Source: a virus | Strand: one strand, 5' to 3' | IMG/VR virus record: IMGVR_UViG_3300046004_001066 | Location: 1-35,578 of that record | DNA length: 35,578 bases | Part shown: one piece after another, positions 1 to 35,578 of the stretch | Layout: every line of letters starts with the position of its first letter | Position numbering within the stretch: the stretch's first letter is position 1 | Translations under genes and position numbers: made by a program | Notes under the pieces: generated by a model | What the model was told of the DNA's origin: nothing | Databases searched by the model: none | Seen by the model: the letters and a program-made list of their open reading frames with translations, nothing else

Positions 1-20
1 TAAATCTGTTTGGTTGTTAG

Positions 21-128
21 TGTCGTAAATCGTTGTTGAAACAGATTATTGAAGCTAAATACAATAATAACTTGCAGTCAAAAACGATTGAAGAATTGTC
101 GGAAGAGCTGTTAGCTTTAGACGCTTAG
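21..128 (+). CDS. C-terminal end of an unidentified gene, 5' part missing or interrupted
   Basis: Codons from base 21 to the TAG at 126-128 read as a lysine/glutamate-rich helical tail ending EELSEELLALDA, which looks like a genuine protein C-terminus. The same frame has a TAG at 18-20, so within the window it has no good start (only TTG at 33 or 36). A second frame is open from base 2 to a TAA at 26-28. Either the gene is frameshifted or amber-interrupted just upstream, or an intron boundary lies here. It is followed directly by a strong terminator. Function unknown. Confidence 0.4.
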   Translation, partial: CRKSLLKQIIEAKYNNNLQSKTIEELSEELLALDA

Positions 129-137
129 GCTGTTTTT

Positions 138-164
138 GGAGGTGTTTAGTGACACCTCCTTTTA
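138..164 (+). terminator. Rho-independent terminator
   Basis: GGAGGTGT (138-145) pairs perfectly with ACACCTCC (152-159) around a 6-base loop, followed by TTTT and more T-rich sequence. It lies 10 bases after the stop of the preceding gene. It is the clearest intrinsic terminator in the window. Confidence 0.88.
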
Positions 165-179
165 ATTTGAGAAATAAAA

Positions 180-560
180 ATGACTACCGTACTAGAAGAA
201 AGATTGAAATCGTTACAAAACTCAATTGTCCCACATCATCATTTCAAAATAATGCTAATCAATGAATTTACACATACCAGAAAAGCTATATCTGAAGAAG
301 ATAAAAAATTGCTTCATAAGCAACAATTACAAGATATAGCTGAAGAAGGTTGTGAATGCGGAGACCGATTTTGCTATATTTATGATAGAAATAAGGATAT
401 TGAAAAAGAAATTCGTATTTTAACAAGAAGGATTGAAAACATAGAGCTTCTTGCTAAATGTATTGCTTATAGATTAGAAGATAAAGTTAAGTTTGATGAT
501 ATTTTAAATTTTGCAGGTAAGATTGATGAAGTTATGAATGAATTTGGAGAAATAAAATGA
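180..560 (+). CDS. Hypothetical protein, 126 aa
   Basis: Not recognised. Charged and probably mostly helical, with a His triplet at residues 19-21 and a Cys group (C58, C60, C65; CECGDRFC) that might bind a metal. The start is ATG with GAGAAAT 6 bases upstream. It begins just after the terminator with no evident own promoter, so it may depend on read-through. Its last four bases overlap the next start (ATGA), indicating translational coupling. Confidence 0.72.
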   Translation: MTTVLEERLKSLQNSIVPHHHFKIMLINEFTHTRKAISEEDKKLLHKQQLQDIAEEGCECGDRFCYIYDRNKDIEKEIRILTRRIENIELLAKCIAYRLEDKVKFDDILNFAGKIDEVMNEFGEIK

Positions 561-772
561 ACAGACAGAGTACATGGGTGAGATACTTAGCAAAATCGGA
601 GCAATGGCAAGCCGAAGGATGGCTTATAGGCGACTCTATTGGTACGATTTTTGGAGTATTCAATACAAAAGAATCTGCGCTGGTGGTTTGTGAACAAAGA
701 CAGTCGGAGTGTTGCCTTCCTCCGATAGAACCATTTAGTAGTAGAAGTACCGTAGAGTCTTATGGGTTTTAA
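557..772 (+). CDS. Hypothetical protein, 71 aa
   Basis: Not recognised. A small Trp-containing protein (W7, W18, W22) that starts on an ATGA overlap with the preceding gene, so it is the second cistron of a two-gene unit. No membrane segment or known motif is visible. Confidence 0.65.
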   Translation: MNRQSTWVRYLAKSEQWQAEGWLIGDSIGTIFGVFNTKESALVVCEQRQSECCLPPIEPFSSRSTVESYGF

Positions 773-797
773 CTAAAATACTTTAGGAGGACTTAAA

Positions 798-827
798 ATG
801 AACACATTTGCACCCATGGGAAGCTAG
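798..827 (+). CDS. Nine-codon leader-peptide-like ORF (MNTFAPMGS)
   Basis: A full Shine-Dalgarno (AGGAGG, 786-791) sits 6 bases before this ATG, better than at almost any long gene in the window. Yet the frame closes after nine codons. The TAG stop lies inside the 5' arm of a terminator-like hairpin (820-843). That geometry resembles an attenuation leader, but a remnant start codon left by deletion of a gene is equally possible. Confidence 0.4.
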   Translation: MNTFAPMGS

Positions 828-848
828 AAACACACCTAGCTTTATTTT
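820..848 (+). terminator. Terminator or attenuator overlapping the short ORF
   Basis: AAGCTAG (821-827) pairs with CTAGCTT (836-842), with an outer G-T pair, an 8-base loop and a following TATTTTG. A ribosome stopped at the TAG of the nine-codon ORF would cover the 5' arm. Confidence 0.6.
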
Positions 849-892
849 GCAAGATGTGAATTAAAACCATAGGTCGTTTTTATAAATAACGC

Positions 893-921
893 TTGTAGTA
901 CAAGTAACACTAATATATAAT
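893..921 (+). promoter_or_regulatory. Sigma-70-like promoter with palindrome
   Basis: TTGTAG (893-898), 17 bases, TATAAT (916-921). The -35 overlaps the palindrome CTTGTAGTACAAG, one of the recurring GTAGTAC sites. Downstream, TTAACC/GGTTAA and CTGGTT/AACCAG form two mutually exclusive leader hairpins at about 922-952. Confidence 0.72.
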
Positions 922-968
922 TTTAACCACTGGTTAATTTCAACCAGATTATTTTTGGAGAAATGAAA

Positions 969-1733
969 ATGAAAAAAGAACAAATTGCTGTAGAGCTTAC
1001 CGATAACCAATTACGCGGTATATTTGACAGATGTCCGTATAAAGCTACTTTTGATGAGTTTGTTGAAGGGTATCGTGAATGGGCTAAAACTCAGAATTTA
1101 GTTAAACCAGAAGTTAAAGAAATTACTGTAGGGTTTACAGATGAGCAGATAATAGATTTTGGTAAACATCATTACGGATACGGAACACGATGCAATTGTT
1201 TTGTAAATGATTTCAAAAAATGGCAGGTGACCCAAACCTTCGTACAACCGCAGCAATTTGAGCCAGTAGTTGTGGGGCTTAGTGATAAGCAGGTTTCGGA
1301 TATTTCGGAAGCGATTGTAACGAACTTGTGCATTGGAAAATCATTGTGGGAAGACGTAAGTTATGAGATTTCACGCTACCTTAAAACCCAAACCTTCGTA
1401 CAGGCGCAGTTATTTGATCCAAGCTGGGACATAATCCCAAGCCGCGTTGATGAAGTTGAGATTGTTATGAACTATTGTAAAGATGGAATGATACTTGATA
1501 ATGGAAGTAACTTTTTGATTAGTTACAAACGCCCTAAGCCACCCGCGCCGAAAGTTGAGGTTGACAAAGACTACTACCACAAAAAAACCCGAGATATTTA
1601 CACCGCCTTAGGGTTTATCAGAACTTACGTTAATGGCGGCTGGGAGGATTACGTTAAGTATGCAAACGGGAATGGTGAATATAGCAAGCCCATTGACGAT
1701 TTCCTTGCTAAGTTTGAGAGGGTGCAATCGTGA
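969..1733 (+). CDS. Hypothetical repeat protein, 254 aa
   Basis: Not recognised by family. It contains three copies of a roughly 50-residue unit. Each opens with V-[EG]-[LF]-[TS]-D-x-Q and closes with a W/Y-x3-TQ-[NT]-[LF]-V motif followed by Q/P-rich linkers. ATG 969 is preferred over 963 because TTGGAG then lies 8 bases upstream, as at other genes here. The C-terminal 60 residues (DKDYYHKKTRDIYTALGF region) do not belong to the repeat. It is transcribed from the promoter at 893. Confidence 0.75.
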   Translation: MKKEQIAVELTDNQLRGIFDRCPYKATFDEFVEGYREWAKTQNLVKPEVKEITVGFTDEQIIDFGKHHYGYGTRCNCFVNDFKKWQVTQTFVQPQQFEPVVVGLSDKQVSDISEAIVTNLCIGKSLWEDVSYEISRYLKTQTFVQAQLFDPSWDIIPSRVDEVEIVMNYCKDGMILDNGSNFLISYKRPKPPAPKVEVDKDYYHKKTRDIYTALGFIRTYVNGGWEDYVKYANGNGEYSKPIDDFLAKFERVQS

Positions 1734-1960
1734 GTGAATTTAAACTAGAAGAACACATTAAGAATTTTAGTGTTCATATTATACCAGGGTAGTATCCACA
1801 AGACACATATGACATTGTGAATTTTTACAATTCCTTTTTGTACGAGAAAGGAGTCAGCAGAGATATTAGGCATTTCTTAGCAAGTGAGTTAGCAGCAATG
1901 ATGCTTGAAATTGAACGGCTACAGTCTGAGCTTGCGAAGTTTGAGAAGGTTATCGAATGA
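1730..1960 (+). pseudogene. Small gene interrupted by an in-frame amber codon
   Basis: GTG at 1730 overlaps the TGA of the preceding gene, and the frame stays open to a TGA at 1958-1960 except for one TAG at 1790-1792 (codon 21). Both sides look like real protein. The second half carries a coiled-coil-like segment (MMLEIERLQSELAKFEKVIE), and the final TGA overlaps the next ATG. A single substitution such as CAG to TAG explains it. Functional read-through cannot be excluded. The original product would be about 76 residues, function unknown. Confidence 0.6.
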
Positions 1961-2190
1961 TTGACTACATTTTAATCGCTTTGCTTCTCATGTGCGGATT
2001 ACCTTTAATCGTGTTTGCGTTCGCTTTGCTTCTCATGTGCGGATTACCTTTAATCGTGTTTGCATTTGTCGAGTACGTTTTATTCGAGCCAAAATGCAAG
2101 CATAAAAAATTCTCAACACGCGACAGTTATCACAAGAAAGTTTGTGTTGACTGTGGTTTTGAAGTTTCAACTGATGGAGTTAAAAAATGA
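1957..2190 (+). CDS. Small membrane protein with duplicated hydrophobic segment and zinc-ribbon-like tail, 77 aa
   Basis: The N-terminal half is hydrophobic and contains an exact repeat of 15 residues (ALLLMCGLPLIVFAF twice), encoded by a 45-base tandem duplication. The soluble tail has C-x-H near residue 47 and a CVDC pair near residue 65, a plausible zinc-binding site. One membrane helix became two long or re-entrant segments by the duplication. It is coupled by ATGA overlaps on both sides. Confidence 0.7.
   Translation: MIDYILIALLLMCGLPLIVFAFALLLMCGLPLIVFAFVEYVLFEPKCKHKKFSTRDSYHKKVCVDCGFEVSTDGVKK
1976..2065 (+). repeat. 45-bp tandem duplication (two copies, 44/45 identical)
   Basis: Bases 1976-2020 and 2021-2065 are identical except one position (G at 2019, A at 2064). 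The unit is exactly 15 codons, so the reading frame is kept and a hydrophobic segment is doubled. Confidence 0.93.
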
Positions 2191-2498
2191 CAATTAAACA
2201 CACACCTGCCCCTGATCCTTGGGTAGCGGAAGATAATTATATTTTAGATGCTATGGGCAATACTGTTGCAATTTGTGGTGATGATGGAAGTTATAACGGT
2301 GCAGACGAAGCCAACGCAAAACTAATCCAACGCGCCCCGCTTCTTCTTGAAGAAAACGAGCGACTGAAAACATCGAACACTGAGCTGTTTGAGGCTTTGC
2401 GTAGCGTCGTGAATACGCATGATTTCCAGCAACTCACAGATACTATTGTAATCAAACAAGCGAAAGCTACAATTGAAAAATATAAGGAAACACTATGA
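2187..2498 (+). CDS. Phage hypothetical protein of the ANAxLIxxAPxLLEE type, 103 aa
   Basis: It starts HTPAPDPWVAED and contains ADEANAKLIQRAPLLLEENE. This is the arrangement of a very common small early phage protein: an N-terminal HTPGPW-like segment, then an amphipathic helix with ANARLIAAAPELLEAL. No biochemical role is established. Starts and ends in ATGA overlaps. Confidence 0.75.
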   Translation: MTIKHTPAPDPWVAEDNYILDAMGNTVAICGDDGSYNGADEANAKLIQRAPLLLEENERLKTSNTELFEALRSVVNTHDFQQLTDTIVIKQAKATIEKYKETL

Positions 2499-2776
2499 TA
2501 ATTCTACTTGATGAACCTGAAGCAATCGACATACTTGAGAAAACTAAACTGTCACAGGTTGGGCTTAATGTGAGACAAGTATTACCTAATGAGCGTAAAA
2601 ACGCTAGGCAGCGTGAATATGTTGCTAGGAATAAAGCTACAGTATATGAGAGACAAAAGCCTTATTGTGAAAAGTATGCTCAATCTGAGAAAGCTAAAGC
2701 TACACGCGCTGCTTGGCGTGAAAAGAATCGTGAGAAGATTCGGGAGTATGATAATGCTAGGAATAAATTGAAATAA
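2495..2776 (+). CDS. Basic helical protein, 93 aa
   Basis: Rich in Arg/Lys/Glu with repeated motifs such as YVARNKATVYERQKPY and WREKNREKIREYDNARN. Comparable K/N/E/R-rich repeats occur beside HNH or GIY-YIG domains in phage endonucleases, so this may be a nuclease fragment or a nucleic-acid-binding protein. No catalytic motif is present. ATGA overlap with the preceding gene. Confidence 0.62.
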   Translation: MIILLDEPEAIDILEKTKLSQVGLNVRQVLPNERKNARQREYVARNKATVYERQKPYCEKYAQSEKAKATRAAWREKNREKIREYDNARNKLK

Positions 2777-2779
2777 ATA

Positions 2780-2820
2780 TTGACAACCCCGTAGTGCGTT
2801 ATTACAATAAGCCGCACTAC
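2780..2820 (+). promoter_or_regulatory. Strong promoter with operator-like inverted repeat
   Basis: TTGACA (2780-2785), 17 bases, TACAAT (2803-2808). GTAGTGCG (2791-2798) and CGCACTAC (2813-2820) are perfect inverted arms bracketing the -10 box, as expected for a repressor site. Drives the gene at 2838 and the ligase. Confidence 0.82.
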
Positions 2821-2837
2821 TTACTTGGAGAAACAAA

Positions 2838-3068
2838 ATGTCTAAAGAAAACTATCAGCTTCCTATCTCACCCGCGCATGGCAAAAATTTAGATTTGCTT
2901 ATTGGCGATAAATGTGAATTCTATTGCGCGGAGTTATCGCGCGTGGTGGCGGTTACCATTACAGATTATGAGGATAATCATGGGGTTATAACTTATTATA
3001 CAGGCGAATGTGATAAGCGGCAGGAATTTCGCTTCACGAACGAAGTCGTCACAAAAACTTTCAAATAA
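2838..3068 (+). CDS. Hypothetical protein, 76 aa
   Basis: Not recognised. A compact, probably beta-rich protein (VVAVTITDYEDNHGVITYY). First gene behind a strong promoter, with the standard CTTGGAGAAACAAA leader before ATG. It precedes the DNA ligase by 16 bases and is likely co-transcribed with it. Confidence 0.72.
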   Translation: MSKENYQLPISPAHGKNLDLLIGDKCEFYCAELSRVVAVTITDYEDNHGVITYYTGECDKRQEFRFTNEVVTKTFK

Positions 3069-3084
3069 ACTTAGGGGAAGTGAA

Positions 3085-4107
3085 ATGATAACAACTCTTT
3101 ACAAACGTGATAGTAAAGGAAACACGAGAATTTGGCTTGCTTATGTAATCGATAATTTAATTACCGTGAATCACGGGTTAGAAGGTGGTCGAATTCAAGA
3201 AGACTGGGCGTACTGTTACGGTAAAAACATTGGTAAAGCTAACGAAACTACTCCAGAGCAGCAAGCCGTACTTAAATGCGAAGCCATGTACCGTAAGAAA
3301 GTAGAGCGGGATGGATATAAATACTCCTTAGATGATGAGGACACTTTGATTGCACCAATGCTTTCATTGGATTACACGAAAGTTCCACATCGAGTCCCTG
3401 ACAATGAAACACTTTTCTTATCACCTAAACTAGACGGAGTACGATGCCTGTGGATTCCAGGGAAGGGTTTGCAATCAAGGAAAGGTAAATTTTATAAGAT
3501 TCCTCACATTGAAGCGTTGCTGAAAGATACCAATGTTATTTTAGACGGTGAGTTATGGCTTGAAAGCTATCCGCTTAATGAAATTGTATCAGCTGTTAAA
3601 AAACCGAATATGTTGACACCGAAACTACAATTCCATATATTTGATGTGGTTTCAGAAATGCAATTTACCTCCAGATTGTTTAAGTACAAAAATGAGGTAA
3701 AGCGAATAAACTCACCGTTCATTCAGGCAGTACCACAAGCCTGCCGTAACAAATCAGAAATTGAAGAATCTCATCGGTATTACCTATCATTATCGTATGA
3801 AGGGACTATGATTCGTGTTCCTGAATTCCCTTACCAGCACACACGTTCAGCGTCACTGTTCAAATACAAGGATTTTCAAGAAGCTGAATACTTTGTGACA
3901 GGTGTATCGATTGACAAAGAAGGAAATGGAGTGTTGGAATTTGAAGGATTTAAGGCACGCTGTCGGGGAACGGACGAGTACCGTAGACACCAAGTTGACC
4001 ATCCAAATGAGTATATTGGTAAATTGGCAACGATTCGATATTTTGCGTTAACACCGTTTGGAATACCTCAGTTTCCAGTATGTATAGCAATACGCGATTA
4101 TGAATAA
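3085..4107 (+). CDS. ATP-dependent DNA ligase, 340 aa
   Basis: Seals nicks in duplex DNA with ATP, probably joining Okazaki fragments. Ordered motifs: I (SPKLDGVR, adenylated Lys K115), Ia (SRKG, 131-134), III (LDGELW, 153-158), IIIa (LQFHIFDVV), IV (YEGTMIR, about 238-244) and V (LFKYK, 258-262). A C-terminal OB-fold ends at residue 340. The first 80 residues, with GLEGGRIQEDW and KNIGKANETTPEQQA, resemble the WGR-like N-terminal domain of several phage ligases. ATG 3085 is chosen over an upstream in-frame ATG (3010) because GGGGAAG precedes it and 3010 lies inside the previous gene. Confidence 0.95.
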   Translation: MITTLYKRDSKGNTRIWLAYVIDNLITVNHGLEGGRIQEDWAYCYGKNIGKANETTPEQQAVLKCEAMYRKKVERDGYKYSLDDEDTLIAPMLSLDYTKVPHRVPDNETLFLSPKLDGVRCLWIPGKGLQSRKGKFYKIPHIEALLKDTNVILDGELWLESYPLNEIVSAVKKPNMLTPKLQFHIFDVVSEMQFTSRLFKYKNEVKRINSPFIQAVPQACRNKSEIEESHRYYLSLSYEGTMIRVPEFPYQHTRSASLFKYKDFQEAEYFVTGVSIDKEGNGVLEFEGFKARCRGTDEYRRHQVDHPNEYIGKLATIRYFALTPFGIPQFPVCIAIRDYE

Positions 4108-4112
4108 ATCAA

Positions 4113-4140
4113 TTGATAAATGTAGAGTGATTAGTATTAT
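4113..4140 (+). promoter_or_regulatory. Probable promoter
   Basis: TTGATA (4113-4118), 16 bases, TATTAT (4135-4140). GTAGAGTG (4122-4129) and CACTACTAC (4148-4156) are imperfect inverted arms around the -10 box, similar to other promoters in the window. Confidence 0.6.
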
Positions 4141-4167
4141 AAATTTACACTACTACATGGAGCAACC

Positions 4168-4598
4168 ATGACCAAATTAACAACAATCACAGCAATGTGC
4201 GAGAAAACAGGCATCGCAAGACGTACATTAAGCTACAGAATTAAAACTATGGCTTAGAACCTGTTTATAAGATACACCCAACCAACTATTACGAGTCATT
4301 ACTTGCTATTGCACAAAGAGAGTCTTATTCTGAAGCCCTTATTCATGAAGGCTTAATGTCTATGCCAGAAATAGCTAGACGGTATAGTGTGAATCGTGAA
4401 ACAGTAGCTACTGCTGGACTTCAATATGTGAAAATAGGTTATAATCGCATGTATCTGTACAAAGAATCGGAATTGATAGCTTTAATGGAATCAACTAAGA
4501 TAAACTACACGGGTAGACGTGTATCTAAATATAAACCTGAAACTAAGATAGGTTTTGACAACAAATTAAGTTTAGATTTTTTGAGAGGTGAGTTGTGA
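4168..4598 (+). pseudogene. Helix-turn-helix gene split by a one-base frameshift
   Basis: ATG 4168 (GGAG upstream) opens a frame ending at TAG 4255-4257 after 29 codons with an HTH-like segment (CEKTGIARRTLSYRIK). The sequence continues in the -1 frame from base 4245 as NYGLEPVYKIHPTNYYESLL and runs to the TGA at 4598. One A missing from the A-run at 4243-4246 explains the break. The second half alone (ATG 4356, 80 aa, SMPEIARRYSVNRETVA, an HTH) could still be translated. No classical slippery heptamer is present, so decay or a sequence error is likelier than programmed frameshifting. Confidence 0.62.
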
Positions 4599-5416
4599 GT
4601 AAATTTAGCATTGGTGATTTGGTGATTATTAGAAAAAGCATTGGTATGACTAATGAAGTAGCTAAAATTGATAAAATTGAAGGTGTTGATTATGGCAATA
4701 GCGAATTGCAAATATTGTATTGTTTGTCTAACGGCGAAAAGTATTTCGCCGATAAAATTGAGCTATGGAATCCAAATAAAGATTTAGAAGGTGAATATGT
4801 GCAAAAATTGAAACTAGAGGTTGGTAAGAAGTACCTCACTAGAAATGGTAAAATTGCTAAAATTACTGGTATCCGAGATTCATTATATTGCTTTAGTGGA
4901 TATGCTATTGATGAGGGATTAAATAATACTTGGACTAAGGACGGACGTATTCTTGTAGATAGGAATAAGGATTTTGATTTAATCGAAGAAGTTACAGAGG
5001 AGTTAAAAATGAAAATTGACATGAATAAGAAATATCGTACGCGCGATGGGCGTAGCGTAGAAATTATCTCTGTGAGAGTAGGTTTTAAATACGGCGTAAT
5101 AGGAGTGATTAAAGGTAATTCTATATATTCCACATGGACACTGTACGGTAAAACGTGGGTTAGTGAAGACAATTGTCAAAAAGACTTAATCGAAGTTATC
5201 CCTTACGAAGATTTTAAGATTGACGACAAGGTTTTGGTTAGAAATGATGACGAACTAATGTGGAACAAGCGACATTACGCTAAATTTGAAGACGATTACT
5301 ATTGGTGTTATGATTCTGGTTATACATCTTATACCGCTAGTAAATGTATAACTGAGTGGAAACAATGTATCAAATTCGAGGATTACACTCCTGATATGGG
5401 CGAGATTGTAGAATAA
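4595..5416 (+). CDS. Phage protein with three repeated beta-rich units, 273 aa
   Basis: GTG start overlapping the previous TGA, with GAGAGGTG upstream. Two clear units of about 60 residues (from residue 73 and again from about 139) share the pattern GKKY.TR.G...I..IR, then .TW...G, then DLIEE. A more divergent third unit starts near residue 205, and the N-terminus resembles a fourth. This short domain (YRTRDGR...W...G...DL) is widespread in phage hypothetical proteins, with no known function. Confidence 0.75.
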   Translation: MSKFSIGDLVIIRKSIGMTNEVAKIDKIEGVDYGNSELQILYCLSNGEKYFADKIELWNPNKDLEGEYVQKLKLEVGKKYLTRNGKIAKITGIRDSLYCFSGYAIDEGLNNTWTKDGRILVDRNKDFDLIEEVTEELKMKIDMNKKYRTRDGRSVEIISVRVGFKYGVIGVIKGNSIYSTWTLYGKTWVSEDNCQKDLIEVIPYEDFKIDDKVLVRNDDELMWNKRHYAKFEDDYYWCYDSGYTSYTASKCITEWKQCIKFEDYTPDMGEIVE

Positions 5417-5420
5417 ACTG

Positions 5421-5449
5421 TTGTGCTACTGGCGAAAGCGTAGTACACT
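5421..5449 (+). promoter_or_regulatory. Promoter with GTAGTAC site
   Basis: TTGTGC (5421-5426), 17 bases, TACACT (5444-5449). GTGCTAC (5423-5429) and GTAGTAC (5440-5446) are inverted arms with one mismatch. The second arm runs into the -10 box. Confidence 0.68.
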
Positions 5450-5478
5450 AAAAACCTTACTAATTTGGAGACACAATT

Positions 5479-6081
5479 ATGAACCTATTTAAAAAATTAT
5501 TCGGCAAAGCCGCTAATGAAGCGTCTATTACAATTAGTGTAAATGCGCCTGTTGAATTTACCGACATCGCGCTGGTTGCTGATACTATCACGCAACCCAT
5601 AGAAATAAAAAACGCACTCCGATTACTGGATAGCAATAACAAACCCTACGAACTTAACTCACGCGAAGCTGAGTTATTTGTGAGAGAAATCTTAATGGAA
5701 AACTCGCTTAAACCTAAAACTAACGTTGGGGCATCGTTAAACGCGGCTAGAATGGACGGCAGCTTAGATTGTGACAAAATTGGTAATCGTTGGCATTACA
5801 ACCGCGCAGACTTAGCGCAATGGGCTAACGAACACTATCTGAATGGTGCAGGGCGTACTAGCAAGGATTTGTCACATGCTGATGTTAAGCGATTGGCTAA
5901 ACTTGAATCTAAGATGGCTTTGTCTGATGTTAAGCCATTTACGGCGCAGGACTTGGTTAGCAGAGGTTATAATGTGTCGGTTGTTGCAAGCGGGGATAAG
6001 AAAACGAAGGAGTTGCATGGAAGATTGAATTTGTCACAAATTGAGAAAAAAGGGTATCAGTTAGTTATCAGCAAGCGTTAG
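5479..6081 (+). CDS. Hypothetical protein, 200 aa
   Basis: Not recognised. Starts with a short basic amphipathic segment (MNLFKKLFGKAANE) that could touch a membrane or nucleic acid. The middle holds a possible helix-turn-helix (VGASLNAARMDGSLDCDKIG). The C-terminus is Lys-rich. Own promoter at 5421 and a TTTGGAG ribosome site. Confidence 0.72.
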   Translation: MNLFKKLFGKAANEASITISVNAPVEFTDIALVADTITQPIEIKNALRLLDSNNKPYELNSREAELFVREILMENSLKPKTNVGASLNAARMDGSLDCDKIGNRWHYNRADLAQWANEHYLNGAGRTSKDLSHADVKRLAKLESKMALSDVKPFTAQDLVSRGYNVSVVASGDKKTKELHGRLNLSQIEKKGYQLVISKR

Positions 6082-6122
6082 GTAAATGACGCACAAGGAC
6101 GTGCTTAACTTTGGAGAATGAA

Positions 6123-6791
6123 ATGGGAAAAAAAATTGATTTAACTGGACAACGGTTTGGTAGATTAGTAGTTTTAGGTGAAAGTAGCGAGCGTATCGGA
6201 AATAAGAAACAATTTGGATGGCGATGTTTATGCGACTGCGGTAACGAAAAAACCATCCTTACTAATAGATTTAAAAGTGGTCGTACAAAATCTTGCGGAT
6301 GCTTACAAAAAGAATCGGCAGTGAAAAATGGAAGGACTCAGGTAATAGACATCACAGGGGGAAGATTTGGAAAACTTGTAGCAATAAAACCTACAGATGA
6401 AAGGTATCGTGCATACGTCAAATGGTTGTGCAAATGTGATTGTGGTAATGAATCTAAGGTTGTTATAAGCGAGTTATTAAAAGGTAGAACTAACTCATGC
6501 GGATGCTTACAAAAAGAAAAAGCTGTTAAATTAGGAAGAAGTTGTGCATTAGATGTTACAGGTGAAAGATTTGGACGACTTTTAGCTATTAAACCTACTT
6601 CTGAAAGAGATGGAAGTTCTATTAAATGGTTATTCAAATGCGATTGTGGTAATGAAAAGATTATTTCTGTTAAAGCTGCGAAAAATGGAACTGCAAAATC
6701 CTGCGGATGTCTAAGTAAAGAACTAAACATAAACAAGATTTCATTCTCCCAACGCAGACAATATATCCATGAAAATCTCCCTTCTCACTGA
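6123..6791 (+). CDS. Triple zinc-motif repeat protein, 222 aa
   Basis: Three tandem repeats of about 67 residues. Each is [LIV]-[DT]-[IVL]-TG-x-RFG-[RK]-L, then K/R-W-L-x-K/C-CDCGNE and, about 17 residues on, SCGCL. The four cysteines per repeat (CxC and CxC) form a likely zinc site. This unit is known as the N-terminal part of phage HNH and AP2-type homing endonucleases. Here no nuclease domain follows, so it may be a DNA-binding remnant or a recruited regulator. ATG 6123 is chosen because TTGGAG lies 6 bases upstream. Confidence 0.8.
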   Translation: MGKKIDLTGQRFGRLVVLGESSERIGNKKQFGWRCLCDCGNEKTILTNRFKSGRTKSCGCLQKESAVKNGRTQVIDITGGRFGKLVAIKPTDERYRAYVKWLCKCDCGNESKVVISELLKGRTNSCGCLQKEKAVKLGRSCALDVTGERFGRLLAIKPTSERDGSSIKWLFKCDCGNEKIISVKAAKNGTAKSCGCLSKELNINKISFSQRRQYIHENLPSH

Positions 6792-6957
6792 AATCCGTCG
6801 TGCGAAAATGCTATCGTCGCTGCACCAAGACGTAGATTTAATCACGATTATGCGCTATCATAGAGGCGTATTGATTAAGCGCAGTGGGACTGGGTTACCG
6901 TTGTTTGTGGTATTACCTGCGGACATAATGATAAATAACTTGAATCTTGGCAACTAA
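6769..6957 (+). CDS. Possible small protein, 62 aa
   Basis: Overlaps the end of the zinc-repeat gene by 23 bases in another frame and lacks a clear ribosome-binding site. The translation (TIMRYHRGVLIKRSGTGLPL region) looks protein-like and fills a gap that would otherwise be empty. Not recognised. Confidence 0.42.
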   Translation: MKISLLTEIRRAKMLSSLHQDVDLITIMRYHRGVLIKRSGTGLPLFVVLPADIMINNLNLGN

Positions 6958-6968
6958 CGTAGTACACT
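6940..6968 (+). promoter_or_regulatory. Promoter of the RHH gene, with GTAGTAC site
   Basis: TTGAAT (6940-6945), 17 bases, TACACT (6963-6968). GTAGTAC (6959-6965) runs into the -10 box exactly as at 5440 and 8998. Confidence 0.62.
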
Positions 6969-6997
6969 TATCACACATTATAAATAAGGAGCTATCA

Positions 6998-7141
6998 ATG
7001 AAAAATAAATCGAAGACTCTCACCGTGCGCTTAAGCCATGAAAAGCACGCGCAATACGCCGCACACGCGCATAGCATGGGCATGAATCTTTCCACATACG
7101 TTAAAAATTTAATCGAAAATGACATTAGAGGTGAATTATGA
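6998..7141 (+). CDS. Ribbon-helix-helix DNA-binding protein, 47 aa
   Basis: The pattern fits the Arc/MetJ/CopG ribbon-helix-helix fold. A short strand (KTLTVRLS) is followed by two helices (EKHAQYAAHAHSMGM and NLSTYVKNLIENDI). Proteins of this size bind DNA as dimers and are typical phage or plasmid repressors. Its promoter carries a GTAGTAC site, so it is the best local candidate for the regulator of those sites (inference). ATG 6998 follows AAGGAG. An upstream in-frame ATG at 6947 precedes the promoter and is ignored. Confidence 0.75.
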   Translation: MKNKSKTLTVRLSHEKHAQYAAHAHSMGMNLSTYVKNLIENDIRGEL

Positions 7142-7293
7142 AATTAACAACGAAAACCGAGAAAAAGTTTTACTTTGAGTTATCAGAAGATGAACTTGCG
7201 GTATTTCTTGACTTGTTAGTAAGCGATAGTTATTGCACACAAGCGCGAAATTTAAGAGATTCTTTAATTTCTAACATTCGAGGAGTTTTTTAA
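7138..7293 (+). CDS. Hypothetical protein, 51 aa
   Basis: Starts on an ATGA overlap with the RHH gene and ends at TAA 7291-7293. Acidic middle (FYFELSEDELAVFLDLL) with predicted helices. Its position suggests co-expression with, and perhaps a partner role for, the RHH protein. Not recognised. Confidence 0.6.
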   Translation: MKLTTKTEKKFYFELSEDELAVFLDLLVSDSYCTQARNLRDSLISNIRGVF

Positions 7294-7294
7294 A

Positions 7295-7453
7295 ATGACA
7301 ATAGATAGACTCTACAGCAATAAACAATCACCTACCATCAAAAAAGATTTTAAAAATTTAACACTTCCTGATAGCGAAACGTCCTTCGCACTAGGATTTA
7401 CAACAGCCCTAGCCTTGATTGCTGGGATTTTGAAATTAACAAATGTGATTTAA
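7295..7453 (+). CDS. Small single-pass membrane protein, 52 aa
   Basis: ATG with AGGAG 9 bases upstream, inside the end of the preceding gene. A hydrophilic N-terminus is followed by one membrane segment (FALGFTTALALIAGIL). Function unknown. Confidence 0.55.
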   Translation: MTIDRLYSNKQSPTIKKDFKNLTLPDSETSFALGFTTALALIAGILKLTNVI

Positions 7454-7467
7454 CTTGGAGAAACACA

Positions 7468-7746
7468 ATGTCACACAACCTTCCAGATTATAATATGGAC
7501 GAACCAGAACCAAATGAACTTAGCGAATTCGTCATTGAATTATTGCAAGATGAATTCGATGCTAACTACCTTGACGAGAATGACATGAACTCGGACTTAA
7601 TGCTTAAATTCGTGAAAGGTGAGATTACTGAAGATGAACTAAAAGAACTACGTTCAAAATTAGAAATTGATTATGAAAAAGCATTCGCGGTGTACGTTGA
7701 TGCTAATTATGATACCAAAGTTGATGATATGAACGACCCGTATTAA
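7468..7746 (+). CDS. Very acidic protein, 92 aa
   Basis: Asp/Glu-rich throughout with few basic residues, so strongly negative. CTTGGAGAAACACA precedes the ATG. Such small acidic phage proteins sometimes mimic DNA or bind host enzymes, but nothing here identifies a target. Confidence 0.72.
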   Translation: MSHNLPDYNMDEPEPNELSEFVIELLQDEFDANYLDENDMNSDLMLKFVKGEITEDELKELRSKLEIDYEKAFAVYVDANYDTKVDDMNDPY

Positions 7747-7761
7747 CTTTGGAGAAATAAA

Positions 7762-7938
7762 ATGTTATTAAATACGATAAAATCTTCTGAACGTGTAAAA
7801 TCTCAAGATGAAGAATGGTTAGAAAAAGTTTTTAAAGAACGTTCTGAATTTAGGAAACAAATGTCAGCGATAGCTATTCGTAATTTTGACAATGAGGTTA
7901 AAGATTCACAAACTTTACCGTCGAGTACAAATTTATAA
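7762..7938 (+). CDS. Hypothetical protein, 58 aa
   Basis: ATG after CTTTGGAGAAATAAA. Charged helical sequence (SQDEEWLEKVFKERSEFRKQ). Not recognised. Confidence 0.62.
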   Translation: MLLNTIKSSERVKSQDEEWLEKVFKERSEFRKQMSAIAIRNFDNEVKDSQTLPSSTNL

Positions 7939-7964
7939 ATAAATTAACTTTGGAGAAAATAAAA

Positions 7965-7976
7965 ATGAACGAGTAA
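7965..7976 (+). other. Three-codon minigene (MNE, stop) with full ribosome-binding site
   Basis: ACTTTGGAGAAAATAAAA precedes ATG AAC GAG TAA. The initiation signal is as good as those of real genes, but the frame closes after three codons. It is either a translated minigene or the start of a deleted gene. Confidence 0.4.
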
Positions 7977-8024
7977 ACAATTAAGACTTAGGTAGATTTT
8001 AATGTGACATATTAAAATAAACCA

Positions 8025-8053
8025 TTGACTTTATAGTAATTTCGTGATTTAAT
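8025..8053 (+). promoter_or_regulatory. Promoter for the GIY-YIG gene
   Basis: TTGACT (8025-8030), 17 bases, TTTAAT (8048-8053). It overlaps the 5' arms of the leader helices, so only transcripts entering from upstream would contain the complete structure. Confidence 0.5.
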
Positions 8054-8148
8054 GTCTAAATGCAGATAGGTTGCGCGACCGACAAGCCCTTTAGTAAGGT
8101 TTCTGCTTTTAGTAAATACTAATCACAATAATCCTAATTACTATAAAG
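8029..8148 (+). promoter_or_regulatory. Multi-helix structured leader ahead of homing endonuclease
   Basis: Nested perfect helices: CTTTATAGTAATT (8029-8041) with AATTACTATAAAG (8136-8148), GTGATT (8044-8049) with AATCAC (8121-8126), and GCAGA (8062-8066) with TCTGC (8102-8106). These enclose two hairpins, GGTT/GACC (8069-8080) and CCTT/AAGG (8088-8099). The outer helix covers the start of the AAAGGA ribosome site of the gene at 8161. Confidence 0.6.
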
Positions 8149-8160
8149 GAATCAAAGCAA

Positions 8161-8898
8161 ATGACTAGAACTCAAAAAGATTACTACGTTTATACCCACT
8201 CGCTTGCTGGACAGCCGCCTTTTTATGTTGGGAAGGGAAATGCAAAAAGAATCAAAAGAATTCCCCGTGAAAATAATCCACATCATTGTAACATCATCGC
8301 TAAGTACGGAAAAGAAAACATCATCGTTAGAACTATGTTATGTCGCTCTGAAAGTCATGCTTTAGATTTGGAAATTAAACTTATCGCAGCTTTACGCGCT
8401 GGAGGAGTAAAACTGGTTAATGTGACTAATGGTGGAGATGGGATGTCAGGTCATAAACATTCTGAAGAAACAAGAGCTAAATTATCAGAAGCTGCAAGAA
8501 ATAGGTCTGAAGAAACACGAGCTAAAATATCAAAAGCGAATACTGGTAGAAAACATACAGAAGAAACTAAAGCTAAAATGTCGGAAGTTCATAAAAATAT
8601 GTCAGATGAAACTAAAGTGGAAATTTCAGCTAAGTTGTCAGCGTGTAAAATTGGTAATGTTGTTTCAGAAGAAACGAAAGCTAAAATATCAAAAGCTAAT
8701 AAAGGACGACCAAAATCAGAAGGAACTAAAGCAAAAATGTCAGAAGCTGCTAAAACTATGACTGACGAACATAAAGCTAAGATGAAAATCGCTAGGAACA
8801 ACAGACCTCCAGCGTCAGAAGAAACAAAAGCTAAAATGTCCGCAGCTCAAAAATTAAGATATTCAAATAACATATCAACCAAATACCCAACAGATTAA
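8161..8898 (+). CDS. GIY-YIG homing endonuclease with NUMOD3 repeats, 245 aa
   Basis: A free-standing selfish endonuclease. The nuclease domain occupies about residues 5-95: YVY (9-11), FYVGKG (21-26), conserved basic residues, the metal-binding Glu (E71 in LDLEIKLIAAL) and the NVTNGGDG end. From residue 99 on there are about eight copies of the DNA-binding NUMOD3 motif ([KM]-[ST]-[ED]-E-T-[RK]-AK-[ILM]-S). It is clearly paralogous to the gene at 32852 (shared HHxxIxAKYGKENIIV and GHxxSxET). It would spread by cutting relatives lacking it. The structured leader suggests translational restraint, as known for T4 I-TevI. Confidence 0.92.
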   Translation: MTRTQKDYYVYTHSLAGQPPFYVGKGNAKRIKRIPRENNPHHCNIIAKYGKENIIVRTMLCRSESHALDLEIKLIAALRAGGVKLVNVTNGGDGMSGHKHSEETRAKLSEAARNRSEETRAKISKANTGRKHTEETKAKMSEVHKNMSDETKVEISAKLSACKIGNVVSEETKAKISKANKGRPKSEGTKAKMSEAAKTMTDEHKAKMKIARNNRPPASEETKAKMSAAQKLRYSNNISTKYPTD

Positions 8899-8976
8899 CT
8901 AGAAATCAGTTTCAGAAAGTTCTGAGTAAAAACTTTCAAATTTACCGATAGTGTGAAATAATTTTAAAATAAAATC

Positions 8977-9005
8977 TTGTACTACATAATGTGATGTAGT
9001 ACAAT
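8977..9005 (+). promoter_or_regulatory. Promoter inside an 11-bp inverted repeat
   Basis: TTGTAC (8977-8982), 17 bases, TACAAT (9000-9005). TTGTACTACAT (8977-8987) and ATGTAGTACAA (8994-9004) are perfect inverted arms. The repeat therefore spans both core boxes, and a bound regulator would shut the promoter. Confidence 0.78.
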
Positions 9006-9011
9006 TTATCA

Positions 9012-9110
9012 AACTTAAATTCCTACAGGAGAACTCTACATTCCTACCATGAAAACGCTTTGAATCAGCTAATGTTTTCTCGATAAGGGAGTTTTTGTCG
9101 AGAAATTTTT
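9012..9110 (+). ncRNA. Candidate small RNA or rdgC leader, about 100 nt
   Basis: It lies between the promoter at 8977 and the terminator ending at 9110, with no usable ORF (ATG 9049 gives MKTL only, without a placed ribosome site). It contains ATTCCTAC twice (9019-9026, 9040-9047). The core ATTCCTA is complementary to TAGGAAT in the ribosome site of the helicase gene (10011-10017). It may be a free sRNA or an attenuated leader of rdgC. Confidence 0.45.
9076..9110 (+). terminator. Rho-independent terminator
   Basis: TTTCTCGA (9076-9083) pairs with TCGAGAAA (9098-9105) around a 14-base loop, followed by TTTTT (9106-9110). Confidence 0.68.
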
Positions 9111-9178
9111 GTAACAGTATCACTTATAATAGCTAGTATCATTAAGCTAGATAAACTTTAACTACTTGGAGAATCGCC

Positions 9179-9961
9179 ATGTTCAAAAATATTACTGCAT
9201 TTCTATTAGAAACACCTATTGACACACTTGACTTATCAGCTAACACCTTCACACCATGCACAGCGCAACAAGAAGTCTCACAAGGATTTGTTCCAGTAGA
9301 AGGCGAGCTAGTCTACACCGATACAAACACTCACCACCACATCGCCCTTAAAACCGAAACTAAGCGTGTACCTGCTGGGTTACTACGCGAAGAAATTAAC
9401 AAACGGATTGAGTCTTTACCGTTTCATCCAACTAAAGCTGAGAAAGACACAATTAAATCAAATGTTCATTTTGAGTTACTTGCAAAAGCCTTTCCAACAA
9501 GCAAAGTTACTGAGGCGTACATCACAGATAATACGATTGTCGTGAATACCAGTTCGTTAAAACTCGCGGAGGAGTTAGTTTCACAGTTACGCGTAGCTTT
9601 AGGCGGTCTAACAGCAACACTATACAACATCGAAGACATAACATTCAAAATGACTGATTGGGTTGATAAAGGTGATACCTTACCTGAAGGCTTGATTGTG
9701 GGTGATTCGGCGTTATTATTAGGTTTAGATTCATCAATAAAGTATAAGCGACATGATTTATCATGCAATGAGATTAAATCGCATATTGCTGATGGTTTAC
9801 AGGTGACATCTTTAGGTTTAGAATTAGAAGGTATTAAATTTACTTTGACTGAGGATTCGCAGTTTAAAAGTTTAAAATTCGACTATGAATCGGATGGATT
9901 TGATGCTGATTGCTTGTTATTAGCGGATGTGGTTGATAAGCTGTTAGCAACTGTGCGATAA
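9179..9961 (+). CDS. rdgC: RdgC-like recombination-associated protein, 260 aa
   Basis: Matches the RdgC family from its first residues: MFKNITAFLLETPID, then FTPCTAQQ, QGFVPV and HIALKTETKRVPAGLLREEINKRI. The KAEKDTIKSNVHFELLAKAFP segment and an SLKLAEELVSQLRVALGGL helix follow. Length (260) is a little below cellular RdgC (about 300). RdgC is a ring-shaped dsDNA-binding protein of beta/gammaproteobacteria that limits RecA filament formation. In a phage with its own annealing system it may keep host RecA off phage DNA (inference). A TATAAT at 9125-9130 could be the -10 of a promoter downstream of the terminator. CTTGGAG precedes the ATG. Confidence 0.88.
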   Translation: MFKNITAFLLETPIDTLDLSANTFTPCTAQQEVSQGFVPVEGELVYTDTNTHHHIALKTETKRVPAGLLREEINKRIESLPFHPTKAEKDTIKSNVHFELLAKAFPTSKVTEAYITDNTIVVNTSSLKLAEELVSQLRVALGGLTATLYNIEDITFKMTDWVDKGDTLPEGLIVGDSALLLGLDSSIKYKRHDLSCNEIKSHIADGLQVTSLGLELEGIKFTLTEDSQFKSLKFDYESDGFDADCLLLADVVDKLLATVR

Positions 9962-9968
9962 TTGTTAT

Positions 9969-10003
9969 TTAGGCTAGGTAGCTGTACTTAGTACCTAGCC
10001 TAA
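9969..10003 (+). promoter_or_regulatory. 12-bp perfect stem-loop before the helicase gene
   Basis: TTAGGCTAGGTA (9969-9980) pairs with TACCTAGCCTAA (9992-10003) around 11 bases, starting 8 bases after the rdgC stop and ending 17 bases before the next ATG. There is no U-tract, so it is either a 5'-leader hairpin or a processing site rather than a standard terminator. Confidence 0.65.
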
Positions 10004-10020
10004 CTTACCATAGGAATCTA

Positions 10021-11403
10021 ATGTTTAAACTAACCGAAGAACAAGAAAATTGCATTAGCCTTGCAGCAACAGGTGAGGACTTGCTTATTGAAGCCCTTAG
10101 CGGAGCTTCAAAAAGTACCACATTGCGCGAGATAGCAAAGAGTCAGCCGAATAAGCGTTTTTTGTATATTGCATACAACAAATCAGTCGCCACTGAAGCC
10201 ACTGAGACATTTCCTAAAAACACCACCTGTAAGACGATTCATTCGATTGCGTTTGGCGCGATAGGCTATAAGTACGCTAAACGCTTAGGCAATCTTAACG
10301 CTTATATTGCAAGCAAAGAATTACACACGGATACTAAGACGGCTAGGATTGCAATTGACGCGGTGAATAACTTTTGCACAACTGCTGATGAGGTTATCAC
10401 AGAGGAACACCTACCAGACATCTTTAAAGATGGTGAGTTGTCACACGAGACACAAGCTAAGAAGCGTCATTGGGTGGAGTTAAGTAATAAGCTGTGGGCT
10501 AAGATTTGTGATGTGGACAGTAAATTAGCAGTCAATCACGATAACTACCTAAAGATGTACGGGTTGTCTAAGCCTACATTAAATTACGATGCAATACTTT
10601 TTGACGAGGTGCAAGACACGAATGGTGTGTTATATGGCATCAGTTTGCAACAGGTTTGCCAAAAAATCTATGTCGGCGATAGATTGCAAAACATCTATTC
10701 GTTTCGCAACACCATTAACATTATGAGCGTGGTAAATGTGAAGCATCGTGGTACGTTGTCATGCAGCTTTCGCTTCGGTTATCAGGTAGCTGATTTGGTG
10801 AATAAAATGATGGCTGACGTGATGTTTACGCCGATGCAGACGTTGCCTAGTAAGTCCACAAGCATCGTGACTAAAAACCGTTATCCATTTACGGTAATTA
10901 CGCGGACGAATGCTAGTATAATTGACGTTGTTTTAAGAATGCACAATATCGGTAAGAAGTGCCATGTGATTGGTGGAGCGGATGAGCAGATAGCTCAATT
11001 GGAGGCTATTTATTGTATTCACAAGGGTGGAACTACGAATTATTGGGCGTTTAAGCGGTTTAAGGATTTTAAGTCGCTACTTATCTATTCGAATTCGAGG
11101 GAAGGGGAAAATTACAAAGCGATTGTAAATTACATCTCGAAGAAGCTGGATGAGATTCCTGAAATTGTGAAGGCGTTGCGTGCGTGTGTGAGTGCTGACA
11201 AGGCAGATGTGTCGTGTGTGACAGCGCATTCTTCCAAAGGGGCAGAATTTGACAATGTTACGCTGTATTCGGACTACCCGTCAAAGCATGATAAGCAGTG
11301 GTCTGAAGAAGAATCTCGCCTACTTTACGTTGCGATAACTCGCGCTAAAAAAGAATTGAACATTTCTAAATGTGATGCGGTTAAATCTTATTTAAACGGT
11401 TGA
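10021..11403 (+). CDS. UvrD/FBH1-like SF1 DNA helicase, 460 aa
   Basis: ATP-driven 3'-5' helicase of superfamily 1A. Motifs in order: Q-motif (LTEEQENCI), Walker A (ALSGASKSTT, K31), Ia (FLYIAYNKSVA), Walker B (FDEVQD, 194-199), III (VGDRLQNIYSFR, 218-229), IV (CSFRFG), V (TAHSSKGAEFDNV, about 400) and VI (LYVAITRAKKEL, near 436). The 2B insertions are short, as in compact phage helicases. Walker A has Ser where the Gly before Lys is usual (GASKST for GAGKTT), which may lower ATP turnover or be tolerated. Likely acts in replication restart or recombination. The TGA stop overlaps the next promoter. Confidence 0.93.
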   Translation: MFKLTEEQENCISLAATGEDLLIEALSGASKSTTLREIAKSQPNKRFLYIAYNKSVATEATETFPKNTTCKTIHSIAFGAIGYKYAKRLGNLNAYIASKELHTDTKTARIAIDAVNNFCTTADEVITEEHLPDIFKDGELSHETQAKKRHWVELSNKLWAKICDVDSKLAVNHDNYLKMYGLSKPTLNYDAILFDEVQDTNGVLYGISLQQVCQKIYVGDRLQNIYSFRNTINIMSVVNVKHRGTLSCSFRFGYQVADLVNKMMADVMFTPMQTLPSKSTSIVTKNRYPFTVITRTNASIIDVVLRMHNIGKKCHVIGGADEQIAQLEAIYCIHKGGTTNYWAFKRFKDFKSLLIYSNSREGENYKAIVNYISKKLDEIPEIVKALRACVSADKADVSCVTAHSSKGAEFDNVTLYSDYPSKHDKQWSEEESRLLYVAITRAKKELNISKCDAVKSYLNG

Positions 11404-11428
11404 CAAACTTTACTAATTGCTGTAGCAT
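11400..11428 (+). promoter_or_regulatory. Promoter overlapping the helicase stop codon
   Basis: TTGACA (11400-11405, containing the TGA stop), 17 bases, TAGCAT (11423-11428). It drives the gene at 11549 through a long structured leader. Confidence 0.68.
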
Positions 11429-11435
11429 CTGTTTT

Positions 11436-11526
11436 GCCAAAGTTAATATATTCATAACCCTTATCAGAAACGCTTTATAATCTTAAATGACTATATTAAC
11501 TTGGCGGTTAGTTTCTGGTAGGGGTT
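11436..11526 (+). promoter_or_regulatory. Interleaved long helices (pseudoknot or RNA switch) in a leader
   Basis: Helix A pairs 11436-11450 with 11492-11505: 14 base pairs plus one bulged A. Helix B pairs 11456-11471 with 11511-11526: 16 pairs, two of them G-T. The arms alternate A1-B1-A2-B2, with 5-base gaps inside each half. Five bases cannot span a 16-bp helix, so the two are probably alternatives. Helix B is followed by TTCTATTTTT and could act as a terminator, with A as antiterminator. Confidence 0.65.
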
Positions 11527-11548
11527 TTCTATTTTTAGGAGTTTTAAA

Positions 11549-12025
11549 ATGCAGTTAGATATTACGAGCGATTCAGTGGCATTACGGTTAATGAATGAAG
11601 TTTCAGAAAGCATGAGTGATGATTATTTAAATATGACAATCAGAGAATTTAGAAATATATATCAAGACAAGATAAAAGTTCTAAAGAGTTATAAAAATAT
11701 CTCTCCGATGCTAATTGGTTGCATTGAGACAGAAATGTGTCACTATATTGGAGTTTTAGCAAACAAAGATATTCCTTCCATCATACATACCTATCTTGTA
11801 TATAATAAATCTAATGGATTACATAAAATAGGTAAATCGATTGATGTTGGTAAAAGAATTATTCAGTTACAAGTTGCAACTGGCGCAGACTTAGAACTAA
11901 TCTTGGTTATTGAAAAGAATGTTGAACGAGAGCTACATAAAGAATTAAAAGGAAGTCATGTACATGGTGAATGGTTTAGATTAGGTATTTCTGAAATTGA
12001 GTTTATTAAGTCTTATATGAAATAA
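11549..12025 (+). CDS. GIY-YIG protein of the T5orf172/Mug113 type, 158 aa
   Basis: The C-terminal half fits the T5orf172 subgroup of GIY-YIG nucleases: TYLVYNKSNGLHKIGKS (about 81-97), VGKRIIQLQVATGADLELI, an ERELHKEL metal-site helix and GEWFRLG near the end. The N-terminal 75 residues are helical and unassigned. Such proteins occur in many phages, with roles from DNA degradation to mobility. This one is not a paralogue of the NUMOD3 endonucleases here. AGGAG lies 7 bases before ATG. Its neighbours are methyltransferases. Confidence 0.8.
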   Translation: MQLDITSDSVALRLMNEVSESMSDDYLNMTIREFRNIYQDKIKVLKSYKNISPMLIGCIETEMCHYIGVLANKDIPSIIHTYLVYNKSNGLHKIGKSIDVGKRIIQLQVATGADLELILVIEKNVERELHKELKGSHVHGEWFRLGISEIEFIKSYMK

Positions 12026-12064
12026 ACACCGACTGCCAATGAAAACGCATGGTCAGGATACAAC

Positions 12065-12121
12065 ATGAAATGGAATGTTTCATTCGTGACCAAATTGTTA
12101 AAAGATAAAAGTTATATTTAA
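12065..12121 (+). CDS. Possible 18-aa ORF in leader region
   Basis: ATG with CAGGAT 7 bases upstream encodes MKWNVSFVTKLLKDKSYI. It sits within inverted repeats GGTCA/TGACC and ATGAAA/TTTCAT. It may be a leader peptide for the methyltransferase or a chance ORF. Confidence 0.25.
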   Translation: MKWNVSFVTKLLKDKSYI

Positions 12122-12130
12122 TAAGTAACT

Positions 12131-12156
12131 AAGGACGTTAAATCATTAACGTCCTT
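12131..12156 (+). promoter_or_regulatory. 11-bp perfect stem-loop before methyltransferase
   Basis: AAGGACGTTAA (12131-12141) pairs with TTAACGTCCTT (12146-12156) around ATCA, 25 bases before the ATG. It is followed by ATCAACAC, so there is no terminator U-tract. Confidence 0.65.
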
Positions 12157-12181
12157 ATCAACACTACAAAGGAAAACAAAA

Positions 12182-12937
12182 ATGATTAACCTACACCACG
12201 GTGACTGTATTGAATTTATGCGGACGTTGCCTTCTAATAGCGTCGATATGGTTTTAACAGATATTCCGTTTCAAGTGACTAATTGTGACTGGGATACTTT
12301 GATTCCGTTTGACATTATGTGGGAACAGTTAAATAGAATTTGTAAAACTAATACACCTATCGTATTACACGGTACACAACCTTTCACATCAAAGTTAATC
12401 TGTTCAAATCTAAAAGGATTTAAATATCAGTGGGTATGGGAGAAATCAAAGTCAAGTAACTTTGTACAGGTAAAGAATCAACCGTTAAAGAATTTTGAAG
12501 ATATTTTAGTGTTCACATCAAGCGGTGAAAAAGCTAATTATTACCCTCAAATGGTACAAGGTGAAAGCTATAAACCTCGACCTGGTAAGAAAGGTTCTGC
12601 CACTGAGGTTTTAAACAATGTACCTAATCCATTATTTAGGAATGGTTCTCCCGATGGTTTACGTTACCCTAAAGCGATTCAGTATTTCAAAACTGCTGAA
12701 TCTGAAGGTAAAACACTTCACCCAACACAAAAACCTGTAGCTTTATTAGAATATCTTATCCGAACTTACTCACAAGAAGGCGAAACTGTCCTTGACTTCA
12801 CCTTCGGCTCAGGCTCTACCGCCATCGCAGCTCTTAACACCAACCGTAAGTTCATAGGTTGTGAGTTAGATGAGACGTATTTTAAGATTGCACAGGATAG
12901 GATTAGCAAGCATTTACTAGAGCAATATGAGGTATAA
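12182..12937 (+). CDS. DNA methyltransferase 1 (beta-class amino-methyltransferase), 251 aa
   Basis: Transfers a methyl group from S-adenosylmethionine to adenine N6 or cytosine N4. The catalytic motif comes first (TDIPF, 26-30, for the usual DPPY). The SAM-binding motif is near the C-terminus (LDFTFGSGSTAIAA), followed by FIGCELDETYFKIA. This order defines the beta class. TLHPTQKPVALLEYLI just before motif I is typical. The Ile in DIPF is unusual but occurs in some phage enzymes. Probably modifies phage DNA against host restriction. Base specificity cannot be read from the sequence. Confidence 0.9.
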   Translation: MINLHHGDCIEFMRTLPSNSVDMVLTDIPFQVTNCDWDTLIPFDIMWEQLNRICKTNTPIVLHGTQPFTSKLICSNLKGFKYQWVWEKSKSSNFVQVKNQPLKNFEDILVFTSSGEKANYYPQMVQGESYKPRPGKKGSATEVLNNVPNPLFRNGSPDGLRYPKAIQYFKTAESEGKTLHPTQKPVALLEYLIRTYSQEGETVLDFTFGSGSTAIAALNTNRKFIGCELDETYFKIAQDRISKHLLEQYEV

Positions 12938-12939
12938 AC

Positions 12940-13185
12940 ATGACATACAAAACGCAAACTTGGCTAAACCCAGAAAATCATCCCAGTACGGGAAACGTAG
13001 TCTGCTTTCATGGTAAATCTCCGTGGGAGAAACGCAAGAAAAAATTAACGTATTTACAAATTAGTGATTGTAATAATTCAATTAGATTACATCGTACTGA
13101 TTTTGATTCAAAAGAAGATTTTTGCATTAAGTTAAAATTGTTAGAATCTGCAATTAGAGAGTTTAGATTGGCTCTTAGTCAATAA
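12940..13185 (+). CDS. Hypothetical protein, 81 aa
   Basis: Not recognised. A basic central stretch (SPWEKRKKKLTYLQ) precedes a C-terminal helix. It sits 2 bases after methyltransferase 1 and is surely co-transcribed, so it may assist it. The ribosome site is GAGGT inside the end of the previous gene. Confidence 0.6.
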   Translation: MTYKTQTWLNPENHPSTGNVVCFHGKSPWEKRKKKLTYLQISDCNNSIRLHRTDFDSKEDFCIKLKLLESAIREFRLALSQ

Positions 13186-13194
13186 CCCAACCAA

Positions 13195-13226
13195 AGAAAG
13201 CTACTTTTCACAAGGAGTAGCTTTCT
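13195..13226 (+). promoter_or_regulatory. 11-bp perfect stem-loop before second methyltransferase
   Basis: AGAAAGCTACT (13195-13205) pairs with AGTAGCTTTCT (13216-13226) around 10 bases. It starts 10 bases after a stop and ends 21 before an ATG. The A-rich 5' and T-rich 3' edges could also make a weak terminator. Confidence 0.65.
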
Positions 13227-13247
13227 ACAAACAACTAGGAGAAACAA

Positions 13248-14024
13248 ATGTCACAAATAAACAAAATTTACAATGAAAACTGCGTAGATTTTATGCAAAA
13301 GCTACCCGATAATCACATTGATTTAACTGTGACATCGCCGCCTTATGATAATCTTCGTTTATATGACGGTAACATTTCATTTTTTAATGAACAAGTTTGG
13401 AAAGATGTCATTTCTGAATTATTCCGAGTTACCAAAGACGGCGGAACAGTAGTATGGATTGTGAATGATTCTACAATCAAAGGTTCTGAATCAGGCACTT
13501 CGTTTAAGCAAGCGTTATTCGCCATTGAAACTGGTTTTAAATTACATGATACAATGATATACGCTAAAAATTCATACATGCCATTAACTCACCGTAGGTA
13601 TGAACAAGCGTTTGAATATATGTTTATATTTGTGAAAGGTAAGATTAAAACATTCAATCCTATTAAAATTCCATCAGCTACTGCAGGTACGATTAGAAAT
13701 AGAAGTTCGGCTAAACAGAACGAATCTACTTATAGCGAAAGGTGTCGTGATGAAAAAACAATCGTTAATGCTGAAAAACAACATCCGAATATTTTTTATT
13801 ATGATGTCGGTAAAAATGAAAAATCAGCGCATAACGCGCCATTCCCAGAAACACTTGCTCAAGACCATATCGCATCTTGGAGTAATGCTGGAGATTTAGT
13901 ATTTGACCCATTTATCGGTAGTGGTACAACAGCAGTTGTTGCCAAAAAGCTAGGTAGAGATTTCTTAGGTTGTGATGTTTCTAGTGAATACTGCGAAATT
14001 GCTAATAGTAGGTTGCTTAAATGA
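13248..14024 (+). CDS. DNA methyltransferase 2 (beta-class, SPPY motif), 258 aa
   Basis: Catalytic TSPPY at residues 29-33, followed by DNLRLYDG. SAM motif near residue 225 (LVFDPFIGSGTTAVVAKKLG), then FLGCDVSSEYCEIA. SPPY is the form usual in cytosine-N4 methyltransferases, though some adenine enzymes also have it. The order is again beta class. It is too divergent from methyltransferase 1 to be a recent copy. Standard TAGGAGAAACAA ribosome site. Overlaps the next gene by ATGA. Confidence 0.9.
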   Translation: MSQINKIYNENCVDFMQKLPDNHIDLTVTSPPYDNLRLYDGNISFFNEQVWKDVISELFRVTKDGGTVVWIVNDSTIKGSESGTSFKQALFAIETGFKLHDTMIYAKNSYMPLTHRRYEQAFEYMFIFVKGKIKTFNPIKIPSATAGTIRNRSSAKQNESTYSERCRDEKTIVNAEKQHPNIFYYDVGKNEKSAHNAPFPETLAQDHIASWSNAGDLVFDPFIGSGTTAVVAKKLGRDFLGCDVSSEYCEIANSRLLK

Positions 14025-15121
14025 AAACAATAAAGACGCAATCCGTAAAATACGCAGGTAGCAAACTAAAGCTACTCCCAGCAATCCTAGACTTGATTCC
14101 TGACAACGTAAACACTGTCTTAGACGGTTTCTCAGGTTCAACAAGGGTATCGCAAGCATTGGCTTATTCAGGCTACACTGTGACTAGCAATGATGTATCA
14201 CCGTTGTCTGAGGTGTTAGCTACTTGTTACTTACAACCAACTTCGTCACCTACTACTTGCTATCTACAATCACCCTCAAATAACCACCAAGAGTTAATCA
14301 GCCATCTTAACGCCTTACAACCCGTTGACGGCTGGTTTACAGCAAACTACGGTGGTTATGCCGATACTAAGTCCAGCGTCCAACCAGACGGCTTAAAACG
14401 CATCTGGCAACGTCACAATACCAAAAAGCTAGACGCTATCCGTACAGAAATTGATAATCTCAACTTAGATAATGTGACTAAATCAGTCGCACTAACCAGC
14501 TTAATTCTTGCTATGGACGCAGTTGATTCATCACTAGGGCATCAAGTTAGCTATTTGAAAGAATGGTCGTCACGCTCATATAAAGACGCTATTTTGCGTG
14601 TACCAGACATCAAACTTACTGATAAGCAACATACTGTGATTAAAGGTGATGTGTTTGACGCTATTGGGAAGCATCACAACTTAGCATATTTTGATAGTCC
14701 TTATGGCAGCAGTAATGCTAAGATGCCTTCCTCACGCATACGTTATGATTCTTATTATCACATCTGGAAGACTATAGTCCTAAACGACAAGCCTGAGTTA
14801 TTTGGCAAGGCTAAACGTCGAGTTGACTCACGAGATAATTTTGATTGTCCGTTTGAGGATTATCGAGGTACTTACGCGATTGATGCGATGCGTAAGCTGG
14901 TGACCAATGTGAATGCTGAATATGTGATAGTGAGTTATAATAACAATGGAATTATCACGCTTGATACAATGCTCGAAATCCTAAATAATAACGGCAAACT
15001 ACTTAAAACAGTCGTTGTTGATTATAAGCGCAATGTGATGTCTGCTATGAATTGGACGAAAGAGTGGGTTAATCAGGAAAATAATAATCAAGAATATTTA
15101 TTTTTGCTTGAAAAGACTTGA
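14021..15121 (+). CDS. DNA methyltransferase 3 (D12-class adenine-specific), 366 aa
   Basis: N-terminal VKYAGSKLKLLPAIL followed by the SAM loop VLDGFSGSTRVSQALA (33-48) and SNDVS, with the catalytic motif late (YFDSPYG, 223-229). That order is the alpha/D12 group (Dam, M.FokI) that methylates adenine N6. DSPY replaces DPPY. A Pro/Ser/Thr-rich insert with an internal diverged repeat (TCYLQPTSSP and TCYLQSPS, about 69-86) interrupts the region after motif I. Third methyltransferase in one operon with the two before it. Confidence 0.88.
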   Translation: MKTIKTQSVKYAGSKLKLLPAILDLIPDNVNTVLDGFSGSTRVSQALAYSGYTVTSNDVSPLSEVLATCYLQPTSSPTTCYLQSPSNNHQELISHLNALQPVDGWFTANYGGYADTKSSVQPDGLKRIWQRHNTKKLDAIRTEIDNLNLDNVTKSVALTSLILAMDAVDSSLGHQVSYLKEWSSRSYKDAILRVPDIKLTDKQHTVIKGDVFDAIGKHHNLAYFDSPYGSSNAKMPSSRIRYDSYYHIWKTIVLNDKPELFGKAKRRVDSRDNFDCPFEDYRGTYAIDAMRKLVTNVNAEYVIVSYNNNGIITLDTMLEILNNNGKLLKTVVVDYKRNVMSAMNWTKEWVNQENNNQEYLFLLEKT

Positions 15122-15147
15122 CAAAACGTAGTACAAAATGAAATAAT
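15118..15147 (+). promoter_or_regulatory. Promoter with GTAGTAC site, overlapping a stop codon
   Basis: TTGACA (15118-15123, containing the TGA of methyltransferase 3), 18 bases, AATAAT (15142-15147). GTAGTAC lies in the spacer (15128-15134). Confidence 0.6.
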
Positions 15148-15182
15148 ACATTCGCAGTAACAACACACTTGGAGAAACAAAA

Positions 15183-15554
15183 ATGACAAACTTTAGCGAT
15201 TTAAAAGGTAAAACAATAACATCTGTAGAAGGATTAGGTTATAGTTCAGATTTAGTCACATTTAAATGTTCAGACGGTTCTATTTACAAAATGTATCATT
15301 ATCAAGATTGTTGTGAATCAGTTGATATTGAAGACCTCTGTGGTGATATTGATGATATTTTAAATAGTGAAATTCTAGTAGCTGAAGAAGTTGATGGTGA
15401 AACGCCTAATGACTTTGATGAATCACAATATGAATCTTACACTTGGACTTTTTACAAATTAAACACGATTAAAGGCGGTATCACAATTCGATGGTTCGGT
15501 AGTTCAAACGGATGTTATTCTGAATCTGTGGAGTTTGAAAAAGTTGAAAGTTAA
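15183..15554 (+). CDS. DUF7448-like phage protein, 123 aa
   Basis: LKGKTITSVEGLGYSSDLVT, then DGSIYKMYHYQDCCESVDIE with the CC pair at about 43-44 and GDIDDILNSEILVAEE match, from memory, a widespread small phage family (DUF7448). Function unknown. The acidic middle and beta-rich ends suggest a compact globular protein. Own promoter and CTTGGAGAAACAAAA ribosome site. Confidence 0.72.
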   Translation: MTNFSDLKGKTITSVEGLGYSSDLVTFKCSDGSIYKMYHYQDCCESVDIEDLCGDIDDILNSEILVAEEVDGETPNDFDESQYESYTWTFYKLNTIKGGITIRWFGSSNGCYSESVEFEKVES

Positions 15555-15572
15555 ATTTTTAGTTATTAACTA

Positions 15573-15602
15573 TTGACAAAAACCAATTATTCATGCTATG
15601 TT
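15573..15602 (+). promoter_or_regulatory. Promoter
   Basis: TTGACA (15573-15578), 18 bases, TATGTT (15597-15602). Transcription would begin about 25 bases before the ATG at 15634. Confidence 0.6.
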
Positions 15603-15633
15603 ACGGCTTTTACAACTTAACCTAACTATTATC

Positions 15634-15756
15634 ATGGACGAAAAAATTATCCGCCGCGACCAGCCCGAAGATTTCCCAGAAATTGATGAATACGATGACA
15701 TCAGCAACGAATTAGAATTGCTGGATATTTTTGATGACGAAGATGCACCTTTTTAG
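15634..15756 (+). CDS. 40-aa acidic protein ending in an SSB-like tip
   Basis: Asp/Glu-rich (ending DIFDDEDAPF). The last residues copy the acidic, Pro-Phe-terminated tip of bacterial SSB (DDDIPF), the docking peptide for RecQ, ExoI, PriA, RecO and others. The window's own SSB ends DYADDIPF. There is no DNA-binding domain, so the peptide could compete for SSB partners (inference). First gene after its promoter, but the ribosome site is weak (no GGAG). Confidence 0.55.
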   Translation: MDEKIIRRDQPEDFPEIDEYDDISNELELLDIFDDEDAPF

Positions 15757-15766
15757 ATAGAGCTAT

Positions 15767-15853
15767 ATGATTATTGAAAGTATCACAGTTACTGCTGGGT
15801 TATCCTCAGCGGTGTTAGGTTGGTTGTATTTTGTTTTACGAGGAATTTTATGA
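15767..15853 (+). CDS. Tiny single-pass membrane protein, 28 aa
   Basis: MIIESITVTAG followed by a hydrophobic run (LSSAVLGWLYFVLRGIL) spanning one membrane. Its TGA overlaps the next ATG (ATGA), which supports translation. The ribosome site is weak. Confidence 0.45.
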   Translation: MIIESITVTAGLSSAVLGWLYFVLRGIL

Positions 15854-16038
15854 GAAGGTTGACTAGAGTCGGGCTTGTTGAGCTACCAAGTGCGTTGCGC
15901 GAAGTACCTAAAGAAGTATCTAAACTAAGTATTGCTGAAGTAGCGTATTACTTGTGGTTAAACGGTTCTGACGACGATGCACTTGGGAATTGGATAAAAG
16001 CAGAAAAAATTGTTTTAGGAGGTAACTATGAACGCTAA
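15850..16038 (+). CDS. DUF2934-like small protein, 62 aa
   Basis: The C-terminal half, IAEVAYYLWLNGSDDDALGNW then IKAEKIV, fits the DUF2934 pattern (A-Y-x-L-W-x2-G ... D-W-x2-A-E). ATG 15850 is preferred (GAGGA upstream) over the in-frame ATG at 15820. Role unknown. Confidence 0.68.
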   Translation: MRRLTRVGLVELPSALREVPKEVSKLSIAEVAYYLWLNGSDDDALGNWIKAEKIVLGGNYER

Positions 16039-16336
16039 AGAAGAGATACTTGACTTTTTAAGCGACAACAATTTAATACTTATCGCGGCTGAGGTTAGAT
16101 ATGAACCTTATTGGGATTCTAAATTACATAGCATGTCGGTATTATTTGAAAGATTCAATCAAGCTGAAAAGATTAAATTTTTAGAATCGTTGGATTTTGA
16201 ATATGACGCTGGTTATGGATGTCAAGAATTATTTGGTAATTTATGGTTCTCAGATGGAACTTGGGCTATTAGAAGTGAATATGATGGCTCAGAATGGTGG
16301 GAGCGTATTATTAAACCTAAAATTCCTACGAAATAA
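16028..16336 (+). CDS. Hypothetical protein, 102 aa
   Basis: Starts within the end of the preceding gene, with TTAGGAGGTAACT just before ATG. Trp/Tyr-rich C-terminal half (CQELFGNLWFSDGTWAIRSE, EWWERIIKPKIP) of a type seen in phage early genes. Function not known. Confidence 0.72.
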   Translation: MNAKEEILDFLSDNNLILIAAEVRYEPYWDSKLHSMSVLFERFNQAEKIKFLESLDFEYDAGYGCQELFGNLWFSDGTWAIRSEYDGSEWWERIIKPKIPTK

Positions 16337-16339
16337 TGC

Positions 16340-16368
16340 TTGACAAAGCGCACTACAAACTTTAGAAT
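16340..16368 (+). promoter_or_regulatory. Strong promoter for the recombination genes
   Basis: TTGACA (16340-16345), 17 bases, TAGAAT (16363-16368). GCACTAC (16350-16356), the reverse of GTAGTGC, lies in the spacer. Confidence 0.75.
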
Positions 16369-16412
16369 CTTTTACAGGTTAAACGCAGTACCTACTTAAA
16401 CTGCAATTTGAA

Positions 16413-16440
16413 AATGTAGAGTTCGTATTCAACTCACATT
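16413..16440 (+). promoter_or_regulatory. Leader stem-loop before Sak4 gene
   Basis: AATGTAGAGTT (16413-16423) pairs with AACTCACATT (16431-16440), 10 bp with one bulged A and a 7-base loop. It ends 22 bases before the ATG. Confidence 0.55.
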
Positions 16441-16462
16441 AAAACTTACTTGGAGAAACAAA

Positions 16463-17443
16463 ATGTCATTACTATCACAAATTACAAAAACAAACAAACA
16501 AACAGGTATCAAAGCGGTTATTTATGGCGCGACAGGAATGGGTAAAACAACCCTAGCGTGTTCAGCTCCTAAACCCTTGTTGATTCCAACTGAAGGTGGT
16601 TATACGGACGTAGACCCTGAGAAAGTGGCTATTTTACCACAAGTTATTCGGGATTTTGACGTATTGACTAATGTGCTGAAAGACTTGGTTAATTGCTACA
16701 GCGAAGAAAACGGTTTAGTTCTACCAGACGGTAGAGAAATTAAATCTATTGTTTTAGATTCTATCACAGCAACTGAGCGTCTTATTCACGATAAAATTAT
16801 TCGTTCAGATAAGAAGTTTTTACCAGGTAATCCTGCCAATGTAACGATGGAATCTGCAATCAACGGTTATTCTAGCGCGTACAACTCAGCGGCAGAAAAG
16901 GTATCTGAGTTGCTTCGCAGATTAGAATACTTTTCAAATCGCGGCATCAATGTGATTATTATTGCACATTCAATCAGCTATCTTGAAAAAGATATTGCGA
17001 TGGGAGAAGAATATACTTACACAGATTGTGCATTGTATTCACCACGCAACGGCAAGTTCTTAGGCGCAAGAGATTTATTGCGTCAGTATGTAGATTTGAC
17101 AGGTTATATGCACGCGCCATTCAATACGTTTAAAATTGGCGAAGGTAAGAATTCTGCTAAAGTTGCTAATATGACTGATGGAGTGAAATATGTCATCGGT
17201 GTGAACAAAAATCCACGTTATGAAGCTAAGAATCGCTACGGGTTAGAAAACATTGAACCTATTGTTATTCCTAAACACATCGGGTGGAACGCAATTGCAG
17301 CGAAGATTAAAGAATCTACAGGTAAAGATTTTATCAATCGTGAGTATCCGTTACCTGTAGATGGAGTTGAACCTGTAATAATCGCTGAACAATCGGTTGA
17401 AGAAGCTATCACAGAAGTGCAAACACCTGAGTTTGTTGACTAA
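16463..17443 (+). CDS. Sak4-like RecA-fold single-strand annealing ATPase, 326 aa
   Basis: Walker A GATGMGKT (22-29), Walker B SIVLDS (95-100), a Rad51/RecA-core pattern with RGINVIIIAHS as the strand after the B motif, and a C-terminal variable tail ending EVQTPEFVD. Proteins of this kind (AAA_24-type, Sak4) promote annealing or strand exchange with a cognate phage SSB and a Cas4-like exonuclease. All three are in this window (18301, 24976), and Gp157 is adjacent. CTTGGAGAAACAAA precedes ATG. Confidence 0.88.
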   Translation: MSLLSQITKTNKQTGIKAVIYGATGMGKTTLACSAPKPLLIPTEGGYTDVDPEKVAILPQVIRDFDVLTNVLKDLVNCYSEENGLVLPDGREIKSIVLDSITATERLIHDKIIRSDKKFLPGNPANVTMESAINGYSSAYNSAAEKVSELLRRLEYFSNRGINVIIIAHSISYLEKDIAMGEEYTYTDCALYSPRNGKFLGARDLLRQYVDLTGYMHAPFNTFKIGEGKNSAKVANMTDGVKYVIGVNKNPRYEAKNRYGLENIEPIVIPKHIGWNAIAAKIKESTGKDFINREYPLPVDGVEPVIIAEQSVEEAITEVQTPEFVD

Positions 17444-17451
17444 ATATGAGT

Positions 17452-17478
17452 AGCCGAGTTGTCACAACTCGGCTTTTT
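17452..17478 (+). terminator. Rho-independent terminator abutting the next ribosome site
   Basis: AGCCGAGTTG (17452-17461) pairs perfectly with CAACTCGGCT (17465-17474) around TCA, followed by TTTT. The T-run continues directly into TTGGAGAAA, the ribosome-binding site of the next gene. Confidence 0.78.
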
Positions 17479-17490
17479 GGAGAAATTAAA

Positions 17491-17694
17491 ATGAAAGAAT
17501 TACAATTAGGCTTTTCTATATTTGGCGTATTGATGTTAGTATTCATCATGCTAACAATTTCTTATTTAAAAGGTGTTGTATATTGGCAAAACAATTCAAT
17601 GAATGTACCTACCTCTATTGCAGAAAAACAAGACTTCTGCGGTAATGAAGATTGCAGAAAAGCCGTTGATGTATATTTAAAATCTAGCAAATAG
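17491..17694 (+). CDS. Small membrane protein, 67 aa
   Basis: N-terminal membrane helix (FGVLMLVFIMLTISYL, about 11-26) and a short outside or periplasmic tail with two cysteines (CGNEDC). An in-frame ATG at 17446 is rejected because it would translate through the terminator stem. ATG 17491 has TTGGAG 8 bases upstream. Function unknown. Confidence 0.68.
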   Translation: MKELQLGFSIFGVLMLVFIMLTISYLKGVVYWQNNSMNVPTSIAEKQDFCGNEDCRKAVDVYLKSSK

Positions 17695-17702
17695 GAACTG
17701 CC

Positions 17703-18215
17703 ATGTCACGCTCACTATACGAAATATCATACGAATATCAATTAGCATTTGACAACATAACTAATTTATTAGAAGATGTTGACATTGCAGATAAAGATGC
17801 TATTATTAGCAACACATTAGCCAATATAACTCATGAATTTGACAACAAGGCGTTAAATGTCGCGCGTTACATTGGAAATTTAGAACATGAGCTTCTTGGA
17901 GTTAAAGAAGCTACCAAACGGTTGCAAGTACGCGCTAAAGCTACCGAGAATAAGATTGACAAATTGCGCGAGTATCTTTTAAACGAGATGCGAAAATTAG
18001 ATAAAAAATCTATCAAGTCAGATGAAATTATGTTGACACTGCGAAACAACCCTGCTAAAGTGGTCATCACAGATGAAGAATCGCTACCAGCAGATGTTAA
18101 GTACAAAGTAACAGAAATAAAAGTTGACAAGAAGCTGATAGGTGATAAAATTAAATCTGGTGAAGATGTGCAAGGTGCGGTATTGACATCATCACAACGC
18201 TTGGAAATTAAGTAG
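17703..18215 (+). CDS. Siphovirus Gp157-family protein, 170 aa
   Basis: Matches Gp157 in order: EFDNKALNVARYIGNLEHEL, a long coiled coil with KRLQVRAKATENKIDKLREY, LLNEMRKLDKKSIKSDEIML, LRNNPAKVVI, then LPADVKYKVTEIKVDKKLI and DVQGAVL at the end. Members sit beside SSB and recombinase genes in phage replication modules. The first was linked to phage resistance in Streptococcus thermophilus, and the mechanism is unknown. Here it lies between Sak4 and SSB. Confidence 0.88.
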   Translation: MSRSLYEISYEYQLAFDNITNLLEDVDIADKDAIISNTLANITHEFDNKALNVARYIGNLEHELLGVKEATKRLQVRAKATENKIDKLREYLLNEMRKLDKKSIKSDEIMLTLRNNPAKVVITDEESLPADVKYKVTEIKVDKKLIGDKIKSGEDVQGAVLTSSQRLEIK

Positions 18216-18248
18216 TCTGAAAGGACGGCTTTTAAAAACTAAACAAAA

Positions 18249-18277
18249 ACCAGCTAGTTACAATCCATCTAGCTGGT
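18249..18277 (+). promoter_or_regulatory. 9-bp perfect stem-loop before SSB gene
   Basis: ACCAGCTAG (18249-18257) pairs with CTAGCTGGT (18269-18277) around 11 bases, ending 23 bases before ATG. No U-tract. Confidence 0.6.
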
Positions 18278-18300
18278 AACTAACCAAAAGGAAACATATT

Positions 18301-18846
18301 ATGTCATTTTTAAATCAAAACTTTACTGGTGTACAAGAAGCAGGTGTATCAAACCGTCTTAACTTAGGTTGGTTCAATGTAATTATCACAGATATTGAAG
18401 ATAAAAAAACTCAAAAAGGTAATGAGTACCCTGAGTTTAAGTTTGAGGGTTATAAAGGTGAGTACAAAGGCAAGGTTATTACCACTCGTATGCTACTTTG
18501 CAACGTAGCTCATCCTACATCAGAACAAGCGCGAAACATTGCCAACGGGCAATTAAAATCAATTTTGATTGCAATTAACGCTATTGATGCTAACGGCAAC
18601 TGCAATCTTAAATCTTACGCAGATGCGAAAGGTAAGCCTTTCTGGTTGCGTACAGATGTTGATGAAAACGGTTACATCGTAGTCGCTGAGTTTAAACCTA
18701 AAGACTTTGAACCACCTTATGAAGGTTCTAACGAAGTACAACCTCCACCACCTGCTAGACGTGACGCTGGAAGTACAGCACAACCAGTACCAGCATCGGC
18801 TAATACAGGCGCAACGGCTGATTACGCTGACGACATTCCTTTTTAG
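18301..18846 (+). CDS. DUF669-type phage single-strand DNA-binding protein, 181 aa
   Basis: An OB-like core (LNLGWFNVIITDIEDKKTQK, YKGEYKGKVITTRMLL, KPFWLRTDVDENGY) as in DUF669 proteins found beside Sak4 recombinases. A Pro/Ala-rich flexible linker follows (about 140-172), then the acidic tip DYADDIPF. The tip matches the SSB docking peptide, which argues strongly for an SSB function. It coats single strands and recruits partners, probably Sak4 and helicases. Confidence 0.85.
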   Translation: MSFLNQNFTGVQEAGVSNRLNLGWFNVIITDIEDKKTQKGNEYPEFKFEGYKGEYKGKVITTRMLLCNVAHPTSEQARNIANGQLKSILIAINAIDANGNCNLKSYADAKGKPFWLRTDVDENGYIVVAEFKPKDFEPPYEGSNEVQPPPPARRDAGSTAQPVPASANTGATADYADDIPF

Positions 18847-18862
18847 TCTCCAAGCTAAGAGT

Positions 18863-18896
18863 CCCGCTTCGCCGACGGGTTAATTATCGGCTAACC
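18863..18896 (+). promoter_or_regulatory. H-type pseudoknot with competing hairpin before the HU gene
   Basis: CCCG (18863-18866) pairs with CGGG (18876-18879), and GCCGA (18871-18875) with TCGGC (18887-18891). The arms are interleaved with loops of 4, 0 and 7 bases. GGTTA (18878-18882) can instead pair with TAACC (18892-18896), breaking the first helix. GTTAATT (18879-18885) also matches AATTAAC (18905-18911), next to the AAGGA ribosome site. Confidence 0.5.
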
Positions 18897-18920
18897 TAAT
18901 ATAAATTAACAAGGATTCAC

Positions 18921-19199
18921 ATGAATAACAAACAAGACTTAGTTTCACTAGCTACCGTAAAACTGGCTGAAACAACAAAACTACCATTACCACTAAGCAA
19001 CGCTGAGATGAATCGCATTGTAGATGCTGTTACAGACGCAATTACTGAATTATCGTACAATGGTGGATTGCGTATCACAGGTTTAGGTACTTTTAAAGTT
19101 AAACGTCAAGCGGCTAGAAAAGGGTCTATGCAAGGTAAAGATTGGCAATCACCTGAAAAAGATGTCTTGCGGTTTAAAGCTGGTAAGCGTAAGATTTAA
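18921..19199 (+). CDS. HU/IHF-family DNA-bending protein, 92 aa
   Basis: N-terminal helices (LVSLATVKLAETTKLPLPLS, MNRIVDAVTDAITELSYNG), then the family signature GLGTFKVKRQAARKG and a beta-arm return (DVLRFKAGKRKI). The arm lacks the usual RNP-x-TG with its intercalating proline (SMQGKDWQSP instead), so bending may be weaker or different. Phage HU-like proteins compact or architecturally organise DNA during replication and packaging. It stands alone between two structured RNA regions. Confidence 0.9.
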   Translation: MNNKQDLVSLATVKLAETTKLPLPLSNAEMNRIVDAVTDAITELSYNGGLRITGLGTFKVKRQAARKGSMQGKDWQSPEKDVLRFKAGKRKI

Positions 19200-19332
19200 A
19201 TTATACAAACTCTTGTTCAAAGAGTCTAAATTTGAACACCTCTTTTATAACTTCTTCACACTGTGGAAGTAAAACTTGGTGTTAATCCTCCTGATTTGTG
19301 AGTAATAACAAATCTTCTAATTTCATTTTAAA

Positions 19333-19367
19333 AACCCTACCCGTATCTCCGAGGGTTATATCGGAGA
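19333..19367 (+). promoter_or_regulatory. H-type pseudoknot
   Basis: AACCC (19333-19337) pairs with GGGTT (19353-19357), and TCTCCGA (19346-19352) with TCGGAGA (19361-19367). Arms are interleaved with loops of 8, 0 and 3 bases. The second helix is followed by GTCTATTTT, so it could also terminate transcription. Confidence 0.5.
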
Positions 19368-19394
19368 GTCTATTTTAATAATTAGGTTATTGAA

Positions 19395-19461
19395 ATAAAC
19401 TAGCTAAGTGAATTATAATTGTCTAAAGGCGAGTTTTTCATCACAAACTTAGCTGGTTTAT
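19395..19461 (+). promoter_or_regulatory. 15-bp stem with 37-base loop ahead of tRNA
   Basis: ATAAACTAGCTAAGT (19395-19409) pairs with ACTTAGCTGGTTTAT (19447-19461), with a single G-T pair. It ends 13 bases before the tRNA. Confidence 0.6.
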
Positions 19462-19474
19462 AATACATTGCAAT

Positions 19475-19549
19475 GTGACGGTAGCATAATCAGGTTAATG
19501 CCTTCTACTCATAATAGAATTTATGCAGGTTCGAGTCCTGTCTGTCACA
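19475..19549 (+). tRNA. tRNA with CAT anticodon (elongator Met or Ile2)
   Basis: A complete cloverleaf: acceptor GTGACGG/CTGTCAC (one G-T), D-stem GCAT/ATGC with an AATCAGGTTA loop, anticodon stem TTCTA/TAGAA with loop CTCATAA (anticodon CAT, 19510-19512), variable TTTAT, and T-arm GCAGG/CCTGT with loop TTCGAGT. The discriminator is A and CCA is not encoded. The 1-72 pair is G-C and the anticodon stem lacks three G-C pairs, so it is not an initiator. Met elongator is likeliest. An isoleucine tRNA with lysidine-modified C34 is the alternative. Confidence 0.9.
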
Positions 19550-19560
19550 CTAAATAATTG

Positions 19561-19595
19561 AACTTCATGTAACCTAGGCTATTACATGAAGTTTT
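19561..19595 (+). terminator. 12-bp perfect hairpin just after the tRNA
   Basis: AACTTCATGTAA (19561-19572) pairs with TTACATGAAGTT (19582-19593) around 9 bases, followed by only TT. It may end the tRNA transcript, serve as a processing site, or be a helix of a larger RNA continuing downstream. Confidence 0.6.
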
Positions 19596-19800
19596 GACCA
19601 GCAACACTTAGGCTACTTGTGCAAGAAGTCAGAATGTGAAAACGACTGGGATTTTACACAACAGTACGAACCGTTGCTGAAATTACGGCACGTTTGGTAG
19701 CATTGGCGAAACAACGCTACACACTTTAGGCTAACGGGAATTCCGTCACTACGTTAGTAACACTCTAGCTGTCGAGCTTAAATTCGGCTTTATTTAACCT
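19596..19800 (+). ncRNA. Candidate structured non-coding RNA, about 200 nt
   Basis: No ORF. CAGCAAC (19599-19605) closes with GTTGCTG (19673-19679), enclosing TGTGAAAA/TTTTACACA (19635-19660, one bulge). Next is GTAGCATTG/CAACGCTAC (19697-19720, one mismatch, GCGAAA loop). CTAACG/CGTTAG (19731-19757) overlaps ACGG/CCGT, and TTAAAT/ATTTAA (19778-19797) follows. I recognise no known family. Confidence 0.5.
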
Positions 19801-19817
19801 TTTAATGAGTACCAAAA

Positions 19818-20150
19818 ATGAACAAACTATTAAAATTTTTAATGCCAAAAACAGCACGTCGGATTGATAAGCAACAAAGAGAAATTGCTGAACTTGAGAA
19901 AGCAAACGCTTATTTAAAAACTAGACTAGGTTCTAAAGACGACATTCGTGAAAAGAAGCCTGTTAGGAATGGTTTGGTTTCCACATCAGTAACTAGCAAA
20001 TCGTCGCCTGTTACAAGCGCCAATTCACCAGTAAGAAGTTCTGTTGACACATTCACACCAACAGCTTATAGTGATTCGTCGTATAGTAGCTACTCATCAA
20101 GCTCATGTGACAGCGACTCTTGTTGTAGCGACTCTTGTTGTAGCGATTAA
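19818..20150 (+). CDS. Coiled-coil protein with Ser/Cys-rich tail, 110 aa
   Basis: Residues 15-45 form a short coiled coil (DKQQREIAELEKANAYLKTR). The second half is Ser/Thr-rich and ends in a run of Ser, Asp and paired Cys (CDSDSCCSDSCCSD), encoded by a near-exact 18-base repeat. Such Cys/Ser tails recur on small phage proteins of unknown role and could bind metal or be lipidated. The ribosome site is weak. Confidence 0.68.
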   Translation: MNKLLKFLMPKTARRIDKQQREIAELEKANAYLKTRLGSKDDIREKKPVRNGLVSTSVTSKSSPVTSANSPVRSSVDTFTPTAYSDSSYSSYSSSSCDSDSCCSDSCCSD

Positions 20151-20167
20151 ACTTATTGGAGAAACAG

Positions 20168-20350
20168 ATGATAAATTACGACTCAGACACCACAAACGAA
20201 AGTGAAATTATTTGTCCTTACTGTGGATATAAACACCAAGATTCACAAGAATTCTCAAATGAAGGTGAAGTAAATTGCGATGAATGCACTAAGATGTTTC
20301 ACATTGTTAGGGACGTAGAGGTTACCTATTCAACATATAAGGTATATTAA
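20168..20350 (+). CDS. Zinc-ribbon protein, 60 aa
   Basis: CPYCGY near residue 16 and CDEC near residue 37 form a two-knuckle zinc ribbon of the kind found in small phage proteins. ATG 20168 has TTGGAGAAACAG upstream. An in-frame TTG at 20156 is not needed. Confidence 0.75.
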   Translation: MINYDSDTTNESEIICPYCGYKHQDSQEFSNEGEVNCDECTKMFHIVRDVEVTYSTYKVY

Positions 20351-20351
20351 A

Positions 20352-20447
20352 ATGGATAATTTTCTATTGGGAATGTTTGTTGGTATATTGATTATATCAG
20401 TTGGGTTTTATTGTGGATATATGGTTAAGCAAGGTGAGTTAAAATGA
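20352..20447 (+). CDS. Tiny membrane protein, 31 aa
   Basis: One hydrophobic helix (FLLGMFVGILIISVGFYCGY) and a short charged tail. It starts 1 base after the previous stop, and its TGA overlaps the next ATG, consistent with coupled translation. Confidence 0.55.
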   Translation: MDNFLLGMFVGILIISVGFYCGYMVKQGELK

Positions 20448-20818
20448 ATTTCATAAACAAAGTATTCAAACGCAATGTTACAATACCTAACGCTAAAGAT
20501 TTATCGTCGCTTAACCTAGACGACGAAACAACTGTAGATAAATCTGTTAAGCGAGTTATTAGAAATTTGGCTAATGCAATTATTGAGTCTAATCGTCACT
20601 TTAAAAAGCAACATAACGTTAAAGTTATTTTTGATTGTAGTTATGATGAAAGTAACTGGGTAGGTGGTAGTAATTACTATATTCCTATAAAAATGCACTT
20701 GAATGAAGTTGATTTTGAAGCTAAACTTATCGTAGAATTAACTGACAAAGGTTATTCTATTTCAAATCGAGAGTACAAAGAAGATACTAGGGTATTATAT
20801 TTCAGTATAAATTGGTAA
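20444..20818 (+). CDS. Hypothetical protein, 124 aa
   Basis: Not recognised. Basic N-terminus, then helix (KSVKRVIRNLANAIIESNRHF) and a beta-rich C-terminus. Ribosome site AAGGTGAG, inside the preceding mini-gene. Confidence 0.68.
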   Translation: MNFINKVFKRNVTIPNAKDLSSLNLDDETTVDKSVKRVIRNLANAIIESNRHFKKQHNVKVIFDCSYDESNWVGGSNYYIPIKMHLNEVDFEAKLIVELTDKGYSISNREYKEDTRVLYFSINW

Positions 20819-20834
20819 ATTATAGGAGAAAATT

Positions 20835-21407
20835 ATGAATAATGAAAAAGTAACTGAGTTGTTGACTTTAGTTTTAGATAGCAAAACTAAACCTTTTAAT
20901 GAACGCGCTAAATTAGTAAATGATTGGTTAGAAGCAAATAAACCAGCACAGGTTGCAGTAGGTTTATCAGCACAAAATGTGTACGAATTATCGATTAAAC
21001 TTAGCAACTTAGATACCTGGAAGCATCGAACTCAAGAAGAGTTGAGGGTTTTGATTACTGATTTTGTTGCAAAAGAAGTTACCCGTAACTTACTAAACTG
21101 GGATTATGCTCCTAAAGAGGCTGATATTGGCGCAATTATGACAGTGTGGTTTGATAAAAAAGGAAATCGTGTTGGAAATCCTGATTATCAGCATTATCAG
21201 GAGAGTAGACCTTTACCACGAGTAGAAGAAAACCAGATTTGGACTTATGATGATGAAGATGTTAGAGTTATCGCTCTTGGTAAAAGAGGTGTTTTGGTCA
21301 CTGTGGCATATCAGTATATTGAAAGCGAGGTTATCGAAATCAGACCTTATGATGAATTTATATCTAAATTTACATTTATGTATACGCAGAAGAAGGTGTT
21401 AAAATGA
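20835..21407 (+). CDS. Hypothetical protein, 190 aa
   Basis: Not recognised. Helical N-terminal half. The C-terminal half (from about residue 115) looks like a beta barrel (NQIWTYDDEDVRVIALGKRG then VLVTVAYQYIE). TAGGAGAAAATT precedes ATG. Overlaps the next start (ATGA). Confidence 0.72.
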   Translation: MNNEKVTELLTLVLDSKTKPFNERAKLVNDWLEANKPAQVAVGLSAQNVYELSIKLSNLDTWKHRTQEELRVLITDFVAKEVTRNLLNWDYAPKEADIGAIMTVWFDKKGNRVGNPDYQHYQESRPLPRVEENQIWTYDDEDVRVIALGKRGVLVTVAYQYIESEVIEIRPYDEFISKFTFMYTQKKVLK

Positions 21408-21619
21408 GTAAAGATTACGATATTAAACATTCAATCATCTATGCTTGCAAACAACATGGCGCAGGATTGCAATTATCGATTGATTTGAATTGGGCTATTT
21501 TGAATGATTTAGACTGGGTTGATGACGACGAAGAAGTTACTCAACAAGATTCGGTGTTTAAAATGTGGAGGGGTTATGACAAAAACCGAAATCAAGAAGA
21601 ACATCCAAAAACTTCGTAA
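21404..21619 (+). CDS. Hypothetical protein, 71 aa
   Basis: Not recognised. Acidic stretch (DWVDDDEEVTQQD) in the middle. Its last 44 bases overlap the following gene in another frame. Confidence 0.58.
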   Translation: MSKDYDIKHSIIYACKQHGAGLQLSIDLNWAILNDLDWVDDDEEVTQQDSVFKMWRGYDKNRNQEEHPKTS

Positions 21620-21791
21620 AAGCATTATCACTAGACATATACCCAAATCACAGTTACACTATCAGTTCTATGAATTACAACAATTTGTAACAACCACTGA
21701 TTCAACTGAAAACGATGGTGGTGACTATGCTAGAAATCGATTGTTTAGATTGATGGAAGAAATGATGGTACGAACAGATTTACCTGATTAG
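21576..21791 (+). CDS. Hypothetical protein, 71 aa
   Basis: ATG 21576 has TGGAGGGG 2 bases upstream. A longer version from 21519 would overlap the previous gene even more and lacks a ribosome site. Basic helical start (TKTEIKKNIQKLRKSIITRH). Not recognised. Confidence 0.58.
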   Translation: MTKTEIKKNIQKLRKSIITRHIPKSQLHYQFYELQQFVTTTDSTENDGGDYARNRLFRLMEEMMVRTDLPD

Positions 21792-21806
21792 GTTTGGAGA
21801 ATGGAA

Positions 21807-21985
21807 ATGAATTTTGTTGTAGATTTAAGTAAAATAAATGTCCCAGACGTAATATATGACTTAGAAAATATCCGTCACAATATAGGCAAGGATGAACAAA
21901 CGGTCACATTAGTTACGACGCTTGGTTAATAGCCGATACACTTATTGCACAAGAAATTGAAAGTATGAAACGTAGGAGTAAATAA
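21807..21985 (+). pseudogene. Small gene with a one-base frameshift
   Basis: From ATG 21807 (TTTGGAG upstream) the frame gives MNFVVDLSKINVPDVIYDLE and stops at TAA 21927-21929. Shifting one base near 21913 continues as HISYDAWLIADTLIAQEIES to TAA 21983-21985, which abuts the next ATG. One G lost from the GG at 21912-21913 explains it. The joined product would be about 58 residues, function unknown. Confidence 0.58.
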
Positions 21986-22272
21986 TGAACACCTTAGATG
22001 CGATTAACTTGATACAAGAAAACTTAGACTTGAAAGCTGAATTAAACGAAAAAGACGATTTAATCAACAATTTGTACGATTCGTTATCAGATAAGGATTC
22101 AACTATTGAAGATGCTAATAACGGTTGCGAAATAGCTACAATTAGGATTGATAAACTGACTGATACGGTAGGAAGGTTGGTTTCGCTCATTGAACATGAA
22201 ATGCAAGGATTTAACTATCCTTACGAACATAAGATTGCTATAATTGAACATGCTAAGAATGTGATTGTTTAG
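21985..22272 (+). CDS. Coiled-coil protein, 95 aa
   Basis: Residues 10-65 are heptad-like (LIQENLDLKAELNEKDDLIN and following). No further domain. GTAGGAG lies just before ATG. Not recognised. Confidence 0.65.
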   Translation: MNTLDAINLIQENLDLKAELNEKDDLINNLYDSLSDKDSTIEDANNGCEIATIRIDKLTDTVGRLVSLIEHEMQGFNYPYEHKIAIIEHAKNVIV

Positions 22273-22281
22273 GGGAGTGAA

Positions 22282-22524
22282 ATGAATCAGATAAACACAT
22301 TTATGAGTCTTGATAATTTAATTGTCAACAAAGTGGAAATCTTTAGTGGTGAAACTTGGAAGAATTCTAAAGAGGCGGTTGAGGTAATTCATGTTGGTAA
22401 AATTAAATTAGATAATCCATTAGGTGTTGAAATTCCAGGAGAAATTGATGGTGTAGTATTTAAAAGTGGCGGTAAGCAATATACTGTTTCCACTGAGTTT
22501 TTATTTATAATTTTGAGAGAGTGA
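22282..22524 (+). CDS. Hypothetical protein, 80 aa
   Basis: Not recognised. Probably an all-beta small domain (VEVIHVGKIKLDNPLGVEIP). AGGGGAGTGAA precedes ATG. Confidence 0.65.
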   Translation: MNQINTFMSLDNLIVNKVEIFSGETWKNSKEAVEVIHVGKIKLDNPLGVEIPGEIDGVVFKSGGKQYTVSTEFLFIILRE

Positions 22525-22525
22525 A

Positions 22526-22768
22526 ATGAACGAATTAAAATTATTAGAGTTGTTTGAAGATAAAGCTATTTTTACCACGACGGATGAATTACCTAACGTA
22601 TTTAAGGTAAATTATAATTTTCATTTTTTATATGGGAATGATTATGTTTATGAGTTTGGAATTAAAGATGATGTCATCTTAGCTAGAGCTTCTGATTATG
22701 TTTACGACTTATCAGAAAAAGAATACGAACTACGAATGGTGACACAAACCGAATTAGTTGAGGTGTAA
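22526..22768 (+). CDS. Hypothetical protein, 80 aa
   Basis: Not recognised. Acidic and rich in Tyr/Phe (FHFLYGNDYVYEFG). Begins 1 base after the previous stop, with GAGAGTG upstream. Confidence 0.62.
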   Translation: MNELKLLELFEDKAIFTTTDELPNVFKVNYNFHFLYGNDYVYEFGIKDDVILARASDYVYDLSEKEYELRMVTQTELVEV

Positions 22769-22769
22769 G

Positions 22770-23435
22770 ATGAATAATAAAGAATTAGTAACAGCTTTAG
22801 CAGATTTATTAACCTCTGTGACTTTTAAATCTGAAACGGTTAATTTTAATGGTGAAGATTGTTATGAAGCAAGAGTTCCTGTAGGTTTTGTAGTTGACGC
22901 TAGATGTGCTTTGGATAATGCGAGTAAAGCTCATACTGCCAGAACTGGTTATTTTGAAAGGTCTCCGCAAGGTGGAATTCAATATGTTTCAGGTATTCCA
23001 CGAAGTAATTTACACATTAGAAAATTAGCAGATTATTTATCTAAACAATCTTTATGTAGTTTTGAGTATGCCGAAGAATTGTTAGATAGATACTTCGGTA
23101 ATTCGGCTAATTTCGCAATACCGCAATCTAGTAAAGAATCACCATTCAACTCAGCAGCAGAAACTCGTGAATGTATGCTCAGATACGCTAAAATTAGAAA
23201 GCGTGAAATGAATAACATCTTAGAGAACTTATCTAATCAAGTTAATGTGATGACTACCGAAGCAGCTGCGATGGGCAATAACGGCGTTTCAATTACTTAT
23301 GCTGACCATTTAAGTCAATACTTTCCTAAGCCTAAACTAGAATATGTGTTTTCAGCATTGACGAATGAATTGACTTCTGTAGGATATGATGTTAAATTTA
23401 ACTTACCATATGAGATTATTCACATTAGATGGTAA
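22770..23435 (+). CDS. Hypothetical protein, 221 aa
   Basis: Not recognised. Mixed alpha/beta with a helical centre (AETRECMLRYAKIRKREMNN). ATG 22770 follows GAGGTGTAAG. An in-frame TTG at 22758 is ignored. Last gene before a strong promoter. Confidence 0.7.
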   Translation: MNNKELVTALADLLTSVTFKSETVNFNGEDCYEARVPVGFVVDARCALDNASKAHTARTGYFERSPQGGIQYVSGIPRSNLHIRKLADYLSKQSLCSFEYAEELLDRYFGNSANFAIPQSSKESPFNSAAETRECMLRYAKIRKREMNNILENLSNQVNVMTTEAAAMGNNGVSITYADHLSQYFPKPKLEYVFSALTNELTSVGYDVKFNLPYEIIHIRW

Positions 23436-23468
23436 TTGACAATACGGGTAAATAAGGTATAATTTACC
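23436..23468 (+). promoter_or_regulatory. Strong promoter with inverted repeat over the -10
   Basis: TTGACA (23436-23441), 16 bases, TATAAT (23458-23463). GGTAAAT (23447-23453) and ATTTACC (23462-23468) are perfect arms flanking and entering the -10. They are unrelated in sequence to the GTAGTAC sites. Confidence 0.8.
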
Positions 23469-23496
23469 AGTATTAACTAAAACTTGGAGAAACAAA

Positions 23497-23688
23497 ATGT
23501 CACAAAATAACTCGATATTCAAATCTTATGTTCTAATTCTCAGTCTATCTATAGTGTCAGACTTAGCATGGTTATTCCATGTATTTACTTGCATTCAAAC
23601 AGAACAATGGTTATTATTGCTAGCTGGCGCAATTGCGTTTCCAATTGGAATTTTACATGGTATCGGTTTATGGATTGGGGTATTTTGA
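23497..23688 (+). CDS. Two-helix membrane protein, 63 aa
   Basis: Hydrophobic segments at about 9-30 (VLILSLSIVSDLAWLFHVF) and 38-62 (LLLLAGAIAFPIGILHGIGL). First gene behind the promoter at 23436, with the CTTGGAGAAACAAA ribosome site. A phage membrane protein of unknown role. Confidence 0.72.
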   Translation: MSQNNSIFKSYVLILSLSIVSDLAWLFHVFTCIQTEQWLLLLAGAIAFPIGILHGIGLWIGVF

Positions 23689-23689
23689 T

Positions 23690-23863
23690 ATGAAAAATGG
23701 CGATAAGGTTAGTTATGAACTAATTAACAACGAAGTTAAGTATGAATTTGTTGGAATTGTTAATCAAATAACAAATAATAGAACTCACGTTAGAATTACG
23801 ATACCTAGTCGTGAAGGGGCTTATATTGTGTTACCAATCAACGAAGTGAAATTGTGCAATTAA
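23690..23863 (+). CDS. Hypothetical protein, 57 aa
   Basis: Probably a single small beta barrel (NGDKVSYELI, EFVGIVNQI, HVRITIPSREGAYIVLPINE). ATG 23690 begins 1 base after the membrane-protein stop. A longer in-frame version from 23633 overlaps that gene and is rejected. Not recognised. Confidence 0.62.
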   Translation: MKNGDKVSYELINNEVKYEFVGIVNQITNNRTHVRITIPSREGAYIVLPINEVKLCN

Positions 23864-23890
23864 CAAAAATCATCAACAGGATAAATAAAA

Positions 23891-24661
23891 ATGAATCACA
23901 CTGAAGAATATCTAAAATTAGACGTAATTAGAAAACAATTGATTACCGACTTTTCACTGAACATCAATGCTAATGTCGATGGGGATTTAGTTAATTTAAA
24001 CAATCTAACATACCTTGAAATGTACGACTTAGGTTTCAATTTGCTTGGAAAGCAAGAACCTGAATTTTCAATACCTTTATGGATAACTCCGTATTTTAAA
24101 TCGTATATTGCGTATGATGATAAAGTTATTGAAGAATATCCGTTGAGTCTACGGTACAACTGCATTCAGGGTATGGATTATTTAATCAGACCTTGTGATT
24201 ATAATAAATTTAAACTGGCTTATCAATTTGCAAAAGAAAGACGTACAACCCTTGTGTATGAATACTTAAACAGAATTCGCAACGCTATCTTAAATGCAAG
24301 TGTTAGAAGAAGATTGGAAGTTAAGTGTTTTAATACTTACGACGGTAGAGATTATTTAACAACAATTAGTCACGGTTATACTGGATACGGGCAAACAAAC
24401 ATCGCTGATTTACGATGTAGAGAAGCGTTAGAATTGGGTTTTAGAGAGATTGACGACAATTTATTTCTAATTCCAAATTGGATAAACTTATATGACGAGA
24501 AACGTATGTTTTATGGATATGTTGTACCTATTGATAAATCAGGCGTTACGCTTTATTTATCACAAAAGCTGAATAAGCGATTATTAGAAGCACAGTTGAA
24601 TGTAGAGTCTGTCGAAGGGTTTAGCTCTTATGTTGTGGAACTTGTGAAAGGTCATGGATGA
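23891..24661 (+). CDS. Hypothetical protein, 256 aa
   Basis: Not recognised. No membrane segment or catalytic motif is evident. The central basic helix (RRTTLVYEYLNRIRNAILNA and VRRRLEVK) could bind nucleic acid. ACAGGATAAATAAA precedes ATG. Confidence 0.7.
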   Translation: MNHTEEYLKLDVIRKQLITDFSLNINANVDGDLVNLNNLTYLEMYDLGFNLLGKQEPEFSIPLWITPYFKSYIAYDDKVIEEYPLSLRYNCIQGMDYLIRPCDYNKFKLAYQFAKERRTTLVYEYLNRIRNAILNASVRRRLEVKCFNTYDGRDYLTTISHGYTGYGQTNIADLRCREALELGFREIDDNLFLIPNWINLYDEKRMFYGYVVPIDKSGVTLYLSQKLNKRLLEAQLNVESVEGFSSYVVELVKGHG

Positions 24662-24665
24662 TGTT

Positions 24666-24791
24666 ATGCAATTGAAACAGTATTTAATAGTTACTTTCCT
24701 ATATTTCCCAATAGCTGTGTGCTATTTAGTTGTTCATGCTATTGATTACATTTTGGAAAAATCAGTTATTTATCTAGCAGAGAAATGTTGA
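24666..24791 (+). CDS. Small membrane protein, 41 aa
   Basis: One hydrophobic helix (YLIVTFLYFPIAVCYLVVHA) and a short tail. Its TGA overlaps the next ATG (TGATG). Confidence 0.52.
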   Translation: MQLKQYLIVTFLYFPIAVCYLVVHAIDYILEKSVIYLAEKC

Positions 24792-24979
24792 TGGAATATG
24801 CAGTCTACTATGTGATATTTTCATATATCGCAACATACTTAATATCAAAATATATTATGCTAAACGAGGGATATTGCGATAATGATAAATTTTGGCATTT
24901 AGTTAATTTTATATTTTCTCCCATAACGTTTCCTATTTGGATAATTGTATCAGCTGCTAGATTCTGGGTAATTTTATGA
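24791..24979 (+). CDS. Two-helix membrane protein, 62 aa
   Basis: Hydrophobic segments at about 4-20 (AVYYVIFSYIATYLI) and 38-60 (LVNFIFSPITFPIWIIVSAA). Overlaps both neighbours (TGATG, ATGA). ATG 24785 in the same frame is an alternative start. Unknown function, next to the exonuclease by coupling only. Confidence 0.62.
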   Translation: MEYAVYYVIFSYIATYLISKYIMLNEGYCDNDKFWHLVNFIFSPITFPIWIIVSAARFWVIL

Positions 24980-25860
24980 GATTAGCTGTTAAGACGTTAG
25001 AAGCTATTGAAGCGGAGTTTGTTAGGACGCAGGGTGGTACATACCGTGAGGCGTTGGGTAAAATCATATTGGATTCACCCGATGCTTATCGTCCACAAGA
25101 AACTTCACCTAGAAGCCACATGGGTTGTTCGATGTTAGGTGAAGCGTGTGAGCGCAAACTCTTTTACAATTTCAGGTTCGTAAAAGAACCTAGATTTAAT
25201 GGTTCAAGTATCCGAATATTCAACCTAGGGCATATTTCTGAGTTGTTCATGATTGCAATGTTACAATCAATCGGCTGTCAAGTTACCCAAATCGATGAAA
25301 ACGGAAAGCAAATGCGCGTAGCGCATGGATTGTTTATTGGCGGTAGTTCTGATTGTACTGCTACAGGAATTCCTGATTTGCCTGATGAAAAAGTGCTTTT
25401 GGAATTCAAGACCTCTAATAAAAAATCATTTGAAAAGCTACAAGCAAAAGGCGTAAAATCTGAAAAATTCGTTCATTTTGTTCAACAGCAGCTATATATG
25501 CACAAAATGAGGTTGTCATACTCGTTGTACATTGTATACTGTAAAGATAACTCAGAACTACACGCTGAAATCATCGAATATGATGCGTTAGTGGCTACAC
25601 ATTACTTTGAACGTGCCGACAGCATTGTGAATAGTCGTCATCCACCTAAACGTATAAGCAACAACCCTGATGTATTCGCGTGCAGATATTGTGACTTTCG
25701 TGAGATTTGTTTCTTTAATGAACAATGTGAAACTACTTGTCGTTCCTGTAAATACAGTACACCTAACCCACAACACGGTTGGGTATGTGAGCTACACCAA
25801 GCTAAGTTGTCTACTGAACGTCAATTATCAGCTTGTGATAGCTATGCTTGTTGTATATAA
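24976..25860 (+). CDS. Cas4-like PD-(D/E)XK exonuclease, 294 aa
   Basis: Catalytic pattern of the PD-(D/E)XK fold: D126 in GGSSDCT, then LLEFKT with E143 and K145, then FVQQQLYMHKM with the helix Gln. A C-terminal cysteine group (C236, C239, C245; ACRYCDFREICF), with more cysteines after it, may hold an iron-sulfur cluster as in Cas4/AddB-type nucleases. Cas4-like exonucleases partner Sak4 recombinases in phages, resecting ends for annealing. There is no CRISPR array nearby. ATGA overlap with the preceding membrane gene. Confidence 0.82.
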   Translation: MRLAVKTLEAIEAEFVRTQGGTYREALGKIILDSPDAYRPQETSPRSHMGCSMLGEACERKLFYNFRFVKEPRFNGSSIRIFNLGHISELFMIAMLQSIGCQVTQIDENGKQMRVAHGLFIGGSSDCTATGIPDLPDEKVLLEFKTSNKKSFEKLQAKGVKSEKFVHFVQQQLYMHKMRLSYSLYIVYCKDNSELHAEIIEYDALVATHYFERADSIVNSRHPPKRISNNPDVFACRYCDFREICFFNEQCETTCRSCKYSTPNPQHGWVCELHQAKLSTERQLSACDSYACCI

Positions 25861-25867
25861 TTAAACC

Positions 25868-25934
25868 TAAGTAACCGATATTAGGCTGTCACATCCAAGA
25901 TGAGGTGTTGCTGTCGCCAACAGCAGGTTACTTA
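25868..25934 (+). promoter_or_regulatory. Structured leader, closed by a 9-bp helix
   Basis: TAAGTAACC (25868-25876) pairs with GGTTACTTA (25926-25934). Inside are CATC/GATG with a CAA loop (25892-25902) and TGCTGT/ACAGCA with a CGCCA loop (25909-25925), giving a three-way-junction shape. It ends 21 bases before ATG 25956. Confidence 0.6.
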
Positions 25935-25955
25935 TTTAAAAATTTGGAGAATAAA

Positions 25956-26210
25956 ATGACAATCAAAGGTAAAAAGGCTAAAACTGAAGCGATGACTAAA
26001 TCAATCAGTCCTGACGCTTCAATTAAACGGTACATTTCAAGCGAAGTTAAATTTGATACGCTTATTTGCAACGTTTACAACGGCGGATATTTATGCTTTC
26101 CTTATAACGGTAAACATTGGACTGAGGATAAAATCTGGTTTCAATCTAAAGAAAACGTGTTGATGTTTGCTAAGTTGTTTGATAAAATGGACGTTAGGTT
26201 TGAAGAATGA
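25956..26210 (+). CDS. Hypothetical protein, 84 aa
   Basis: Not recognised. Lys-rich N-terminus, then a Trp/Tyr-containing fold (YNGGYLCFPYNGKHWTEDKI). ATG 25956 has TTTGGAGAATAAA. An in-frame start at 25905 would lie inside the structured leader and is rejected. Confidence 0.68.
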   Translation: MTIKGKKAKTEAMTKSISPDASIKRYISSEVKFDTLICNVYNGGYLCFPYNGKHWTEDKIWFQSKENVLMFAKLFDKMDVRFEE

Positions 26211-26374
26211 TTAACATTCCTACAATAGAACGAATTAAGGGTGTTGTCGGTGATAGAATCGTGTTTCACTCAGATACAAACGATTATTCTATCTTACTGA
26301 GTGACATTGAAAGACTAACTATTATTATTAACGTTGAAAAGGATAAACCTAATGACAATTATGATAAAGTGTGA
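26207..26374 (+). CDS. Hypothetical protein, 55 aa
   Basis: ATGA overlap with the preceding gene, TGA at 26372-26374. Beta-rich (GVVGDRIVFH, DYSILLSDIERLTIIINVE). Not recognised. Confidence 0.58.
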   Translation: MINIPTIERIKGVVGDRIVFHSDTNDYSILLSDIERLTIIINVEKDKPNDNYDKV

Positions 26375-26564
26375 CATAGCTGGTCATTACCGACGAGTTG
26401 ACGGAAAAGCGTTTGCATATACTGGAGGTAAATATTATATTAACTGGGAGGACTTAGTTGGATTGGTAACGAGAGGGTATAAGTTTAGAGAACCGTTAGG
26501 GTTTAATGAAATTAGTATTTTTAATGAATGGTATGACAGGACTCACAATGTTGAAAATTCGTAG
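26352..26564 (+). CDS. Small GHYR-motif protein A, 70 aa
   Basis: Begins MTIMIKCDIAGHYRRVDGKA. The GHYR-x2-[DN]-G core returns in the next gene. AGGATAAACCTA precedes ATG. It overlaps both neighbours in other frames. Function unknown. Confidence 0.55.
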   Translation: MTIMIKCDIAGHYRRVDGKAFAYTGGKYYINWEDLVGLVTRGYKFREPLGFNEISIFNEWYDRTHNVENS

Positions 26565-26766
26565 ATTAGGACATTATAGATTGATAAATGGACATCACGT
26601 TCATATCGACACTATATTAGAACAAGACGATGGTGATTATTACTATCATTCAAATTCGTGTTCTGTTATGTGGAGAAAAGATGGTAAAGTTAAAAGGGAT
26701 GATTATGACAAATTTCATTCTTATGACATCAATGAGGTAATTGGACAACTACCTAATTTTATTTAA
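26548..26766 (+). CDS. Small GHYR-motif protein B, 72 aa
   Basis: Begins MLKIRRLGHYRLINGHHVHI, a likely relative of the preceding protein. Very rich in Tyr, His and Asp in the middle (DDGDYYYHSNS). AGGACTCACA before ATG 26548 decides the start over in-frame ATG 26506. Confidence 0.58.
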   Translation: MLKIRRLGHYRLINGHHVHIDTILEQDDGDYYYHSNSCSVMWRKDGKVKRDDYDKFHSYDINEVIGQLPNFI

Positions 26767-26776
26767 GGTTATTAAA

Positions 26777-27031
26777 ATGCGTATGAATTTATATTTAAGA
26801 ATTAACGGTCACTCTGTTGAATTGTGGCAGACTCCGACATATATCACAAATATGTGCTTAATGACGAGTAAAGGCTTAAAACCTAAAGTAACTGGTAAAC
26901 AGGCTGCTCGAGCGTTAAATTGTTATTTTGAATGGTGTAAGTATTGTAATTTACGGATTAGTAAAGGTCACATTGGTGAAATTAAGGAGTTAGTTACCAA
27001 TGAATCGATTATTGAAGTTTATGAACTTTAG
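26777..27031 (+). CDS. Hypothetical protein, 84 aa
   Basis: Begins MRMNLYLRINGHSVELWQTP, sharing the [LY]-R-x-[IN]-N-G-H start of the two genes before it. The C-terminal part is helical (GKQAARALNCYFEWCKYC). Not recognised. ATG 26777 has AAGGTTATTAAA upstream. Confidence 0.58.
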   Translation: MRMNLYLRINGHSVELWQTPTYITNMCLMTSKGLKPKVTGKQAARALNCYFEWCKYCNLRISKGHIGEIKELVTNESIIEVYEL

Positions 27032-27038
27032 GGTTAAA

Positions 27039-27461
27039 ATGACAAACTTTGACCACCTACTCTATACTGGACAAGTCCGCTCAGTATTAGCTATCAGCCC
27101 TCCTGAATATCAAGATTTATTAACGGAAGCAGTTGCAATTTTTAACAAAAACAATCTGTCTGACGAAGAAGCTGGTAATATCGGTAAATTTGCACTAGAA
27201 TGGTGTCCACATGAAATCGTCAAGTCTGAAGTTGATATTTTAGATGATTGTTTATACATTGAACATTTTGTCGATTTAGATGTTCATGGTGTAGTTAAAC
27301 TGGATTGGGATTTTAGTGGGTCAATGGCTGATAAATTTAAAAATATGCGTTGTGAATCAATCATGGTTAGTTTTAGTACAAAACTGATTCTTGATGAACG
27401 TTATGAAGCTACCAGACAATTAGAGCTACCATATAGAGAATACTATGAACACAACAGCTAA
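27039..27461 (+). CDS. Hypothetical protein, 140 aa
   Basis: Not recognised. Helical N-terminal half (YQDLLTEAVAIFNKNNLSDE), beta-rich second half. ATG 27039 after TAGGGTTAAA. The in-frame ATG at 27000 lies inside the previous gene. Confidence 0.62.
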   Translation: MTNFDHLLYTGQVRSVLAISPPEYQDLLTEAVAIFNKNNLSDEEAGNIGKFALEWCPHEIVKSEVDILDDCLYIEHFVDLDVHGVVKLDWDFSGSMADKFKNMRCESIMVSFSTKLILDERYEATRQLELPYREYYEHNS

Positions 27462-27615
27462 ACTGCAAAAAGACAAAGATTTATTCCGTCTAAAAGAACA
27501 CTACAAGGCTGAGTTATGGGATTTACATATTGACAATTACGACGCTGTTAGAGACTTACTGGTAGCCGCTATAAACGAAACAATTAAACTTGGAGAACGC
27601 TATGAACACCTGTAG
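27445..27615 (+). CDS. Hypothetical protein, 56 aa
   Basis: Helical, charged (LQKDKDLFRLKEHYKAELWD). Ribosome site AGAGAATACT. Starts inside the end of the preceding gene, TAG at 27613-27615. Not recognised. Confidence 0.55.
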   Translation: MNTTAKLQKDKDLFRLKEHYKAELWDLHIDNYDAVRDLLVAAINETIKLGERYEHL

Positions 27616-27763
27616 AATACTGTCTGCTAATAACAGACAAGACATTGAACGTAAAATAAACGAACTGTTAAAAGAAGGTTATATATTAAACAACATTGAA
27701 ACTATTATGACACCTAGTTATACTTTTGTTGCAACGGTTACTAAAACTGAATCTGACAAGTAA
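27602..27763 (+). CDS. Hypothetical protein, 53 aa
   Basis: CTTGGAGAACGCT precedes ATG. It overlaps the previous gene by 14 bases. Pattern resembles small phage proteins with I-x2-L-L-K-E-GY (DIERKINELLKEGYILNNIE). Function unknown. Confidence 0.58.
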   Translation: MNTCRILSANNRQDIERKINELLKEGYILNNIETIMTPSYTFVATVTKTESDK

Positions 27764-27773
27764 TATCACAAAT

Positions 27774-27802
27774 AAACCTACCTTATTATGTAAGGTAGGT
27801 TT
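27774..27802 (+). terminator. 11-bp perfect stem-loop before the SF2 helicase
   Basis: AAACCTACCTT (27774-27784) pairs with AAGGTAGGTTT (27792-27802) around 7 bases, followed by CTCACTT. It is 10 bases after a stop and 16 before an ATG. The T-rich 3' edge makes a weak terminator possible. It otherwise belongs with the leader hairpins. Confidence 0.55.
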
Positions 27803-27818
27803 CTCACTTACATAATCT

Positions 27819-29501
27819 ATGAAAACACCACGTTACTATCAAGTAAAAATAGACGATAAATTATTCAATTACTTAGATTCAAAAGAAGGAAATCCTCTAT
27901 TAGCTATTCCATGCGGAGCTGGAAAAAGTTTGTCCCAAGCTATTGCAATTAAACGACTTTTTGAAAGAAACAATAGTTATCGATTCTTGGCAGTTTGCCA
28001 TGTGAAAGAAATTATCAAACAAAACGCAGAAGAATTATCTGAATGTTCAAATTTACAACCTTCGATTTATTGCGCTGGATTAAATAAATCTGAAATAGGA
28101 CAATTTAACTTTGCGTCAGTAGCTTCGATTGCTAAAAAATCACTTTTATTCGGGCATATTGACTGGTTGTTTATGGACGAAGCTCATAGTTTGTCTGAAA
28201 CTGATAATTCAATGTATATGCAGCTAATTAACGGCTTGTTAGAAATAAACCCAGTAATGCGAATCATCGGCTATTCAGCAACACCATTTCGCTTAGGTTT
28301 AGGTTATATCACCGACGGTAAGGTATTTGATGATATTATTGTGAACGCAACGTATATGGAAGCGTTTAACTGGTTTATTGAATCAGGTTACTTAGTTAAT
28401 ATGATTAGCAAGCAGACTTTAGCGCAAATTGACATATCTGATGTTAAAAAACGCGGTGGTGATTACATTCAAAGTGATTTGCAAAAAGCAGTCGATAAAG
28501 AAGAAGTGACTCGTGCAGCTTTAACTGAATCTATGCGGTATGCAGCTAATCGTCATCACTGGATAGTTTTCGCAAGTGGTGTTAATCACGCGGAGCATAT
28601 CACACAAATGTTAATTGAAGAATTTGGCATCTCAGCAGTCGTTGTTCACAGTAAAATGTCAGATGAACAACGCGATAAAAACATCGACGATTTTAAAGCT
28701 GGTAAATATCGAGCTATTGTGAATAATTTGGTTCTTACAATTGGTAGTAATTTACCGTTAATTGATATGGTGATTGATTTAGCTCCTACGTCATCACCTG
28801 CACGAATGATTCAAAAATACGGACGTGCGAGTCGCCCAGTTTACGCTAAAGGGTTTGATTTATCAACGAAACAAGGGAGATTAGATGCTATCGCAACAAG
28901 CCCTAAGAAAAATGCCTTAGTTTTAGATTTCGGGCAAAATATTTTTAACTGTGGCATGGTGAATAATCCTAAAATACCAAGAAAGAAAGGTTCGTCTGGT
29001 GGAGAAAGTCCTGTAAAAATTTGCCCTGAATGTCTTACAGCGCATCATACATCACGACGTATTTGTGATACTTGGAATGATTTAACTGGAAAACTATGTG
29101 AGTTTGAATTCACATTTAAATCTAAACTCACAGATTCTGCGTCTAGCGATAGAATTATTGATGCTCCACAAGACCCAATCTACCAAAACTTTGAAGTAGT
29201 CAGCATCACCTACGCGCTTAAAAAGTCCAAGAAAGACAAAATTCCTATGTTGCGCGTCACATATAAATGCGCGTTTAATAAGTTTGACGAATACATCTGC
29301 TTAGAACACACTGGGTTCGCATACACAAATGCGCGAAGATGGTGGCGAAATCGGACTGATGTAGAGCCACCCGCAACTGTTGACGAAGCGTTGTTATTAT
29401 GTGATAATTTAATTGTGCCGTTGGAAATCACAGTGATTGTTAATCAGAAATACCCTAAGATTACGGATTATTTGTTTGACAGCGATGATAATAAAGAATA
29501 G
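27819..29501 (+). CDS. DEAD/DEAH-box SF2 helicase, 560 aa
   Basis: Walker A PCGAGKS (31-37), DEAH box MDEAH (119-123), motif III SATPFR (153-158), and a second RecA domain with VVVHSKMSDEQRD, TIGSNLPLIDMVI (308-319) and motif VI QKYGRASR (332-339). A zinc site follows (C402, C405, C416, C427) with an unassigned C-terminal domain. This is the layout of phage SF2 helicases related to UvsW and RecG-like remodelers, acting on branched DNA or replication forks. No Shine-Dalgarno is visible, and the hairpin at 27774 lies just upstream. Confidence 0.92.
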   Translation: MKTPRYYQVKIDDKLFNYLDSKEGNPLLAIPCGAGKSLSQAIAIKRLFERNNSYRFLAVCHVKEIIKQNAEELSECSNLQPSIYCAGLNKSEIGQFNFASVASIAKKSLLFGHIDWLFMDEAHSLSETDNSMYMQLINGLLEINPVMRIIGYSATPFRLGLGYITDGKVFDDIIVNATYMEAFNWFIESGYLVNMISKQTLAQIDISDVKKRGGDYIQSDLQKAVDKEEVTRAALTESMRYAANRHHWIVFASGVNHAEHITQMLIEEFGISAVVVHSKMSDEQRDKNIDDFKAGKYRAIVNNLVLTIGSNLPLIDMVIDLAPTSSPARMIQKYGRASRPVYAKGFDLSTKQGRLDAIATSPKKNALVLDFGQNIFNCGMVNNPKIPRKKGSSGGESPVKICPECLTAHHTSRRICDTWNDLTGKLCEFEFTFKSKLTDSASSDRIIDAPQDPIYQNFEVVSITYALKKSKKDKIPMLRVTYKCAFNKFDEYICLEHTGFAYTNARRWWRNRTDVEPPATVDEALLLCDNLIVPLEITVIVNQKYPKITDYLFDSDDNKE

Positions 29502-29529
29502 AATTTAATTTTTAACTTGGAGAAACAAA

Positions 29530-29790
29530 ATGAACAACGACATTATAAACGCAACATTTGAACTACTAGGTTCGCTATTTGTGCTTAATCATTGCAGAGT
29601 TTTACTGAATGCAAAATCATCGGCGGGAGTGAGTTCTATTTCGTTAGCATATTTCCTATCATGGGGGTTTTGGAACATTTATTACTATCCGAGTTTAGGA
29701 CAGAACTTTAGTTTTTATGCTGGGATTGCATTAGCTGTGGCGAATCTATTGTATTTGGGATTAGTTATTAAATTTAGAGGTGAGAAATGA
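29530..29790 (+). CDS. Membrane protein, 86 aa
   Basis: Three hydrophobic stretches (about 10-25, 35-50, 58-80). The middle one contains AKSSAGVSSISLAYFLSWG, similar to half of a PQ-loop/SWEET-like unit and to small phage membrane proteins. CTTGGAGAAACAAA before ATG. Its end overlaps thyA by ATGA. Confidence 0.68.
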   Translation: MNNDIINATFELLGSLFVLNHCRVLLNAKSSAGVSSISLAYFLSWGFWNIYYYPSLGQNFSFYAGIALAVANLLYLGLVIKFRGEK

Positions 29791-30569
29791 AACAATATCT
29801 TGATTTACTAGGAAAAGTCCTTTACGAAGGTGTTGAAAGTGAAGATCGCACATGTACAGGAACATATTCAATCTTTGGTGCAATGATGGAATTCGACTTA
29901 AAGAAAGGATTTCCAATTTTAACAACGAAACAACTACATTTTAAAAGTATCGCTACTGAATTGCTTTGGTTTATTTCTGGCAAAGAATCAACAGCTTACC
30001 TTGAAGAAAATAATAATACTATTTGGCGAGAATGGTGCCTAGATGGATACTTACACGAGGGTTATGGTAAGCAATGGCGAGATTTTGGTGGTGTTGACCA
30101 ATTAGCTAATGTTATCGACCAAATCAAAACTAATCCAAACTCAAGACGCTTAATTGTGTCAGCTTGGAACCCTCTCACAGTTGACGAAGCTACGTTACCA
30201 CCTTGTCATGTGATGTTTCAGTTTTATGTTAGAAATGGAGAATTGTCGTGTTCATTCACCATGCGTAGCTCGGACGGATTTTTGGGTTTACCGTTTAACA
30301 TCGCTAGTTACGCGCTATTAACACACCTTGTAGCTCATGTGACAGGTTTAAAAGTCGGTAAATTAGTTTATTTCGGTAACGATGTTCACATTTATAAAAA
30401 TCATGTTATTCAAGCTAGACAACAACTAGGAAGAAGTCCTGATATTTACAAGTTACCACAGTTGAAGATTTACGGTAACTTTAGCTCTATTGATAATTTC
30501 AAATGGGGTGATTTTGGATTGGAATGTTATGAAGCGTATCCAAGCATTAAAGCTGAGGTAGCAGTGTGA
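29787..30569 (+). CDS. thyA: Thymidylate synthase, 260 aa
   Basis: Converts dUMP to dTMP with methylene-tetrahydrofolate. Catalytic Cys C140 in LPPCHVMFQFYV, phosphate-binding R160 and D163 in TMRSSDGFLGLPFNIASY, the dUMP-selective Asn N171, and H201/Y203 in NDVHIYKNH are all present. N171 argues against a dCMP hydroxymethylase. The Gln usual before the R-S motif is Met here. Length matches bacterial ThyA (264). Followed by dihydrofolate reductase, which regenerates its cofactor. Confidence 0.96.
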   Translation: MKQYLDLLGKVLYEGVESEDRTCTGTYSIFGAMMEFDLKKGFPILTTKQLHFKSIATELLWFISGKESTAYLEENNNTIWREWCLDGYLHEGYGKQWRDFGGVDQLANVIDQIKTNPNSRRLIVSAWNPLTVDEATLPPCHVMFQFYVRNGELSCSFTMRSSDGFLGLPFNIASYALLTHLVAHVTGLKVGKLVYFGNDVHIYKNHVIQARQQLGRSPDIYKLPQLKIYGNFSSIDNFKWGDFGLECYEAYPSIKAEVAV

Positions 30570-30646
30570 TTGAAATCGGTGAGAATTTACAACATGTTAT
30601 TTATACAGTAAGTTTCTTTTTATTGCTAGCTTGGGTATATAGATGA
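30566..30646 (+). CDS. Possible 26-aa membrane peptide between thyA and folA
   Basis: GTG start overlapping the thyA TGA and a TGA overlapping the folA ATG fill the intergenic space exactly. It encodes IEIGENLQHVIYTVSFFLLL and a short end, with one hydrophobic helix. The double overlap supports translation. No known family. Confidence 0.42.
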   Translation: MIEIGENLQHVIYTVSFFLLLAWVYR

Positions 30647-31110
30647 CAATCACAATCATAGCAGCGATGACAAAAGACAGAGTTATTGCTGATTCAAACA
30701 AAGAAGGTATGCTTTGGCATATACCTGAGGAATTAAAATACTTTCGTCAGCAGACGCTTGGTAAGACTTGCGTAGTAGGTCGTAAGACGGCGCAACAGAT
30801 GCCAATTTTGGATGGCAGAAACGTTTTAGTTTTATCACGAACTGAGTTTGAACTACCTGCTGAAAATTATTATCCAGCTCAATTTTATCCTGAAAACATG
30901 CGTGATAATTTGTCTCATGAATTCATGATTATTGGCGGAGCAGAAATTTACAACTTATTCATACCTTATGCTAACAAAGTAATTCTAAGCATTGTTGATA
31001 TTGACGCTATTGGCAATAAGCTATTTCCTGAATTAGATTGTTCTTGGCAACCTGTAAGTGTAGAAAGACATGATCGGTTTTCAGTATTTACATATACTAG
31101 ACAATTATGA
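30643..31110 (+). CDS. folA: Dihydrofolate reductase, 155 aa
   Basis: Reduces dihydrofolate with NADPH. Recognisable features: ITIIAAMTKDRVI with the substrate-site start, MLWHIPEELKYFRQQTLGK (folate Trp and acidic Glu), VVGRKT for NADPH, VLSRT, and IIGGAEIYNLFIPYAN near residue 105. Length equals the family's usual 155-165. Works with thyA directly upstream. Coupled by an ATGA overlap to the next gene. Confidence 0.95.
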   Translation: MTITIIAAMTKDRVIADSNKEGMLWHIPEELKYFRQQTLGKTCVVGRKTAQQMPILDGRNVLVLSRTEFELPAENYYPAQFYPENMRDNLSHEFMIIGGAEIYNLFIPYANKVILSIVDIDAIGNKLFPELDCSWQPVSVERHDRFSVFTYTRQL

Positions 31111-31340
31111 ATATCTCAAAACTTTACCTAAAACTAACACCTTCGGATAGAGAAATTGCTACCGATGTGATTCAGTCTATTGGTATCGGCGTATCAGTAG
31201 GGACGCTTGATTATCGAAAGTCCTACAAAGCTGCGATGTTTAAATATGCGGGTAATTTGCGATTGTTGTTTAAGACACTTTCTAGGTTGAATGATAGAGA
31301 GCAGAAAAAACTTTACGATACCATTGCTAATCAAATTTGA
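31107..31340 (+). CDS. Hypothetical protein, 77 aa
   Basis: Basic, helical C-terminal half (LRLLFKTLSRLNDREQKKLY). ATGA overlap with folA. Not recognised. Confidence 0.62.
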   Translation: MNISKLYLKLTPSDREIATDVIQSIGIGVSVGTLDYRKSYKAAMFKYAGNLRLLFKTLSRLNDREQKKLYDTIANQI

Positions 31341-31343
31341 GCG

Positions 31344-31352
31344 TGTTATCAT
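31344..31352 (+). promoter_or_regulatory. -10 region of a possible promoter (boxes at 31324 and 31347)
   Basis: TTGCTA (31324-31329), 17 bases, TATCAT (31347-31352). The -35 lies in the end of the preceding gene. A leader hairpin follows: GTTAAA (31363-31368) with TTTAAC (31392-31397), enclosing CCAG/CTGG. Confidence 0.42.
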
Positions 31353-31409
31353 TACCACAGTCGTTAAACAACGCCAGCCTGACTAACTGGTTTTAACTTG
31401 GAGTAACGA

Positions 31410-31640
31410 ATGTTTAAGTTTATTAAGCGGTATTTTAACAGTATCGTGTTTGTGTTAATCCTATTTCCAATGTTACAAGTTTGGTATGTTGTGCAAACCA
31501 CACTATCGTTACTGTGGCGATTATTAACATTAAATACCAAAGAGAAGATTTCAGATGAAGAACTTATCGATTGGATTGAAACTAATTTACCTAAGTTTCA
31601 AAATTGGTTGATTGAAAGAATTTTAAGTAGAATGGGGTAA
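31410..31640 (+). CDS. Membrane-anchored small protein, 76 aa
   Basis: Hydrophobic helix at about 11-30 (SIVFVLILFPMLQVWYVVQT), then an amphipathic soluble tail. CTTGGAGTAACGA precedes ATG. Unknown role, upstream of the ribonucleotide reductase genes. Confidence 0.65.
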   Translation: MFKFIKRYFNSIVFVLILFPMLQVWYVVQTTLSLLWRLLTLNTKEKISDEELIDWIETNLPKFQNWLIERILSRMG

Positions 31641-31643
31641 ATT

Positions 31644-31877
31644 ATGAACCAACAACAATACCAACAAGGTAGAAACACCTTAATCGACACGCTTAATTGG
31701 ACGAGTGAATCTATTTCAGAGTTTGCTGGAAAGACATTAGAAAACGAAGGTTCTTCCGCAATGCGAGACGAAGTTGTAGAGGTAGTTAAAGAACTAAAGG
31801 CTAACTTCAATGAGGTTTTAGATGACATGATTCTAAGTATTGAAAACGTAAATCTAAAAGGTAATTCTGATGAGTAA
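31644..31877 (+). CDS. Hypothetical acidic helical protein, 77 aa
   Basis: Acidic helices throughout (DEVVEVVKELKANFNEVLDD). It begins 3 bases after the previous stop and overlaps nrdB by 8 bases, so it is in the nrd operon. Not recognised. Confidence 0.65.
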   Translation: MNQQQYQQGRNTLIDTLNWTSESISEFAGKTLENEGSSAMRDEVVEVVKELKANFNEVLDDMILSIENVNLKGNSDE

Positions 31878-32862
31878 AGTACATATTCAAGAAAAATCAG
31901 AATCGTTTGTGATTCGGTATCCTGAGATTGACGAATTTATGGAACAACAGCTTGATATTTTCTGGACAGCTAAGGAAGTCAATGTTGAAAAAGACATTAA
32001 CTCTGTGTTGACAGACTTTACTGAAGCAGAACGTCATGGTGTAATAACAACATTGAAATTATTTACACTTTACGAGCTTCGCGCTGGAGATTACTGGTCA
32101 GATAGATATACTAAAATCTTCAAACGACCTGAATTTAAAGCGTGGGGAGCTGCTGCTAGTATGGTTGAACACTGTGTACATCGTAAGTTCTACAACAAAA
32201 TCAACGAGTTGTTACATTTAAACACCGATGAATTTTACACAGATTATGTAAAAGATGAAACATTAAAAGCTAGAATGGAATTTGTTGAATCCGTAGCATC
32301 AAGTAAGAATGATTTAATTTCACTCAGCGGATTCTGTTTGATTGAAGGCGCGGTATTGTATTCTAGTTTTTCGTACTTAAAGCATTTTCAATCTAACGGT
32401 AAAAACAAATTACCGAATCTTGTTCGCGGAATCGACTATAGTGTGCGCGATGAAGATTTACATTCGTTAGTCGGAGCATGGTCGTTCAAAGCTCTCAAAT
32501 CACAGTTAAAGTTAAAAGCTGTGCATGAGGACGCTTTACTCGATGATATTGTTGAGATGGCTAATGCAATTTATGAGCATGAATCACGAATTATCGACAT
32601 GGTGGTAGAAAAAGGTGAACCTGAGAATTATCGTGCTGAAGATGGTAAAAATTTCGTAAAATCACGCGTCAACTTATGTATGAATAGACTTGGATATGAT
32701 GATATTTTCGTGGTAGAATCCAATCCGATAGCCGATTATTTTTATCGCGGAATTAAAAACTACGGTTTTAATGATGCTTTTGTCGGTATGTCAAACGAGT
32801 ACCATCGTGCATGGGATGAATCTAAATTCACAATTAAAGGTAAATATAAAAATGTCAACTAA
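31870..32862 (+). CDS. nrdB: Ribonucleotide reductase beta subunit (class I), 330 aa
   Basis: Ferritin-fold radical-generating subunit. Ligand positions: E69 (TLYE, where E. coli has Asp84), E100 and H104 (EHCVH), E159 (LIEGAVLYSSF), E195 and H198 (RDEDLH). Y108 sits four residues after H104, as the radical Tyr122 does in E. coli. The first ligand pair is spaced E-x3-H rather than the textbook E-x2-H. The C-terminus (AWDESKF, then basic residues) should dock in NrdA. Its stop lies inside the start of the inserted endonuclease gene. Confidence 0.93.
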   Translation: MSKVHIQEKSESFVIRYPEIDEFMEQQLDIFWTAKEVNVEKDINSVLTDFTEAERHGVITTLKLFTLYELRAGDYWSDRYTKIFKRPEFKAWGAAASMVEHCVHRKFYNKINELLHLNTDEFYTDYVKDETLKARMEFVESVASSKNDLISLSGFCLIEGAVLYSSFSYLKHFQSNGKNKLPNLVRGIDYSVRDEDLHSLVGAWSFKALKSQLKLKAVHEDALLDDIVEMANAIYEHESRIIDMVVEKGEPENYRAEDGKNFVKSRVNLCMNRLGYDDIFVVESNPIADYFYRGIKNYGFNDAFVGMSNEYHRAWDESKFTIKGKYKNVN

Positions 32863-33436
32863 AGAACAAGATTTTTATGTTTATACTCATTCTCTCGAAG
32901 GGTATGGAATCTTTTATGTAGGAAAGGGTCTTCTTGTGAGAACTAAACGTGTTCCGCGTCCTCACAATCCACATCACACGCGAATTGTTGCAAAATACGG
33001 AAAAGAAAACATCATCGTTCATTCTATGTTGTGCAGGTCGGAACAATGCGCTCTTGAACTTGAGGTGAAAATGATTGCTGCGTTAAGAAACGGTGGTGTT
33101 AAATTATCTAACATAACCGATGGAGGTGAAGGCGCGTCTGGTCATACACTTTCTGACGAAACAAAAGCCAAAATGTCAGCAGCGGGTAAAGGTAAAATTA
33201 TGTCTGATGAACATAAAGTCAAAATATCCGTGGCTAAAAAAGGTATTGTTGTGTCTGACGAAACTAAAGCCAGATTATCTGCTGTTCATAAAGGTAAGGT
33301 TCGCATCCCTTTTTCTGAAGAAACTCGTGCGAAAATGTCAGCAGCTAAGAAAGGTGTTCCTAAATCAGACGAGCATAAAGCAAAAATGGTCTTGGTATGG
33401 GAAAAGCGCAGGCTATCCAAACAAACCGTCATCTAA
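32852..33436 (+). CDS. GIY-YIG homing endonuclease with NUMOD3 repeats, inserted between nrdB and nrdA, 194 aa
   Basis: Same architecture as the gene at 8161: YVY (9-11), FYVGKG (21-26), Glu E71 in LELEVKMIAAL, NITDGGEG, then about five NUMOD3 units (SDETKAKMSAAGKG and variants). It starts 11 bases inside nrdB. Its first 12 bases, ATGTCAACTAAA, are identical to the first 12 of nrdA, 705 bp downstream. Endonuclease genes between or in nrd genes are known from T4-like phages (mobE), so this is a typical homing site. Confidence 0.92.
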   Translation: MSTKEQDFYVYTHSLEGYGIFYVGKGLLVRTKRVPRPHNPHHTRIVAKYGKENIIVHSMLCRSEQCALELEVKMIAALRNGGVKLSNITDGGEGASGHTLSDETKAKMSAAGKGKIMSDEHKVKISVAKKGIVVSDETKARLSAVHKGKVRIPFSEETRAKMSAAKKGVPKSDEHKAKMVLVWEKRRLSKQTVI

Positions 33437-33449
33437 AATTTAATTTGCA

Positions 33450-33534
33450 GATAACGACAAAAACTTGATGACGTTATCAACAAAATCATTATAATGCTAC
33501 AAAACGGTTTCGACCTTCTACCGATAAAGAAGGT
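33450..33534 (+). promoter_or_regulatory. Promoter and leader hairpin of nrdA
   Basis: TTGATG (33465-33470), 19 bases, TATAAT (33490-33495). GATAACG (33450-33456) and CGTTATC (33472-33478) are inverted arms over the -35. ACCTTCT (33513-33519) pairs with AGAAGGT (33528-33534) near the expected transcript start. This gives nrdA its own transcription despite the insertion. Confidence 0.58.
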
Positions 33535-33556
33535 TCACATTTACAAGAGATTTACC

Positions 33557-35257
33557 ATGTCAACTAAATACGCAAAACTATCAGTCGAAAGAAAAGAACT
33601 ACAGTCACAAGGAGTATTACCAGATTGGTTTATTACGGGCGGTTATCAACTATTTAAAGAAAAGTATGATTACTCTACCAGCGGACAATCATTTAAAGGT
33701 CAGATTGAACGTATCGCTATGACAGCCGCATCCCATCTACCTAAAGATAAATATGAGGAAGGAGCTAAATGGTTCTTCGATTTATTATGGAAAGGGTGGT
33801 TGTCAGCAAGTACACCTGTTTTGTCTAACACAGGGACTAAAAGAGGATTACCTGTATCATGTGCGGCTAATGTAATTGAAGATTCTGTAGATGGGTTTTA
33901 TTCGGCTTTAAGAGAGGTTGCGTGTTTAACAAAAGCAGGGTTCGGAACAGCTAGTTATATGGGCGATATTAGACCGAGAGGTTCTGTTATTTCTGATGGA
34001 AATAAAGCGTCTGGTTTAGTACCTGTATTTGAAGATTTTGTCAGAATGTCCCAGAAAGTTACTCAAGGAACTCGCAGGGGAGCATGGGCTGGTTACGTTC
34101 CTATGGAACACGGAGATTTCTTTGAATTATGTGATTGGATTGCTGCAAATCCTGATAATGCAAATGTTGGTTGGAATATATCTGATGAGTTTAATAAGCG
34201 TTTAAACGAAGGTGATTTTGATGCAGATGCACGTTATAAACGGGCTATGAAGTTAAAGATGGTCACAGGTAAAGGATATTTTTGCTTTATTGATAAAGCG
34301 AATAGACAAGTTCCTGAGATGTATAAAAAGCACGGTTTAACAGTGAAATCATTTCAGCTCTGTAACGAAGTGTCTTTATTTTCAGACGAAAACCACACAT
34401 ACACTTGCATTTTAAGTTCAATGAACTTATCAAAATATGACGAATGGAAAAATACCGACGCAGTGTTTTGGTCAACAGTGTTCTTGGATTGTATTTGTGA
34501 AGAATTCTTAACTAAAGCCAGAACAATTGCTGGTTTAGAAAAAGCAGTGAGATTCACAGAGAAAGGTCGTGCATTAGGTTTAGGACAATGTGGTTTACAT
34601 AGTTATATGCAAGACAATATGATTGCGTTTGATTCGTTAGATGCTCAGTTTAAAATGCTTGAAATGAGCAAGCATATTGAAGAAGAATCGTTGCGTGCAT
34701 CACAATGGTTAGCTCAAGAACTAGGTGAACCAGAATGGTGTAAAGGTTTTGGAGTTCGTAATACACACAGAACAACTTGCCCACCGACAAAATCAACAGC
34801 TTTGATTATGGGTGGTATCTCCGAGGGTATCAATCCTTTCCCAGCAAATACTTTTTCACAGAAAACAGCAGGTGGAGAAGTCGATAGAATAAACCCATCG
34901 CTCGTTAATTTGATGAAGAAAAAAGGTATTTTTACCCGTGAACATATCGAAGAAGTTGTAGATACAGGTGGTTCAGTACAATCCGTAAATTGGCTAACTG
35001 ATGATGAAAAGAAAGTTTTTAAAACAGCCTTTGAAATTAACCAAAATGTTTTAGTTCGTTATGCGGCGTTGCGTAATAAGCATATCTGCCAATGGCAATC
35101 TGTAAACTTATTTATTCCGTCTGATACGCCAGAGGAAGTTATTTCTGAGTTGCATGAGGATATGTTTAATAATGAAGATGTGTTAGGCAGTTATTACATA
35201 TACAGTCAAAGCGGATACAAACATCAGTCTGTGATTCAATGTGAGGCTTGTCAATAA
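33557..35257 (+). CDS. nrdA: Ribonucleotide reductase alpha subunit (class I), 566 aa
   Basis: Catalytic subunit reducing ribonucleotides. Redox Cys C102 (GLPVSCAAN), then QLCNE (C269 thiyl site, E271) and TYTCILSSMNL (C284), a PCET tyrosine pair in GSYYIYSQSGY near residue 543, and a C-terminal CEAC shuttle pair (C562, C565). The N-terminal ATP-cone domain of most NrdA proteins is absent, so allosteric inhibition by dATP is probably lost, as in other phage enzymes. ATG 33557 is chosen from homology and the AAGAG upstream. An in-frame ATG at 33494 lies within the promoter. Confidence 0.95.
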   Translation: MSTKYAKLSVERKELQSQGVLPDWFITGGYQLFKEKYDYSTSGQSFKGQIERIAMTAASHLPKDKYEEGAKWFFDLLWKGWLSASTPVLSNTGTKRGLPVSCAANVIEDSVDGFYSALREVACLTKAGFGTASYMGDIRPRGSVISDGNKASGLVPVFEDFVRMSQKVTQGTRRGAWAGYVPMEHGDFFELCDWIAANPDNANVGWNISDEFNKRLNEGDFDADARYKRAMKLKMVTGKGYFCFIDKANRQVPEMYKKHGLTVKSFQLCNEVSLFSDENHTYTCILSSMNLSKYDEWKNTDAVFWSTVFLDCICEEFLTKARTIAGLEKAVRFTEKGRALGLGQCGLHSYMQDNMIAFDSLDAQFKMLEMSKHIEEESLRASQWLAQELGEPEWCKGFGVRNTHRTTCPPTKSTALIMGGISEGINPFPANTFSQKTAGGEVDRINPSLVNLMKKKGIFTREHIEEVVDTGGSVQSVNWLTDDEKKVFKTAFEINQNVLVRYAALRNKHICQWQSVNLFIPSDTPEEVISELHEDMFNNEDVLGSYYIYSQSGYKHQSVIQCEACQ

Positions 35258-35258
35258 C

Positions 35259-35287
35259 TTGACAATCTAAACTCCAAACTAGATAAT
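35259..35287 (+). promoter_or_regulatory. Promoter
   Basis: TTGACA (35259-35264), 17 bases, GATAAT (35282-35287), right after the nrdA stop. Confidence 0.68.
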
Positions 35288-35289
35288 AC

Positions 35290-35317
35290 AAGAACCCTAT
35301 AATCACATAGGGTTCTT
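35290..35317 (+). promoter_or_regulatory. 11-bp perfect stem-loop before the last gene
   Basis: AAGAACCCTAT (35290-35300) pairs with ATAGGGTTCTT (35307-35317) around AATCAC, 25 bases before ATG. It would sit at the very 5' end of a transcript from the promoter at 35259, or terminate transcription from nrdA. Confidence 0.62.
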
Positions 35318-35342
35318 AACGTAACCAAAGGAGAACTAACTG

Positions 35343-35578
35343 ATGAATTTATACATTGAATCGGATATTAAATTACACGCGGATTCACTGATTGACGTGT
35401 GTATATTAACAGGTGAGTTTAAAGATTGCTCTGTTAGATTCAAGCAAGAAGCATTAGTCATAACATTATTATCGCAAAAGGTAAGATTAGATGAATACAA
35501 GATGAATGACTTATTGGAATCGCTGAGTTATTTTGTCCAGTTTGACATTAAAGCAAAACAAAATGATTATGGGTTCCT
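35343..35578 (+). CDS. Hypothetical protein, N-terminal part (78 codons, runs off the window)
   Basis: Open from ATG 35343 to the edge, with AAGGAGAACTAACTG upstream. The visible part is mixed alpha/beta (LYIESDIKLHADSLIDVCIL). Not recognised. Confidence 0.68.
   Translation, partial: MNLYIESDIKLHADSLIDVCILTGEFKDCSVRFKQEALVITLLSQKVRLDEYKMNDLLESLSYFVQFDIKAKQNDYGF

Follow-up and report, generated by a model that had tools for sequence, protein, structure and literature searches.

We found that the predicted leader of a probable homing-type nuclease gene in a phage record carries two long RNA helices, X and Y, whose arms interleave in the order X1-Y1-X2-Y2, and that the same layout, in other letters, stands before further nuclease and antirepressor genes of two related phages and before one nuclease gene of an unrelated phage. 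Modelling of these RNAs leaves it at about an even chance that the leader works as a sequential two-state device limiting the gene behind it, with X as the early state and Y as the off state. The window, that is, the whole stretch of DNA analysed here, is a 35,578-base phage record from IMG/VR, and the features around the leader (W1) are as follows.

10021-11403, + strand: UvrD-like helicase gene, upstream of the leader; the conserved neighbour used for placing homologous leaders
11400-11428, + strand: predicted sigma-70-type promoter, TTGACA-17-TAGCAT, 10 of 12 matches; the helicase TGA stop lies inside the -35 box
11412-11421, + strand: R1, possible extra arm in the promoter spacer, in read-through RNA only; could pair with 11503-11512 (-14.4 kcal/mol)
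11436, + strand: predicted transcription start, placed from the -10 position, with 7 nt between box and base
11436-11450, + strand: X1, 5' arm of helix X, at the predicted RNA 5' end; 14 pairs with X2, A11439 bulged
11456-11471, + strand: Y1, 5' arm of helix Y; 16 pairs
11492-11505, + strand: X2, 3' arm of helix X; extendable by 11487-11490
11511-11526, + strand: Y2, 3' arm of helix Y; ends 22 nt upstream of the start codon
11525-11536, + strand: T-rich run after Y, TTTTCTATTTTT, intrinsic-terminator-like; the hairpin loop would be 39 nt
11537-11541, + strand: Shine-Dalgarno sequence AGGAG, 7 nt before the ATG, outside helix Y
11549-12025, + strand: T5orf172/MUG113 gene (GIY-YIG superfamily), 158 aa, probable homing-type nuclease; Pfam matches to MUG113 and T5orf172
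12026-12118, + strand: remnant of an AntA-type antirepressor C-terminus, translation TPTANENAWSGYNMKWNVSFVTKLLKDKSYI, matched by eye to the end of the gene at 9740-10543 of L123

Both helices, reported in an earlier note as alternating arms of 14 pairs with one bulge and 16 pairs with two G-T, are present in the order described, Y pairing 11456-11471 with 11511-11526 and including two G-U among its 16 pairs. The equal 5-base gaps of that note hold for the X1-Y1 and X2-Y2 spacers (5 nt each), but the middle spacer, between Y1 and X2, is 20 nt. Helix X can be extended inwards by pairing 11452-11455, all but one base of the first gap, with 11487-11490, and the extended helix runs 11440-11455 x 11487-11502. 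The summed stacking score of X and Y (-45.2 kcal/mol) was matched by none of 2000 dinucleotide shuffles in which only the transcribed part of the leader was shuffled, the best shuffle reaching -35.5, and by none of 300 in a separate run; a 120-nt fold of the leader region gave z = -2.93. An equal sum of -45.2 kcal/mol is reached on the + strand of the window by one further interleaved pair, at 2590-2719 within ORF 2495-2776.

The leader from the predicted start to the gene is 113 nt long and contains no + strand ORF of at least 40 aa, in agreement with the earlier note, and a search for tandem repeats at 11300-11650 found none. The T-rich run reported behind the second helix was likewise recovered, with 10 T among its 12 bases, although at 39 nt the loop would be long for an intrinsic terminator; a simple terminator scan allowing loops of 3-8 found no terminators in the leader region. 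Since Y2 ends at 11526 and the Shine-Dalgarno sequence begins at 11537, the latter is left unpaired by Y in the window.

The first base of X1 coincides with the predicted transcription start at 11436. The window promoter by itself is unremarkable: its -10 box, TAGCAT, has only 4 of 6 matches, its score is no better than that of shuffled sequence, and shuffles give 1.1 such sites on average. Directly after the helicase gene in the relatives stand TTGACA-17-TAATAT (L129) and TTGACA-17-TATAAT (L131).

As the earlier note had proposed, the gene behind the leader encodes a T5orf172-type GIY-YIG protein; it is 48% identical to the product of 10629-11141 in L123. PMC10448857 treats T5orf172 genes as homing endonucleases, with homing described as not proven, and a word search of the main text of that paper found none of the terms promoter, leader and secondary structure. 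The gene at 9740-10543 in L123 is AntA by domain assignment, and MQLDIT begins both the AntA proteins of the relatives and the nuclease gene of the window. With an AntA remnant lying directly behind the T5orf172 gene, the nuclease gene appears to have displaced most (the middle) of an antirepressor gene at 11549-12118.

Some further features of the window were recorded. An extended ribosome-binding sequence, AACTTGGAGAAACAAAATG, recurs before several genes (at 2822, 7452, 16447, 23481, 29514 and others), and a 45-base tandem duplication (98%) at 1976-2065, within ORF 1957-2190, repeats a hydrophobic stretch. A second endonuclease-like gene at 32771-33436, with repeats similar to 8161-8898, overlaps the end of ORF 31870-32862, which we take to resemble a ribonucleotide reductase small subunit.

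Related phages were reached through an RdgC-like neighbour, with which a search returned two of them, L122 (G001, 71%) and L123 (G002, 67%), and a distant locus, L124; the helicases of L122 and L123 are 71-73% identical to that of the window. Alignment searches with the helicase and the endonuclease returned the same two phages and nothing further, and single-sequence searches of IMG/VR with the nuclease gene or the helicase of the window gave no close homologues. Neither the helicase nor the L193 protein discussed below had a relative in the GTDB genomes. Compared with named phages at the DNA level, the window stretch gave only short chance matches, and the leader sequences of the relatives matched either in the HNH coding part alone or not at all. 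The AACCCYTAYCAGAAAC motif hit chance sites in IMG/VR, and among the matches listed, 121 loci, the Y partner was present only at the copy of the window itself (L001). A scan for TTAAGGATTTTTNCGTTTA gave 6 stretches, three of them in G001 and G002 and three in other contigs lacking the layout.

In both relatives the gene order is helicase, promoter, leader, GIY-YIG/NUMOD3 homing endonuclease (assigned on the G002 copy, to which that of G001 is 62% identical), second promoter, leader and AntA gene. We refer to the endonuclease leaders as G1a and G2a and to the AntA leaders as G1b and G2b; an additional leader in G002, G2c, precedes an HNH-like gene whose start matches Salmonella phage DNA annotated as homing/HNH endonuclease, although a Pfam search with a 61-aa piece of it found no match. 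In all six leaders of the three phages, which were found through homology and then confirmed by scans filtering on that same layout, a 5'-terminal helix X is interleaved with a longer Y, and none of 300 shuffles of each attained the observed score. In a blind scan of pieces of the three phages, leaders took first place on the + strand of each piece containing them, with a tie in the window. Helix Y spans 16-31 pairs, and the X1-Y1 spacer of G1b is 6 nt. The place of Y2 relative to the gene falls into two patterns: either it covers the AAGGA preceding the ATG, fully in G1a and G2c and partly in G2a, or it ends 22 (W1), 29 (G1b) and 30 nt (G2b) before the ATG with T-rich sequence alongside. In L131, nested TGTTATTCGTGTTATT-type repeats in both orientations were seen at 9099-9230, downstream of ORF 7982-9106.

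The leader of the window shares only its place and layout with those of the relatives, and no homologue of its sequence was found; compensatory changes were sought between the orthologous leaders of the two relatives. Aligned G1a and G2a have 55 pairs with 95.4% of cells paired, compared with 28-44% after shifting the partners by 1-3 columns, and six double compensatory changes, one in X, one in Y and four in R, a helix formed with the promoter spacer (L129/L131); these values were attained by 7 of 500 shuffles. Between G1b and G2b, Y has one double change, six one-sided changes, 2 broken and 5 gapped pairs, and X has two one-sided changes and no double change, while the inner hairpin has two double changes. 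With two sequences per comparison, the covariation evidence is suggestive rather than strong. The earlier note had tied its case to homologous leaders keeping both helices and to covariation in them; since both helices are retained in 6 of 6 leaders, W1 included, and orthologues show double changes in both X and Y, its two-state reading survives.

The position of the layout relative to the promoter was examined with no constraint on where the arms lie. Between -60 and +170, the X1 arm of the best interleaved pair starts, relative to the predicted transcription start, at -1 in W1, at 3 in G1a, G1b and G2a, at 6 in G2b, at 2 in G2c and at 1 in L193, the leader of the unrelated phage, so that all 7 fall within -1 to +6. 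Among 175 promoter-like sites of the three related phages, a set from which G2c was left out for its weaker -35 box, five scored -30 or below, and all five are X/Y leaders. Five of these leaders also take the top five places among 763 promoter-like sites on both strands of 2.13 Mb of fetched viral DNA, a set that included the three related phages. When the -10 box alone was used (8912 sites, with a rough G+C correction), the top five were G1b, G2b, L193, G2c and G2a, the -10 boxes of W1 and G1a having fallen under the threshold of that scan; the G+C corrections in these scans are ad hoc. The sole other high-scoring match examined in one G+C-corrected scan, L150, has its arms in a gene.

Outside this clade the layout is rare. 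An alignment search for T5orf172 genes gave 43 loci, of which 42 genes, that of the window included, could be scored with 100 shuffles a locus; among the 40 loci with a bounded gene, the window and G002 excluded, only L193 carries the layout. There, an extended -10 box, TGGTATAAT, is followed by X1 (AGCTTCGCCAGAG) exactly at the predicted start, Y1, X2, Y2, TTTTGTTT, AAGGAG and the gene, whose product matches MUG113, and none of 2000 shuffles of the transcribed part reached its X/Y score; helix Y of L193 looks like an intrinsic terminator. Immediately upstream of its -10 box, at 2820-2840, lies a palindrome, AAACGGCCGTTT, possibly an operator. L163 was rejected as a carrier, its score being owed to repeated palindromes (CGCGCGATAATCGCGCGA, twice, at 2930-2995, just before the T5orf172-type gene). 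Fourteen loci of named phages, taken from many matches to endonuclease, T5orf172 or AntA genes, were also scored: 10 have no interleaved pair, and the four weaker pairs, L144 (-37.8), L148 (-33.0), L152 (-30.4) and L154 (-29.6), were not counted; the first arm of L144 lies in a gene, and one record annotates L154 as a group I intron endonuclease. The independent lineages with the layout are thus two, the three-phage clade and L193.

Folding was computed with a nested model, in which pseudoknots are invisible. Stepwise folding of the growing RNA gave X first and then Y in all 7 leaders; in W1, X appears from +64 and Y from +88, and in G1a and G2a Y does not take over until +130 and +128, where the start codon lies. 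The two near-equal structures that the earlier note had anticipated were found in G1a (-46.8 versus -46.6 kcal/mol) and G2a (-31.2 versus -30.4), but not in the window (-28.6 versus -22.6), where the Y state is favoured by 6 kcal/mol and X has an equilibrium probability of 0.0 in the nested model. Since the Y state of W1 is better by this amount, X could matter there only during transcription or within a pseudoknot. For the local RNA, peak pair probabilities are 0.36 for X and 0.64 for Y in G1a, and 0.26 and 0.74 in G2a; in read-through RNA of these two leaders, which holds R1, X drops to 0.0 and Y climbs to 1.0.

Helix R is convincing only in G1a (0 of 300 shuffles) and G2a (1 of 300) and, statistically, before the 8161 gene of the window (3 of 300). 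Elsewhere it is weak (17 of 300 and 132 of 2000 shuffles attain its score in W1, 25 of 300 in G1b, 94 of 300 in G2c and 1936 of 2000 in L193) or borderline (10 of 300 in G2b). The 8161 gene is a GIY-YIG/NUMOD3 endonuclease gene (8161-8898) whose X/Y score is not significant (25 of 300). At 8026-8161, its promoter spacer CTTTATAGTAATT is perfectly complementary over 13 nt to AATTACTATAAAG, adjoining the Shine-Dalgarno sequence, which resembles the T4-type start-site hairpins of read-through RNA; as a clean case of that type it was rejected, since closure of the start site by R was absent in folding.

The sequential two-state reading would combine these results in the following way. The first nucleotides of the transcript would form X with the segment just 5' of Y2, and since X2 is transcribed ahead of Y2, X would form first as the polymerase advances, and Y, then the more stable helix, later. 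Because the two helices are interleaved and share no bases, each would hinder the other by topology. Y is read as the off state since Y2 lies over AAGGA (G1a, G2c and in part G2a) or T-rich sequence lies beside Y (W1, G1b, G2b); in the window and L193 it would act through a terminator-like helix with a T-rich run behind it, and in the endonuclease and HNH-like leaders of the relatives by closing the Shine-Dalgarno sequence. The element would thereby limit expression of the gene that follows, whether mobile nuclease or AntA. In the endonuclease leaders of the relatives, R would use bases of the promoter spacer that are present in read-through RNA only, compete with X and so favour Y, which may keep the gene silent in long transcripts and still expressible from its own promoter. 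The two-state switch or attenuator of the earlier note is thus favoured by the layout and by covariation in the relatives, and disfavoured by the unequal states of W1 and by possible coexistence of the helices; its statement that the two cannot both form fully is unproven, interleaved helices being able in principle to coexist as a pseudoknot.

Such coexistence is itself a rival explanation, which on modelling we regard as possible though rather unlikely: the free 5' end, X1, would thread the loop of Y to make a stable 5'-terminal pseudoknot that, rather than switching, shields the mRNA from 5'-end-dependent decay or acts as an operator for a protein, in the manner of T4 gene 32. All 7 leaders have X1 at the predicted 5' end, which threading requires, Y stands at a distance from the Shine-Dalgarno sequence in W1, G1b and G2b, and the leader pseudoknot of T4 gene 32, as presented in PMC3014915, is a precedent; however, the length of Y and short spacers, such as that of G1b, would strain full coexistence in some leaders, and neither the position of Y over AAGGA in G1a and G2c nor the covarying R in the promoter spacer would be explained. 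A further rival is a T4-style start-site hairpin, in which read-through RNA makes an inhibitory helix with the promoter spacer, local RNA lacking that arm is translated, and X and Y are secondary. The four double compensatory changes of R between G1a and G2a, its significance in G1a, G2a and the 8161 gene, and the mechanism described for T4 in PMC2988022 all speak for this explanation, which we nevertheless consider improbable, given that R is weak in W1, G1b, G2c and L193, where X and Y are strong, and that folding shows no closure by R at the start of the 8161 gene.

The arms could also be DNA sites for protein binding or recombination, such as an operator or a homing target, with the RNA pairing incidental. 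The leaders are found where mobile genes have their promoters, the -10 box and the start lie between the R arms, and repression at its own promoter is known for a gene of this kind, I-TevI, from PMC2988022; but arms of 11-31 pairs covary while their letters diverge and start at the first transcribed base, which base pairing fits better, and the interleaved order yields no single palindrome. The operator idea was dropped because the arms change together, and we hold a DNA-level role to be quite improbable. Chance inverted repeats would be consistent with the in-gene pair of the window that reaches an equal sum, and are very unlikely in view of the shuffle results (0 of 2000) and the recurrence of the layout at homologous positions with compensation. 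Type III toxin-antitoxin loci consist of a promoter, a structured RNA, a terminator and a nuclease, with tandem repeats in the RNA. The similar arrangement here, in which a pseudoknot-like RNA and a terminator-like helix precede a nuclease domain, would suit an RNA antitoxin of this type, yet the leader has no tandem repeats and the same layout precedes AntA and homing endonucleases, so that this explanation is hardly to be expected to hold.

The sequential two-state leader was compared with known systems of leader regulation. Terminator and antiterminator of trp-type and riboswitch-type attenuators normally share bases. The leaders described here resemble attenuators in that an early helix is followed by a helix with a T-rich run ahead of the gene, and differ from them in that X and Y share no bases and oppose each other only by interleaving, X excluding Y in nested folding, and in that no known aptamer and no leader ORF of at least 40 aa was found. 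Rfam matched only a tRNA in the window, with no riboswitch and no group I intron core; within 11380-11600 it gave only miRNA and snoRNA models far under their gathering scores, and in L122 and L123 nothing with E up to 1. A tRNA-Met (CAT) gene lies at 19475-19550 of the window.

According to the sections of PMC2988022 on T-even homing endonuclease genes (I-TevI, I-TevII, I-TevIII, segB and Aeh1 mobE), expression is kept off by leader structures that engage the ribosome binding site in the long early transcripts; the short late transcripts lack them. The present leaders are similar in having a structured leader before a probable mobile nuclease gene with a predicted promoter of its own and, in the relatives, in the Y that lies over the Shine-Dalgarno sequence and the R available to read-through RNA only. 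Unlike the T-even leaders, they hold two long interleaved helices wholly within the local transcript, with X1 as its first nucleotides, and in the window the Shine-Dalgarno sequence is uncovered and the promoter is sigma-70-like rather than T4 late. Pairing of the Shine-Dalgarno sequence is thus absent from the window, present in G1a and G2c and partial in G2a; as to a promoter inside the structure, X and Y lie wholly downstream of the predicted start, and R, which would fit, is weak in the window. Since the window leader lacks Shine-Dalgarno pairing, a defining feature of the T4-type systems, we have filed it as a variant of these systems and not as a member. In seg43 of Aeromonas phage 25, a stable hairpin lies just upstream of the ribosome binding site and not over it; this is a single hairpin, for which the account in PMC2988022 describes no interleaved partner. 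The leader of T4-type gene 32 forms a pseudoknot that binds the gene's own protein beside an A+U-rich stretch, as outlined in PMC3014915; the window helices differ in their 14-16 pairs, their position at the 5' end and the lack of a known ligand. Searches of the open-licence part of the PubMed Central literature listed no description of this layout among interleaved or pseudoknotted leaders on such genes.

The recurrence of one layout in differing letters across genes of related and unrelated phages looks like an evolved on/off latch. More broadly, we put forward, as a tentative proposal that is less likely to hold than the two-state reading itself, a class of leader RNA on mobile nuclease and antirepressor genes of unrelated phages, in which a long helix at the 5' end would be interlocked, with no shared bases, with a terminator helix or a helix closing the start site; a local start with a free 5' end, as opposed to read-through with a buried arm and R, would decide which helix wins, and the letters would drift freely while the layout is kept. 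A physical question is thereby raised, namely whether interlocking by itself lets two RNA helices with no base in common switch one another. Homing endonucleases are widespread parasites of phages whose carrier must stay undamaged, and the answer of T4 is to place hairpins over the start site. If the proposal is true, the signature of a promoter, X1 at +1, Y1, X2, Y2 and a start codon would find regulated mobile genes computationally, and other phages would use a latch unlike that of T4, made of two interlocked helices anchored at the first base of the transcript and maintained by compensation amid drift.

Follow-up and report, generated by a model that had tools for sequence, protein, structure and literature searches.

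A conserved, pseudoknot-rich RNA between an HU-like gene and a tRNA gene in an uncultured phage

The window analysed here is a linear IMG/VR virus record of 35,578 bases (IMGVR_UViG_3300046004_001066), an uncultured phage fragment of ~35.6 kb with 36% GC and 85% coding content. The genes surrounding the structured locus lie on the + strand, and the locus is laid out as follows:

16463-17443, + strand: Sak4-like recombinase
17703-18215, + strand: Gam/Gp157
18301-18846, + strand: SSB
18921-19199, + strand: HU-like DNA-binding protein gene, directly 5' of the element (PF00216, 6e-11; phrog_379)
19208-19461, + strand: conserved core of a structured RNA, 254 nt (blastn, covariation, MFE z-score)
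19475-19550, + strand: tRNA-Met(CAT) or tRNA-Ile2(CAU) (ARAGORN; Rfam RF00005, 58 bits; the relative's tRNA is 73% alike)
19561-19593, + strand: hairpin of 12-13 bp, then TTTT (fold z = -5.5)
19551-20348, + strand: segment absent from the relative, with ORFs at 19818-20150 and 20156-20350

A ribonucleotide reductase gene is found farther along the window. By this reductase, the top-ranked named phage is Limnohabitans phage DC31 (56%), and the window's SSB was found in no named phage. Between the end of the HU-like gene (19199) and the start of the following ORF (19818) lie 618 bases free of protein genes. The first-pass annotation of this DNA, made from the letters alone, had singled out this gap (19200-19817) as exceptional. 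It is the longest in the window, but its distinctness was overstated, as further gene-free gaps of 414, 357, 326 and 280 bases exist in a sequence that is 85% coding, part of which contain small ORFs (e.g., 15555-15819). The region 15555-15819 is a gap in the ORF list, which has a 60-aa limit, yet it holds conserved small ORFs that are retained in the relative and are likely real small genes; one of them is ~40 aa long and begins MDEKIIRRDQPEDFPEIDEYDD.

For comparison, we used the one related contig that spans the locus, IMG/VR record IMGVR_UViG_3300020045_005555 (34.5 kb, hereafter L055). Its proteins are 75% (Sak4), 73% (SSB) and 58% (HU) identical to those of the window, and its gene order at the locus is the same except for one extra small gene between SSB and HU. 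It carries a tRNA-Met at L055:7511-7586, as called by ARAGORN. By blastn, window positions 19250-19461 match L055:7191-7381 with 69% identity over 212 bases, and an alignment that includes the HU gene runs from 19050 to 19461 at 68% and then ends. The intergenic identity of 69% is about the level of the neighbouring genes. The conserved core, which is 223 nt long in the relative (L055:7159-7381), starts 8-15 nt past the HU stop codon in both phages. What separates it from the tRNA is 13 bases in the window versus ~130 different bases in L055. Conservation covers the part before the tRNA and extends neither to the spacer nor to what follows the tRNA. Also lying between SSB and HU is a second conserved non-coding stretch (18847-18898; L055:6544-6620) with a possible H-type pseudoknot, whose stems (CCCG 18863-18866/CGGG 18876-18879 and GCCGA 18871-18875/TCGGC 18887-18891) barely vary and which is reminiscent of translational operators in phages, among them the one of T4 gene 32 (PMC535899).

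The core is built from three H-type pseudoknots, one hairpin whose 10-nt loop is invariant, and a stem of 14-15 bp whose interior does not vary. From 5' to 3', and including one hairpin particular to the window, its parts are:

19209-19237, + strand: pseudoknot A (S1 19209-19212/19222-19225; S2 19215-19220/19232-19237)
19254-19282, + strand: pseudoknot B (S1 19254-19257/19266-19269; S2 19258-19263/19277-19282)
19293-19314, + strand: hairpin C, 6 bp in the window and 5 bp in L055, with the invariant loop TGAGTAATAA at 19299-19308 (covariation, fold)
19333-19367, + strand: pseudoknot D (S1 19333-19338/19352-19357; S2 19346-19351/19362-19367)
19371-19397, + strand: AT-rich hairpin of 11-12 bp, in the window only, a 19-nt insertion relative to L055 (alignment, fold)
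19395-19461, + strand: stem E (19395-19409/19447-19461), 15 bp with one U.G pair (covariation, fold)

Pseudoknot D and stem E had been picked out in the first pass, the latter as a 15-bp stem with one G-T pair, and both are borne out by the comparison. Pseudoknots A and B and hairpin C had not been listed there. In pseudoknots A and B, the first and second loops are short and the third loops contain A residues. The third loop of pseudoknot A (CTAAAT at 19226-19231; CUAAAU in RNA) is identical in both phages, as is that of pseudoknot B (TAAAACT; UAAAACU in RNA). The same is true of the hairpin C loop, which reads UGAGUAAUAA as RNA, and of two strands of stem E, GTGAATTATA (19408-19417) and TTTTTCATCACAAACT (19434-19449), which as RNA read GUGAAUUAUA and UUUUUCAUCACAAACU, respectively. 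Stem E encloses a short stem (19417-19420/19432-19435), and its edge competes with the AT-rich hairpin for the final 3 bases of that hairpin. Pseudoknot D was also considered as a terminator; this was ruled out, as its U-rich tail is not conserved.

The stems vary between the two phages while their pairing is largely kept. In S2 of pseudoknot A, three of the six pairs are changed on both sides with pairing maintained (GTTCAA/TTGAAC in the window versus GCTTGA/TCAAGC in the relative). For pseudoknot D, S1 has one double and one wobble change and S2 has two double changes, with none broken across the 5 + 4 shared pairs. Hairpin C has two double changes, counted after re-registering one gap, and folds with z = -4.0. 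Among the 15 pairs of stem E, 2 are double changes, 1 is a single change and 1 is broken, and its fold has z = -5.1 (0/200 shuffles). For pseudoknot B, S1 is invariant and S2 has one double change and one wobble change, with none broken. Overall, the stem-guided hand alignment, which biases the count, gives 49 pairs (33 unchanged, 11 double, 4 single and 1 broken).

To count covariation with no preset structure, all helices of at least 4 pairs that both sequences can form in a MAFFT alignment were collected, and changes on both sides of a pair were scored; the basis is two sequences from a single pair of phages. Three helices had at least two double changes, as compared to 0.29 in column shuffles (3/500 shuffles reached three), and within 70 columns the figures were 3 versus 0.13 (0/500). 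As a control that preserves true relatedness, we used 119 overlapping segments, mostly coding and similarly diverged, from elsewhere in the alignment of these two genomes. These averaged 0.16 such helices, with a maximum of 2, and a helix with three double changes was seen in none of the 119 versus once in the element. The three strong helices are S2 of pseudoknot A, S2 of pseudoknot D and stem E. Helices with one double change were no commoner in the element (6) than in the controls (6.1), which places pseudoknot B on weaker ground; taken alone, it is the weakest-supported of the three pseudoknots. The density of pseudoknot-like patterns is by itself ordinary (11/138 background segments hold as many). 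The minimum free energy of 19200-19474 has z = -4.3, with 0/200 shuffles as good. Two further features concern the transcribed strand and coding. First, every wobble pair of the stems reads as G.U when the + strand is taken as RNA, whereas the opposite strand would give A.C, which points to the + strand as the transcribed one. Second, the element appears to be non-coding, as it differs from its counterpart by indels of 10, 19 and 1 nt and no + strand ORF beginning within it exceeds 29 aa. What positions 19208-19461 encode is thus an RNA of the + strand that is conserved, covaries and is rich in pseudoknots, flanked by the HU-like gene and the tRNA. The suggestion in the first pass of a structured non-coding RNA beside a phage tRNA, for which covariation in a homologous intergenic region had been named as the check, is upheld with the one homologue in the searched collections, and upstream of the tRNA only.

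We searched for further members by scanning viral contigs by RNR, Gam, Sak4, SSB, the 20835 ORF, two DNA motifs and HU, together with genome contigs, and L055 was the sole contig with the element. One other contig (L059) was rejected as a homologue, as its motif match was by chance and lies inside an ORF. A blastn comparison with 50,697 phages and 72,556 plasmids gave no credible match to the element. Covariance models of the 5' part (R1) and of stem E (R3) gave no third member among ~50 related records and 5 named phages (best other E-value of 0.13). Against known families, cmscan with Rfam 15 at gathering thresholds returned the tRNA alone in this locus, confirming the tRNA-Met of the first pass at 19475-19550 as ARAGORN does, and relaxed thresholds (E ≤ 10 for the window, E of 5 for the relative) yielded only the tRNA and chance matches, with no GOLLD, ROOL, ribozyme or riboswitch. 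These chance matches include IMES-3 in L055 (21 bits versus a gathering score of 55; E = 0.16). ARAGORN, which is able to detect tmRNA, gives only the tRNA in the window and its relatives. The best reading of these searches is a structured phage RNA of narrow distribution that is new and matches no catalogued family.

How the RNA is made and what it does can be proposed from its placement and its conserved loops. We favor a stable, trans-acting phage RNA that is co-transcribed with HU and freed from the tRNA by RNase P, to which we assign a probability of roughly one half. The element would most likely be transcribed within a Sak4-Gam-SSB-HU-tRNA unit, and an RNase P cut at the 5' end of the tRNA (19474/19475) would set the 3' end of the RNA. 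Co-transcription and an RNase P-set 3' end are probable because the HU stop codon is 8-15 nt away, no promoter conserved in both phages was found and, in the window, the tRNA lies just 3'. (A sigma-70-like site at 19390-19419, with 11/12 matches, is not conserved in L055 and is probably due to chance.) Once released, the knotted fold may shield the RNA from exonucleases, and it would work in trans as a stable RNA during infection. The invariant loops UGAGUAAUAA, CUAAAU, UAAAACU and UUUUUCAUCACAAACU are proposed to bind a partner, either protein or RNA, of phage or host origin; that unpaired loops are identical in both phages argues for such a binding partner and hence for action in trans. More tentatively, the element may represent an undescribed class of phage non-coding RNA: H-type pseudoknots with A-rich loops strung together, produced along with a tRNA, set free by the host's RNase P and acting in trans on translation or RNA turnover in host or phage.

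The same placement would also suit a 3'-UTR acting in cis within the HU (and SSB/Gam) mRNA, in which the knotted 3' end left after RNase P removes the tRNA would block 3'-to-5' exonucleases or, alternatively, would be a site where a protein (HU, SSB or an RNase) controls the upstream message in a manner resembling retroregulation. This version is consistent with the short distance from the HU stop codon (8-15 nt in each phage) and with the lack of a conserved promoter of the element's own, and structured 3'-UTR elements are rare but known in bacteria, with the L17 downstream element described and phage regulation of upstream genes cited (PMC2864571). Like the present element, the L17 downstream element is a structured RNA domain directly behind a gene (PMC2864571); it belongs to Lactobacillales and Listeria, and the present element has no Rfam match. 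However, a plain roadblock would need neither invariant unpaired loops nor three separate pseudoknots, and a compact folded RNA seems to fit the inserted hairpin and the changes in length better than a simple stem does. We consider regulation in cis plausible but less likely than the trans-acting RNA.

The first pass had also raised the idea that the 618 bases form one large RNA with the tRNA embedded in it. Such an RNA would resemble GOLLD, which is reported to occur frequently close to tRNA islands and in some cases to carry tRNAs within its linker (PMC12286853). All of the listed hairpins can be drawn, and the 12-bp hairpin at 19561-19593 is real, being 12-13 bp long with TTTT behind it. 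However, this hairpin is probably an intrinsic terminator or a 3' stabiliser of the tRNA transcript (a terminator scan flagged it solely on the - strand), so that the remaining block would sit behind a terminator-like structure. The closed multi-helix block and the hairpins listed behind it did not hold up: 19551-19817 folds with z = -2.0, and once the terminator-like hairpin is removed, 19596-19800 folds at chance level (z = -0.63; 49/200 shuffles fold as well). L055 also lacks this block, as it resumes within 21 bases after its tRNA at the equivalent of window position 20349 (L055:7608), and 19551-20348 had no match elsewhere among the related loci compared. This segment is either an insertion behind the window's tRNA or a deletion in L055, and it is not part of the RNA. 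As only the part before the tRNA is retained in L055, with a different spacer of ~130 bases, and Rfam matches the tRNA only, a single RNA of ~600 nt (19200-19817) is very improbable. The absent segment encodes two small ORFs (19818-20350), a Ser/Cys-rich protein of 110 aa and a zinc-ribbon-like protein of 64 aa, for which a family search gave only a sub-threshold zinc ribbon.

A DNA-level element, such as a replication origin, packaging site or protein-binding site, might be expected amid replication and recombination genes in an AT-rich stretch (30% GC); it is very improbable, since interleaved pairings with compensatory changes and G.U wobbles on one strand fit RNA and not duplex DNA. Least plausible of all is a tRNA-processing element (an HDV-like theta ribozyme or a 5'-leader processing structure): theta ribozymes are frequently tied to phage tRNA-Met, but they start at most 5 nt from a tRNA, at its 3' end, with trimming of the 3' trailer as their proposed role (PMC10879173), whereas the element lies 13 nt (window) or ~130 nt (relative) from its tRNA, no Rfam ribozyme matched and a nested double-pseudoknot descriptor gave 0 matches at the 3' ends of both tRNAs (descriptor background rate of 32%).

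The trans-acting RNA that we favor can be set beside several known phage RNAs. T4 RNA C and RNA D, stable small RNAs from the T4 tRNA cluster that are transcribed with the phage tRNAs and whose function is unknown, would be comparable to it as tRNA-linked phage small RNAs. GOLLD is likewise a structured phage or prophage RNA beside tRNAs with one conserved and one variable part, but many of its members exceed 800 nt and conserve the 3' region, whereas the element has 254 nt and a conserved 5' part (PMC12286853). The element thus shares the tRNA adjacency (window 19475, L055:7511) and has neither an Rfam match to GOLLD nor its large size with a conserved 3' region. ROOL is also phage-borne, near tRNA islands and with several pseudoknots and no known protein partner (PMC12286853); it is far more elaborate (stems P1-P19), and the element has no Rfam match to it. 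A homo-oligomeric RNA cage is a further hallmark of ROOL. The first pass could assign the locus to neither family, and we agree, regarding the element as a new candidate RNA of the general phage tRNA-associated kind. Theta ribozymes share a pseudoknotted RNA adjoining phage tRNA-Met (PMC10879173), but no such shape occurs at the 3' end of either tRNA. In the T4/RB69 gene 32 translational operator, too, an H-type pseudoknot lies close to the gene of a phage SSB (PMC535899); the operator sits upstream of the SSB start, whereas the element is downstream of HU and has three pseudoknots. GOLLD, ROOL and theta ribozymes are structurally remarkable RNAs adjacent to phage tRNAs, and the functions of GOLLD and ROOL are still unknown. 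A compact, covariation-supported element in the same placement provides another independent case. Its size (~250 nt) is amenable to structure determination and genetics, and its pseudoknot string and invariant loops lead to specific predictions on release by RNase P and binding of a partner.

Two observations concern other parts of the window. First, in two close relatives with ~87% DNA identity (L020, at L020:7133-9901, and L019), the counterpart of window 33494-35257, the ribonucleotide reductase large subunit, is a single 922-aa frame with an intein-like insertion of ~330 aa at the AQLC/NEITL site, and the window's copy is without the insertion. Second, the RdgC-like gene at 9246-9948 is inverted in another relative (L084:119-821), which carries nearby an extra 79-base copy of the end of this gene (L084:1303-1381, 90% identical), a sign of local rearrangement.
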